This document shows positions 1 through 64,000 of a stretch of 64,000 nucleotides of DNA, one piece after another. Source of the DNA: Siphonodentalium dalli (lineage: Eukaryota; Mollusca; Scaphopoda; Gadilida; Siphonodentaliidae); the NCBI GenBank assembly GCA_032622095.1, contig CP136068.1, positions 159,607,465 to 159,671,464 on the forward strand, in the 5' to 3' direction. Each line of letters starts with the position of its first letter. Position 1 is the first letter of the stretch. The position numbers and the translations under genes were made by a program. Below the pieces are notes generated by a model. The model was not told the origin of the DNA. It saw only the letters and a program-made list of their open reading frames with translations, and made no database searches.

Positions 1-296
1 CTGGATGCCAGAAAACGTGCGCGTAATTTTCAGTATACGACTATAACTCCATCACACCCTTCATAAATAATGATATAACGAGATTTCGGCCATGTTATGC
101 TCCCGGAGGCACAACAGCTGGGGGTAAATTGTCCTGGCGTGTGGGTACGTGTCCCCCGCTAAATCCCAGATACTAGAAAACGTGCGAGTAATTTTCAGTA
201 TATGATTATAACTCCCCAAATTTAACCCATCCCCATCCTGCCTATATCACGCTATAATAATAATTCCGGTCACGTTATGACTTCGGAGGAGCAAAA
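1..296. repeat. Two diverged tandem units of about 165 bp
   Basis: The phrase beginning CAGAAAACGTGCG at about 9 returns as CTAGAAAACGTGCGAG at about 172. Each is followed by the same sequence as far as a TAACTCC stretch, and further on by a shared GGTCACGTTATG-like stretch. I see no coding potential. The array probably continues to the left of the window. Confidence 0.6.
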
Positions 297-1745
297 CCTA
301 TATATATATATATATATATCTCATATATATTTTGAAGACCTCTGTTTGTATGTCTGTCTGTATGTCTGTCTGTCTGTATGTCATTGATACAAATCTACGA
401 TTCTCGACCGATCGAGACGAAACTTGGTACGTGCGTGTAGTTTGACCAGGCGGTGGACGTTGTCCTATTGGCGAGCCCGTGCGGCGCCCGCTTCGCGCAT
501 GCGCAGACGAGATCTCGGAAACGGGTGGAGCTATCGACTTGAAATTTGGTATGTGTCAATGTATATTGCCCCGGATACGAATTATATCGGGTCGCCGAGC
601 CCGTGCGACGCCAGCTTCGCGCATGCGCAGACGAGATCTCGGAAACAGGTGGAGCTATCGACTTGAAATTTGGTATGTGTCAATGTATATTGCCCCGGAT
701 ACGAATTATATCGGGTCGCCGAGCCCGTGCGACGCCAGCTTCGCGCATGCGCAGACGAGATCTCGGAAATGGGTGGAGCTATCGACTTGAAATTTGGTAT
801 GTGAATGTATCTTGCCCCGGATACGAATTTTATCGGGTCGCCGAGCCTGTGCGACGCCAGCTTCGCGCATGTGCAGACGAGATCTCGGAAACGGGTGGAG
901 CTATCGACTTGAAATTTGGTATGTGTCAATGTATATTGCCCCGGATACGAATTATATCGGGTCGCCGAGCCCGTGCGACGCCAGCTTCGCGCATGCGCAG
1001 ACCAGATCTCGGAAACGGGAGGAGCTATCGACTTGAAATTTGGTTTTTGAATAGCCCGGACAACGTCGGGCTCATCGGCTAGTCTATTATATATTTTGGG
1101 AAATCTGTGTGTGCGTCTGTCTGTCTGTGTGTTCGCGATGGACTCGAAAACGGCCGAGCCGATTTCGATGAAACTTGGTATGTGGTGAACTTTCGGCCGG
1201 GAAGTGGCATGGGCCTATTAATTTGTCCGTGCGACGTGACCTTGACCCTGAAATCGGGTCATTTCGAGGTCAAACGCCCGAGTATCACGGATTTCGATGA
1301 AAATTAGTGTCTAGTGATACTTTCGTATGGGGAGTGTCGTAAGCCTTATAGTTTGCCCGTGTGACGTGACCTTGACATTGAAATCGGGTCAATTCAAGGT
1401 CAAATTTTTATGGGATTTCGACGAAATTTGATACTTATGGTTACTTTTGTCCACTGAGTGTTTTGGACGGGTCAAATCGTGACCCCGACCAGACTTTGAC
1501 CTTCAAAATGATAAATTCGAGGTCAAATCGGGTAAAACCGGATGGATTTCGACGGGTACTTTTGTCCGGTACTTTTGTCCGGGCAGTGTTTTAGACGGGT
1601 CAAATCGTGACCCCAACTGACCTTGACCTTCAAAATGGACAATTCAAGGTCAAATCGCGCAATTCGCCGAAAAGCAGACGGAAAAACAGTCCGGACGAAG
1701 TCGGGTCCAGCAGCTAGTATATATATATATATATATATATATTGA
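297..1745 (+). repeat. TGTCTG-headed composite repeat with 123-bp tandem units, plus orientation
   Basis: A (TA)n run at 300-320 and another at 1718-1742 bracket this block. It opens with a TGTCTG microsatellite (345-380), then runs through about five units of 123 bp (about 425-1045) that each carry CGAGATCTCGGAAA and TTGAAATTTGGTATG. A second segment (1090-1720) has another TGTCTG head and diverged GACCTTGACCTTCAAAATG phrases. The unit length is a multiple of three, so reading frames stay open on both strands for up to 178 codons. I regard this as an effect of period and composition, not a gene. The same repeat lies inverted at about 60,165-62,100. Confidence 0.85.
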
Positions 1746-1996
1746 TATTGCAAAATTATGCCTAACTTCGTTGCACTAACGAAAATAAGCAAAAAGACAG
1801 GAACATTGGGGGACAATATATTTCGTCGTCAGCCAGAGCTCGCAATACTGTCGTATACGTTTGTGAAACGTCCCAGCCAACGCCGAACATTTAGGCATTT
1901 TGCATGCACTTTCAATTGTTCAGCTTATTTTAAAGAATTTAATTTGTAGAAAAGGCATAACGCTCTAGTTTATTCATATGATATACACAATCTTCA
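1746..1996. other. No gene seen
   Basis: AT-rich unique-looking sequence with one 63-codon open frame that resembles nothing I recognise. Confidence 0.4.
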
Positions 1997-2133
1997 ACTC
2001 GTTATGTTGGGATATTAGATTTTATGAAACTCGTTTGATAAATTTCATTCACAAGTCGTCTACGACTCGTTGTGAATCAAATTTATCAAATTAATTTCAT
2101 TAAATCGTATATATCCAAACATAACTCGTTGGA
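1997..2133. repeat. Fold-back (palindromic) element
   Basis: CTCGTTATGTTGGGATAT at about 1997 is mirrored by ATATCCAAACATAACTCG near 2130. The arms are imperfect inverted repeats of about 60-65 bp meeting near TCTACGA at 2062. It has the size and shape of a small fold-back miniature element. No coding content. Confidence 0.7.
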
Positions 2134-2519
2134 GAGATCTCTTATGTATTATTCTCAAACACTGTAATCACAGTTTAGTGAGAAACAACGATATTGAACA
2201 TTAAGTCCTGAATGACGTCCCGCTGCACGAACAATGCCCTATCCGTAGACAATTAATGCATTATTAAAACTGATAACACTAATCAATATATAATAACAGC
2301 GACAAATCTGACCAAAATAAAGCCAATCACGGTGTATCGATCAGGCCAACATAAAGCCAACCATGCACGGTGTATCGACGTGAGTTAAACTGTTTAACAA
2401 CCATGGTTAAATCATGAATATCGACATTGTTCAACCAACCTGCCATGACTTGAATTGGCGCACGCGGTTCGTAAGGGGCAATCCACTGAATGATTCAACC
2501 CCGTGCCACAGACCACGGG
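2134..2519. other. No gene seen
   Basis: Intergenic sequence without a convincing open frame. ACCATGCACGGTGTATCG near 2360 partly repeats a GGTGTATCGA phrase about 30 bp earlier. Nothing else stands out. Confidence 0.4.
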
Positions 2520-2634
2520 CCTTCTAAAAAGTGAGTGATAAATAATTAAAATATAATTTGTTATTAATATATATAGGTAAATATTAATTAAAATTGTATT
2601 TTAATTATATTTATCACTCACTGTCTAGAAGGCA
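2520..2634. repeat. AT-rich fold-back element
   Basis: CCTTCTAAAAAGTGAGTGAT at 2520 pairs with ATCACTCACTGTCTAGAAGG ending near 2632. The arms are about 45-50 bp around an AT-rich centre. It is a typical small inverted-repeat element with no open frame. Confidence 0.7.
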
Positions 2635-2782
2635 TGTGCACAGGCCCATTCGCTTTGTTAACTCTATTTTTCTTTTGGACTTAAACAGTTATTTCTGTTT
2701 GCGGGGATTACAAGCATACTTATGTGAGACCATGAGGTTATCAGCACACACTGTGAGTGCGTTAATTAGTATTAAATAATAG

Positions 2783-2958
2783 CCAGTCTCTTTGAAAAGC
2801 CACGATAATCCTAACGGATGTACGTCTCTAGGGTGTTCATAATAATCCTAACGGATTTACGCCTCTAGGGTGTCCATTATAATCCTAACGGATGTACGTC
2901 TCTAGGGTGTCCATTATAATCCTAACGGATGTACGTCTCTAGGGTGTCCATAATATTT
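2783..2958. repeat. 37-bp minisatellite, about four copies
   Basis: Four near-identical units carry AATCCTAACGGATGTACG followed by TCTCTAGGGTGTCCAT. Units differ by only one to three bases, so the array is young or homogenised. Confidence 0.9.
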
Positions 2959-3039
2959 AATTTCTACAACGACGCGGCATTCCCAACATGACGCAATAAA
3001 CCATTTCCAAATATGGAGTGCATTCCTGGCGAAGTAAAT

Positions 3040-3169
3040 ATTTGTGCGAATCGTAGTATTTATAAATAGTTATAAATACAATAAGATGCAAAAGAATAAT
3101 CAGTCACGAATATCGTTGACTGATAACAACTCGAAAATGGTGTCTCATATATTGCGATGAGCAAAATGA

Positions 3170-3174
<5 letters not shown>
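3040..3174 (-). repeat. 135-bp direct repeat, copy 1 (3' flank of non-LTR element 1)
   Basis: By eye these 135 bases are identical to 16,561-16,695. This copy starts exactly where the (AAT)n tail of minus-strand element 1 ends, and the other copy ends exactly where the truncated 5' end of the same element begins. That arrangement is what a target-site duplication looks like, although 135 bp is far longer than the usual 5-20 bp. The repeat ends within ATAATTC, so the border with the (AAT)n tail is uncertain by a few bases. Confidence 0.9.
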
Positions 3175-3200
<26 letters not shown>

Positions 3201-3208
3201 CTTTATTT
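3175..3208 (-). other. 3' tail of non-LTR element 1: AATAAA plus (AAT)n
   Basis: Read on the minus strand, GGATGAAATAAAGATAT is followed by about eight AAT units. A polyadenylation-like AATAAA directly before a short simple-repeat tail is typical of 3' ends in the CR1/L2/jockey-like non-LTR groups. It sets the orientation and the 3' border of the element. Confidence 0.85.
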
Positions 3209-3354
3209 CATCCAATCATTGAAGATTTCATAAAGTATATAACATTGTTATGCACATCAAAATGAACAGAATGATATTATCAATACATGTTATAGAAGAG
3301 GAATATAAATTAATATGAGGAGCAATACGTATGTACACGTATGTACAATAATGG

Positions 3355-3625
3355 GTTTGGTGACAGTGATGACCATGATGATGATGACGATGATGGTGAT
3401 GCTGCTGATGACGACTATGATGGTACGATGATGCGGTGATGTTGAAAATGGTGACATAGATGACGATGCTGATGATGGTGTTGGTGATGATGATGGTTAC
3501 GCTGATGACCATGATAATGTTGATGGTGATGATGATGATGATGATGTTGAAGATGATGGAGAAGATGGTGATATTGTTGTTTATGATGATGATGATGATG
3601 ACGCTGATGATTATGATTATGGTGA
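3355..3625. repeat. TGATGA microsatellite in the 3' region of element 1
   Basis: A long imperfect (GAT)n/(ATC)n tract, interrupted by GTTGATGGTG-type variants. It lies between the stop codon of the retrotransposon remnant (3732) and its tail (3208), so it belongs to the 3' untranslated part or expanded there later. It produces His-rich and Met-rich spurious frames on both strands. Confidence 0.85.
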
Positions 3626-3731
3626 TGGTCGTGATAGTGATGTTGTAGACCACACATTACATGTAATACGCGTACATCATGCACACATTTTGTTTACAGA
3701 AGTATGCACGCATGATTCTAATAGGGTATGA

Positions 3732-5838
3732 TCACGGCGGTTTCAAGCGCCGCGTTAACTGATTTTGAACATTGGAATGGGTTGTGTTCATTCCGTTCGC
3801 TTGCGAGAGAGCGTTGTACACCAACCACAGTTGTGCAGTAATTCCGACTATGTAGTTAGTAAAACAATCAATATCATCAATAACATGCTGTATGCGATCA
3901 CTGACGTGCGTGAGATGAAGGGATATAATGCCATCGTCATTTAATTCATCAACGGCAATGAAACAAAGTATACCATACCGGTCGATTAAGCCAACAAACA
4001 TGTTGTTTCGTATCAGTGTCAACTCTTTACAGTCAATTAGGATGTGTTTGACTTTGTCGACATACATGCGTTCACAGTTAGGGTATGGCCCTTCATCTCG
4101 GCAATTGGTTGCATTGATATCCAGTGCTGTCGTGATTTAGCATCGTTTGTTTTGTGGAAATTTTCGGCACAAACGCCAGAGTTTGGACATACTGAGCGTA
4201 TGATGAATTCTCAGAAAGCGGGTGAAAGCTATGTCTGACGTCACTCGCATGTTCCATTCTGCCTCATTGACAATTTGTATGTTAGTTTTTACACGAGATT
4301 TCCATATCTGTTTTGATGGAAAGAGACCAGAACATATATACTCATCGACGATATCCATAATGTTATATTTCTCGACAATGGCAACAACATCGCAAATAAA
4401 CGAGCTGTTTGTTGCTGTTGAGTGAACAAAGTGGTGAAGTCTACATTCAAAAATAGCTTTGCACGATATAGGTGCTAAGCGACAGTGAGATCCAAACAAC
4501 GAAAGTTTTCGGGCTTCTATACTTGATTCAAGCGGGCAGGTTCAAGCATGCTTAGCACTGTATCAGTTCTGCAAGCAGTCGGTATACCCTGTATACGCTT
4601 CAAACAAAACCGGTGCATACGTTATATTTTAATCCTGTTTGTCGCAGAAGTGTCAGAGAGAAATTCAGAACCGTAGAGGCCACACGACAATACGATAGAT
4701 TTGTAAATGACCATAGAGCTTTGGTGTGTTATACCGCCTGCATGTATACCAGCATTGGTGAGCATCAAATAGGTAGAACGCAATTTTGAGCATATGCTTT
4801 CGGTGAGTATATTTTGAAAATTTGTTTTATGCAAAGGAATTCCAAGATGCGTTATTGCGTCCGTTTCTAAAATTGGACGGTCGTTAATTAATCAAGTTCG
4901 TGGAGAATGGTAGACTCTGGGCTTCACGTTGAAAACAATTACTTTAGATTTATTTTCATTGTATAAAAAACGCCACTTTCTGCTATAATTGCTGCATATG
5001 TCACAAAGCATTTGTAAGCCAAGAGACGAGAGCGCGAGCAACGTCATGTCATATGCCTGGGTTGGAGAACAACAGTTGATCCCATGCAATCTTAGACCAA
5101 AATTCGACAATTCAAGCTCTTTTAGTAGATCATCTATATACATAGCATCGAATATCGGCGATAAAGTTACTCCTTGTCTGGTACCTTGACTAATTGTTAT
5201 TACCCGAGAACTGCGATTTTCATATCGTACTCTACATGAGACTCCACGGAGAAATTGACTGAATATTTACAAAATTGTCCCATTTGCTCCACGTTCTTGT
5301 AGATTAAACACAAGACCGTTAACCCAGACAGTATCAAACGCGTTGTGAGCGTCAAGAAATCATGAAAAGAGGCGAGAATTATTTTCTAACGCGTATGAAA
5401 TACTTTCCTGGATTATATAAGAGGACATCAAACAGCTTATATTTTTCTGAAAGCCATGATGCAGAGCATTTGTTACGATGAGAGTTGGAACATTTCGTTC
5501 AATACGGTTCAGAAGAGCTCTTTCAAAGAGTTTATAGAACACAGGTAGTAGAGTTATGGCCCTGTAACTGTCGAATTTTGATTTAGGCTTGCCACCCCCT
5601 TGTATAATGAAGCAATGATCCCAAGCTTTGCTTGGGGTGGAATATGTGAATAATCGAGCATTAACGTTATAAGTTTAGCAATATGAGCATGCAGCTGGGT
5701 AACACCATATATAAGATGTTCGTAACATAACATGTCAGATCCAGCTGCCTTACCCTTTTTCACTGACTTCAGAACTGAAGTAACTTCTTCCATTGACACT
5801 GTGTATGTAAGAATATTATCTAGAGCACCATATACCGG
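3732..5838 (-). pseudogene. Non-LTR retrotransposon element 1: reverse transcriptase and C-terminal region, broken
   Basis: On the minus strand this is the larger half of a jockey/CR1-like second ORF. The pieces run in order. At about 5,790-5,720 is the linker with MEEVTSVLKSVKKGKAAGSD. At 5,540-5,360 are the fingers with FERALLNRI and HHGFQKNISC. At about 5,345 is a palm motif, AHNAFDTVW. At about 5,200-5,170 is QGTRQGVTLSP, followed by YIDDLLKELELSNFG at 5,140. At about 5,060 the usual catalytic ADDM motif reads AYDM, which would inactivate it. A C-terminal part with KHILIDCKELTLIRNNMF ends in a stop at 3732. Several frameshifts and stops separate the pieces. The protein would copy element RNA into DNA at a nicked target, but this copy cannot. 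Its 5' part continues at 15,852-16,560 across an inserted 10-kb block. Assignment as a non-LTR RT is firm; the clade is not. Confidence 0.9.
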
Positions 5839-5899
5839 CCCAGATAGCACACCTATGTTGGGCCAACGTTGGGCCAACGTTGTGTTTGGGCATTGACAG

Positions 5900-8339
5900 G
5901 GACGGATCGAGGCTCCATTCGTAGGGACGATTCCCCTCACACTAGGGCGTCCTTATAAAGTTAACATCCGACGAGATACAACATACCAATAAATTTAAAG
6001 TCCCACATAATGTTTTCAACTTCAAAGTATTATAATTGGAAATAACATTCAAATTCACAAATATAAAACCAGAAGAAAATGAAACATATATAGAACAAAA
6101 GTGTATGCCGATTTAAATAAAGACAATATGACATGTCATTAGTTGTTGATTTTAAGAATCTTGACCATCTACTCACTCTAAAGAAAAATAGTTGTTATTG
6201 GTCTCCTGAATAAAGTTATCGAAAATGCTACATATTTTTGTTAGCTTATATATCCCTTTACCATACAAAAGAAATGTGTTTATTTCAGCTTAATTTGCGA
6301 TTTTGTGCTCTCGATAATGTTGGGAACAAAATATTCAAACATTATGTGGCTTTAAATTTTGATCAGGTTACATCTTCTTCGAACATCATTATTCTGGAGG
6401 GTGATCTGATGTAGATGTGCAAAATTTGAAACGGCTCAAAGTACATATGATTAAATTAAACCTAGTAATTGCTCATTTACGTACCCGTGCTATTACATAG
6501 AGCGAACTCTGTGCATGATGATATAAAATGTCACATAAGAAAAAATATCGCGTTTTTGCAATCCGGTTTAAAATTAGTCCATGATACTGTAGATTCTGAG
6601 TATATAAATTCAATACAATGCATGTACAGCAATTAATTTTATCTGTTGACATATCATGAGCAATTACTAAGCTTATTTGTATATATGCACATATGTATGC
6701 GCTTGTTGCATATGTTGGAATGATTTATCTGGAATAAATTAAACCAATGGATCCATAAAGATTAATTTATGTATACAAAACCCAACATATTATATGAAAT
6801 ATTATATTTCCATCATTCCATGATATGTCATGAACTGGATTCAGTGTACTCATTGTTCATGATCATGCATATATGTATGCAGGAACTTGGCTTGTATGAA
6901 GCAACTGTTTTGTAGGACATTGATTGACAATTCTTCTGAATAAATCATATCGCGAGAGAAACCATTTTATATTCACCTCCTTGAATATCTGGAATTTACC
7001 ATTTTCATAGGTTATCATTACGTTATTAATAACTGATGTATCAGATGTATAACTGCCACAACAAGATGAACACACATCATCCTTTCAGTGCCGATTATCG
7101 ATGCACCGATCAATGCCGAGTTTTTGTTTTGCATCTGATTGAATGCACAACACAGGACAAGTAAGAATTTCCATCCAAGTGAATAACCATAAACTGACGA
7201 ATTCATGTCGTACATGTACATGGTGTTATGTCGCTCGCGCTGGTGTCAGTCGTGCAATAATATTCACAATATAACGATGTGCAACACGATATAGACAATG
7301 CTGAAATACTGGCACATGTAAGTTCATATCCCCAAGCCGTTGATGGTTTCGACAGACGAGTAAACTTTGATCGAATCCACTTGTATAGTACCGTAGCTTA
7401 TACACAAAATATCCAGAAACAGGATAGCAAGTAAATCAATCCTGAAAGAAACAGAGAATAACGTTAGCCCAATGCATTTTCTGTGTGCAGCTTGACATTG
7501 TCACATACTGTACACATCTTGATATATAAGAACCAGACCAATCCGGGAAATTCCTACATGCATTTGCATGCACGAGAGTACTTTAATTAGTTGACCGGTT
7601 GCCAATAATATATATATAAAATATGTATACATAAGGTACTTTAATTATTCGAACGGTTCCCGATAGTATATATAGGTACCATACCTTTGCACGTTGTATG
7701 TAATCGTTACATATACTGGTATCGAGGAATTCGTGAGTTGGAAGGACTTGAGCACGTGCTGATGACACCGAGGCCGGTAGGCGGAGGTGTTATGCGCGCG
7801 CGAAGTTTTTCTCAACTCATGAATATCTCTGAGAACAGCAGGTAATTCTCTTATATACCCAATACCCAGGATCGTCTCAACCAACCAATTGGTCACGGAG
7901 TCTCAAAACTCGCTAAGCCTACGTACTGCTCACTCAAGTCGGTGTCAATTTCTAGAAAAACTATCAATCAGTTCATTAATAAAATTGCACAGATCCCACA
8001 AGAGCCAATGCATGGTAAGTTTCTGCTCATTGGAAATTTTCCCCAGCAAATATGAGACCGAACATATTAGTAAATTCGCAAGATATCGAGTAATTATTTT
8101 AGCAGGTTTTGAATTGTTGCCAGTCGTATCATCAACGATAAAGAGCGTTTGTGTTTTAATGCCCATTTACTAGTACGATGAATATTAAACAGCGTTTTGA
8201 AAACTTGCTTTATAAAAAATCTCAGCATTTGGTGACAAATCGGAATGTATATGCAGAACGGGGTTTGAGAACGTGGGTGGTGTAATATGTCAGGGACTTT
8301 GACAGAAAGCCTTCCTTTGTCGAGGGGTTAAATTGCAAC
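5900..8339. other. Interior of the 10-kb block: no recognisable gene
   Basis: AT-rich sequence with only short open frames. On the minus strand at 7,221-6,863 two overlapping short frames include a hydrophobic, signal-peptide-like run (GWKFLLVLCCAF), then residues such as NVMITYENGKFQIFKEVNI in another frame. I cannot tie these to a family, and a frameshift or splice would be needed, so I do not call a gene. No transposase motif was seen. Confidence 0.35.
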
Positions 8340-8354
8340 CACCGGTGAACCAAC

Positions 8355-9518
8355 TTGACCAAGTTTCATCTGGTCTCCCATTCGATGCTGAGTTTGAAAT
8401 CCAACACACTAGTGACACTACCATTTAATAGATATAATATAGTCTTTGTAGAAAATAATATAATATACTATAAATATTACATAACTGTTGGGAATCGAAA
8501 CTATCCAGACGATCTCAGAAAGATTTTGCCTGAAATTCAACTTTTGTTATTGAAAATTCCAAATCTGGAAATTAGCTCACCGCATAATAATGATAAATCA
8601 CGAAAGCATTCGGGAGTGAAAAATAAGACTCATTTTTCTAAGTTAAATGTTTTAACCCTAAATGTGTGTGGGTTACGCCGACGGTTACAGTGCCCGGAAT
8701 TCTTTACTATGTGCAATAATTTCGACATATCATGTTTTTCTGAGACAAAAACAGATGATTGCGATGATATAGTTATCCCGGGGTTCACTGTATCATTAAA
8801 AAACCGCAACAAATTTAGAATACGGAAATCAGGCGGAAAAGCTATCGCTTTTAAAACATCATTAGCCAATAGTTCTGAGATAATACAAACTCAAAGTCGA
8901 TATATTCACTGGCTTAAAATTTCAAAAGACTCGCTAGGGTTAAATTCAGATCTGGTAGTAGGGTCGATATACATTCCACCGGAAGGTTCGACATTTGTAA
9001 GCAAGGAAGTCTTTAATGATATCGAATGTGAATACCATAGTATGGCAATTGGTTATCCTACCATTATACTAACAGGAGATCTAACTTCAAGAACTGCTGA
9101 ACTTAATGATTTTTATTCTCTAGGAGACCCCGCGGGCGACGGGGATGTTGACGAAATAAGACCAAATATTGGAATATTAGAAGATATGGGGTTATTGCTG
9201 TCAAGAAAAAGTGAAGATAATATTGTTAACACATTTGGTAGAAGATTGTTAGAGGTGTGTCGAAATAACGAGCTTTTTATCTTAAATGGACGCACCGGTG
9301 CAGATAAAAATATCGGTCAATTGACATGTAAAGATGCCTCAGTCGTAGACTATACCATTTCATCATTGAATTGCCTAAAATTTATAACAAACTTTAATAT
9401 TCTAGAATTGTCACACTTAGTTTCAGATGCCCACAAGGCACTATCCCTGTCCCTTAACTTCAAATCTAAAATGATTACAAAACGAATGATCGAATGCAGT
9501 GATGCTTGTGAACACTAG
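8355..9518 (+). pseudogene. Endonuclease domain of non-LTR element 3
   Basis: A 387-codon open frame, the longest in the window. From about residue 95 it matches the apurinic-endonuclease-like (EEP fold) domain of non-LTR retrotransposons: LNVLTLNVCGLRRRL, then FDISCFSETKTDD (the catalytic Glu is in the SET segment), GSIYIPPEG, ILTGDLTSR (the usual GDFN motif reads GDLT here, a probable loss of a key Asn), NTFGRRLLEVC, and SVVDYTISS near the end. The last motif, normally SDH, reads SDAH. The domain nicks target DNA to prime reverse transcription. The first 90 or so codons look like an N-terminal extension or noncoding 5' sequence. The frame closes just after the domain, so no full polyprotein is made, and with two altered active-site motifs it is most likely inactive. 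Confidence 0.85.
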
Positions 9519-10835
9519 TGAATAAATGGGATAAAAACTTGACCTCAAATGTTATAAACAATCTTGACGAAACGTGCATAAACGAAGAAAGCGAAATGTT
9601 TGATCAAATACCAAATGCCCCAAATAAAGATGACATTACACTACCAAGATATCTGATATTTTAATTAATTCCGAAACGAAAACATTTGGTAACAAAATAA
9701 TACGTCCACGAAGCAATGAAGATTCAAGATCGAAGCGAATTAATAAACCATGGTTTAATGAGATCTGTCGAGAATACCGCAAACGAGTTCGTGTGGCTAA
9801 AGGTAAAATGAGCAAACACCAAATAACGAAACAAAACAAGCCTTACGAAGTTCAGAACGCGAATACAAAACGAAAAAATACATGAATTTTCATGGCTTAA
9901 ATCGCTCCGAGCAATTTTAGATAATACTGGTTTATAATATGTATGGTTATACCAAAGAAACGGTTTAGACGATAAACACGTAGAATCCACGTTAAAGCGA
10001 AAGCTGAGCGACCAATTTAGACAAGAATGTTACGCCTCGATGGAATCATCGTCAAAGGGTCGTGCCCATAAACTTATAAAAGATAAATTTACAATGGAAA
10101 ATTATCTAGGCTCATTGAACCACAAAGATATTTATACATTAGCAAGGTTTAGAACCGCGAATCATTTCCTGCCAGTGGAAATTGGTCGTTGGAACAACAC
10201 ATCGTATGTTAAAGGTACTCAATCCGATCAGAGGGTCCTCATCTCAACAGATTCCAACAACAACAATCCGATCAGAGGGTCCTATATTACTATTTCTTTG
10301 GCTTTTGGGGTAAAAAATATTTGATTCGAGTCGAGGAACCCATCAAACAAAGCTCAGAGTTATTAGATATTGATTTTTGAAATTTGTTATATTCTCGAGA
10401 TGAGTACTAATAATTGCCTTCAACTTCGTAATATGCTCGAGATGTGTACACCAAAAGACTATTCAAACAGACAAGGATGGATAACTCTAAAATCAAGTGT
10501 TAATAATAACGCAATTTTGACTGTGTTCTGGGACAGAAAGTATTCCCGATAATGAAAAATATTAGATTTCTAAAATCGATATCTAAAAAATATAAGCTTT
10601 GATGGGTGGCTTCCTCGACTCGAATCAAATATTTTTGACCCGAAGCCATTGAAATAGTAATTGGGAGGAGTTTTATCGGATTGAGTACCTTTAATCGGAA
10701 ATGCACTTTTTGTACGAAGAAAGTCACTGGGAATGAATACCATGTTATTTTTGAATGCGAGTTTTTTGCCCGTGAAAGACATCTTTATTTACCAAAATCA
10801 TATGTTATTGCTATCAAGAAAAAGTGAAGATAATA
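9519..10835 (+). pseudogene. Linker and C-terminal domain of non-LTR element 3, RT deleted and split by an insertion
   Basis: After several stops, the frame from 10,040 reads SSKGRAHKLIKDKFTMENYL and LARFRTANHFLPVEIGRWNN, the standard C-terminal segment of jockey/CR1-like ORF2 proteins. The frame is interrupted at 10,209 by the TTAA element and resumes at 10,691. It then has a Cys-x2-Cys pair, later GNEYHVIFECEFF, and a stop at about 10,827, which together form the family's C-terminal zinc-knuckle-like motif (CxxC, H, C). Removing the insert with one TTAA joins the two halves in the same frame. The reverse transcriptase itself is absent between about 9,900 and 10,000. Confidence 0.8.
10213..10690. 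mobile_element. TTAA-flanked miniature element (AGGTACTC ends), 478 bp
   Basis: The termini AGGTACTCAATCCGAT and ATCGGATTGAGTACCT are perfect inverted repeats of 16 bp. Each end is flanked by TTAA (10,209-10,212 and 10,691-10,694). An internal direct repeat (AATCCGATCAGAGGGTCCT) occurs near the left end. There are further inner matches between the halves, such as GATTCGAGTCGAGGAA and TTCCTCGACTCGAATC. There is no transposase, so it is non-autonomous. TTAA duplication is known for piggyBac, Kolobok and Sola3 superfamilies; I cannot choose among them. A related copy lies at 23,119-23,506. Confidence 0.9.
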
Positions 10836-10934
10836 TTACAGTACGTAAATATTTGTTTTATTGTCTATGTGAAATGTTCATGTATATGTTTCATTTGTGT
10901 TTTATGTTAACCTTCAATGTTGAAGTTGTGACAA

Positions 10935-10973
10935 TAAAATCTTATCTTATCTTATCTTATCTTATGTCAGAAA
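10935..10973 (+). other. 3' tail of non-LTR element 3: AATAAA plus (CTTAT)n
   Basis: GTGACAATAAAATCTTATC is followed by a run of CTTAT units to 10,972. A polyadenylation-like signal and pentamer tail is a common 3' end in CR1/L2-type elements, and it fits the plus orientation of the coding remnants upstream. Confidence 0.8.
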
Positions 10974-10975
10974 TC

Positions 10976-12893
10976 ACAATGAAAAGGAATTCAAAATTCT
11001 GTTAGCTAATAGTAAGACACATATTATGAGAAAGTTATGCAAGTTTAGCCGACTTATTAATGAAACTGCAAACTGCTCTCCTGGATAACTTACTCATTGC
11101 ACTCCACGTCACTTTCTTTTCTATTTCAAAACTATTGTTGCGTACTGACCGTTATACTTGTGATTATATATATTCTAATACCATTACATGTATAATGTAT
11201 ATATCACTTATGTATGTACAATGGTGAATGAATACCGACTTACAACTCGACAACAGCATGTTGATAGCAGACCGCCTTTCTGTCACACTGCTCTAAATGT
11301 AGGCATGCTGGTTAGAATAACAAACTATTTCAGTTGGTAGCTTGATGAGCCCCAAGCCAAGTAATTAATTGATATGAATACCTCAGACAAAATATGGGAT
11401 GGGTAATATTTGTTTATTGGTTAAAAATGCCCCATAATTTAGGTATCGCCAACATTATTAAAAATTTCCAAAAATGGTACATGTCGACACCCCCTGCCGC
11501 CACGTCCCACATATCCCCAAATAGTTAAATCACCCGCCCAATAATAACTAATCATGTCTATTATTGGGGGGGGGGTGTTCAAATTTATGTTTTAGGGACA
11601 CGCGGCACTCAATACAGTGACAACGTCCATTATGTAGTCATTGGTCGTTTGTGGGGGATGCATCAATACACAAATTGACCCCAACCAAATACATAAATCC
11701 TAATATTGTATCTCACGTGACTTTGTTATTGAAATCAAGCTTTCCGATTGGTTGGCTACTCGACTCTATTAGTCGTAGTTGTATACTACGCCTTCAAGTC
11801 TCTACCATCGTGCACTATGCATATGTAGTTTTGACTACTAAAAATAGTAACGAACACTACATCAAACTTTGTTCTGAAACTACTTGTAATTTCGCCGCTG
11901 ATCCAAATTAAAGCTTCAGTAAGGCGAACATCAATTGTCTGAACTTAGTAAAAGTTGAAACTAGTAGTTTCCTACTGCTAAATCAAAATTACAAAGGTTT
12001 TCTCTGGAGTCCCGTTGCGTTTCCTAAGTTCGCGATACCCCATTCCTATATCGGTAACACTAAAACGTGTGATCGGTTGCCGTCTCCGAACAACTAATAA
12101 AATGAACCGAGAGTACAATTTGCCGATTACAGCTTGTTTTAGCTGTCTCTTGTAAATAAATAATACCCCTATGCTGTATACTAAGCGTTGAAAAAACACG
12201 ATACTGCAGATTTTCATGGCCCAATAACACCAATCATACGTTCATGTTTCCGGAGTTGGGTACACTTTTTTTTGTAGCCGTAAATTCTTTGCTTCCGATC
12301 AGAGTCACGTGACCGCTCGGTTAGAAAATAATCAATAATTTCGCGGCTCAATTATTCTGATAGTTCCGTGTACAAGAGCGACTTATACTAATAAATGACC
12401 AAATTTAATACATTCTTCGTTCGTCCGGGCACCAATTAAGAGTGGGTAAGTGGTTGAAATGTGTTGACATTGGTCTAAATGTTCTTGAGTTTGGTCACTG
12501 GTCACCACAGGTGCAACAAAAAAATTAATTTTAAAAAAACAAACAAACCTGAACAAAGGGAATTTAAAAAAAACAAGTTTTTTTAAAACAGGAAAACAAA
12601 CATGAAAAATAAACAAACAATAAATAAACATTTACAACAAATAAAAATAATTAAAAAAAACAACAAAAAATAATGAAAAAAAAACAACAAACAGGCAGCC
12701 AAAGTTTTTTTTAAAACAGGAAAACAAACATTGAAAAAAAAAAAAATACAAAGAATTAATTAAAAAAAAACAAACAAACAAACCTGAACAAAGAGGAATT
12801 TAAATTTTTTCTTTTTTTTTCTTTAAAAAACAATGGTGTTTGCCCACTGGTTTGCCTTTAATTTCTGCATTTGTTCGATACACTATAATAATT
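10976..12893. other. Unrecognised interior of the 10-kb block with an A-rich tract
   Basis: No gene recognised. There is a G9 run near 11,567. From 12,520 to 12,835 lies an A-rich low-complexity tract in which the phrase CAAACAAACCTGAACAAAG and its AAAACAGGAAAACAAAC neighbour occur twice about 240 bp apart, suggesting a degenerate tandem duplication. The frame at 11,651-11,911 has no recognisable domain. Confidence 0.5.
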
Positions 12894-13024
12894 AGAGCAT
12901 GACTTGTCGTGAAATACGCCGATATAGTGCATAGTGCGGTTGTGTAGTTCACTCCGCTTCACGTCGTGAACTACACAACCTCACTATGCACTATATCGGC
13001 GTATTTCACTCCAAGCCATGCTCT
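12894..13024. repeat. Palindromic fold-back element of about 130 bp
   Basis: AGAGCATGACTTGTCGTGAA at 12,894 is mirrored by TTCACTCCAAGCCATGCTCT ending at 13,023. The inner arms (ACGCCGATATAGTGCATAGT and its complement) match almost perfectly around a loop of about 15 bases. A hairpin element without coding content. Confidence 0.9.
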
Positions 13025-15414
13025 ATTTATTAAATATTACTCAACGTTACGACTATAGGCCTACACTACAGCTGAAATAATCATTGTGACAACGTAATAA
13101 CTTCCTTCCAACAGCTCCAATCATGTGAACATTGACACAACGTATCAATATGACGTGCTTCGTTGACGTAAACAATGTAAAATGATACGCACGTAATGTA
13201 AAGTTTGTAAAATGAAATTATTGTTTTGCAACTATGGGTGTATGCCCAGTGCTGGGCATCGGGAGCGCGTTTCAAACCCCTGTGACGTGAGTCATTGTAG
13301 GAAAGAGTTGAAAATTTCATGTCTGACACATCATTACTTGGGAAATTTAAGTACGTGTTTTCATTGTCTAATTTTCCAACAATCAGTAGGAATATTTACA
13401 CCTCCGGTATCTTATTTTTTCAACTTTTAGACTTTAGTAAAAATTGTTGTCTGAAATGAACACCATTGTGGAAATGTTCCAGTCTTATTCAATTTGGAAA
13501 TTGCCAACAGTTGAAAAGCATGGGTGCCGGTTGGAAAGTTTCAATGCAAAACGGGGGGTGGGTGCAAATGGAAACTCGCGATGGAGTTTGGTGTCTGGTT
13601 CAAGAGGAAATTCAACGTTGACACACCATAACAAAGACCATGTAGCCACGTCACTGATTCGGAGACCATAAATAGGTACATGTACATATTTCAGAAACTA
13701 AAAACTTCCCCGGGAATCATACTCGAAAGAGCAGATAGACCCTTTCACACCTCAATATAAGCCCCCCTCAGATTAAGTATGTACTGCATGGTAATCACAC
13801 AAGAATGGCCTGGTTGACAAAATATTGATACATTGGCGCCATATGCTCTTGTGAGTACTTTCCATTGTCATTTTCCAGCTGTTATAAATTTTTCGCACAG
13901 AAGTGAAACGAACGCTCTTTATTTATAACATATATCAGGAATATATAGACTAACACGGAACGCTCCGTGTAAATAGCTGAGTTTTGGTTGGGACCTAAAC
14001 ATCGTGTTCAAACTTGTATTTGTTATGACTCCAATGCATCTTTTTGTGACATGTATTTATCGACCTATTTCGATACGGGAAACAATTCACAAGAGAATAT
14101 TATTAGGTGTATTTTGGAGCGCAAACCGACAAGTGGATTTAAGGTACCGGTTGGAAAATACCGAATTAAGGGGAGGTTGTTCGAACTCCATGCATAAATC
14201 AATCTCCTACATAACAGGGCTTCAGACACCGTAGCGAGGGGACTGAACTCTGGTTTGCAGCTTGAGCATTTTATTCAACGAAAGGGGGTGGTGCAATCGT
14301 AAATTCTGGTAGTACACGTACACCCCCCAACAGCTATAAGCATAATAGCCTATTAGGGGATACAACTGAAAGTGGAACGGTGTCCACTGTCGTAGGCTGA
14401 ACTTAATTATCCATGGAAATCCATGACAGGGACGTGGCTAGATGGGTTTCAGCGTTGGGGAGGGGTGCATCCACCTTGGAATTTTCATCTGCATTTGGGT
14501 TTGATTTCCCCAAAAGTTACTGGCCCCTCACAGCCTGGATGATAGCATTATTCTAAATGGATCAGCAGTATTGTTGCCACAACCAGAAGAGGAACGGAAT
14601 ACACTGAGAACATTTTGAGATCCAAACCTGAAAATAGCAAACTCCTAACTTCTAGACTGGCCTCAATAATTCCAATTGTTGGAAATTTCCAACCTGAGGT
14701 CGTAAAATTTCCAATTGATGCCATTTCAGTCAATTTTTTTTAACAAAAGTAGGACAATGTGCAAATGATGTTCCAAAAACAATTAATAATTGTTGGAAAA
14801 TCAAACTACGAGAACAATCTCAACCTATAATATTGTTGGTGTGACCTGTGCGAAAGTTCCAATTGATGTTGTGTCATGTATGAAATATCCAACTGTTGAC
14901 CATTTTTACCAAAGTTGTGGTGGGGTGGGGATGTGAGACACCCGTGCAACACCCCTGCCGCCATGTCCCTAAATCCATGCATTATCGCACATGGATCGTG
15001 AAATTTAGATAGTAATTAGAGTGACATTTTCTTCCTCATAAAGTCGGATGCCATCACACGAAACAGACATAAATTTATTTGTTTTCGTTTCTGAGAATTG
15101 AAGGGTTAAACTTCAAATTCAAACTTTAAGTTGGTTGTGGAGGAAATGAATCCGACGACTCACGCTTATCGTTGAAATTCCAAGTTATTCGGCATGATAT
15201 TCTCAACTAAAGTACTTACCGGTACTTCTTCGGGTCCCTATAGATGGTGATGGTGTTCCGCGGTGCATTATCCAAATAATAATCCATTACACCGAGAAGC
15301 TCACTCAGAACACAAATGCAAGTTCAGTCAATAAACCAAAGCGTTATTTGAAAAAGAAACACGCGACCAGTTAAGAATGACGTTAAAATGACGCTACGAC
15401 GTAATCGACCGATT
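13025..15414. other. Unrecognised interior of the 10-kb block
   Basis: No gene recognised. Between 14,560 and 14,900 short phrases such as TCCAATTGTTGGAAA and CAATTGATG recur with both polarities, giving weak local palindromes. The overlapping frames at 13,988-14,234 resemble no domain. Confidence 0.4.
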
Positions 15415-15838
15415 TCTCCACACTATGCCCAACGTTGGGCCATCGTTGGTCCAACATCGACATCTAACGCACCTACTAACCTCACATATCGCCTAGTGCG
15501 TTACGTTTTCAACGTCGGGCCAACGTTAAACCAGCGGTAAAACCAACGTTGCCCCAACGTTGGTTGTCCAACGTCGGGCCAACGTAGCCATGTTTGAAAC
15601 GCGCAAAATCTGACGCATGTCGACGTTGTGCCATCGTTGTACCAACCACAAAAGCCGACGTTGCGCCAACGTAATTATTCCAACAAGTCGACGTTGGGCC
15701 ATCGTCGTACCAACCACAAAAGCCGACGTTGGGCCAACTTAATTATTCCAACGCAAGTCGACGTTGGGCCATCGTCGTACCAACCACAAAAGCCGACGTT
15801 GGGCCAACGTAATTATTCCAACGTTGGCCCAACATACG
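15415..15838. repeat. Subterminal repeats of the 10-kb block (CAACGTTGGGCC units)
   Basis: The palindromic core GGCCAACGTTGG and variants recur at least a dozen times. About three units of some 65-70 bp read GTACCAACCACAAAAGCCGA, then CGTTGGGCCAACGTAATTAT. Arrays of short subterminal motifs next to a terminal inverted repeat often serve as transposase binding sites. The left end carries only two cores (about 5,860-5,890), so the ends are asymmetric. Confidence 0.8.
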
Positions 15839-15851
15839 TGTGCTATCTGGG

Positions 15852-16560
15852 GGACTATCAAGGAGTTCCTATACTCGATTATTGACATCCACATGGTGTG
15901 TGTTATCTAATGTGTCAGAACTAAGAGGCGAATAAAGGTTTTCATAGTAGTCTGCGAATGCATTCATTATTTCAGTTGGTGTTCTTAAGATATTGCCATT
16001 GACTTCAAATAAATTATTGGTTGTTTCTTTACGTTTCGATCTGATTGAATTGAACTTCCTGAAAAACAATTCCTGATCCATTTCCGCGGCGTGGTCAATA
16101 TTATTATTTTGTGTGGACATGAACTTCAAGTTACATATACGCAATTCTCTCCTAACCCTACATTTTGATGCTTTGTAATTAGCATAGCTCGCATGCGAAT
16201 CACCTCTTGGTCTACATTCGGATAACCAGACATTTCTAGATGAACGCATTTCGCGGTGTAACAATGTCAGCGAAGCATTCCAGTATGGCTTCAAATACGG
16301 TTTGAACGATTTTTTTGGAACGGACGCTTCCGAAGCTGACTGTATAATGGATAATGGTTTTGTTATAACAATGGTCAAGATCGCGTGTATCCGATGCATT
16401 AAGTTCAGGCAAAGAAGACTCGATCGAGGATCGATAATTTGAAACCATCATTTCGTTAGCTAGAAATTTTCTCCAATTCCATGTAGCTTGTGGAGATTTT
16501 CCTTGCGAATGTAATATGTCATATGATATTGTCATGAGAATAGGTATGTGATTTGATGTA
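15852..16560 (-). pseudogene. Non-LTR element 1: endonuclease end and linker (5' truncated)
   Basis: On the minus strand the element starts abruptly at 16,560 within the end of the endonuclease domain: SNHIPILMTISYDI corresponds to the family's SDHxPI motif with Asp changed to Asn. It continues through the linker (16,400-15,870) with LKPYWNASLTLLHREMRS, DQELFFRKFNSIRSKRKETT and MNAFADYYENLYSPL, all standard before the reverse transcriptase. A frameshift lies near 16,330 and a stop at about 15,878. The next residues lie across the 10-kb insertion at 5,838. A 5' truncation inside the endonuclease is ordinary for non-LTR copies, which often stop reverse transcription early. Confidence 0.9.
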
Positions 16561-16695
16561 ATTTGTGCGAATCGTAGTATTTATAAATAGTTATAAATAC
16601 AATAAGATGCAAAAGAATAATCAGTCACGAATATCGTTGACTGATAACAACTCGAAAATGGTGTCTCATATATTGCGATGAGCAAAATGAATTAT
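16561..16695 (-). repeat. 135-bp direct repeat, copy 2 (5' flank of non-LTR element 1)
   Basis: Identical by eye to 3,040-3,174 and in the same orientation. It abuts the truncated 5' end of element 1 at 16,560. Its minus-strand text (TATTGTATTTATAACTATTT) is AT-rich, has stops in the frame of the neighbouring coding remnant, and may be 3' untranslated sequence of element 2, into which element 1 would then have inserted. Confidence 0.9.
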
Positions 16696-16779
16696 GGATA
16701 TATCGCCTGTATTCAGTTTTCCAACAATTATTTGAGTTTGACAATGCGTGGGGAAACTTATCAACACGTCATTGACCTC

Positions 16780-19700
16780 TGATCTGTGAAGTGGTCTGCT
16801 ATGCCATAAATTAATAAAATCACGCGCGCGCTTCGCCGCCACTCTCCAATCTTCTTCTTCGTCTGTGGGGTGCTACGTGTATACACAATATTGCAACTCG
16901 CATGAATAAAGGGTATAAGAGTTCTGAATAAATGCGTTACTTGTAAGAATTTGATTAAGTTTTGAGGCTGGGACCCCATCAATTAATGAGTGAAAAACTA
17001 CCCACTCTGACAAGTTGTTCCTATCTTTAACAGTTCTGGGTATGAAACTGATTTGTAGGTGTCTGGATCTGCTCTGTGTCTGATGAAATGTTTCGAATGC
17101 ATTTTACTTGCAAACCTTTCTGGTAGTTGAAGATGATTTACTGGAATATTTGCCGCACCAGTCAGACCCTTAATGAATAAACATAGGCGCAATATTTTCT
17201 CCTCTCCTACATCGTCTGAAGTTTTAGAGATTCATTTGGTCATAGAATTAGGTGAATAGTCATAATTTTGCACAATAAATCTGCTGCATCGAGTCTGGAC
17301 TTTCAACAGCTTATCTGTTAATGTGATAGTATGATCCCAAATAGAAGAAGAGTATTCCAGAAGAGGTCGGATGAGGCCAGTGTGGGCTTGAAGTCTCGAC
17401 TCAGTTGGGCACATCCTTAAATTTCTGTTAAGAAAACCGATGGTTCTGTTATAATTTTTTGCGTATATAGTCCACGTGCATATCCTTCAGGTGTATAGAT
17501 GATTAGAATGGGTTTCTCAATGCGATACAAGTGCACGATGTTGCATTTTACCTGTTGGAACCGCATTCCCCATTTCCTTGCCCATGCTCCGAGATGGTCG
17601 TTGTCACGTTGTCACTCCACACAGTCACTTTTGGACTTTATTTGACGGTAACAAACAAAATCATCTGCGAAGTGTATAATATCGAATGAAATTCCTTGTA
17701 CTGCATGTATATCATTAATATACGCTGGGAATAACAAGGGTCACAGTAATTGACCTCAGAGACTCCAGACACCACACGAGAACAGGAAGACTTACTGCCT
17801 TTCACAAAAACGCACTGATAACATAGGAATGAGTCGACCCGTCGTGTAATGTTGGGGTGAATACCACAGTTATGTAGTTTCGCTTTCAATAGTTCATGGG
17901 GCACTGTATCGAAAGCTTTTTCGAAGTCCAGAATGAAGGTGTCCCGTAGGAAAGCCCAATCGTTGATGACGTGAGCAAGTTGGTTATCACAACTGTGGCT
18001 TTTACGAAAAGCATGTTGTTTATCAGGGATGATCCTCTTCTCATACAAGTGATTCACGATGTTTGAAGACACAATATGGTATAAAAGTTTGTAGTATATT
18101 ATGCAGGTAAGTGAAACCGGACGATAATTCACCGGTTTCCCCCGGTCATCTTTCTTGGAGAAAGGACATATATCAGCCGATTTGCAAACTTCTGGCACAG
18201 TGCCAGATTTGAGATATTGATCTAATATAAAATAATGTCAACATAGGTTACTTGGCAGCTTAGTTCATTCAATACTTTGTGGTGTAGTTCATCTGGACCC
18301 TTAGCCGTGTGGCAGTTTAGTCATAGAAGACGTTTCTGCACACCATTCGAGTTTACCTCTATCTTTTCCATCAGTGGAACATCTGGTTTGGACAATGGGA
18401 CACTGTTGCACTGCGTGTGAGTGTAAATTGTTTCCATTTTTAAGAAGCCGAGAACTGTGCATTTTTTGGCACTGGCATGAGTTTTATTACGCCTCCTTAT
18501 GAGCCGACGAATACTATATGTTACTCATGTTAGCGAAGTCCTTCCTCTTAACATCTGGCTTGGAATGTTTCTCAATCTGAGTAACAATTAGCTTGTGAAA
18601 GACTGACCAATTTCCCCCCACATACCCTGTGTTGACCAGATTAACGAAGTCATTATCCGAGAAATGTTGAACTTACTTCCTCATTTGTTCATAATCTCCT
18701 TTATTATACAACCTTATAGTTCTGGTTGGTTTCATTTTCCTACACTAACGTGTGCAGATTGAACAACTGACAATTTCATGATCACTGAGTTTGTCCATAG
18801 CAATTATTTCCGAAATAGAGTCAGGAGTTGAAGAAATGATAATAGCAATCGTGTTGCGTCCTCTGGTATGAAACTTGACTAGTTGTTCGAGAGTGTGGTA
18901 ATCAATAATGTCCAAAAACAATTGACCCTCGCAAGGTGATAGAATGACTTTGTCCAGGGATGACCAGGAGATGTTAGGGTAGTAAAAGTCACCAAAGATA
19001 TGAATAGACGGTTGTGAGCTGTCTCTGTGCATTTCACATATAGCTTCCAGTTGGGTACTTTCGAGCTGTTAGGTTCCCGATACCAACTTGAAAAGAAGTG
19101 AGTGTGTCCATCACATTTTAGTTTTGCCCCAACTGATTCCGAATCGTTTAAAGGCACGGGAGGCCTTAGTTGTCGAACATATTCACATTTATTCCAATTA
19201 CCGTAAACAGAAAAACATTAAAACGCATACAGTTTCGTTCATATATACCATGACAATCGCGTAAACAGCATGCTATCATAAAGACCTACTATATTTTGCC
19301 TAATAAAGAGCCTGATTATGTTACATAAGACAGCACAGTGTTACTGGCTAATCACACACAAATGATATAAACGCTCTTTATTAGTTACATATCAGGAATT
19401 CAGCAACAAAGAACGCTCTTTATGTTTACCATCATAATATAAACAAACACCAGGAAAGTAACTGTTTATGCTTTTGTTTACATAACAATGGTCGAACATA
19501 TGACCATAACATACTGTTTATGCGATATTTCTTATCTGTATACGGAACAAGTCTGTCTACATTTTAATATTCTTTTTGTTTGTGGCGGTTATTGACCGGT
19601 GGAAATATTTTCACAGCATACCCACCTTTAAGAGTGTTGTTGCTTGTGTTTGATCAAGGCAACAACTCTCGATCAGTAGCATGTCTCCTCCGCCATGGAT

Positions 19701-19860
19701 GTTTCTATCCTTCCAAAATACTGAATAACCTAGATCTTCTGACATGAGTCAATTATATTGAATGTTGGAATCAATTGTTGTTGCCTGTATTGCCACCACA
19801 TCTGGAGAATGTGTCGTTAAAAACACTGGAGGTCAAGTATATACACTGAGACTCTGCTGT
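16780..19860 (-). pseudogene. ORF2 remnant of non-LTR element 2 (endonuclease, RT, C-terminus)
   Basis: Endonuclease: DVVAIQATTIDSNI near 19,790 and WKDRNIHGGG near 19,700, then, after the insertion, KCDGHTHFFSSWYREPNSS at 19,120, IHIFGDFYYPNISW at about 18,990 (GDFY in place of GDFN) and KLSDHEIV at about 18,780. Reverse transcriptase: KKDDRGKPVNYRPVSLTC at 18,140, FILDFEKAFDTVPHELL at 17,950-17,900 and, one frame away, IIHFADDFVCY at about 17,665, so the catalytic FADD is intact as sequence. C-terminal part: GLIRPLLEYSSSIWD at about 17,340 and a KMHSKHFIRHRAD segment at 17,100. At least four frameshifts and several stops break the frame. Its role would have been target nicking and reverse transcription of element RNA. 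Confidence 0.88.
19152..19627. mobile_element. TTAA-flanked insertion in the endonuclease of element 2, 476 bp
   Basis: TTAA occurs at 19,148-19,151 and at 19,628-19,631. The inserted sequence begins AGGCACGGGAGGCC and ends CAGCATACCCACCT, so only the outer AGG/CCT and a GC-rich stretch agree between ends. The endonuclease reading frame stops at the left TTAA and resumes at the right one. Removing the insert with one TTAA gives an uninterrupted frame. No transposase is encoded. The weak inverted repeat suggests an old copy or a family distinct from 10,213-10,690. Confidence 0.8.
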
Positions 19861-20110
19861 TGGAGATTTTCGAAACAGACGTTTTTTTTATTCCATTTGA
19901 ATGCTGCTCGGTGTTCGTTGACAGAATATCAAATGGGTTGAAGTCTTCGGCCGGGGAAATGTATGATAATACACTAGATGAATAGTTATGATTGTCACAA
20001 CATGGGCATATTCATGTACAGTTTGATGTCTGAATTTGCTGGTATTCCTTGTCATCCAGCAGTTATGGGTCCAAAAGAAGCTGAAATGAAATGGAGGGAA
20101 TCCCATCAAT

Positions 20111-22241
20111 GCAATAACTGAGTATGAATGAGATATCCAGAGACGTAAATATTGTACAATTTTCGTCGGCTTTTAAAAGAGACTATGTAATAACCATTCT
20201 CATTTTTATTCTCCACAAATGTTATGAACATATGCAACTCACGAAATAATTATTGGTTTGCCACAGTGGCAGCTGTGAAGCAGCGTTGCTGGTAAGTTTG
20301 CTGTTCTTTGTTCTGGTGTTATCGTTGTTACAGCGGCCGTCTCACATCACGTCAATACCTCAAGGAAACAGCTTCAATTCATTCAGCGCGGCGGGGCTTT
20401 TTAAAATTATTAAAAAAAAGAAGATCAAAATGATACAAAATGATAAAACATTGCTAAAGAATGTAAGACAAATTTATAACAAATGATAATAAAAATTGTG
20501 AGGCCACTGCATTCTCTTATATATGCGATGCGACCTATGGTGGACTCGCATATATAATATAATGCATTGGAACAGGGTTTTCGCCAAAACCAATACAAAC
20601 GGTCAAGTGGCCAATTATTAATGGAGATTTCCATGCAAATCTCCGGAGCATACGTTATGCATGAAGAAGTTGTTCGGAAACCAAAGCATGCATATCATTG
20701 AGCGGTCGTAACATATAAGTGGCAGGTGCGCTAGGTAAATTATAGAATTTTGCAATAAATAAACTTTTGATAAAAAAAATTCTGGAATTACATTACATGA
20801 CCTACTTTTGAAACATCAATATAAAATTCAAAAATAAATACACCAACATTATAATGGAACAAGTCACCCTCAGAAGTATGTGCAACTCTGTAACTGTAGC
20901 TCCGCAGATTTGCATGGAAATCCCCATTCAAACTTTGTCTAAATTTAAAATTTGACCTCCCCTTAACCAAAAATTCATGACGACGGGGATTAACAGAATT
21001 CATAATTCAGCTACCAAGCTTACCCAAATTAATGGGGGGGGGTGGGTGTACGACCGACGCGGAACACGTCGCATGGGGGTGGATAGCACAAAATGTGGTG
21101 TCCTCTTTCGAAGGTGGGGGTCCGGAGGACCTCCCATTTGGACATTTTTGGACAAATCGCGATCTCAAAGTGTCTTTCTGGTGCCTTTTCAGCCTATATG
21201 TCAACATTGTTTTCCACAAACGTAATTTTCATAGTTTTGACCATTTGTTCGAGTGTTAATTATAGTGAACTGTCATCTCGTTAACTTATTCCCAGGGGTG
21301 GGTCTGGAAAACATATCTACACACAGGGTTGAACTGTTTTCCCGTCTCCTGACCACCCACCACCCCGTTGCGCATTTTTTGTCCAGTAGGGAAGTAAACT
21401 CCAGTAATTAAATTCCACTAACTGGCGATATTCGTCACCTAATGAATTAGTCCTACAATATGTGTTAACCCATGGTCCTGTTTATATTGGCAAGCGATGG
21501 TTTCTACAGCGATATCTCATTAAAGTAATCACGTCGTTTCTTGTTAACTTACATATAAGGTTCAGTACCAAAATTTATTTTGTAAATTTTATAGGTGGAA
21601 CATTTACCAAGTTAGTTCACCATAATTTCTAATCATAGATAAATTGTTCAGTTAAAGTTTGTTTGACTGATTCTTTAACATGTCATTGCTGTGAACATTT
21701 CACGTATGCTAAGTCTGAGCTAGGGCTTAGAGTCAGTTCCGCAACTGTTCAGCAAATGTGAATTCTGAATGGCGATGTAACGTTTGAGATGAGTTTATGT
21801 GTATATCACATCATGCGAGGGCACCGTACCATATACGAATATTGACGTTGATAACACTTTGTTAACCACAACCTAAGTAATGGGCTCTATAAAGTGGTAT
21901 GTCCCACCGGGATTAACCATACCACCCATGGCATAACAAAAACTGCAAACAAAATTGCCCGATCGGCATCTAAGCCAAGTTTTAAAAACAATTGACCGGA
22001 AAATATTGAAATACAAGTTCGGACAAAGTTTCGAAACATTTTGCCGATTTTCCCAGGGGGAGGGGTCGGAAAAAATGTTCAGGCACGTATGTTGATTTTT
22101 TCCTTTCGACCCTTGTTGGGACCCACCCACCCCCGTGTCCAATGTTTTTTTCCGTTTTCGGCAGTTTTTTCCCGACCATTTTTGGACCCCCACCACCTTT
22201 TAACACTAAAACAGAGATTTGCGGGGGAAATTCACTGTAAA
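20111..22241. other. No gene seen; one degenerate hairpin module
   Basis: Mostly unrecognised sequence. A degenerate copy of the 70-bp hairpin module (arms CACTGCATTCTCTTATATAT and the reverse complement, imperfect on the right arm) lies at 20,497-20,568. G-rich pieces around 21,030-21,130 and 22,050-22,200 contain phrases such as GGGACCCACCCACCCC and produce overlapping open frames on both strands. I do not regard these as genes. Confidence 0.5.
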
Positions 22242-22480
22242 CATGGTGGGAGCTGTGCTGGTGCAGCATTAAATGTTTTGTGCCAGTGCATTCACTTATA
22301 TATGCGAGTCTCCCATAGGAAGCTTCACATATATACGATAATATATTGTACTAACAATAATTACCATGTAAGCCAATGCATTCTCTTATATATGCGAGGT
22401 TCCCTGTGGGAGACTCGCATATATAAGTGAATGCATTGGCACAATACATGTAATGCTGCACCAGCACAGCTCCCACCATG
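22242..22480. mobile_element. Miniature element with CATGGTGGGAGC termini and two hairpin modules
   Basis: The ends CATGGTGGGAGCTGTGCTGG and its reverse complement form a perfect terminal inverted repeat of about 28 bp that continues into GTGCAGCATTA. Inside lie a diverged hairpin module (22,281-22,350) and a well-kept one (22,374-22,440). AAATTCACTGTA before the left end and AAATTCGCTGTA after the right end differ at one base and may be a target duplication, although AA then separates the left copy from the terminus. It is non-autonomous and has no coding content. Confidence 0.8.
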
Positions 22481-23118
22481 AAATTCGCTGTATTTATGTG
22501 CATACTATTTGTCATGGATGTTAACATTGACATGTATAAATAGGAACGAGTCATTTTAGGGTCATTCGGCCAAAAAAAATGGCTGCCAGCGGCCATCTTG
22601 GATTTCAAAATTCAATCCATTAGCATGGGCTACAGGCTATACTGTTTGTCTGATCATCATTGCAAAAACAGTCAAAAAGACTTGCAGGAAAACAAATTTT
22701 GAGTTGCGGAATTCTTGTTTGTTGGTAACCCCCCCCCCCCTGATTTTCCTGCAAACTTATATATATATATATAGGCGCACCATCACCAAATGAATCAAAT
22801 TGTGTGTTTTAAAGTTCTCAAATGGTGCTGACTAGTTAAAATATTCCACAGTGGCGCCGTCCAGGCCAGGACTATATAGTAGGGGTATAATGAAAGTTAA
22901 TGATACGGCTAACATTTGGCATCGATAAATAACCCGCAAGTTATCAGTCAAATTCTTAGACATATTTGTTAACCGACAGAAGATGTATTTTAAGAAATGG
23001 TTCCTTTTAAGCCGAGCTACCCTGGGCAGCCCTATAAGTGATATATAGTTATTTTTCAGATCAAAACTTTACAAGATATAGCTATTTGTGATGCATTGTG
23101 GGAATATTTGCCAGTTAA
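22481..23118. other. No gene seen
   Basis: It contains ATGGCTGCCAGCGGCCATCT near 22,580, a phrase shared with 38,825, a C13 run at 22,728, and a (TA)n run near 22,760. No convincing open frame. Confidence 0.4.
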
Positions 23119-23506
23119 AGGTACAAAATCCGATTCGATGGTCCCCATAACATCAGGTTCCAACAACAACAACATTTCTTGAAATACCACTGCCGCGACT
23201 GTTATCAGAATCGACTGCCAAAAAATAATGCTAACCACTGTCAATCTTAGCATAAAATGCCCGAAATGTGTTATATATCAACATTTTATTTAATGCAATC
23301 TGATATCAAGAGTATGTCGGTCGGCATTCGTCGAGTATTTGCCAGGCCGCCAAATATTCGAGGTTGTGATCAATAATATATTTAAAAACGTCGAAATCTG
23401 ATTACTCTGAGCTTTGGGTGGGTTCCTCGACTCGAATCGTATATTTGATTTACACCCGAAGCCGCTGAAACAGTAATTTAGTGTCTTTAAATCGGTTTAT
23501 GCACCT
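23119..23506. mobile_element. TTAA-flanked miniature element, second copy of the AGGTAC family, 388 bp
   Basis: TTAA at 23,115-23,118 and 23,507-23,510. The ends AGGTACAAAATCCGAT and ATCGGTTTATGCACCT are imperfect inverted repeats. The interior shares GTTCCAACAACAACAA near the left and GGGTTCCTCGACTCGAATC near the right with the copy at 10,213-10,690. This copy is the more diverged of the two. Confidence 0.85.
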
Positions 23507-23689
23507 TTAATGTGCAGCGGAGTGGACATACCAGGTCATATCGATTAAGTTGAAGAATGAACGGAAGCCTGTTGACACAGGGTGGATCAATGCACATTGT
23601 ATAGCCATACAAGAATCGTTCAGGACTAGTAGCTGTTTAATATCGACTCGATTCCCCCGCTCAGACGTTTATTATATTAACTTTATTCA

Positions 23690-23990
23690 TTCGGTTTCGT
23701 CTAACCAAAGGTGCATATCTCTATTCATTTGTCGTCGGTCGACCTAAAGGTGCATGCATAAACTTATTCGTTAAGTGTCGTGTGTCTTAAAGGTGCATAA
23801 CTCTATTCATTCGGTGGAGGCCGACCTAAAGGTAGAGAAATTTATTAATCCAATGGCGTTTATTCTAAAAGTGCATAACTATATATATTCATTCGGTGGC
23901 GGCTGGCATAAGCATGCATAAATTTATTCATTCAGTTATTCATTCCGTGGTATGATATATACAGGTTCATAACTATACACCACCTTTTTG
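23690..23990. repeat. Degenerate minisatellite of AAAGGTGCATAACTCTATTC units, block 1
   Basis: Units of roughly 40-50 bp read CTAAAGGTGCATAACTCTAT then TCATTCGGTGGCGGCC or variants. About six copies can be followed. The head AAAGGTGCATAA is also the right terminus (reverse strand) of the miniature element ending at 23,506, so the array may have grown from that element's end. Confidence 0.75.
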
Positions 23991-24590
23991 AAAGAAATAT
24001 GTTTGTTTAACCTTTGTTTATTTAATGGAAACTTCTTAATTTATTTACCAGCATCGGTATGCTTAAATGACTCCTCGGGGAGCATTTAAATCAGCCCTCA
24101 AGGCAAGCACACAAGGGTGACAAACATTTAATGTCCACCAACTTGAAGGACAGTGAAGGAAAGTTTTTATTTTAAACCTTTCGAACGTCGAATCGGTTTA
24201 AGAGAGATGTCTGACAACGAATTATCCTCATAATATAACGTGTAACTTTTTACAATGTGTCTGTGTTTGGTAGTGTTTGGGCTCGGATTGTCGGTGGCTT
24301 CAAAGCACTCTGTGCATGTAGTTATGGATCAACAGTGGAGAGTGACTTTTGTACTGTGCATATAGCTTATACTGTCAATTAGGATCAAAACAGGAGAAAA
24401 TACTTACCACCTTTTTGAAAGAAATATGTTTGTTTATTTATTTAATGGCAATTTCTTAATTTATTTACCAGCATCGGTGAGCTTAAATGACTCATCAGCG
24501 TAGAATTTCAATCAGCCGTCAAGGCAAGCACGGAGGGGTGACTCACATTTAATGTTCACCAACGTGAAGTACAGTGACAGAAAGAAGTGA
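23967..24590. repeat. Direct duplication of a segment of about 200 bp, copies about 435 bp apart
   Basis: ACCACCTTTTTGAAAGAAAT at 23,979 and again at about 24,408 begin two copies that continue through TTATTTACCAGCATCGGT and AATCAGCC(C/G)TCAAGGCAAGC to about 24,180 and 24,585. They differ by substitutions and small indels. No open frame is conserved between them. Confidence 0.8.
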
Positions 24591-24774
24591 TTTATTCCAC
24601 TGAGCCGTGCCACATACCTTTAAATATATATTTTCAAGCTTGATTTGGTTTGAGGGACATCTCAATGTACCATTCCGATCGACACATGGCCATTTCGATA
24701 AGAAATGAGAATTTGTTCACACTCACTGAATTAAGCAACTATGAAGCAATGAACACTCACACTGAGTCCGTACC

Positions 24775-24990
24775 TTCATAAGTTCATAACTCTGACATAT
24801 ATCTATTAGGTGGTGCCTTACCAAAAGGTGCATAACTCTATTCACTCGGTGGGTGCCTTACAAACAGATGCATAACTCTATTCATCCGGTGGTGCCTTAC
24901 CAAAAGGCGCATAACTCTTTATTCATTCAGTGGCGTTTAACCAAAAGGTGCATAACTCTATTCATTCAGTTGCGTCTAACTTACGGTTTT
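24775..24990. repeat. AAAGGTGCATAACTCTATTC minisatellite, block 2
   Basis: Five or so units of the same kind as block 1, mostly with GGTGCCTTACCA in place of GGCGGCC. The array resumes on the far side of the duplicated segments, so the duplications may have split one array. Confidence 0.75.
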
Positions 24991-25000
24991 TGATGTTCAT

Positions 25001-25515
25001 ATAAGGATTAACTGTCATGTGGACTGTTTTTATGGAGATGTAACGGTGAGGTAAGTGGACATAACTTGTGTAAAACCCGAAGGGTTTTACATACAAGTTA
25101 TGACCACTTACCTCACCGTTACATCTCCATAAAAATAGTCCACATGACAGTTAATCCTTATATTTATATACATTTAGCGAGAAAGCCACTCTTGTAAATA
25201 TATTTAAATCGAAAAGTGTATCGTGGCAAGATCAGCCCAAAATACCCAATAGCACCCTTGGCAAAAGTTAATAGGAACAATTTCTCTTCACATTGAAACC
25301 CGATGATGTATTAAGTCAATCCTGCGCGAGTTCAAATGCGCCCAAAGCATTACGCGTTCGTCTTTCCAAACCCAATGACGTGTGGATCGTGTTATTAGCT
25401 TGATGTTATGAGGCGTTGCGCATTCACCGAGAAATAACTGCAACTAGCCGCGTGGGCGCCGACCAATCAGAATGCTGGATTTAATGATGACAACACTTAG
25501 TGTGTAAATATATAC
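25001..25515 (+). mobile_element. Long-palindrome element with tail, copy 1
   Basis: A palindrome with arms of about 75 bp (25,001-25,161) starts ATAAGGATTAACTGTCATGT and folds at AAAACCCGAAGGGTTTT. A tail of about 350 bp follows (CGAAAAGTGTATCGTGGCAA, then CCCTTGGCAAAAGTTA, then CCAATCAGAATGCTGGATTT). Copies at 43,051 and 46,437 share both palindrome and tail, so the two parts form one mobile unit. No protein is encoded. Confidence 0.85.
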
Positions 25516-26749
25516 GTGTATTCAATTCGAGGACACCATCATCCTCAATGGTTTACAGTGGTAAATATCTTAACGCTTTATAATAGTAAAATGGATAATA
25601 GTAACACATTTGATACCATTGGACATTGTACAGGCTGTAGTGAATGTTACAAACACCTAATATATTATTTTCCATATAGGCGACAGTGCTAACTAGAAGT
25701 CCCACCGGCCATGGTTTAAGCCTATTTGAACTTCAAGTGGTCAATTTTCCATTATAACGTCATTCGCTGCAGCAGTCTGTGACAACAAACGCGCCCTTTT
25801 CGGTATTTTTTTTCAAACTATAATCTTGCATTTCCACAACTACCCCATTTACTGCGAAAAATCAGCAGCATAAAAATACCTAGACCCCTTCCATAACTTC
25901 GGGACCCCACCAGACTCTTCCTGGACATCTAAACATACATGATCGCCATATTTACGTAGGCTATGATTTTTGGTTCCCGCTTAGGGATATTTCCCTCAAT
26001 GATTAACAACCAATCAGCAGCCATAATTTTTTTCTATGCTGACCCTACACAAATTCAAGAAGCTGAACTCTATATAATTAGTTGCTTGTTACCTGAACAG
26101 GTTGTCAGAATTGTTTTATTTTTTGTTTCTTAAAACTTATCAATTGTATAATTATGTATTTAGAAAGAAGAGCCGTTCTACTACAGCAAGTCATTCAGCA
26201 AACTAACGTAGATGTCTTCGATTACAAACGACCGACTCTTAAAATATATGTTATAAAATCACAACTTCTCGCCGGATTGAACGCGGCCCAGACCGTACTA
26301 ATTCTGCAATATGCAAGAAAAACTGAGAGCATATCGCGAGGGATTCCCGATCGCATGTGATACGAAATGTTGCGCTAAAATAAACAAATTGTAATATGCT
26401 ATGTATGAAGTCGTTTATTGTCACATTTGAACCACACGCACGTTTACTTAGAAAGTTAAAGGAACCACACGCATCAGCACGCATATTCTTGATTACACAT
26501 GCCATTCCACACTTTTATAGTTAAGGGGAAACAGGACTCGTTGCAATGCTCATTATTGCTGAAATATGTGTAAACATTTTCGGGGTTTCTGAATTCACAC
26601 TCAAATATATCAGTTACCCAGGTGGTAATATATCATTCTGGCCTATTAGATTGACCAATGAGAATGAAGATCTACTGACAAGAGATTGATTGCACCGATC
26701 CCATATTGCAAGCCACAATATTCATATGGGGTCGATATACCATCTTGTT
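25516..26749. other. Mostly unrecognised; weak exon candidate at 26,154-26,360
   Basis: A frame of about 67 codons at 26,154-26,360 follows a possible splice acceptor (TTATGTATTTAG) and has an AATAAA at 26,378. The residues (RRAVLLQQVIQQTNVDVF and onward) match no family I know. The rest has nothing I can name. Confidence 0.25.
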
Positions 26750-27015
26750 TTATTTCTTGGAACTCTGCCACCTCAGGCATAATATACATTGTATTTAGGC
26801 GCAATGAAAAGGGATATACGTCGCAAATAATTTTCTACGACTTGAAATACATAGTATACCATGTACCAACACATGCATATGAGATATGACGAATTTTAAA
26901 GTCATATAAATTAACTATCAAACACAATTTGTTACCAAACTTCTGATGATTAGCCATAATAATGGACGGAGGGCGTTGATGTTATACGTCCATGGCACGT
27001 CATTGCGACGTTACC
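26750..27015 (+). repeat. Copy of repeat family X (partial)
   Basis: TTCTTGGAACTCTGCCACCT at 26,753 begins a stretch that matches 30,075-30,280: CAGGCATAATATA, AATTTTCTACGACTT, AATTTGTTACCAAACTTCTG, then a ...TTGATGTTATACGTCCATGG ending. It diverges after GCGACGTTAC at about 27,015. Confidence 0.8.
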
Positions 27016-29966
27016 TATTTATTTATTTATTTTTTTATAATTGTTATTGAAACAGTCAGATGATTTTACATACAAAATGAATGGTTGTACATGTTGGATA
27101 CAAAATATAGATAATATTCATCCGATACATAGATTCAGGCATACACTCTTTCACGCACTCGCGTGTGCACTCTTACTCAGTGGCTCTAAACATCGATCGG
27201 GCAATCTTTTTTTATTATACTTCCATGGTTTAGCATGGAAGTATATTGTTTTTGTGATTTTTTCTTTTTCTCTATTATTATTCTTCTTAGCACTTTTATA
27301 ATGAGAATAGCTCAGTAGGTACAAGAGCTATAAAGCTGAAACTTTGTATGTATATATATATGTATACAATCTCTAGTGATTAGGCCTATTGAGAATCGTG
27401 TCCTCACTTGACTTGCAGAGTTACATGTATCTCCCTTTATGTGAAAAATTGGTGTTTTCAGAACTCCGAAAATATATGGAGTACAGTACTGACATTTGGT
27501 TTCCACTGAAGCATGAGCACATCAACAACTTTGTCCGTCTTTCCTCTGCAGAGTTATCTCCCATACATGTATATGAGTCAACATCGAAGTCTTTCAGATC
27601 GCCTGTCCTCACATACCAAGAAAGATAGCTGGATTTAGTTTCTATGGTAGTGCTGGCCGTTGTCAATATACTGCACAAAAATATTTTGGACAGGGTCGGA
27701 CTTACATTTTTTGGTTAGGGTGGGGGCGAAATTTTACCCAAAAAAATATTTCCGTTGATTCACACAAAACTCGATAGGTCGATTCCCTGGATCAAGGCGT
27801 TCGTGCACGTGAACGCATTTTGAAAATCCCTCGAAAAATACCAGAGTTATGGCCCCTCGAAATTCATATTTTTTGGATTAATTGTTTGCAGCCAGATCTC
27901 CTCCGAAACGGTCGTAAATTGAAGCGTATGTCATGCACACTGTTTATTCACACCAAATTCGATACATTCGATAATGCGATATAGCTATTATGTTCACTGA
28001 ATCCGTGTTGCCGTTGTGACTACCCCGTCTCAAACCTAACCCAGTTAACCAACTGTTAACAAAGAAATTGTCTATTCAAAATGTAATACATGAACTTTGA
28101 ACGAATGTTGTACAAACTCACATCTCATTCAACAAACTATCCGTTACTGATTCATTAAATTCATATTATGCTACACGCGAAACGGAGACGACTTTTGGGG
28201 AATCCAGAGTCCAAAAAGGATCCAAATCGACCTGTTCCAGAAAAGTCGTTCATTTTGTTTTCACTTTTTGAAAGAGGCTCCATTATTTCAACCTAAACAT
28301 TTGGAAAAGAGCTCTTCACAAATGTCCGCTTATATATATAATATATATTTATATATACGCGAAATTTTTTTTACCCCCTCCTTCATTCGGCTACTCCATC
28401 TCCCTGCGGATGGAACCTATCTCCGATTCGGACAAACCCGTTTCGCGGGCCAGGCTCATTCCTCTTCCTGGGACCGATAGAATGCCCATCGAATTCCAAC
28501 AATCATTACCGGTATGAGTACACATCGGTTGCAGTTCTCAATTAATTGAAACTATTTTGTATCCGTTCACGTACCCGTAAACCATATTAATATATTCTAT
28601 TTTTAAATTGAATGAACGGGAGTCAGCGTATACCGTCCAACTCCCCATCCTTGCCGCCCCTAAGTCGATGATTTTGGTATCATAATTTCGGAACGGAACT
28701 ATCTACGGTGTTGTATTGGTTTCCCATTTAGTATATAGCATAAGTTCGTTTCTATTATGTTCTATTCAGATCTGACCATTTTAAACTGTCTCCTTATCTG
28801 TATGTGTCACACGTGAAAATGTATGAGTTTATTATTAATTCGTCATATCTGAAATAATGTGGGAACTCTGTGAGTATGTCCCTAAAATATGTATAGCTAC
28901 ATTTGACTATCGTAAAACAATATTTTAACAATTTGCATTGAATACAAGCATTAACGCGAGCTGTTTCTACTAAGGGTGAGGGGTATTATGTTGTTACACC
29001 TTATGAAACCACTATCTATGTCATTTCGGTTGCACCAGCTTGCGGAATATCCGAGACGCATAGCTAAGCACATGCATCTGTTTATAAATTTGTTTTGCTA
29101 GGTGATATGGGACTCAGGTCCATCCAAATATGATATATTCTTCTATTTATGTACAGTTGTCAGGAAAAGGTAACAATGTTGGAATATATTGTTAACTATA
29201 CATTAAAATGGCAAACAATATTAATGTACTATAAAGTATAATCAAATCGTGTTCTTGTATATTTGAATGATTGTTTGTTGGATTGGGTCATCTCTCTTCA
29301 ACCAGATGTATTCATCATCAATAGCCATTACATGTATGTAGCTACATTAGGGAATTGCCAGACATGTTAGTTGCCAGCTTCGATCGATCCATTCGCTCAA
29401 ATAATGTACATACAGTTTTGAACCCATTACCCTAAAACATAATTTATGTTTTTTCGAGTGCTACGAATTTAAGCATAATCAGAGCGCACGACGATCAATC
29501 AATTATTCAACCAATCAATACTTTATTCACTATGTCCATGTATATAACTCATGAGAGGCAGTTATAAACACGCATTGTAAACAACAATTATGCATGCAAG
29601 TGTATATATAACTGAGAGTATTAGTACTACCAACTGACATGATATTAATGTAATGTAACATATATATTTTAATAAATAATACATGGTATATATATATGTA
29701 GCTAACAGTTTAACAACCATTCATTGGGAGTCGATATCTTCCGATTAGGATTTGTGTAAACCAACATACAGGCAGTTGCAACTTGAAATACACTCTACCA
29801 CACAATTCACACACACACACACACACCCGATCCAAAATGACATGGCACCATTTTTATTTAGTTTCCGTACAATATGAACCTATTATATGTTGCCTCATTA
29901 CGCCCTCTATGGTACATACTGCGAGGCTGATCTGGCGATGCCATATGCGCTATATTGCGTACCGGT
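27016..29966. other. No gene seen; small repeats only
   Basis: ATACTTCCATGG(N4)CATGGAAGTAT forms a small hairpin at 27,211-27,246. TGCAGAGTTA and GTTATCTCCC phrases at about 27,415 and 27,550 resemble a dispersed motif common in molluscs. A CA run lies at 29,810. The 79-codon frame at 27,389-27,628 overlaps those motifs and I do not trust it. No exon was recognised elsewhere. Confidence 0.4.
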
Positions 29967-30936
29967 TAGTGTCTTCGCGGATCTCTCATTGTTGCAGTAT
30001 GTAACTTTTATGACCGCGTTAATTGCTGTCGATATTTAGGTGTGAACAATGGCTGGGCGACTCTTGAAACTTTTTTCTTGGAACTCTGCCGCCTCAGGCA
30101 TAATATATATATTGTGTTTTTGGCACAATGAAATAGAATATAATTTTCTACGACTTTAAAAACATATTATAACATGTGCCAATACCTGCATCGCCTACAT
30201 TAACTGTCAAACTCAATTTGTCACCAAACTTCTGGAGTACGTTGACGTTCTACGTTCATGGCGCATCACTGTGACGTTATAACGAACCAAAGCCGGACGC
30301 TTTGGGTCGTATATAGACTATATCTGATTTTGTGACGTCACCAATTATTACTTAATACGACACTGCTGTTTTGAATTTTTTCAAGCGCTTATGTCGCACA
30401 GTAGATCGGTGGGCCTAAAGCATTAATGTCGTAATCTGAAACAAACGTGTGCGTCTTTCAATGGCAAGCGTTCCAAAATGAGGGGAGTTACTATTGGAAT
30501 TATGCACAGTGAAGTTCATTCGTAATTGCGGTTTACATTTTATTGAGAACATAATTATAACATGTTATGGACTGTCAAATATTTGCATTTGCAATAGTGT
30601 CTTCGCGGATCTCTCATTGTTTCAGTATGTAACTTTTGTGACCGCGTTAATTGCTGTCGATATATAGGTGTGAACAATGGCTGGGCGACTCTTGAAACTT
30701 GTTTTTTTCTTGGAACCCTGCCGCCTCAGGCATAATATATATTGTGTTTTTGGAACAATGAAAGGGAATATAATTTTCTACGACTTTAAAAACATATTAT
30801 AACATGTGCCAATACCTGCATTGTCTACATTAACTGTCAAACTCAATTTGTCACCAAACTGGAGTACGTTGACGTTCTACGTTCATGGAGCATCAATGTG
30901 ACGTTATAACGAACTAAAGCCGGACGATTTGGGTAG
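29967..30936 (+). repeat. Repeat family X, two tandem copies (period about 630 bp)
   Basis: GTGTCTTCGCGGATCTCTCA at 29,968 and again at 30,598 begin two copies that share AACAATGGCTGGGCGACTCT, GGCATAATATA and CAAAGCCGGACG(C/A)TTTGGGT. The first continues to about 30,594. The second stops at GTATA (30,940), exactly where the 166-bp direct repeat starts. A further copy of the 30,290-30,594 part lies inverted at 59,380-59,655. Confidence 0.85.
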
Positions 30937-31102
30937 TATACTTATTCTATATTTATTTTGACATTCAAAATTGTCCGTGTGGCGCTTCGGAATGTGTACC
31001 TAGGTTTGTTACGCACCTTTGTCCATGTTACCGAAGACAGGTTTACCCCTGTACTCTATGGTGTTCCCAGCCCCCCTGGATCTCTATATTGTTACAACAA
31101 AT
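30937..31102 (+). repeat. 166-bp terminal direct repeat, left copy
   Basis: This matches 33,085-33,250 with one mismatch (CCTGTACTC versus CCTGTAATC). It runs from TATACTTATTC to TTACAACAAAT. With the right copy it frames 1,982 bp. Confidence 0.9.
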
Positions 31103-33084
31103 GTTGTGTAGGCAGGCATTGTGTTTACAGGAAAACCTTAGTTTCGGCTTTGACATTTGACGATTTCGTTCCACTCTACATTTTATTAATTTCCTTTACA
31201 ATTTATATTTCATGACGGCCTCTCTTTGTTTTGTTTACTTATTTTGCGGCGTACTGGCCTATACTCTCAGCTCAACGTCAATTAACTATACAAACCTAGA
31301 TGTAGAAATTAGATTAATGCTACAATGGATACCTTGTTATATATCTTCGTACCCAATATCCTAGATTTATAAATATTTCCGCCCTATTTGTTAATAGGGC
31401 TATGTCGTTATTATGCCTGCCCGACAGTACAGCCGGGTTTACGTTATATTTACCTGCACTACTGTTCAACACGCGTCCAATGAATTTATTCTATGGATTT
31501 ACTCTTATGCATGGATGTGGTGTAATCTGCCATTTCCCTGGTATGAAAAACAACCTTTTTATAACAACTATATGTCCCCTGATTATAGTGTTCTAGGTAT
31601 GAATTATAACATCAATCGTATTTCGAGTCTGTATAACTTATAAGCTATGAACTTTTCCTTTATCTAGGCCTAATACATTTACATTATTGCGGCGTAAATA
31701 CTGTGCCCTGCTTTAACTTAAGGTGTAAGCAATTTGGCTTATAGAGGGTTAATGTACACCTGGTATGTGACGTCACACGTCACATACGTCATTTCGATAA
31801 CTCTTCGCGTGATTTCCCTAAAACGTCTGCCACTTCAAGGTCCTACTGAACAAGGGCGAGCAGGGTTTCTATGTTGGGTGTACGACCAGGTCGTGTTTTG
31901 TTTCTCTATTTGGTTAATGACTATACCTATGTTTATGTGGTCATTGGAATTCATACAACTATGGGGCTGTGATGATTATTTTAAGGTAACTATATTTCAT
32001 TGTGCTTTCCAACTCGACTTTACATTCGTCGATTTGTCTTTGATAACCTGATCATATTGATCGTACGTGCAGTATTTAGCAGCTATACCATTATAGGGAA
32101 TAATGTATTATATGTATTATATACATGCTAACCTATATATATATATATTATGCACGCGTTCGTTTTACAGCCCCGATGCTGTACGCGATTTTGGTGCACC
32201 TTTCGCGCGCGTTCGGAGTTTGAAAATCTACATTGCTTGATATCAGGATGCATTTTGCCCAATTTTTCAGCATGAAGGTGTGGTTTGGTAATTTAAACTG
32301 CACGGTTCAATCTCTGGTGGCCATAGTAGGTCGGGAGCGTAAGAACCGAAACCTAATAATGAACGTACTGTATGTGAAGTTCGTTAATATACCAGAGACG
32401 CTCGCCTGATGACTTCAATTGCTGGCTATTTATTTCTGATTTCCAACATTTTAAATACCTATTTTCGCGCTTGGTCTTAGTAAACATTTTCCAAAGTATA
32501 TAATTTACGCCTCCTAATGTTATCAAGCTATGCTGACAATCAAACATAAAAAATAAAAAATATTATTGTGTAGACTTTACTGTAGCAGTATAATGTTTGC
32601 AAACTATACTAAAAACACTTATAAAGAGCGTTCCATTTGCATGCATATGCATTTTATATACACTTATCTCTATACAATTCATATTATATTTGGGTCATTT
32701 TTTCAGTTTAATCCCTTCATACACTGCTAATGAACTTCGGGGTCCAGCCCTTTATATGTAACAGTCCTCAATTCATAATGTCGTTACCCCTTATTAATTA
32801 ATTGTAAGTGCGTTACAATTCGTGCAATTATGTACGATATGAACATAGCTGTGTTACAGCACTAAATTTATCATCTGGCAGTACAGCCAATTCATAAGCA
32901 TACACTTTTGTTTACAATTAAGATTTTTTTCCCGATAGTACAATCAGGGAAGTCTATGTGTACGTTTTACAATAATTCGTGTATAGTATCATTTTTGTGG
33001 ATATTGCTTGATGTGTGGCCCTCGTGATATTACTATCCCTATGATTTAAACTAGCTGAACGGTTTGACTGGTACGCTGCCGTTC
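31103..33084. other. Interval between the two 166-bp repeats; no recognisable gene
   Basis: Short open frames only. The one at 31,734-32,051 (105 codons, Trp- and Phe-rich) matches no family I know. I do not see a primer-binding site after the left repeat or a polypurine tract before the right one, so an LTR retrotransposon is not supported. A palindromic TGACGTCACACGTCA lies near 31,770. Confidence 0.45.
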
Positions 33085-33250
33085 TATACTTATTCTATAT
33101 TTATTTTGACATTCAAAATTGTCCGTGTGGCGCTTCGGAATGTGTACCTAGGTTTGTTACGCACCTTTGTCCATGTTACCGAAGACAGGTTTACCCCTGT
33201 AATCTATGGTGTTCCCAGCCCCCCTGGATCTCTATATTGTTACAACAAAT
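33085..33250 (+). repeat. 166-bp terminal direct repeat, right copy
   Basis: See the left copy at 30,937-31,102, to which it is 165/166 identical by eye. After it the sequence (AATATATGTAGTGCG) does not resume repeat family X. Confidence 0.9.
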
Positions 33251-33395
33251 AATATATGTAGTGCGATATATGGTTATACTGGTTGTATTAGTGGTTTCAA
33301 ATCGACTATAATCTAGATATCTATTCACGTCGCGTAGCAAACACCAGCGAAGCAATTATTAAAATTTTAAAAATATGTATGTTCTTGAATGTTTC

Positions 33396-33745
33396 GTACA
33401 AATCCAGTCGTAAGTCAGGATTTGTTGTTTACCCTGTGCCAATGCATTCTCTTATATATGCGAGTCGACCATAGGTCGCCTCGCATATATAAGAGGATGC
33501 ATTGGCCTAACAATTTTTTATCATTTTTTTAAATAAATGTTTTACAATTTTTAGGACATAAAATAAAAAAAATATCCATTACCCTGCAGGGAGCTCCACA
33601 CATATATATAAGCATATAGAAGAGTGTCGTCTGCTCATGTTTGCCTGGTGCTCTGTATGGGTGAAATTATAAAAATTTTAAAGAATACAAGAAAAAATTA
33701 TTAAAATTGTAAAAAATTGTTAGGCCAATGCATCTTCTATATCTA
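33396..33745 (-). mobile_element. Hairpin-bearing element of the GGCGGGT family, truncated
   Basis: AAATCCAGTCGTAAGTCAGG at 33,396, a hairpin module at 33,437-33,506, then TAGGACATAAAATAAAAAA, CCCTGCAGGGAGCTCC and GTCGTCTGCTCATGTTTGCC match the element at 48,979-49,475 read from its right end. It lacks the outer ACCCGCCATATC terminus at the left. At the right, the second hairpin module breaks off after CCAATGCATC, where the TGTCTG satellite takes over. Confidence 0.8.
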
Positions 33746-35560
33746 TATTTGCGAATGTCTGTCTGTCTGTCTGTCTGTCTGTGTTCTATAGAAATTCACA
33801 GGGGACCATCTAGATGATGCCAAAGGGGTCTACTAGGAGTAGCTTTTTACGAGAAAGATAATGGTCGGGTTAGAATTTTCTAAAGTGACGCCGTTGTTGT
33901 CAGGGGCAGAAAAGGGGAGGGGCAGAAAAAATTGTTGTCGCCGATTGCCACCAAACTTATATATAATCATCCCCATAATATGAGGAATCTATTGGCGAGG
34001 TTTAAATATGGCAAAAGTCGCGCCGTTCGCGTCAGGGGCGCCCGGAAAGGGGGGGGGGGGGGCAGATTTGTTTTCCTGTCGCCGATTGCCACGAAACTTA
34101 CATATAATCATCCCCGTGATATGAAGAATCCAACGGTGTGGTTTAAATATGTCAAAAGTGGCGTCGTTTGAGTCAGGGATGAACGGAATGGGAGAGGGGC
34201 ACCAAAATTGATAAAACTATTTTTAGCGCCGATTTCCACCAAATTGATATATATTCTTCTTCATGATACAAGGAATCTAATTGTGCGATTTAACAACGCC
34301 AAATTGTTGTTTTTGGATGAGAGATTGGGAGGGGGTGGGCACTAAATTTGATAATAAGTCGCCGATTGCCACCACACTTATACAAACTCATCCCCATGGT
34401 ATGAGGAGTCTAATGATGTGGCTTGTATCTGTCAAATGTGGCCTCATTCGAGTCAGGGTTGCATTGAAAGGGACAGGGGCACCAAAATTGATGCACAATT
34501 TTTTTAGCGCCAATTTCCACCAAATTGATACACGTTCTTATCCATGATACGAGGAATCTAATCGTGATTTAAAGACGCCATAGTGGTGCTGTTTGGGTGA
34601 GAGATGGAGAGGGGGTGGATTGGCACCAAATTTGATAAAAAAAATTGTTTAGTCGCCGATTATCACCAAACTTATAAACAATCATCTCCATGATATCAGG
34701 AGTGTAATCGTGTGGTTTAAGGATGTCACAAGTGGGCCATTCGAGTCAGTGGTGTATAGAGATGAGAGGTACACAACAAATTATATCTATATGTTTAGTG
34801 CCGATTTCCACCAGATTGATACACATTCTTCTCCGTGATACGAGGAATCTTATCGTGTGGTTTATATACACCAAATTGGTGCCCATATGGGTGAGATATA
34901 TGGGGACCTTAAATTTGATATACTCGCCAATTTTCACCAATTTCATATATATGCATCTCTAATCTCTAATGAATCTTAGTGTGTGCAGCTTGAGTCCGAA
35001 ATAGGGACTGGAGGGTCACCAAAACTGATACAAAATATTTTTAGTACCAATTACCATCAAAGTCAGACACGTTCTTCTCAAATGATACAAGAAATAAAAT
35101 CGTGCTGTCTGTCTTTCTGTATGTCTGTGTGCGTTCTATATATATAACTTCACGCGGTACAATCGAGATGGTACCAAGGCGTTCTAAGAGGGGTAACCTT
35201 TTACAAGGAAGATAATGGTGCGGGTTAAAATTTTCTAAAATGACGCTGTTGGTGGGAGGGGAAATTAAAAAAATATGGTGAAATAGTTTTGTCGCTTATT
35301 TCCACCAAACGAATACATAATCACCTTCGCAATATGGCGTTGTTCGAGTCAGCGTTGCATCAACAATTGATTTAATAAACCAAATTCCACCAAATTCATA
35401 CACGTTTTTCTCTAATGATATACCATGAATTAAATCACATTTGGTGTCGTTTGCGTCACGGATGACCAGCGGATATGCACTATCATTGATAAGATTGCTA
35501 TTCGCCGATATCCACATATAAGTTATATACAGTCACCAGGCCATCTCCATATCATTTTAA
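33746..35560 (+). repeat. TGTCTG-headed satellite with units of about 150 bp
   Basis: It opens with a TGTCTG microsatellite at 33,755. About ten diverged units carry GCCGATTGCCACCAAACTTA, then CCATGATATGAGGAATCTAA, then a gene-like GTCAGGG and AGGGGCACCAAAATTGAT. A second TGTCTG head occurs at 35,110. The architecture (TGTCTG head, then ACCAAACTTA-type units) parallels the satellite at 297-1745, although the sequences differ. Confidence 0.85.
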
Positions 35561-35835
35561 GTAGTTGGGTGTTCACATTTCACAATCCCGACATATGGTG
35601 ACCCACATACGTCACTTGAACAATTATATCTTCTTAACCGTCATATTTATATGGGAATGGCAATCAAGGCATTCACACAATGAGCTAGCAAAAAGAGATA
35701 ACTAGAAGAAGCATTAAACGTATATTTATCATTCTATTGAAGAGATACATATATTCGTGCAAACTGAGAGACCTCGAACCGTCAGAGGATTGCATATATA
35801 TAATAAAAAACATTAGTCTGTTCCATTCAATACAG

Positions 35836-36065
35836 TTTCCACAAAAAGTTACAATTTGTCAAGAGATATGGAAGGCCTGTTCAAAAATAGTGGTCACAGT
35901 GTGCAGTCAAATATAGCTTCTTCTGATATACAAGGACATGCAGTTAGTAGCACAAGACTTTTCAGGATCCTACCAATACTGACATCTGACAAGGGTTTTA
36001 GAACAGACTCATCGACTGACATAAACAACTCAAAATCTCGCTCTGTGCCTGGCACATGCAGCTGA
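35836..36065 (+). CDS. Doubtful 3'-terminal exon, unknown product
   Basis: After a pyrimidine-containing stretch ending in AATACAG (possible acceptor, 35,835) there is an open frame of about 76 codons that is Ser/Thr-rich: SRDMEGLFKNSGHSVQSNI, then SSTDINNSKSRSVPGTCS and a stop at 36,065. AATAAATAAATA lies some 260 bp downstream (about 36,325), as a polyadenylation signal would. I recognise no domain; it could be the cytoplasmic tail of a membrane protein or chance. No upstream exon was found. The start is a splice guess, not an initiation codon. Confidence 0.2.
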
Positions 36066-36500
36066 TATATATGCGCAGCAACAGTTCGTTTAAACTAAGA
36101 ATATTTAGCCAATATATAGCACCGTGAACAGAGGAGGACCTGGAAATTTCTTTGAAACATCTGTATCTTCATGGAGATATGATAGCCAGGTGTCCTCGAG
36201 ATCTTAGTCCAACCCACTAGATTGATTGATACATCTCAATATGTAAAACCCAATTTTATCGAACTAATGTGTTTATGATGTTCATGTATCATATTATAAC
36301 GTCTAATGTATACGCAGTTGTAAATAAATAAATACTTCATTATTGGTGGAACGGATTAATCGCGATAAACAGAATGACAATTGGCAAGGTGAGCCGCTAC
36401 TTATATTCATTGACTGTAATAATCATGTTTTGTGATGCTATTTGAATATACAATTTATGAGAAAACGTATAACACTTTAAGCAAGAGCATTCTCTATTCA
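36066..36500. other. No gene seen
   Basis: Unrecognised AT-rich sequence apart from the AATAAATAAATA near 36,325 noted for the doubtful exon to the left. Confidence 0.4.
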
Positions 36501-36552
36501 CAACAAATATCCACAGCATACATTAACCTGGGCAACGCCGGGTAACCCTGCT

Positions 36553-36650
36553 AGTTCTCTTATATATGCGAGGCGAACTATGGTCGACTCGCATATATAA
36601 GAGAATGCATTGGCACAGGGTAAAACAATCTTACGACTGGATTTGATATG
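36553..36650 (+). mobile_element. Right half of a GGCGGGT-family hairpin element
   Basis: A hairpin module lacking its first bases (TTCTCTTATATATGCGAGGC, 36,553-36,612) is followed by TGGCACAGGGTAAAACAATC and ACGACTGGATTTGATATGGC, the right terminus seen at 49,475. The left half is missing. Confidence 0.8.
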
Positions 36651-37162
36651 GCGGGCCACATATATATTTACATAGCCCGGCTTTATCTCAAATCGCTCAG
36701 AATTAGTCAAACATTGCGAAAATTACAAGTTTATAAAAAATAACGGTACTTTTGTTTTCGTAACGGCACCATTTTCGCCCAGCAGCATCAACGCGATTCG
36801 ACAGGACCCAGCAGCATCACGACATATTAGCATGACCTCTTGCCCAGGGGTGTATATATTCCACAGAGACCCCCAAGTAATGACGGGACGATCGAAATGC
36901 AATGCATTCCCACACATGCAGGAGTTTTGCTACAATGATAACAAAATCCGAGCGATTTTCGACATTTTCCCTTGACAATTTGACCTTAAATTTTATAAGG
37001 GACTAGCTTCATTTAAACCAAATCATATATACATTGTAAGTAATCGGAAAAATGGAATTAATTAAATTGATATCTACACCAAATAACGCTCACGAGGGTT
37101 AGATGTGATTGAATTTGGATTTTGAAGTTAGACGCCTTTACCGCCTTTAACTCGCATGCGGA

Positions 37163-40100
37163 CCATATATGGGCATTTTTCAAAAAATGTGGCCGATTTG
37201 GGTATTCAAGAATCAAAAAATTATTTCAACGAGAAAACATATTTTAGCCGCTTTTCGTGGTTGAGGGTAGATCAGAGGATAGTAAAATGCAACCTTAATC
37301 ACTACTAGATCCTGTCCGAATCAGGTCGAATGACGATGCACACACACCTAGTGTCCCTACTGTTGCCATTATGTTTTTCAATGTAAATATGATTTTGAGT
37401 GATATAGAGGTGGAAAATAACATATGCGCAACATGTGCATTGTGTGGTAATCAGAATTTGCAAAAATAAATACCAAAATATGATGAGTATAACGAGTTAT
37501 GATAATGTATATGTGATATGCATAAATTTCCGATATCCAGGTATCGAGTTTTCTCGACCTGGAATGGTGTGCATTTCTGTTTGATTATGGCCATATTAAG
37601 GTAAATACTCCACAATTCTATCGGGATGAGGGAATCCAATTCAAATTAATCTCGATACGACAGAAAAACTCGACGGTAACAGATGGGACAAGCCAATAAC
37701 AGGAGAGACACTTGACGTAACAGAAGGGACAGTTTTATTATGAACATACTTGTGGAAACAATATTTCCAACAATAAAACAAAATGTCACTTTCCATAAGT
37801 GAACGAGACCCAACTGGACCAAATGCGTACCAGACCTGGAAACAAAATGTATTAAACGATAGCCTGATGTATATTAGCCTATCATTTGGTAACATGAAGG
37901 ACTGATAGTAACAGGAAGGACACATATATACCAAATGTGACCAACAACACAATATAGTATGCGATCCGGCATAGGATAACTAAAAGCTAACGTTCTGATC
38001 GTCAAATATAGGTGCAATTGATGAAATTTATGACATACACGCCGCAATTGGTCTCCGGTAACAGGAATGATATTAGCGTAACTATAGCATATTGGCAATT
38101 CATATTTGTTGTCAGACTGTAACCGTGGATTTATTTTTCGTATGATGTATTATTGCAGAACTGTGTGACAATTTTAACTATAAACAGATATCACATACTG
38201 GTAATGGCATATTGATACAACACAGAGTGACAATAAGCAAAACACACATGAACATTGTGTTTAAATATAGTATTGAAATGATAATACAATAATACATTTC
38301 GCACGATGTTCATTGACACCATGCACAAAATTTGATAAAATTACCTTCGTCCGACGCATACATGCGTACATCTGTTGTATCATGAACAAAATATGTTTTG
38401 TTTGAAATTCCACTAATCAGGGGGAGGGATCTGGACAAAATTTCCGGACGCTATGCGCTTTTTTATTTTACTGCCCTGTTGGTACTCACCACCCCCTAAT
38501 TTTTTTCCCATTCTGTGATCTTATCTGATCAATGTTCCATATAATGATTATAGAAGCATTTCTTCTTTTATTTACCAACAAGACTAATGTTTCAAAACAA
38601 GTCTCCAATAAATGTGGGCTGTAGCCTGTATGGTATGCTGATGGAATGACATTTAAAGTTCAAGATGGCAATGTTTGTTTGAAACAAATTTTTGGGAAAA
38701 CATGGAGGCTCCCTTCTAGAGGTCACTTCGAAGATCCATATGAAGTTTTGGTGACGATTGGATGAGAAATGTAACCTGCAAAGTGCGCTAAAGGATTTGG
38801 TCATACAAAGAGTAAAATCCAAGATGGCTGCCAGCGGCCATATTTTTCATAAAAAAGTCATTCAAATTTGGCAACTCCCATCTAGAGGTGACGCCAGATC
38901 TATATACCGAATATCGTTGAAATCGGTCAAAGTTTGTTCTAACACCTTTGTTTTATTTTATTATGTTTTTTATAATATTCTATTTTTATTTGAAGAGTTC
39001 AGTGAAGAGTTTACATTTTTTTTAAGAATCTATTTTTGTGTTGTTTTCATTTATATCAGGTTGAATAAATCATTTTTATTAGAACTATTTAAATCTGAGC
39101 GTTTCCGTGTCAATGTGCATTGATAGATCCTTGATGAAAACATTTAGCAAGCTGACCTTTTTATTGCCACTTGGTGTCATCCATCATTATTAACTGATGG
39201 TGAACTCAAAACCCCCTACCAAGAGTTAAGTGCATACCTATTATTTACATGTAATAGAAGCATTCTTAAAACCTTATGTCCCATCATTTTGAAGACAATT
39301 GATTCGAGGAAAAAAGTTACAGGGCCAGGACAAAATGTGTCAGTCGGGCTGCTGAAAGATTCACCCACCCACCGCCTAGTGTTCGGAAAAAAATTGCAGA
39401 CCCCCCCCCACCTGCTGTAACTGGCTTTACAATAAATTTTGATTTGGTTACTAGACATGTTTAGATTGAACAACGTCTGACGTCTGCAGCATGGAAGGTG
39501 GTCATGTACAATGGTAGTGCACCTTTTACTACTAGTATGTTGATAGCTAATGTCCAGTTAACACCGTTTGCTCATTGCTATTTGTTTACACACGTGTAGC
39601 GGTCTCGTTAAATACTGATTATAGTAAACTCTGTATATTTCGTGTATGTCGTAGATGAATAATAGAATCGCTGCGGAATGATGGAGAAACTTTGTTTGGA
39701 ATTAGAATATAGTACCTCACAATTAAATTTCTTTTCACATACATGTACATGTACCTTGTGCATGACCGCAGTAATTCGATTTCGTGAGTTTTTAAAATCA
39801 TAGCATATCAGCAGGTCTACCGCATCATAGCATATTAGCAGGACCACTTGATCAGGTGTGTGTCTATATCTGACAGTTTACACGGGTTTGTGTTGGGCAT
39901 GGGAATTGGCCCTAAGTGAATTTATGTGAAAACTGTTTGATCATTGCAAATGAGCACGTATACTTTCATTTACTGGATCTCAATCAAGTATAATAGAAAA
40001 CATTCTATATCAAAATAAGTGTGTGGAAGACAGAAATGGAAGGCGTTCTGCAAGGAAATACAAATATATGTCAATTCACTGCCAAAAATAACAACTGTGT

Positions 40101-41093
40101 AATCTATTGTCACTGCTGTTACCACAATGCCACACATGTTACCACATCCAGCATTATCTGACTGAGACAGGAATGATGAGTAAAATCTGTGAAAATATTG
40201 ATGTTATAAGCCAGGAACCAGAGCATGGTGATGTCAAAATCATTACGACATGCAAACTAATACTCGTGCCATTTTGTTTTTGTCCGTGCTGTTACCAAAG
40301 TGTTCCCTACTGTTACAATTTAAAAGGTAACAGTAGGGACGGTAACAGTAAGGACGTTTCGGGTTTAAACAGGGGATTCCCACCGGTCATCCATTGTTAG
40401 GAAACAAAATGTATGTGTTGCCCCACGGAGATCACATTGGACAAAACTAAGAAGAGAAACATTTGTGTAATAATACACTCACAGACCTGTATCTATCGGT
40501 AACAGTAGTGACACTCTCCCAATGTACTCACCTGTCTGATGAATGATACTGTCAATAACGGGCAAATTAATTGCACCGACCAGCGGATAACAGTTGTTTA
40601 GCCATGTGTATTGATGAGTAGTACTGGAAACCAATTTGCACTTCCTCATTCGCCAATGCCAGGACTGTTGTATTATGTGTTTCTCTCTTGGTAACAGTAG
40701 GGACCACCAATCGTGGGACAGTTTTGTGACCTAAATTATGTTACTTGACTTGGTTAAAATTGTGCATATTTTGTGATTTTATGATCAGACGTGTTACATA
40801 TGATGCAAAGTGTCTAATAAAGTGGTATTTAATGGTCATATTTTATACAAAAATGTCTGTATTTGGGGAGATTTCGGAAAATTGGGACAGGCATAATTGG
40901 CCATTTTGGCCATATTACGAGCCTCTGGATTGTAGAGATATCAAGGAGCGGATGATATAGGGTCTGCAACAAGTCGACCCCATCCCATATTATATCTCAA
41001 AATAAAAAAATGCGATCATTAATAAACTTTTCTAAAAATAAATGGTGACGGACAGACATAGGCCACTTTTTTGAAAAATGCCCATATATGGTT
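37163..41093. repeat. Region between inverted ACCATATATGGGC repeats, rich in GGTAACAGTAGGGAC motifs
   Basis: ACCATATATGGGCATTTTTC at 37,161 is inverted at 41,090 and the match runs about 32 bp through a TGGCC end. Between them the motif GTAACAG(T/A)AGGGAC or its complement recurs at about 37,350, 37,672, 37,725, 37,907, 38,058, 40,115, 40,288, 40,310, 40,325, 40,340, 40,498 and 40,690. Open frames here (37,641-37,952 minus and 40,107-40,400 plus) contain these motifs as Cys/Tyr-rich stretches and are not convincing genes. ATCCAAGATGGCTGCCAGCG at 38,818 is a dispersed repeat also seen at 22,580. Confidence 0.5.
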
Positions 41094-41415
41094 ATTCCCA
41101 CGACAAAACCCACCCGCATGCCATGTCACTGACTGAAAAATATTAACTTTCTTGTGGGCCATATATATGGTTATTCCCACGACAAAACCCACCGCAAGCC
41201 ATGTCACTGACTGAAAAATATTAACTGTCTTGTGGGCTATATATATGGTTATTCCCACGACAAAACTCACCCGCATGCCATGTCACTGACTGAAAAATAT
41301 TAACTGTCTTGTGGGCCATATATATGGTTATTCCCACGACAAAACCCACCGCAAGCCATGTCACTGACTGAAAAATATTAACTGTCTTGTGGGCTATACA
41401 TATGGTTATTCCCAC
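41085..41415 (-). repeat. Minisatellite of about 78 bp, four to five units, alternating types
   Basis: Each unit contains GGTTATTCCCACGACAAAAC, then ATGTCACTGACTGAAAAATA and TTGTGGGC. Units alternate between CACCCGCATGCC and CACCGCAAGCC, so the array has a higher-order period of about 156 bp. Minus-strand frames stay open across units because of the repeat. Confidence 0.9.
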
Positions 41416-41459
41416 GTTTGACGCTCAATAGTCGCTGAGTTCGGAGAGTGGCTAAAATG

Positions 41460-42655
41460 CAAGCTTGGCGCCAAGCTTGGCAGTTTTTAAGGCAGGTGAC
41501 TAAAAGACAAGCTTGGCGTTTTCAAATTTTAAAAAAACCTTTTAAACGCAGTTTTCGGGTGAATTATGCGGGAATAGCACCAGTTAATTACTTATATGGC
41601 CCATTTTCGTAAATTAATCGACAATAGTGGCAGTAATGTCCCCGATTGGTTGGTTAATAGGGGGCGTGGTCACAAAATCAAAACATCGTCTTTTTACGCA
41701 GATTTCTTGTCGGTTTTTGGTCGATTTCTCTTTTTAAACATCAGTTGGACTCAGTTTTTTATTCAAAACATGTTGAATGGTTATCATTTATCACTCTCAT
41801 AGTCGAGCTTGGCGGTTTTGAACATTATATGCGAAGAATTTTTGACTTTTAGATGACCGACCACCGAACCGCCAAGCTCGAATAAAAAATATAAATATTA
41901 AGCTGAATTTTCGCCGATTTCTCGTTTCTAAAACACGTTCCATCTAGTTGTTATGTAAAAACGTGTAAAATGATTATCATTTTTCACAAATATAATCGGG
42001 CTTGGCGGTTTTGAACATTATATACGAAGAATTTTTGACTTTTAGATGACCGACCACCGAACCGCCAAGCTCGAATAAAAAATCTAAATATTAAGCTGAA
42101 TTTTCGCCGATTTCTCGTTTCTAAGACACGTTCCATCTAGTTTTTATGTAAAAACGTGTAAAATGATTATCATTCTTCACAAATATAATCGGGCATGGCG
42201 GTTTTGAAAATTATATACGAAGAATTTTTGAATTTTAGATGACCGACCACCGAACCGCCAAGCTCGAATAAAAAATCAAAATATTGAGCTGAATTTCGGC
42301 CGATTTCTCGTTTCTAAAACACGTTCCAACTAGTTTTTATGTAAAAACATGTAAAATGATTATCATTCGTCACAAATATACTCGAGCTTGGCGGTTTTGA
42401 ATATTTTATATTAAGAAGTTTTGACATTTGATGACCGACCACCGAACCGCCAAGCTCGAATTTTAAATCAAAATATGAAGCTGAATTTCCTGAGATTTCT
42501 CGTTTCTAAAACATGTTCCAGCTATTTTTCATGTAAAAACATGTAAAATGATTATCGTTCTTCACATATATACTCGAGCTTGGCGGTTTTTAACATTGAG
42601 TACTTAGAATTTTCGACTTTTATATGACCGCCCACCGAACCGGCCAAGGCAAAAT
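41460..42655. repeat. Satellite of about 192-bp units, each with inverted CGAGCTTGGCGG arms
   Basis: Units begin at about 41,804, 41,997, 42,189, 42,383 and 42,575. Each starts CGAGCTTGGCGGTTTTGAA and about 70 bp later has ACCGCCAAGCTCG, so every unit can fold on itself. AAGCTTGGCGCCAAGCTTGG, a near-perfect palindrome of the same kind, lies just upstream at 41,461. Confidence 0.88.
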
Positions 42656-43050
42656 GATACCCAGACCAAACCGAGGCATATTAGTATTGACACGAAGCTG
42701 GATAAATGCTAATACTAATGGTGGAATAGTTATGTAATACATTCCTTCATCCCCAAATAAATTAATGTACTATTTTGCGATAATATTTCGCTGAGATTTG
42801 GCGTCTTGCGTTACCACTAGAAACGGAAGTGATTTCTTGCGATTTGATTGGTGGACAAAATAAAATTCCGGGTAAATTCGCCTCATGGATATTCGACATG
42901 GTTTGCGAACTTTTAAAAGTATCACTGCCCCCAGTGATGCGGGAAACGACACTTCCCTCGACTGATAGATATTGTCGCTACCAAGCGTATCTAAGGGCCT
43001 TGACCAATCAAATGCACGCACTTTAGTCAAAGCAAAAGTAGTTGTAATTA
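42656..43050. other. No gene seen
   Basis: TTAGTATTGACACGAAGCTG and GCTAATACTAATGG form a small hairpin at about 42,678. Otherwise unrecognised; the overlapping frames at 42,770-43,069 carry no domain I can name. Confidence 0.4.
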
Positions 43051-43547
43051 TATAAGGATTAACTGTCATGTGGACTGTTTTTTATGGAGATGTAACCGTG
43101 AGGTTCAGGTTTTACATACAAGTTATGACCACTTACATCACCTTTACATCTCCATAAAAACAGTCCAAATGACAGTTAATCCTTATATTTATATACATTT
43201 AGCGAAAAAGCCACTTTTGTAAATGTATTTAAATCGAAAAGTGTATCGTGACAAAACCAGCCCAAAATATCCCATAGCACCCTTGGCAAAAGTTAACAGG
43301 AACAATTGCTCTTTATATTGAAACCCGATGATTTATTAAGTCAATCATGTGCGAGTCCAAATGCGCCCAAACATTACGCGTTCGTCTTTCCAAAACCTAT
43401 GACGCGTCGATGTAATTATGAAGCTGCAGTTATGAGCTGTTGCGCGTTCACCGAGAAATAATTGCAACTAGCCACGTGGGCGCCAACCAATCAGAATGCT
43501 GGATTTAGTGATAATCACACTTAGTATGTAAATATATACATATATTG
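43051..43547 (+). mobile_element. Long-palindrome element with tail, copy 2
   Basis: Starts ATAAGGATTAACTGTCATGT like the copy at 25,001, with arms to 43,187, but one arm has lost part of the centre (after GTGAGG it jumps to TTCAGGTTTTACATACAAGT). The tail from 43,188 to about 43,547 matches copy 1 through GCCAACCAATCAGAATGCTG. Confidence 0.88.
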
Positions 43548-43919
43548 ACATGCAGTCGACATGGCGAATACTCGTGTATAGCATACACGTGCATGTTATC
43601 AATTAAATAAATCGCATGCATTTTAATACGATTGATAAATGTATCATCATATGTGTGTCTTTATATAATTCAATTGATTTAAACACAATTTTATATTATA
43701 AAGTTATTATACAATATTGTGTACAGTATGTGTTTTTCTTGTACGAGTGCAGGTTGTGGTGAAAAGTCATATTGGACGAGACACGCAATGTCGAGTCCAA
43801 TATAACTTTTCACCACAACCTGAATGAGTATAAGAAAACACATACAGAACATTGTATTATGCCATTTTTATTATCCATCTGTATGTTTATCCCAATTTTG
43901 GGAAATGAAAAAAGTGTTA

Positions 43920-44020
43920 GTCCAATGCATTCTCTTATATATACGAGGCGACCTATGGTCGATTCGCATATATAAGAGAATGCATTGGCACGGGGTCTTT
44001 AATGCTGTACCAGCTACGAA
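43920..44020 (+). mobile_element. Hairpin module with half of a miniature element
   Basis: Hairpin module at 43,921-43,990 (CCAATGCATTCTCTTATATA arms, loop GCGACCTATGGTCGA) followed by GGGGTCTTTAATGCTGTACC, resembling the right end of the element at 22,242-22,480. Its left partner is absent. Confidence 0.7.
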
Positions 44021-44354
44021 CCATAATTAAACTACGTACCACCAATATCGCCCTCGACGTTTTATATCCCAAAATTATTCTGGCCATCAAATCAGTCTGC
44101 TTAACTCGTTATTATATTAAATCAGACCTTGTCCTGCTTTTTACAGCTTTCAAGAATAGCTCTAAATGCGGTGGACTACTTCTTCTACAAGATCAATTTA
44201 TGACGGGGTCGATGGAGATGTGCGGGAGACCATGCAGCGAATAACCCGACAGCAGGAAATCAACTTATTCCCGATATAGAATCTTTACGGGAGGCGACTC
44301 TGCAGTGAATAACCCGGCAACATGCAGGGAAATCGACTTACATGTATATCGGAG

Positions 44355-44915
44355 ATATACACTATTAGAACAAATGTGTATAAATTATACACAATATGTA
44401 TCAGTTTGATCTTTAACAATTGTGTATAAATGATATATGACATAATTTATGTGTTGGTGAAATTTTCTCAACATTGAAAAATTAGAGTAAATATGTGAGT
44501 ATATTATAGTTAGTAGATGAGATATCGTCTGATTGAGACACACACCTAGCAAAAAGCTACCATATTAAAAATCTGGCAGCAGCTTTAACACTTTGTGCTA
44601 CACAATTATGTGCTGTTCAGTTTTGACACAAACACAGTATGGCTCAACGTTTTTAAGCTGCTACCAGATTGTTAATATGGAAGCTTTTTATGAGGTTTGT
44701 TTCTCAAATAGAGCATATCTCATCTACTAACTATACTATATCCACATATTCACTCACATTCAATGTTGAGAAAATTCCATCAACACATATTACATTATAT
44801 CATTTCTACACAATATTGTTTAAGATCAGAATTAAACATAATATATCATTCTTAACACAAATGTGTATTAATTCTACACCAAATAATGGTGTAGAATTAA
44901 TACACATTTGTTTTA
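44355..44915. repeat. Large fold-back element of about 560 bp
   Basis: Arms of about 230 bp: ATTAGAACAAATGTGTATAA at 44,361, GTGTTGGTGAAATTTTCTCA at about 44,453 and AGTTAGTAGATGAGATAT at 44,510 are mirrored by ATATCTCATCTACTAACT at 44,715, TGAGAAAATTCCATCAACAC at 44,766 and AACACAAATGTGTATTAATT at about 44,856. The centre (about 44,580-44,650) is a short loop. A second, small hairpin with arms ATTAATTCTACACC sits on the right end. Arms have diverged by many substitutions. Confidence 0.85.
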
Positions 44916-45002
44916 AGAAGGATAGACGAATGTTTACGGTAGATGATCACCCGACACCATACAGATACGGAGATATGTTTACTCGACACCTTAAACCGAT
45001 AT

Positions 45003-45100
45003 AGGATAGGATAGGATAATTTTATTTAAAATATACACACATGGAAAGTACAATTACAAATACATATCATAGACTATATAATTGTATATTGTTAGGGATG
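45003..45100 (-). mobile_element. 3' end of a truncated non-LTR element, minus strand
   Basis: Read on the minus strand, TTTTAAATAAAATTATCCTA continues into repeated ATCCT units. An AATAAA followed by a pentamer tail resembles the 3' end of element 3 (AATAAAATCTTATC). No coding remnant is recognised upstream, so the copy is strongly 5'-truncated. Confidence 0.5.
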
Positions 45101-45940
45101 ATATAACCATGACTGACTATCTTCCTATCACCGACACTATCATCGGCATTTTAATACTGATTTATCGTACTTCACATTTAATGGTTTCATGACATATTTA
45201 TTCTATAAGAACGAAGAATTTATGGATTTGGATGTGCCTTCAATTAATATAATATCCACATACTATTAAGTCTTTGTAAACAAACACTCAGATTAAAATA
45301 GATTTGTTTATAATGTCGATGATAATGTCGGTGATAAGGAGATATTCATGATTATAGCAACCAACAGGGGTGCTTATATATAAGGCAGGTGAATGACGTC
45401 ATATAATAGTAACCACCAAGCTTAAGGGTGCTTATACCTAAGGCAGGTGCATGACGTCATATATTTTTTTCTATATCCATCAGTGATTTTTTGATTTTTC
45501 AAGATCGCGGGTATATATTCTGGAGAAATTGGCACGTGACTTCCGGTTAGAAACCGTGTTGAGTTTGCAAAAAAAAAACGCGGAATTTGAAATGAAGCAT
45601 CGCGATAACAATTTACGAAAAATTCACATGTATGTGATTTAAGTCTATTAATTTCATTTAGACCAGTTTTGTTGGTCAGCTTAATGAAAACGAAAAATGA
45701 AGTCATGACGATTATCCATACAATATTTTACAATCCACGACACGTGTTGTCAATTTGGCATGTCGTCTCCGTCGTGACCACTGTATGATGTTACATAATT
45801 TATTCTTAGCGTTATGTCGCCAAAACAGGCAAATTTGAGGCACATCATGTGTGGTAGCTCCACTACGTGTAATGTACGATTCATATTATATACACTAGAA
45901 TTTGTCACTTCAATCCTAGTTCCCCATATCACAATGTACA
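45101..45940. other. No gene seen; one short direct duplication
   Basis: GGTGCTTATA(T/C) ATAAGGCAGGTG-type sequence with ATGACGTCATATA occurs twice (45,369 and 45,428), about 59 bp apart. No gene recognised. Confidence 0.5.
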
Positions 45941-46310
45941 GGTGGTTACACACAAATGTAGTTAAAGGTTATCGTTGTCGACTGTACGAGTATGTACACA
46001 CTATTGTAGCTAAAGGTTATCGCTGCGCCCTGGACGAGTAGTTAAAAACAAATGCAGTTATCGGTTATCGTATCCCCTGGACGAGTAATTACACATAAAT
46101 GTAGTTAAATATTATCGCTGTCCGCTGGGCGAGTAGTTACACACAAACGTAGTTAGATGTTATCGTAATCTCTGGATGAGTAGCTACACACATGTAGTTA
46201 TCTGTTATCGTTGTCCGCTGGATGAGTATTTTCACATGAATGTAGTTTAATATTTCCGTTTTTGTCTGCTGGACAAGTAGCTACACACAAATGCGCAGTT
46301 AACAAGTTAT
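45941..46310. repeat. Minisatellite of about 46-bp units
   Basis: About seven diverged units share TACACACAAATGTAGTTA, then TTATCG, then GCTGGACGAGTAG. Neighbouring units differ by many substitutions and small indels. Confidence 0.8.
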
Positions 46311-46314
46311 AATA

Positions 46315-47480
46315 AAGCATTTAGGATTTAATAATAACACGTACATGTAACTATGTAGGATTTAAGGATAACATGTAACTGCTTAGCATTTAAGAATAGC
46401 ATGTAACTGTTTAGGGTTTAGCTCATAGCACCATCGGTAAGTCATTGGGTTTGGAAAGACGAACGCGTACTGTTTTGGGAGCATTTGGACTCGCGCAGGA
46501 TTGACTTAATGCGTCATCGGGTTTCAATATGAAGAGAAATTGTTCCTATTAACTTTTGCCAAGGGTGCTATTGGGTATTTTGGGCTGTTATTGTCACGAT
46601 ACACTTTTCGATTTAAATACATTTACAAAAGTGGCTTTTTCGCTAAATGTATATAAATATAAGGATTAACTGTCATGTGGACTATTTTTATGGAGATGTA
46701 ACCGTGAGGTAAGTGGTCATAACTTGTATGTAAAACCCTTCGGGTTTTATACAAGTTATGTCCACTTACCTCACGGTTACATCTCCATAAAAACAGTCCA
46801 CATGGCAGTTAATCCTTATGTAACTATGTAGGATTCAATGATAACTTGTAACTGTTTAGGATTTAATAATACCATCTAACTGTTTATAATTGAATAATAA
46901 CATGTGAGTGTTTAGGATTTAAGGACAGCATGTAACTATGTAGGATTTAATGATAACATGTAACTATGTAGGATTGAATGATAACATGTAACCATGTAGG
47001 ATTGAATGATAACATGTAACTATGCAGGATTTAATGATAACATGTAACTATGTAGGATTTAATGTTAACATGTAACTATGTAGGATTGAAGGATAGCATG
47101 TAACAGTTTAGGATTGAAGGATAGCATGCAACTGTTTAGGATTTAAGAATAACATGTAGCTGTTTAAGATTTAATAATACCATGTAACTATCTGGGATCT
47201 AATAACAACATGTAACTATTTAGGATTGAAGGATAACAGGTAACTGTTTAGGATTTAATAATACCATGTAACTATTTAAGATTTAATAATAATATGTAAG
47301 TGTTCAGGATTTACGGATAACATGTAACTGTTAAGGAGTTAATGATAGCACATAAGTGTTCAGGGTTTAAGAATAACGTGCAGCTGTTCATTGTTTAAGA
47401 ATAGCATGCAACTATTTGGGATTTAAGATTAACGTGTAACTGTTTAGGATTGAAGGATAACATGCAACTGATTAAGATTT
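46315..47480. repeat. 28-bp minisatellite interrupted by a palindrome element
   Basis: Units read TAGGATTTAATGATAACATG then TAACTATG. About 27-30 units lie in two blocks, 46,315-46,425 and 46,822-47,480, separated by long-palindrome element copy 3. The element inserted into an existing array. Confidence 0.9.
46430..46819 (-). mobile_element. Long-palindrome element with tail, copy 3, inverted
   Basis: The tail comes first here (GTAAGTCATTGGGTTTGGAA at 46,438 onward, TTGCCAAGGGTGCTATTGGG, TATCATTTTCGATTT-like end) and the palindrome last (46,660-46,819), centred on AAAACCCTTCGGGTTTT. It is the reverse of copies 1 and 2. Its palindrome arms of about 75 bp match with very few differences. Confidence 0.9.
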
Positions 47481-48228
47481 TGATTCCATCAAATTTTACG
47501 CCCAACTGTTGACGTAATTGAAAAGATAAATACCTGTGGAAATTTCCGGATGTCCTATACCCCCTGCTCCTTTATGTAATTCTTTGGATGCTTGTGTGAT
47601 AACGATGTAATTGTGTTGAACAGTTGAAGACACACACACCAACAAAATAAAATACCGGCCGGATTACTTTACTATATTATACCAATAATTGATACAAGCG
47701 CTGTAACTCTATCTTCGTTGTCGGCAACCGGTGCACTTTGGATTTCATTGTTTTCTTTGACATATCGGCGTGAGATTTTGTGTTCGTCTTCTAAGTACAT
47801 CGTAACACGTGGACCAAATTAAATATCAGGTCATTTTAAGAAAAGTTTGTTCAATGTTATAAAGTTCCCCACCAGAACAGGTAGGACTATCAACAAGTTC
47901 CCGGGTTGTGAGCGGGCGAAATATGATATATGCGGGCGTACATTTGTATGTGATAGTTGTATGTACTATCCTATATACTACATGTACATACATGTTCTAT
48001 TACAGCTTATTTACAAATAGCACATTTTGTAATTTTTTGCACAATGCACACCAAGCTGATATAATGTCCATGTATTAGTTGCCAGGATACTTATTACTTG
48101 ACGATAACATTTTAGTCACAGCAAGACAAGACGGCAGTTGTTTTGTAGGCTAGGTGAAAGCCAGTCTAAATACAATTAGACCGTGATGCATTTCAATCCA
48201 ATTACGGTCAAAAGGCTTTCATGGTTAA
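47481..48228. other. No gene seen
   Basis: Unrecognised sequence with short frames only. AGTCACAGC- and GTCAAAAGGCTTTC-type phrases near 48,115-48,220 have no partner in the window. Confidence 0.4.
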
Positions 48229-48619
48229 CCCTTTAACCAACAAAACGGCCAAAACCGGCCAAATAAAGCTTCAACAGCCTAAAATATCTTCGGTCTGTCT
48301 CAATAGAACCATACAAATATGGGTATCATTGGAACCGGCTCCTTGACCACATTGTGATAGTTACAGTTATGCCCTGTGCCAATGCATTCTCTTATATATG
48401 CGAGTCGACCATAGGTCGCCTCGCATATATAAGAGAATGCATTGGCCTAAAAAAAATCTTTTTTTAATACTTTTAACCATTTTTCTTACATTCTTTAACA
48501 ATTTTATAATTTTTAATGTGTTAAGCCAATGCATTCTCTTATATATGCGAGGCGACCTATGGTCGACTCGCATATATAAGAGAATGCATTGGCACAGAGC
48601 CCTTCTGTTGGGTAAAGGG
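48229..48619 (+). mobile_element. TTAA-flanked hairpin MITE, copy A (391 bp)
   Basis: TTAA at 48,225-48,228 and 48,620-48,623. Ends CCCTTTAACCAACAAAACGG and its near-complement CTGTTGGGTAAAGGG. A left body (CAACAGCCTAAAATATCTTC, TTGGAACCGGCTCCTTGACC) is followed by two 70-bp hairpin modules in opposite loop orientation (48,376-48,447 and 48,527-48,594) around an AT-rich spacer. No coding content. Copies B and C are near 51.7 and 53.0 kb. Confidence 0.92.
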
Positions 48620-48778
48620 TTAACTGGTATTCACCCATTGTGCTAATTCGATAACTGATTCATTAATCAAGAGCTGGGCAAAATCGATAGCATGATTGTT
48701 TCTGTTACTAAATACCATGTATAGATCCCTGCGAATAATTGATGATTATGATAAGAAAGTAATTCAGTTAGTCTAAGG

Positions 48779-49570
48779 CCGGCGCACACTAGATCCCGAT
48801 TGCTGACGTATCGGTCTCTGATACCGATTGCTCGGGAGTCGCCGTACCGAGCACACTAGCGAGTCATAATGCTCAGCACTTATCGCCATCAAACGTAAGC
48901 ACTTGATTTACTGTCGACAGGTGCTAGCGTGATATACCGGCTTGTTGTTTTGTATACAAAATTGCACGGTTATTTGTGACCCGCCATATCAAATCCAGTC
49001 GTCTGCTCATGTTTGTCTGGGACTCTGTGTGGGTGAAATTATAAAATTGTTAAAGAATACAAGAAAAAATTATAAATTTTGTTTAGGCCAATGCATTCTC
49101 TTATATATGCGAGGCGACATATGGTCGACTCGCATATATAAGAGAATGCATTGGCACAGGGTAAAAAAATCCCGACTTACGACTGGATTTTATATGGCGG
49201 GTCCCACACAGAGCCCCAGACAAACATGAGCAGACGACACTCTTCTATATGCTTCTATATATGTGTGGGGCTCCCTGCAGGGTAATGGATGTTTTTTATT
49301 TTATGTCCTAAAAATTGTAAGAAACATTTATTAAAAAAAAATGATAAAAAATTGTTAGGCCAATGCATTCTCTTATATATGCGAGGCGACATATGGTCGA
49401 CTCGCATATATAAGAGAATGCATTGGCACAGGGTAAACAAAATCCTGACTTACGACTGGATTTGATATGGCGGGTTCAGATCAACCGGACTCGCATAAAA
49501 CGCCGCGCACACCTGTAGCCAAATTTCGCAGAGACCGATAACTGAGCAATCGGGCTCTAATGCGCGCCGG
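48779..49570. mobile_element. Miniature element with CCGGCGC termini carrying a nested element
   Basis: CCGGCGCACACTAGATCCCG at 48,779 and CGGGCTCTAATGCGCGCCGG ending at 49,570 are inverted repeats. The match extends inward over about 45 bp (GATTGC and ATCGGTCTCTG). The GGCGGGT-family element at 48,979-49,475 is inserted inside. No target duplication was resolved. Confidence 0.75.
48979..49475. mobile_element. GGCGGGT-family hairpin element (full), nested
   Basis: Ends ACCCGCCATATCAAATCCAG and the complement CTGGATTTGATATGGCGGGT. An inner copy of the same terminus (CTGGATTTTATATGGCGGGT at about 49,184-49,203) and of GTCTGCTCATGTTTGTCTGG shows an internal inverted duplication. Two hairpin modules, 49,086-49,157 and 49,358-49,428, both have the GCGACATATGGTCGA loop. 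Related partial copies lie at 33,396 and 36,553. Confidence 0.85.
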
Positions 49571-50716
49571 GTTTAAATGTCACCAAACAACGATTGTGTA
49601 CCCATGTTAATATCATTTAGAAGACTGTAAATGTAGGCCTACGTGAGCGGTTATTAAATAAATTAAGATGGCGCAAAATGTTGCAACAATAATTTGGTCA
49701 GGATACTATTAATTTGCTTCATTATTGTTAATAGTGCACCGGTGTGTTCTACCCCACAACCGCATCCCTCCCATCCGCTCCCCTATCGGAACTGATAAAT
49801 AGTTGACTCCGCATTGTTAAATGTACAAGTTACACAATAATTTAGTTGAATGTAATTGTAATATATAAATCCAGGATCTGCCTGACCTGGAGATCGCAAT
49901 GTCCATGTGTCCCGTTCAACTATGGGCATACGACAGGGTAAACCCCGGTAATTATTTTGGCCGATTTGATGCCATTTCTGATTTTTTTTTTTTTTTTTTT
50001 GCCATTTTTCGAAAACTGGCCAAATTGAAAACCAAATGATAGGACCGTGAGAAAACCGATAATAAAAACCAGAGCTAACAAAAACCAAAGCAATATAATA
50101 AAAAACACACACAACATTAAAATAGTTTATTTAATTAATTTTAAAAAATACCAACAAAATGTGCACTGATTAGCTAATTGTACCACAAACCAATACATTA
50201 TTTACAATTAAGACAGAACGCCAAAATAGTACCGAATTATCGCTGTTTAAATAAGTAGGCATGAGCTACTTCTGGTAAATTGATATCCAAACATACTGGG
50301 GCGTGCCACTAAACGTATACCAATTAACAAGTATATGAGGAGTTTAGTGATACCTGGTGGGTTTTTGAGGAAAACGCTTGAAATGTATGGGCCAAAAAGT
50401 TTGGCCAAATGTAATTTTTCAATTTTCGAACAAAATCTGGCCATTGTGGCCAATGTGGACGCTGTGCACACGTATATGGTGAATGTCGAACGTGCGTCAC
50501 CAGTCCGCGGTATGTGTGGTTTTACTCGAAAGTAATTGCAACACAACGTGGTGGGAAATTAGATAAAGGCCCTGTTGTTGGAGGGACGCACGTCAACAAA
50601 GAGTTAAATAGTCTTGGAAAGGTTTTCTTTTTGTAATCTTCAAGCTTGGTATTCACATTGAAGGACTTGTGAAATGGGTGAGGTTTTTTTATAAACATCC
50701 ATGCAAAGCCATAATT
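49571..50716. other. No gene seen
   Basis: A poly(T) run of about 22 lies at 49,980-50,001. GGCCATTTTTCGAAAACTGG near 50,003 and GGCCAAATGTAATTTTTCAA near 50,400 are weakly alike. Frames at 50,247-50,546 show no domain. Confidence 0.4.
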
Positions 50717-50842
50717 TTAATATTATACCAAATGTGAGGTAATATTATACCAAATGTGAGGTAATATTATACCAAATGTGAGGTAATATTATACCAAATG
50801 TGAGGTAATATTATACCAAATGTGAGGTAATATTATACCAAA
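50717..50842. repeat. 22-bp minisatellite, five to six perfect units
   Basis: AATATTATACCAAATGTGAG plus GT repeats without any change across the array, indicating very recent expansion. The last unit ends ACCAAAG. Confidence 0.95.
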
Positions 50843-51154
50843 GTTGTCGCAAGTTTGTTTCACAAAATTCGCCACAATGCCCTTTACTTGCGTCGAGTTA
50901 ATGTTTAGTTTGTTGTTTATAGATTGTGTATTTATAGATTTCCTCCAGAAAAAAACAATTATTACAATTAGCTCCTGGTTTGCATTATTGTCTCAAATGT
51001 ACTTGGCTGCCCCACCTACGCTGTACAATATGTATCAACCAATACTACCACAATATACATTACGACAACAAGTGTCGACTAAAACATATTTATCACTGCT
51101 GCACTGTATACCGATGTATATACGTGTAAGGATACCGACGAGACACACCACATG

Positions 51155-51600
51155 ACATGTCAATATAAACCACCGATACAGGTATCCAATAATCCCCATA
51201 GATACAACACATCATCAATAAATATACATCACAAATACAGGTATCCAGTGATATCCTGATATACAAAAATTACATATAAATATACACCTAAAATACAGGT
51301 ACTCAGTGATTCCCTGAGCTACAACACATCACCTATAAATATACATCACAACTTTTCCAGTGATACCCTGATGTATAACACATCACCTTTAAATATGTAC
51401 CACAAATACAGGTATCAAATGGTACCCCTGAGATGCAAACATCACCTATAAATATACACCTCAATTACTGGTATCCTCCAATGACACCCCTGACATACAA
51501 ACATCGCCTATACATATACACCACCAAACTGGTATCCAATAATACCCCTGAGATATAACACATGGCCTATAAATATGCACCAAAAATACAGGTATCCAAG
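51155..51600. repeat. Minisatellite of about 60-bp units
   Basis: About seven diverged units share ATAAATATACACCACAAATA, then CAGGTATCCAGTGATACCCC and TGAGATACAACACATCACCT. Confidence 0.85.
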
Positions 51601-51717
51601 TACGAAATTAGTGCTTCTTGTGTGGTGACTTGTGCTGTGTGACAGCCAAACAGTTAGAATGGCATCGTCCGAAGTGTGCATACTGTCGATACTATCGTGG
51701 TCGCAACCCGCCTTTAA

Positions 51718-52103
51718 CCCCCTTTACCCAACAGAACGGCCCTGTGCCAATGCATTATCGTATATATGCGAGTCGACCATAGGTCGCCTCGCATATATAA
51801 GAGAATGAATTGGCTTAACACATTAAAAATTATAAAATTGTTAAAGAATGTAAGAAAAAATGGTAAAAAGTGTTAAAAAAGATATTTTTTAGGCCAATGC
51901 ATTCTCTTATATATGCGAGGCGACATATGGTCGACTCGCATATATAAGAGAATATAACTGTAACCATCTTACCATCACAATGTGGTCAATGAGCCGGTTC
52001 CAATGATATCCATATTTGTATGGTTTTATTGAGACAGATCCAAGATAATTTAGGCTGTTGCAGCTTTATTTGGCCGTTTTTGGCCGGTTTGTTGGGTAAA
52101 GGG
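51718..52103 (-). mobile_element. TTAA-flanked hairpin MITE, copy B (386 bp), inverted
   Basis: TTAA at 51,714-51,717 and 52,104-52,107. Left end CCCCCTTTACCCAACAGAAC, right end GGTTTGTTGGGTAAAGGG. Hairpin modules at 51,745-51,815 and 51,892-51,953. The second has lost the end of its right arm (AGAGAATATAACTGTAACC). The body ends with GGCTGTTGCAGCTTTATTTG, the reverse of copy A. Confidence 0.92.
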
Positions 52104-53031
52104 TTAAGGATCAGGGGACCTAACTTGACCTGATCGGAGCCACATGATTACCATGATAATAGGCAACTTGAAATTATGCTGCAAAATATGTATGTACTAG
52201 TAGAAAATATAATTGCTAGATTTACGTACCAAGTCACCACTCTTATTTGATGAACGGGTAGTTACGTTTATGGAAGAATAGCAAGTTTGATAATTAGTTG
52301 CGAAAGTTAGTCTGAACTCATGTTTACAGTGAATCAGGAAAAAAATTGCAATCTAATTTTCAAGCTTAATTCTTATGTTTTGTTCTACATGCATTGTGCC
52401 GCTTACAATGTATTTACTGCATGTTGTATAGTTTGACCAACATGTGTGAACTTGCTTTATCCTTTCATCTGTTTATCATCTGGTTTTATTATCCGAATAA
52501 CCTCCATATGAATTTTGAACCCTTCTAATATATACTTTTATAACTGAATGGGAGAATCCATTTAGAATAGAAAGAGTTAAGTTCACAGTTGTATTACAAG
52601 TATCAAAGTTCGGGTGACTAAAATATGGAATACAAGTTATGTCTAAGGGTACAAAGTTAAAACTGCTGGAATTTGTAGCTTTCATCTGGGTGTCATCCCT
52701 AAGAATTTTATGGCAAGAGGTCATATGAATGATCTTGCTGTAAAATGTTGATAGGCAGAATAGGTTTCCAGTTGAGGTCCCCCTGACCATTAAAGCACTA
52801 AGTGTTTACCATATTATTTTAAAGTCGCAAAAACGATTGTTCAAAATGATGGTTGGCATCACCGACAATTAACTGTTGACGGTAGAAATGTAATCGATTG
52901 CATAACAGTCCATAAGTGCTACGTTTCCCAAATAAATGTTTCAAATTCCAATATATGAATGAATCCACCGAGAAAATGCTCACGCAACAACATACAATTG
53001 TGTGGCGGCATTAACAGTTCAAATGTATTAA
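52104..53031. other. No gene seen
   Basis: Unrecognised sequence. The 104-codon minus-strand frame at 52,476-52,790 has no domain I can name, and I regard it as doubtful. Confidence 0.4.
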
Positions 53032-53406
53032 CCCTTTACCCAACAAAACGTCAAAACCGGCCAAATAAAGCTTCAACAGCCTAAAATATCTTCGGTCTGT
53101 CTCAATAGAACCATACAAATATGGATATCATTGGAACCGGCTCCTTGACCACATTGTGATAGTTACAGTTATGCCCTGTGCCAATGCATTCTCTTATATA
53201 TTCGAGTCGACCATATGTCGCCTCGAATATATAAGAGAATACATTGGCATTAACACTTTTTACCATTTTTTCTTACATTCTTTAACAATTTTATAATTTC
53301 TAATGTGTTAAGCCAATGCATTCTCTTATATATGCGAGGCGACCTATGGCCGACTCGCATATATAAGAGAATGCATTGGCACAGGGCCGTTCTGTTGGGT
53401 AAAGGG
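53032..53406 (+). mobile_element. TTAA-flanked hairpin MITE, copy C (375 bp)
   Basis: TTAA at 53,028-53,031 and 53,407-53,410. Ends CCCTTTACCCAACAAAACGT and CTGTTGGGTAAAGGG. Hairpin modules at 53,179-53,249 and 53,312-53,381. In the first, both arms carry matched changes (TATTCGAG against CTCGAATA, where other copies have TATGCGAG against CTCGCATA), so pairing is kept. Confidence 0.92.
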
Positions 53407-53599
53407 TTAACATGGGTCACATGTCAAGTGCATTCGATCAGTGATAGTTCAGACTAATTTAGCAAACAACTTAGATGCAGCACTGTTTTAGATCTGTCCA
53501 GTAAAAAGACATGGGAATTGCTGATCCGTTCATATCTCTGGGTGGTATGTACTCGGGGTGTTTGTTGATAGTCACTGTGGCCATCTTTTCGCCGTTGTT

Positions 53600-55186
53600 T
53601 ACATCGTAATCCATTATGTATTATCAGCTTGTCACCGTGTCTGTCGCGTCGGATGTATTAACAGCTAGTTACTGTGTGGTGTGTTATCAGATAATCGCCG
53701 TGTGGTAAGTTTATCTGCTAGTTACCGCATGGTGTGTTATCAACAAGTCGCCATGGCCATCATGTCGGATGCATTATCACCTATTCCCCGAGTGGTGTAT
53801 TATCAGCTAGTTTACGTGGTCGTTGTGTCGGATGTATTATCCGCAAGTTACTGTGTGGTGTATTAATGGCTAGTCCACGTGTGGTGTATTGACAGCTAGT
53901 CCCCGCGTCCATCGTGTCGGGTGTATTATCAGCTAGTCACCGTGTGGTGTGTTACCAGCTACTCGGCATGGACATCGTGTCAAGCGTATCATCAGCTAGT
54001 TGATGGGTGCTGTATTATCAGCTAGTCACCGTATGGTGTGTTACCAGCGTAACACACCACACGGTGACTAGCTGATAATGCATGGTCATCGTGTCGAGCG
54101 TATCATCAGCTATTTTATGGGTGGTGTATTATCGGCGTGTCACCGTGTGTTCCATTATCAGCTGTTTGCCATGGCCATCTTGCCTGATGTATTATCAGCT
54201 AGTCGCCGTATGGTGTGTTATCAGCTAGTCGCCGTGTGGTGTTTTTTCAGAGATTCACCACGTGGTGTATTATCAGTTAGTTTACGTGGTCGTTATGTCG
54301 GATGTATTATCAGCTAGTCGTTGTGTGGTGTATTAATGGCTAGTTCCCGTGTGGTGTATTGATGGCTAGTACACGTGTGGTGTATTAATAGCTAGTCCCG
54401 TGGTCATCGTGTCGGATGTATTATCAGCTAGTCATCGTGCGTTGTGTTACCAGCTACTCGTCATGGTTATCGTGTCGAGTGTATCATCAGCTATTTGATG
54501 GGTGGTGTATTATCAGCTAGTCACCGTGTGTTCCATTATGAACTATTCACCAAGGCCATCCTGTCCTATTTATTATCAGCTAGTCGCCGTATGGTGTGTT
54601 TTCAGCTAGTCGCCGTGTGGTGTGTTATTAGAGAGTCACCACGCGGTGTGGCCGTTGTGTCGGATGTATTATCAGCTAGTCGTTGTGTGGTGTATTAGTA
54701 GCCAGTCACGATGGGGTGTATTAATAGCTAGTCACCGTGTGGTGTGGCTAGTTACCGTATCAATAATGTCGGATGTATTATCAGCTAGTAGTTATGTGCT
54801 GTATGGTTAGACAGTTGTCACGATCATCGTGTTGGATGTATTATTAGCTAGACGCCATGGCCGTATTGTCATTGTTTGCGTCATTGATGTACGTCATTTA
54901 TGAGCGAGTCACCATGCCCATCTTGTCGGATGCATTATCAACTTGTCACCATGTGATGTATCTTCCGCTAGTCACCGTGTGATGTATCTTTAGCTAGTCA
55001 CCGTGTGATGTATCTTTAGCTAGTCACCGTGTGATGTATCTTTAGCTAGTCACCGTGTGATGTATCTTCCGCTAGTCACCGTGTGATGTATCTTCAGCTA
55101 GTCACCGTGTGATGTATCTTTAGCTAGTCACCGTGTGATGTATCTTCAGCTGGACATCGTGCGATGAATCTTTAGCTAGTCACCGT
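53600..55186. repeat. 26-bp satellite ending inside the GPCR stop-codon region
   Basis: About 60 units read AGCTAGTCACCGTGTGGTGT plus ATTATC or variants. Some longer units insert GTCATCGTGTCGGATGTATT. The right end (54,950-55,150) is homogeneous, with AGCTAGTCACCGTGTGATGT plus ATCTTT. The last partial unit, AGCTAGTCACCGTGACCATC at 55,173-55,192, is the reverse complement of the receptor's final codons and stop. A short inverted segment at 54,040-54,075 makes a local palindrome. Confidence 0.92.
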
Positions 55187-56099
55187 GACCATCGTATCGT
55201 CGTTGTCAACGGCGTTTCTTATTCCAAAAAGGCTCCGCACGGCGCGCTTGAAATTTCGGTTTCTCGAAGCAAATATGAAAGGGCAGATGAGACAGTTTCC
55301 CAAGAAAAGGCAATAAAATAGTTGATCTAGAACGATCTGAACGGTCGGATTTGCCAGGTTCTGCACGTTTGTAATAGACTTGAACATGTGTGTCGGGATC
55401 CAACAAATGCACGTACAGAATATAAGCATAAAAATTGTCACCACTCGTTTCATCTCTGACTTCAGTTTATTCGCTTTGTCGAGCGTGCCTACACTTTTCT
55501 GTTGTGCCATGATCAATTTAGCCTGCATTCGTGCTATTACAATGACGTATACGTGGAACAGGAGAGCACCAAGCGTCATAATGATCATTGCAATGTGGTT
55601 AGATAGTTTTTGTCCAAGGGACGGAATTTTTCCGCAGTTGTGCAATATATTCCAGTTTGTCGCCCAATGGTAGCAGACTGGTATGATCCAAGTACAACAT
55701 GTTCCGATGAGAGCAGCCGACATGTATGAAACAAGATGCCTCGTGTCCAGCTTCACGTGGTATTCTGGGTACTTAATGCACATAAATCTTTCGAGGGACA
55801 TTCCGAGATTCAACGCGGCGGCTAAATGAGTGGTGCCGTACTGCACAGTAGCGACAGTGATGCACGCATATTTCGACGTGAACGGCAAACTCGGAATGAA
55901 GAGATACACGGCATAGCTTGGAGTTTGAAGAGCTATCAGAAGGTCAACAGCCGATAGACATATCAACATCTTGTCATGGAATCGGCGAAGGTAGCTCGCC
56001 CTGTAGAACGCCGCGATGATGACGATGTTTGGAATTGTGCTAAAGAAGGCGACCGTCACCATTATATATCCCATGGTCTGCATCAGCCACCAGTAATAC
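55172..56099 (-). CDS. Class A (rhodopsin-like) GPCR, exon 2 (transmembrane exon)
   Basis: With exon 1 this gives a 349-residue receptor. Residue 41 is split by the intron. TM1 (about 52-73) holds PN with Asn65. TM2 has SAVDLL with Asp93. Cys120 at TM3 and Cys196 in the second extracellular loop can form the conserved disulfide. TM3 ends in ERF (144-146), a DRY variant. Trp178 marks TM4. TM6 has CWIP (273-276). TM7 ends CPFIF (313-317) in place of NPxxY, with Asn309 just before. RNRNFKRAVRSLFG is helix 8. These motifs make class A certain. I cannot name a ligand; it resembles the divergent orphan and peptide-type receptors expanded in marine invertebrates. The acceptor TTAATTGCAG at 56,100 sets the exon start; no in-frame ATG upstream of it is needed. 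The stop lies at 55,172-55,174, within the edge of the 26-bp satellite. The frame is intact over the whole exon, so the gene is probably functional. Confidence 0.93.
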
Positions 56100-58248
56100 C
56101 TGCAATTAAGACACAATATTGTCAGAAAACAACTTGATTAACATAAAGAGAAAAAGAGAAACAGCGAATCCAATATGTCTTTGCCGACGATATGCGTGCC
56201 AGATATCGATGTACAGTCTTTCTAAACTGCCGAATCTCGGACGTGGATATGGCCAACCAAAATGTCTTCAACCTATTGGTCATTATCGCATGATTGGGTT
56301 TACGTATCAGATAATTCAGAATCGTACAGTAAAGTAAATCAGTGCCGTAGACTGTCATATGATGCGAACGAATAATAAGAGCGCATGTACAATCGTATAT
56401 CAGCTTGGTATGTTGTTGAAATGCCCCAAAGCTTAATGTGTGAGAACGAAACGCGCGGCATTCCAACGAATGACCCATAATGGTTGCATCACGAACATAT
56501 TTCCATCGCTATGTGATAGTAAAAAAAATATATCTGGGGTAAGTATAGTGACATTACTCGTTATTGATTTTATCGCAGCCGGCATTGCGCTAATTTAAAA
56601 CTGAGCGAACATAGTACGACTATGAATTAAAAACAAGAGGATTATGTTGATTAGTTACATACATTTCGAAACTTCGGACACCGAATAGGTAATTACGCCT
56701 ATACATGTAGGCCTATATTTACATTCGGTTAACCAATATAAACAAATCAAAACCGTATTCCCCGTATTCACCACCCTGGAATGACACCGTGACCATACAG
56801 ACAGCCAACCAGCAACCAAGTGTTGATTTTTCTGAAGTCATCTGCATTCGCGGTTGTGGTTTTCTGGTTTCGAGTTAATTTCATTGATGTCCAGTCCATC
56901 ACTATTTCAATATCAGAACAATTATTTGGAGCATATAACCACCGCAAGAAAATGATGATGCAATTATGATCTACACGATGTAAATGCGCTATGATCGTGT
57001 TTAGTATACACATGTGTCTTCAGAAAACGACTAAGAACTGTCATCAGATACACTAGTTTTACGAAAATATTGTTGTCAAAACTGAGCGAAAAAGAGTACT
57101 GCGCGAATTTAAATACGTGTAAGTTAGATGGAACAGAATACAGCTTCTGTCACTGGAATATGCTCGTTTGGTAATTATTGTTCATGAACCGGGTTAGAAA
57201 ACGGCTATTTTTAGAACTGAGTAACCAAACTGTTGGGTTCTATGTTGGTATTACGTGGAAACAAAGTTTGCTATTTGTTTTTCTTAGAGTGTGTTGTCAC
57301 TATATAATGTGTCATGAACATATTGTTGGCAACACTTAATGAAAGGTTTTTTTTCAAAAGGAGATTCAAAGAAAGGTTGTTGTTGTTGTTGTTGAAAGTT
57401 ATGCCTGTAGTTAACTCTCATGGCGCCAGCGTCGAGTTTATCTCGTAGTCCAAAGTCATGCCGTTCACGCCGGTGACAAGATATTTTCACTCTATTCCTT
57501 TCCTTCATTTTGAAATAATAATACCGTTATGTTCATCACCTGTCCATGTATTACACGCATTATACAGGTACCCCGTTTCAATGCGTGTGACAATTAATAC
57601 CCTGATGAGCCGGACTCTTGACACTATGGCTAGATACTCTGTTAGTGTGTTAGCAAATTAATTAACTAATTGACTAGGTTGCAACTGGTTTAGTGACATA
57701 TATTAACATACCTTATTTACATTATTTAAATTTTGTACTAAAGTTTACAGGATCACTTATATCAGAAACAATCATATAGTGAACATGATTCTGGTAAATA
57801 TATAACGGTTACGAAGTGCTTTGGATCAATTATCAATTATAGAAATATTGAAACACATACTTGTACTCAATGTACTAGTACGTTTATGCCAGACCAGAGC
57901 GTCAACCAATACGACTGAGGTGTCGGTATTGACATAAAATTAGAATGCTAGGTATACAAGTACCCATTCATGCACGTTCATATTATAGTTGTGTGTTGGC
58001 ATTGTTAAAAACGGCGATCGAGCAACTTACTTCAACTGCATGTACTATTCCATTACCTATGAAAACAACAAGTACGTTCACGGTGAACTTAGAACGCATC
58101 ATACATTAGCCAGATGATGGCTCAAAACTAGTAGCCGATTGATGCTATAATAATATAACGTTATGACGTCGCTCGGGTGGGGACTGGTCCATTAGCACCG
58201 TAATTCGTCGGCGGCTGTACGATGAATGGGTTAATAAACATGTCTTAC
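56100..58248 (-). other. GPCR intron (2,149 bp)
   Basis: Donor AA|GTAAGA at 58,248 and acceptor TTGCAG|G at 56,100, both canonical. Joining them gives an AAG codon (phase 2) and keeps the frame into the tryptophan-rich start of TM1. The intron holds unrecognised sequence and a short GTT microsatellite at 57,376. I saw no further exon. The frame at 56,768-57,013 contains a CTGTATGGTCACGGTGTCAT phrase resembling the receptor's last codons, probably by chance. Confidence 0.75.
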
Positions 58249-58370
58249 TTCCGTAGTTCCGTTAACGAACTGTCTGGAGATGGAGTTGTTATTGCTTCCC
58301 AAATCGTGGTGTTATAATAAGCATCAACTGAATCAGTAGTAAGCGACAGCGTGTCTAGTGTCGATGCCAT
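58249..58370 (-). CDS. Class A GPCR, exon 1 (start codon and extracellular N-terminus)
   Basis: ATG at 58,370 opens 40 codons plus two bases ending at the GTAAGA donor: MASTLDTLSLTTDSV, then DAYYNTTIWEAITTP and onward. It is Ser/Thr-rich, carries one N-glycosylation sequon (Asn20-Thr-Thr), has no signal peptide, and joins exon 2 in frame. All this is typical of a short class A receptor N-terminus. It is too short to be found as an isolated open frame; I located it by reading for an ATG and a phase-2 donor upstream of exon 2. The first 17 or so codons and the 5' flank align with the unit of the satellite at 63.0-64.0 kb. The start codon reads ATT in most satellite units, so this unit is the one with a long ATG-opened frame. 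The alternative is that another first exon lies farther upstream, outside the window. Confidence 0.78.
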
Positions 58371-59379
58371 CTCGTTATCTATCCTAAAATGATAATAATA
58401 TATGATGTGATAAATCGGATTGGTCTCTTTGTGACTGCGAACAAGTGAGTTTGATCTGGTTTTAGGGAGGGAGTAAAGTTGGATATGTCAAATTGGACAC
58501 CCCGTCAATCCCACAATAGGGACCCTCTGGTCACGCCCCTGAACTAATATGACCACACGCTAGCGTAATTAACGAACCACAGCTAAAACGCATGCATAAG
58601 CTAGGATATATCTGTGTCTTTTTAATCCTAAACATAACTTCAAAGACGCGTATTCCCATCAAATAAGATTAACTTAGGCCTTATATCGTGGTGTGATTAT
58701 GTTATATAACACTCCATACACACACAAGGGTTCATCGACAGAGTGGGTTCAATAGCAATTGCGTGCATAAATTAGGTGAACCATATCATACATCAAGGCA
58801 TGTGAGAAATCAGAGATCACAATGCAAACAGACTACGAACTCACCGACTCAGACTTAAAACCTAAATAAAAAACTTTTAAAAGCCATTACTTTTGAAAAA
58901 ACTATTATAGGTTATAAACCGCCAACATAAAACTGAAAGTATTCAAAAGTCAAGACTGTTGTTGTTGTCTAGAGGGTGTATTTTACTGAAATTAACTATT
59001 ATACCATTGACGCTGCATGTGTGCGCAATCCTGGTGAGATGGAACTCTACTAAGAAGCTTGTCGATTTCATCATGTTCATTTTAACGAAACTCTCAAGGG
59101 CAACGTCATCATGTAGCTTTCACCATCGACCGAATTTGCGATAACCTGAATGTATCTTATGCTTGTTCATAAGTATGCGTTTCTTGTCGATTCATGAACA
59201 TATAAGGATATCTGAGGATTATCAGTATGCACGGTAATAATATAATAATTTAAACGCGATATAATAACGTTTGCCTGCATCACGAATTTCGATTTCGATT
59301 CCAGTATTGTCCCCAGCCCAGCCAGAGTGATTGAGCTTTTCCCATTGCACGCGACATTTATATTTTAGGCCACTCCGTT
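58371..59379. other. Upstream region of the GPCR; promoter not resolved
   Basis: The first 80 bp (58,371-58,450) align with the satellite unit (TCTATCCTAAA, then AATAATATATG, GTGATG-like, and TTTGTGACTG). No clear TATA or initiator can be asserted. Farther right nothing is recognised. Confidence 0.4.
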
Positions 59380-59655
59380 GCAAATATTTGACAGTCCATA
59401 ATGTTATAATTATGTTCTCTATAAAATGTAAACCGCGGCTACGAATGAACTTTACTATGCATAATTCCGATAGTAACTTCAATTTCAGATTACGACACTA
59501 CAGTAACTGCTTTATACACACCGATCTACTGTGCGACAAACGCGCTCGCAAAAATTCAAAACAGCAGTGTTGTATTAGATAATAATTGGTGACTTCATAA
59601 AATCAGATTATAGTCTATATACGACCAAAGCGTCCGGCCATTGTTCGTTATAATA
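59380..59655 (-). repeat. Repeat family X, inverted copy
   Basis: GTTGCAAATATTTGACAGTC at 59,389, TGAACTTTACTATGCATAAT near 59,446, CACCGATCTACTGTGCGACA at 59,518 and ATATACGACCAAAGCGTCCG at 59,617 are the reverse complement of 30,290-30,594, diverged by scattered substitutions. Confidence 0.85.
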
Positions 59656-59699
59656 AAAATATATGGTGTGATGGACCGGATATGTGACTTTGCGACTTA

Positions 59700-59960
59700 C
59701 ATCAGTACCACGTGGTAGAGTGTCTCATCCCGATGTAAACGGGTTATCTATTTTAAAACAATAATACTATATGGTGTGATGAACAGGATATGAATATGTG
59801 CGACTGAGTCAGTACCCTGTGATATAATGACTCATGCTGATGTAATCTCGTTATCCATCCTAAAACAATATCAACATATGACGTACTGTGCATGACTGGA
59901 CTATGTGCAACTGAATCAGTATCTGTGGTAGTGCAGCACATCACCGAACAAATACGCACA
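59700..59960. repeat. Two isolated, diverged units of the exon 1-related satellite
   Basis: Units around 59,730 and 59,838 share GATGTAATCTCGTTATCCAT plus CCTAAAACAATA and CAACTGAATCAGTA with both the GPCR exon 1 region and the array at 63 kb. They lie between the gene and the main array, as expected for a spreading tandem family later broken by insertions. Confidence 0.8.
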
Positions 59961-60164
59961 TAATCGACCTATAATGTGAATCAGGTACATATTGTGATTA
60001 TTTAATGTCTTTAATGTCTTTAACACATAACACATGAGTACATATAACACATAGATAGTACATTACATAAATATGAGATGTCAATTAAACAGAGAAACAG
60101 GAAATACACATATATAAATGTAGTGTGTATAACACATACAAAGAAGAACCTAGAAATCAGCAGT

Positions 60165-62100
60165 ATATATAATACTAGAAGGTGACCCGACTTCGTCCGG
60201 GCTTTTACCTTGAATTGACCATTGTGAAGGTCAAGGTCAGGTGGGGTCAAACACCAACACCCCAAAAATTGTGGACATCGGCCCAGCGGATACCGGGAAA
60301 TCGGCCCAACGGATACCGAGATACCCTATGCATCAAATTTCGTCCGTAAAAATCCGCCAGTTTAACCCGATTTGATTTCCACTCAAGTATATACACGCGT
60401 CTCATATACACACGCTCATTAATTATCAAGTTTCAACGTAAAGATAAATTACCATCGGTGCCCGAGATATCGCCAAGACGTCTGAAACAGTCAAATGCAT
60501 CGGCCGGTTAAGCGTTAACGTGATCTAAAGTTATGACCTCTAACGACGTCATAGAAGTTACGCATTATTTTTATCCTGATGGAAGATAGTACCACTTCTT
60601 CTTGATAATTGAGGCAGATAACTAAAACGGATACATACGCATTATATATCGTTGGAAAGAGGAAACACGAAAGATTATCACAGTGTCATTATTATGACTG
60701 GCATTTTATTATTCGCGCTGTTTCGAATCGATTTGTAAGCACCGAACTCAAATGAAAGTCCCGTAACACAGCGTAAAAACAGATTTGACCTCGGCACGTG
60801 AAAAGTTGACCTCGGATCTAAAAATTAATATGCCTATGCCACTTCCCGACCGATAGTATCCTCACATACGAAGTTTTATCGAAATCGGCTAGGCCGTTTT
60901 CGAGTCCATCGCGATCACACACACACACAGACACACACACACAGATCTTCCAAAATATATAATAGATAAATGGTGACCCGACTTCGTCCGGGCTATTAAA
61001 AAACCAAATTTCAAGTCGATAGCTCCACCCGTTTCCGAGATCTGGTCTGCGCATGCGCGAAGCTGGCGTCGCAGGGCTCGGCGACCCGATAAAATTCGTA
61101 TCCGGGGCAAGATACATTCACATACCAAATTTCAAGTCGATAGCTCCACCCGAGATATATAGCCCAATGTCATTTGCGGATACCTCGGCCGGTGTTGAGT
61201 TAACGCGACATCGGCCGGTTAAGAGTTAACGCGATCACGTCACGATCTGTTGATGGCGTAATATATTTACGCAATGTTTTTCGATGAGCGAAGCATGGTC
61301 CTGCGTTCTTCCCGATAATTAAGGTAGAAACTTTAAACGTACACAGACGTGTGATACATCATTGGAAAGATGAAGCGCCACAGATTCTAACCGTGCAAAT
61401 TATATGACTGGCAATATATTATTCGCGCTATATCGAATCGATTTGTGAGCACCGAACTGAAATATATTAGCGCAAAACGGCGTAAAAACAGATTTGACCT
61501 CGGCACGTGAAAAGTTGAGCTCGGATCTGAAAATTAATAGGCCTATGCCACTTCCCGACAGAAAATACCCCCACATACCAAGTTTCATCGAAATCGGGTC
61601 GGCCGTTATCGAGTCCATCGCGAACACACACACAGACAGACACACACACACACAGATCTTCCAAAATATATAATAGACTAGCCGATGAGCCCGACGTTGT
61701 CCGGGCTATTCAAACCCCAAATTTCAAGTCGATAGCTCTACCCAGCCCGACTTTCCAAATTTCAAGTCAATAGCTCCACCCGTTTCCGAGATCTGGTCTG
61801 CGCATGCGCGAAGCTGGCGTCGCACTGGCTCGGCGACCCGATAAAATTCGTATCCGGGGCAAGATACATTCACATAGCAAATTTCAAGTCGATAGCTCCA
61901 CCCGTTTGCGAGATCTCGTCTGCGCATGCGCGAAGCGGGCGCCGCACGGGCTCGCAAATACGACGACGTCCACCGCCTGGTCAAACTACACACACGTACC
62001 AAGTTTCGTCCCGATCGGTCGAGAATCGTAGATTTGTATAAATGACAAACAAACAGACAGACATACAGACATACAGAGGTCTTCAAAATATATATGAGAT
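60165..62100 (-). repeat. TGTCTG-headed composite repeat, minus orientation, three adjoining copies
   Basis: Three copies (60,175-60,965, 60,966-61,675 and 61,676-62,095), each starting near ACCCGACTTCGTCCGGGC or CCCGACGTTGTCCGGGC and ending in a CACACA or CAGACA run before TCTTCCAAAATATATA or TCTTCAAAATATATATGA. They are the reverse complement of the block at 297-1745, including the GATCTGGTCTGCGCATGCGC and AAATTTCAAGTCGATAGCTC phrases. The open frames within are products of the repeat. Confidence 0.88.
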
Positions 62101-62989
62101 AAATGGTTGACCCCCGCTGCGCTCTGTGACCAAATCATCCGGTTGCGGCACCTGTGAAGTGGTGTCGTTTTTCACGAGTGAGATGGATATATCTCATTAC
62201 CCGCGGTGTGATGTCATTATCGAATATTCCGACCAGAGTGTTATATAATTGAGTGTCCGGTAATAAGTTAATCGCGGGCGATATGCCCCGTAGATAATAA
62301 AATAATTACACAATATTGGAATTCTGCATTACTCAAAACCAAATCCTATATAGTTGGAAATTGTATTAGACCAAATCCTATATAGTTGGATATTTTATGG
62401 TTTCACACACCCCCAGTTGGAACCCCCTAGCAACGCCCCTTAGAGCACCGTTCTGAAGAATCCGCCGGCTGACTAGCTGACAGCCTTGGGCAATTTGAGA
62501 ACTTTGGGTTAAATAAAGATGGAGATCAAAATGGTCATCTTTGCCTCAAAGAGGTGGTTTCTACTGGAAACAAAGCACAATATCATCGCAGTAGCACAAT
62601 GATTATGTTCCTAGGACTCCTTTGTATTATTTCAACCGAGTTTGTGATGGTGGTATTTCTGTGCACCCCGTAAATTACACGTAAAGCGTTCGTCCGAGAA
62701 CAGGGGGCAGTACAGTACGAAGTGCTGATTCTGAAATAAGCAGATAATGGACTCTCACCTGTTATTTCGATTTATGGCGCGCAACACAAAATGTTAAAGA
62801 GCACACACCTGAAAAGTCGTGAGTTGGCTTATTTGTGCCATTGTCCGCACATAATTCGCTTAAAATCGCATCGATAATGTGACTAAAATGTTCTCATTTT
62901 CAGCACATAATATACAAACTGAGATAACTTTAAGCAGGTTATCTACCTGAAGCATGCTCTATTATAAGCATATAGTGTGCTGGTTTTCG
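62101..62989. other. No gene seen
   Basis: AAACCAAATCCTATATAGTT recurs twice at about 62,340 and 62,372. Otherwise unrecognised intergenic sequence. Confidence 0.4.
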
Positions 62990-64000
62990 GGAGAACATGC
63001 TTGGTAGAGTGTCTCATGCTGATGTAATATCGTTGTCCATCCTAAAACAATAATAATATGGTGTGATATATATGGTTTGACTATGTGTGACTGACCCGCT
63101 ACCCGACGACAGAGGGACTCATGCCGATGTAATCTCGTTATATATCCTAAACTAATATAAATAATAATACATGTATATGGTGTGATGTATATGGTTTGAC
63201 TATGTGTGACTGACTCGGTACCCGACGACAGAGGTACTCATGCCGATGTAATCTCGTTATCTATCCTAAACTAATATAAATAATAATACATGTATATGGT
63301 GTGATGTATATGGTTTGACTATGTGTGACTGACTCGGTACCCGACGACAGAGGTACTCATGCCGATGTAATCTCGTTATCTATCCTAAACTAATATAAAT
63401 AATAATAATACATGTATATGGTGTGATGTATATGGTTTGAATATGTGTGACTGACTCGGCTCCCGACGACAACGGGACTCATGCCTATGTAATCTCGTTA
63501 TCTATCCTAAACTAATATAAATAATAATAATACATGTATATGGTGTGATGTATATGGTTTGACTCTGTGTGACTGACTCGGTACCCGACGACAGAGGTAC
63601 TCATGCCGATGTAATCTCGTTATCTATCCTAAACTAATATAAATAATAATAATACATGTATATGGTGTGATGTATATGGTTTGACTATGTGTGACTGACT
63701 CGGTACCCGACGACAGAGGTACTCATGCCGATGTAATCTCGTTATCTATCCTAAACTAATATAAATAATAATACATGTATATGGTGTGATGTATATGGTT
63801 TGACTATGTGTGACTGACTCGGCTCCCGACGACAACGGGACTCATGCCTATGTAATCTCGTTATCTATCCTAAACTAATATAAATAATAATACATGTATA
63901 TGGTGTGATGTATATGGTTTGACTATGTGTGACTGACTCGGCTCCCGACGACAGAGGGACTCATGCCGATGTCATCTCGTTATCTATCCTAAACTAATAC
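62990..64000. repeat. Satellite of about 120-bp units related to GPCR exon 1
   Basis: At least eight units (starts near 63,011, 63,119, 63,237, 63,355, 63,477, 63,599, 63,719, 63,840 and 63,958), each with CTCATGCCGATGTAATCTCG, TTATCTATCCTAAACTAATA, ATGTATATGGTGTGATGTAT and GTGTGACTGACTCGG. Units differ by a few bases, e.g. GGTACCCGACGACAGAGGTA versus GGCTCCCGACGACAACGGGA, and the variants alternate in blocks. The array runs off the right edge of the window. Confidence 0.93.

Follow-up and report, generated by a model that had tools for sequence, protein, structure and literature searches.

A worn satellite unit overlaps the start of the putative first coding exon of a class A receptor gene in Siphonodentalium dalli

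The region around the putative first coding exon of a seven-transmembrane receptor gene is homologous to the unit of a neighbouring tandem array, and the similarity is far beyond chance. The homologous unit covers the predicted start codon and the sequence on both sides of it. Our favoured explanation, to which we give about an even chance, is that a local repeat partly decayed and partly expanded, and that one of its worn monomers became the start of the receptor's first coding exon. The features discussed below all lie in the analysed stretch of 64,000 nucleotides (the window):

53614-55187, minus strand: 26-bp satellite adjoining the 3' end of the gene (37 places with at least 18/26)
55162-55187, minus strand: first unit of the 26-bp satellite (24/26 identity to the unit), holding the last four receptor codons and the stop codon
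55172-56099, minus strand: exon 2, class A seven-transmembrane core (Pfam 7tm_1) and stop codon
58249-58370, minus strand: putative first coding exon, 40 codons and 2 bases, donor GAA/GTAAGA
58331-58437, plus strand: satellite unit, short form (two nhmmer profile matches and flank tests)
58369-58388, plus strand: 20-bp core ATCTCGTTATCTATCCTAAA, exact in exon 1 and seven array units
59650-59913, plus strand: isolated worn units, one partial and two full (profile matches), oriented as the array
63000-63093, plus strand: array edge unit, old short form (profile and unit alignment)
63094-64000, plus strand: homogeneous array core of 119-122-bp units, continuing past the end of the window

The receptor is encoded on the minus strand of the window, with its predicted ATG at 58370-58368 and the final base of exon 1 at 58249. 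Exon 2 matched the Pfam 7tm_1 profile over positions 2-260 of 260 (E 9.4e-17, 61.8 bits, gathering threshold 30.5), and is preceded by acceptor- and branch-point-like sequence, the acceptor being read by eye. With the predicted splice exon 1 joins exon 2 in frame (122 + 928 bases), giving 349 residues with no internal stop; the gene model is open and in frame, and exon 1 is presumably transcribed and translated. The closest solved relatives of the receptor are of the class A somatostatin/opioid type, and they are remote (E 6.2e-8 at best). Read by eye, the receptor has the CWxP motif, presumably as in the somatostatin/opioid type, and CPFIF at the NPxxY position, which we take to differ from that type. 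A structure prediction for exon 2 alone, made without an alignment, had a mean pLDDT of 44.6 and was set aside. No second copy of the receptor was found in the window, the next tblastn match of the whole protein having an E of 1.1.

Judging from the matches to the profile and to the solved relatives, exon 2 appears to start approximately at the start of TM1, thus any N-tail would have to come from an upstream exon. The predicted peptide of exon 1 begins MASTLDTLSLTTD; it is acidic, rich in Thr and Ser, and contains one sequon and one K/R. Among the 34 ATG-to-donor open reading frames of at least 38 amino acids in the window exon 1 was the only one with a receptor-like N-tail, defined as at most one K/R per 38 amino acids plus a glycosylation sequon, a criterion which was set post hoc and makes the count descriptive. 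The donor of exon 1 has no G at -1, where one is usual, and its score is approximately 2.6 bits. The window contained no ATG-to-donor candidate with a donor of at least 3 bits; the threshold was lowered after this list had come out empty, and exon 1 entered at the lower threshold.

The earlier note had claimed that exon 1 with its 5' flank is related to the ~120-bp unit of the array and to isolated units at 59.7-59.96 kb, and both relationships were borne out. A profile built from seven units of the 63-64 kb array, none of them from the exon region, matched 58344-58437 with 40.6 bits (E = 7.5e-12), as well as the isolated units 59713-59806 (E 8.1e-13) and 59810-59913 (E 3.8e-13); in the window outside 58.3-64 kb its best match had E = 0.022. 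A profile of the 11 non-exon copies, which is less independent because its rows had been co-aligned with the exon copy, found 58334-58437 at E = 2.1e-16. In the comparison with shuffled sequence that the note had named as a possible refutation, 2000 dinucleotide shuffles of 58321-58440 gave at most 10.0 bits, against 40.6 for the real sequence.

The unit at 58331-58437 reaches from the presumed 5' flank/UTR into exon 1, where it takes in the first 13 codons with the start codon. In a free search the coding side by itself scored -0.0 bits, short of significance. It does add to the score of the whole: in 1000 realigned chimeras with a shuffled coding side the highest score was 34.5 bits and the mean 26.9, while the real sequence had 40.7 bits. 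In register, the block 58331-58368, which takes in the final base of the ATG, had a mean identity of 55%, compared with 26% after shuffling, and none of 20000 shuffles, made without realignment, was as good. The match boundary at 58437, on the 5' flank side, is sharp and coincides with a unit boundary. The coding-side boundary is not sharp: the next 20 bases had an identity of 0.475 versus 0.335 in shuffled sequence, with 467 of 10000 shuffles as good. The note had let the alignment cover the start codon, the 5' flank and about 17 codons; the start codon and the flank stand, 13 codons are firm, and 17 are possible, as this end is not sharp. Its claim of an identical 20-bp core holds for exon 1 and seven array units, the eight places where the exact core occurs, and fails for the isolated units, which lack it. 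A reading of this segment as a conserved core or factor-binding site was dropped, iso2 not being conserved there.

The array itself was detected as a tandem repeat at 63056-63999 with 7.9 head-to-tail copies of 119 bp, 95% matches and a constant unit length, its units being 89-100% alike; tandem repeats make up 12.7% of the window. The exon copy has the short form of ~107 bp, like the worn isolated units, beyond which another partial unit, very worn, may continue to ~59945. An insertion of 12-15 bp is present in all seven full units of the array core and missing from the exon copy, iso2, iso3 and the edge unit. Being of the short form, the exon copy is not derived from the 119-122-bp array core. 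The inclusion threshold was exceeded at 13 places, which share one orientation and are confined to the 5.7 kb lying 5' of the gene; the other 58 kb of the window had none.

Two partial units, iso1 and iso4, are very worn and were excluded from the tree and the counts, which left 12 comparable copies. At the position of the ATG nine of these have ATT, in agreement with the note's statement that most units do, one has TTT and two have ATG, namely exon 1 and the array unit 63936, which is nested in the array. The ATG is thus missing from 10/11 of the other copies, and an in-frame TGA at codon 5 is present in 11/11 of them; the exon copy alone is free of it. Differences between exon 1 and the other copies at the three codon positions (4/11, 2/11 and 4/9) had no bias, thus exon 1 gives no indication of coding constraint.

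We infer the array history and the direction of change from these patterns as follows. Beside the gene there would once have been a tandem repeat, old and local, with units of ~107 bp. Most of it would have decayed, leaving isolated units at 58.33, 59.65-59.91 and 63.0 kb, and one part would later have expanded to give the array core of 119-122-bp units. The relic unit nearest the gene would have come to form the beginning of the first coding exon of the receptor, point changes having converted ATT to ATG (with G at +4) and eliminated the in-frame TGA. Today the receptor would owe to this unit its start codon, 13 or more residues of its extracellular N-tail and the immediate upstream sequence. 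The earlier note had offered two directions for the overlap with the start and first codons; the overlap holds, and we lean towards satellite to gene because the exon copy is of the short form, has not diverged less than its non-coding sisters and is the sole comparable copy without the in-frame TGA. Counted against the majority of the other lineages over 105 sites, the changes were 21 in the exon copy, 15 in iso2, 17 in iso3, 17 in the edge unit and 12 in the array, one array unit representing the whole array. It must be noted that the tree is unrooted and its deep supports are 60-62%, thus the polarity is not proven; the midpoint, placed by hand from branch lengths, lies where the exon branch begins.

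That midpoint would suit the opposite course, in which the promoter and first-exon segment of the gene was copied and amplified into the isolated units and the array. Minisatellites can arise from a unique-sequence seed, and the clustering of all 13 places in one orientation 5' of the gene would also agree with such an origin. A constrained source should, however, evolve more slowly than its supposed non-coding offspring, which the exon copy does not, and the TGA in all 11 other copies together with the loss of the ATG from 10 of them would demand descent from one already broken copy. We consider this course unlikely. Still more improbable is an origin of both the exon copy and the array units from a dispersed mobile element that has an internal repeat and that, instead of a local array, delivered the unit. 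Single units and short runs do occur apart from the array, and element-like carriers have been proposed to disperse the TCAST satellites (PMC3411249). But the other 58 kb of the window is devoid of units above the inclusion threshold, no shared flanks or target duplications were seen by eye around the three places, and the runs, also by eye, start and stop at differing unit phases. Since no RNA family reached the gathering threshold in 56-64 kb and no tRNA was found in the window, nothing suggests an element derived from a tRNA. Neither the viral nor the prokaryote genome collection contained the exact 20-bp core, and the 13 and 2 pattern matches to exon 2 in these collections yielded no confirmed relative; such absence is expected for an animal sequence.

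A different doubt concerns the exon rather than the repeat. The relic unit may be real and exon 1 unused, the receptor starting at MQTMG in exon 2, a possible alternative translation start, or in some other upstream exon. The weak donor would be consistent with this, and the acceptor of exon 2 fits a non-coding first exon as well. Seven other phase-2 ATG-to-donor candidates of at least 12 codons were found in the 7.9 kb upstream, one of them scoring slightly higher at the donor (2.8) and one, at 57013-56772, having 80 codons and a sequon (donor 1.7 bits); the lack of codon-position bias points the same way. On the other hand, a start at MQTMG would leave practically no N-tail, and the exon 1 peptide is unique among the 34 candidates, albeit by the criterion set after seeing it. 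On balance we regard an unused exon 1 as a serious though less than probable alternative.

To return to the satellite-to-gene history, the other end of the gene also adjoins a repeat. The 26-bp satellite is homogeneous over ~54950-55187 and diverges more with distance; 36 of its matches at 18/26 or better are on the minus strand and one is on the plus strand, all within 53614-55187, and no unit at this threshold was found in the remainder of the window. The predicted protein ends in VTVTS. With the ATG in the relic unit and the stop codon in a 26-bp unit, both ends of the receptor protein may have come from repeats. A more elaborate version, which we offer as a rather doubtful speculation, is that a receptor-core exon was duplicated or moved between two unrelated satellites. 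The 107-bp unit would have provided its start, the beginning of the N-tail and the sequence upstream, and the 26-bp unit its stop codon and the final residues. In that case the ends could vary with repeat turnover.

It is well documented that exons can derive from transposable elements. None of the open-access literature matches listed described translation starting inside a satellite monomer, which gives weak support to its absence from the literature. It is useful to compare the locus with known systems, as far as the available portions of the respective papers describe them. Dispersed euchromatic monomers of the TCAST families of Tribolium castaneum overlap exons (PMC5844308), and similarly to our case single satellite units are found in and around genes; that text nowhere uses the term 'start codon', whereas here a predicted start codon lies within the unit and the stop codon within a second satellite. 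As with exonised Alu and other elements (PMC4524691), repeat sequence would have become part of a coding exon, but the source here is a tandem repeat and not a transposable element, and the exon is a predicted one. In the partial gene duplicates fog-2, Hun and the AFPIII first exon (PMC3449122) the ends of open reading frames were likewise completed by local non-coding sequence; in contrast to these, the recruited sequence would here be a satellite, and no parental receptor copy is known. If the proposed history is true, protein ends can be both created and cut by the turnover of satellites next to genes, and the graded series of worn units at this locus would allow the steps to be ordered.

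Only one intact cellular gene was identified in the window: it encodes a class A receptor and is on the minus strand. Pfam 7tm_1 matches its open frame (55172-56137; E = 9.4e-17), and the solved chains closest to it are those of somatostatin and opioid receptors (best 60 of 82 matched sequences). Exon 2 appears to start near the outer end of TM1; upstream of YYWWLMQTMG, the sequence TTCTGAC...TTAATTGCAG|G was judged by eye to be acceptor-like and to contain a branch-point-like motif. The exon proposed to precede it is:

58370-58249, minus strand: putative exon 1 of the receptor, 40 codons plus two bases, MASTLDTLSLTTDSVDAYYNTTIWEAITTPSPDSSLTELR

Joined in frame, the two exons would encode a 349-residue protein, in which the next methionine after the exon-1 ATG is in LMQTMG, beside TM1, thus without this ATG the receptor would have to start at LMQTMG or in an unrecognised exon.

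Homology between exon 1 and the unit of a neighbouring satellite, proposed in the earlier note, was confirmed. A profile of seven units of the tandem array at 63-64 kb matched 58344-58437 (E = 7.5e-12), far above shuffled sequences: the best of 2000 shuffles reached 10.0 bits vs 40.6 bits for the real sequence. Profiles whose rows had been aligned beforehand jointly with the exon copy (the satellite unit at 58331-58437, which overlaps exon 1) gave E = 2.1e-16 on the exon region with the 11 non-exon copies and 4.6e-15 with only the three old copies. A first model, cut at another phase, found two neighbouring half matches in this region (E 5.7e-4 and 2.6e-3), the pattern to be expected of a single unit. 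The coding side alone was weak (-0.0 bits). In register its mean identity was 55% vs 26% in shuffled sequences, which were not realigned (none of 20000 reached it); identity was 70% for the presumed 5' UTR block and 89% for the 20-bp core (58369-58388). In 1000 realigned chimeras with a shuffled coding side the score was at most 34.5 bits (mean 26.9), compared with 40.7 bits for the real sequence, which shows that the coding side is part of the match, to which it contributes about 14 bits. There was no match to the unit beyond 58437. The coding-side end is not sharp: the 20 bases past the unit had an identity of 0.475 vs 0.335 when shuffled (467 of 10000 as good). Thirteen codons are secure, where the earlier note gave about 17, and up to approximately 20 are possible.

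As stated before, the start codon reads ATT in most units: at this site the 12 comparable copies have ATT nine times, TTT once and ATG twice (exon 1 and array unit 63936). Codon 5 is TGA in all 11 comparable non-exon copies and CTA in exon 1; both counts leave out two very worn partial units. The exon 1 start has G at +4 (AACGAGATGG). In array unit 63936-64000 the ATG is followed by an in-frame TGA.

All 13 places above the inclusion threshold fall within 58.33-64.0 kb and have the same orientation. The exon copy, like the isolated units and the edge unit (63000-63093), has a short form (about 107 bp), whereas the array core units, 89-100% alike in the comparisons made, carry an added 12-15 bp. 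This difference in form suggests that the array core expanded later, and that the exon copy belongs to an older layer.

The simplest story is that the ATG, with its G at +4, and the open frame would have arisen in the exon copy. The mirror story, in which one early copy lost both, is possible because the tree of the copies is unrooted; in it the exon copy is on the longest branch (0.25), and the deep supports are 60-62%. Relative to the majority of the other lineages (105 sites) the exon copy has 21 changes, iso2 and iso3 (the full isolated units within 59.65-59.91 kb) 15 and 17, the edge unit 17 and the array 12, thus the exon copy did not evolve more slowly than the others. Nor are its differences biased towards any codon position (4/11, 2/11 and 4/9). 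These observations argue against the source being a constrained gene, and equally give no sign of selection on the first codons.

Exon 1 is one of eight phase-2 ATG-to-donor candidates with 12 or more codons that lie within 7.9 kb upstream of exon 2, and its donor ranks second among them (2.6 bits, vs 2.8 bits for the best, which has 23 codons; the scores are approximate). One other candidate (80 codons) also has a sequon. In the whole window, on both strands and in all phases, exon 1 is the only one of 34 ORFs of at least 38 codons with a donor of at least 2.5 bits that combines a sequon with at most one K/R in 38 residues, a criterion chosen after the fact; this combination supports exon 1 as an exon. 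Directly upstream of the ATG (58384-58400, minus strand) the unit contains an acceptor-like TATTATTATCATTTTAG|G, judged by eye, and array units have similar sequence. The coding exon 1 could thus be an inner exon, preceded by one that holds 5' UTR.

The other end of the gene also overlaps a satellite. The stop codon (55174-55172) and the four residues before it are inside 55187-55162, the first unit of a 26-bp array (53614-55187), with 24/26 identity to the consensus. This satellite matches at 37 places (at least 18/26), all within 53.6-55.19 kb and 36 on the minus strand. Inspection by eye shows stops in each of the unit's three frames, which means that a frame entering it terminates there whatever its phase. 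Downstream of the stop, the first 2.2 kb contain a single AATAAA/ATTAAA (54574, minus strand), which is within the same satellite, thus the 3' UTR would pass through it. Since roughly an eighth of the window's bases are in tandem repeats, one such overlap is unremarkable; two would be an approximately one-in-sixty coincidence by a naive count.

The window has 38% G+C, and tandem repeats make up 12.7% of its bases, in 19 arrays, merged by hand, that each exceed 100 bp. Between the isolated units and the array lies a repeat block (60180-62110). It is also repeated within itself, and piecewise it is 80-97% alike, in opposite orientation, to the tandem array of 124-bp units at the far end of the window (314-1224). 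A degenerate trinucleotide stretch at 3228-3656 (TRF 3367-3627) creates a long low-complexity frame, which is probably non-coding. Fragments of retroelements are also present: of six pieces searched, two matched RVT_1, one of them below the gathering score, and one matched Exo_endo_phos_2:

4895-5266, minus strand: broken retroelement piece, RVT_1 match
17641-18237, minus strand: broken retroelement piece, RVT_1 match
18748-19068, minus strand: broken retroelement piece, Exo_endo_phos_2 (endonuclease) match

Dispersed TCAST elements of Tribolium overlap exons in nine cases, compared with 1416 located in introns and 957 in intergenic DNA (PMC5844308), and TCAST-like elements were described beside or inside introns of about 100 genes (PMC3411249). 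Completion of a reading frame by recruited flanking non-coding sequence is reviewed in PMC3449122. Among the papers listed in searches of an open-access library, no title or abstract opening describes a satellite unit that contains a start codon. The observation made on exon 1 stands, and is extended by the overlap of the stop codon with the 26-bp satellite. With the exon predicted and the tree unrooted, the most likely account is that a worn satellite monomer became the beginning of the receptor's first coding exon.
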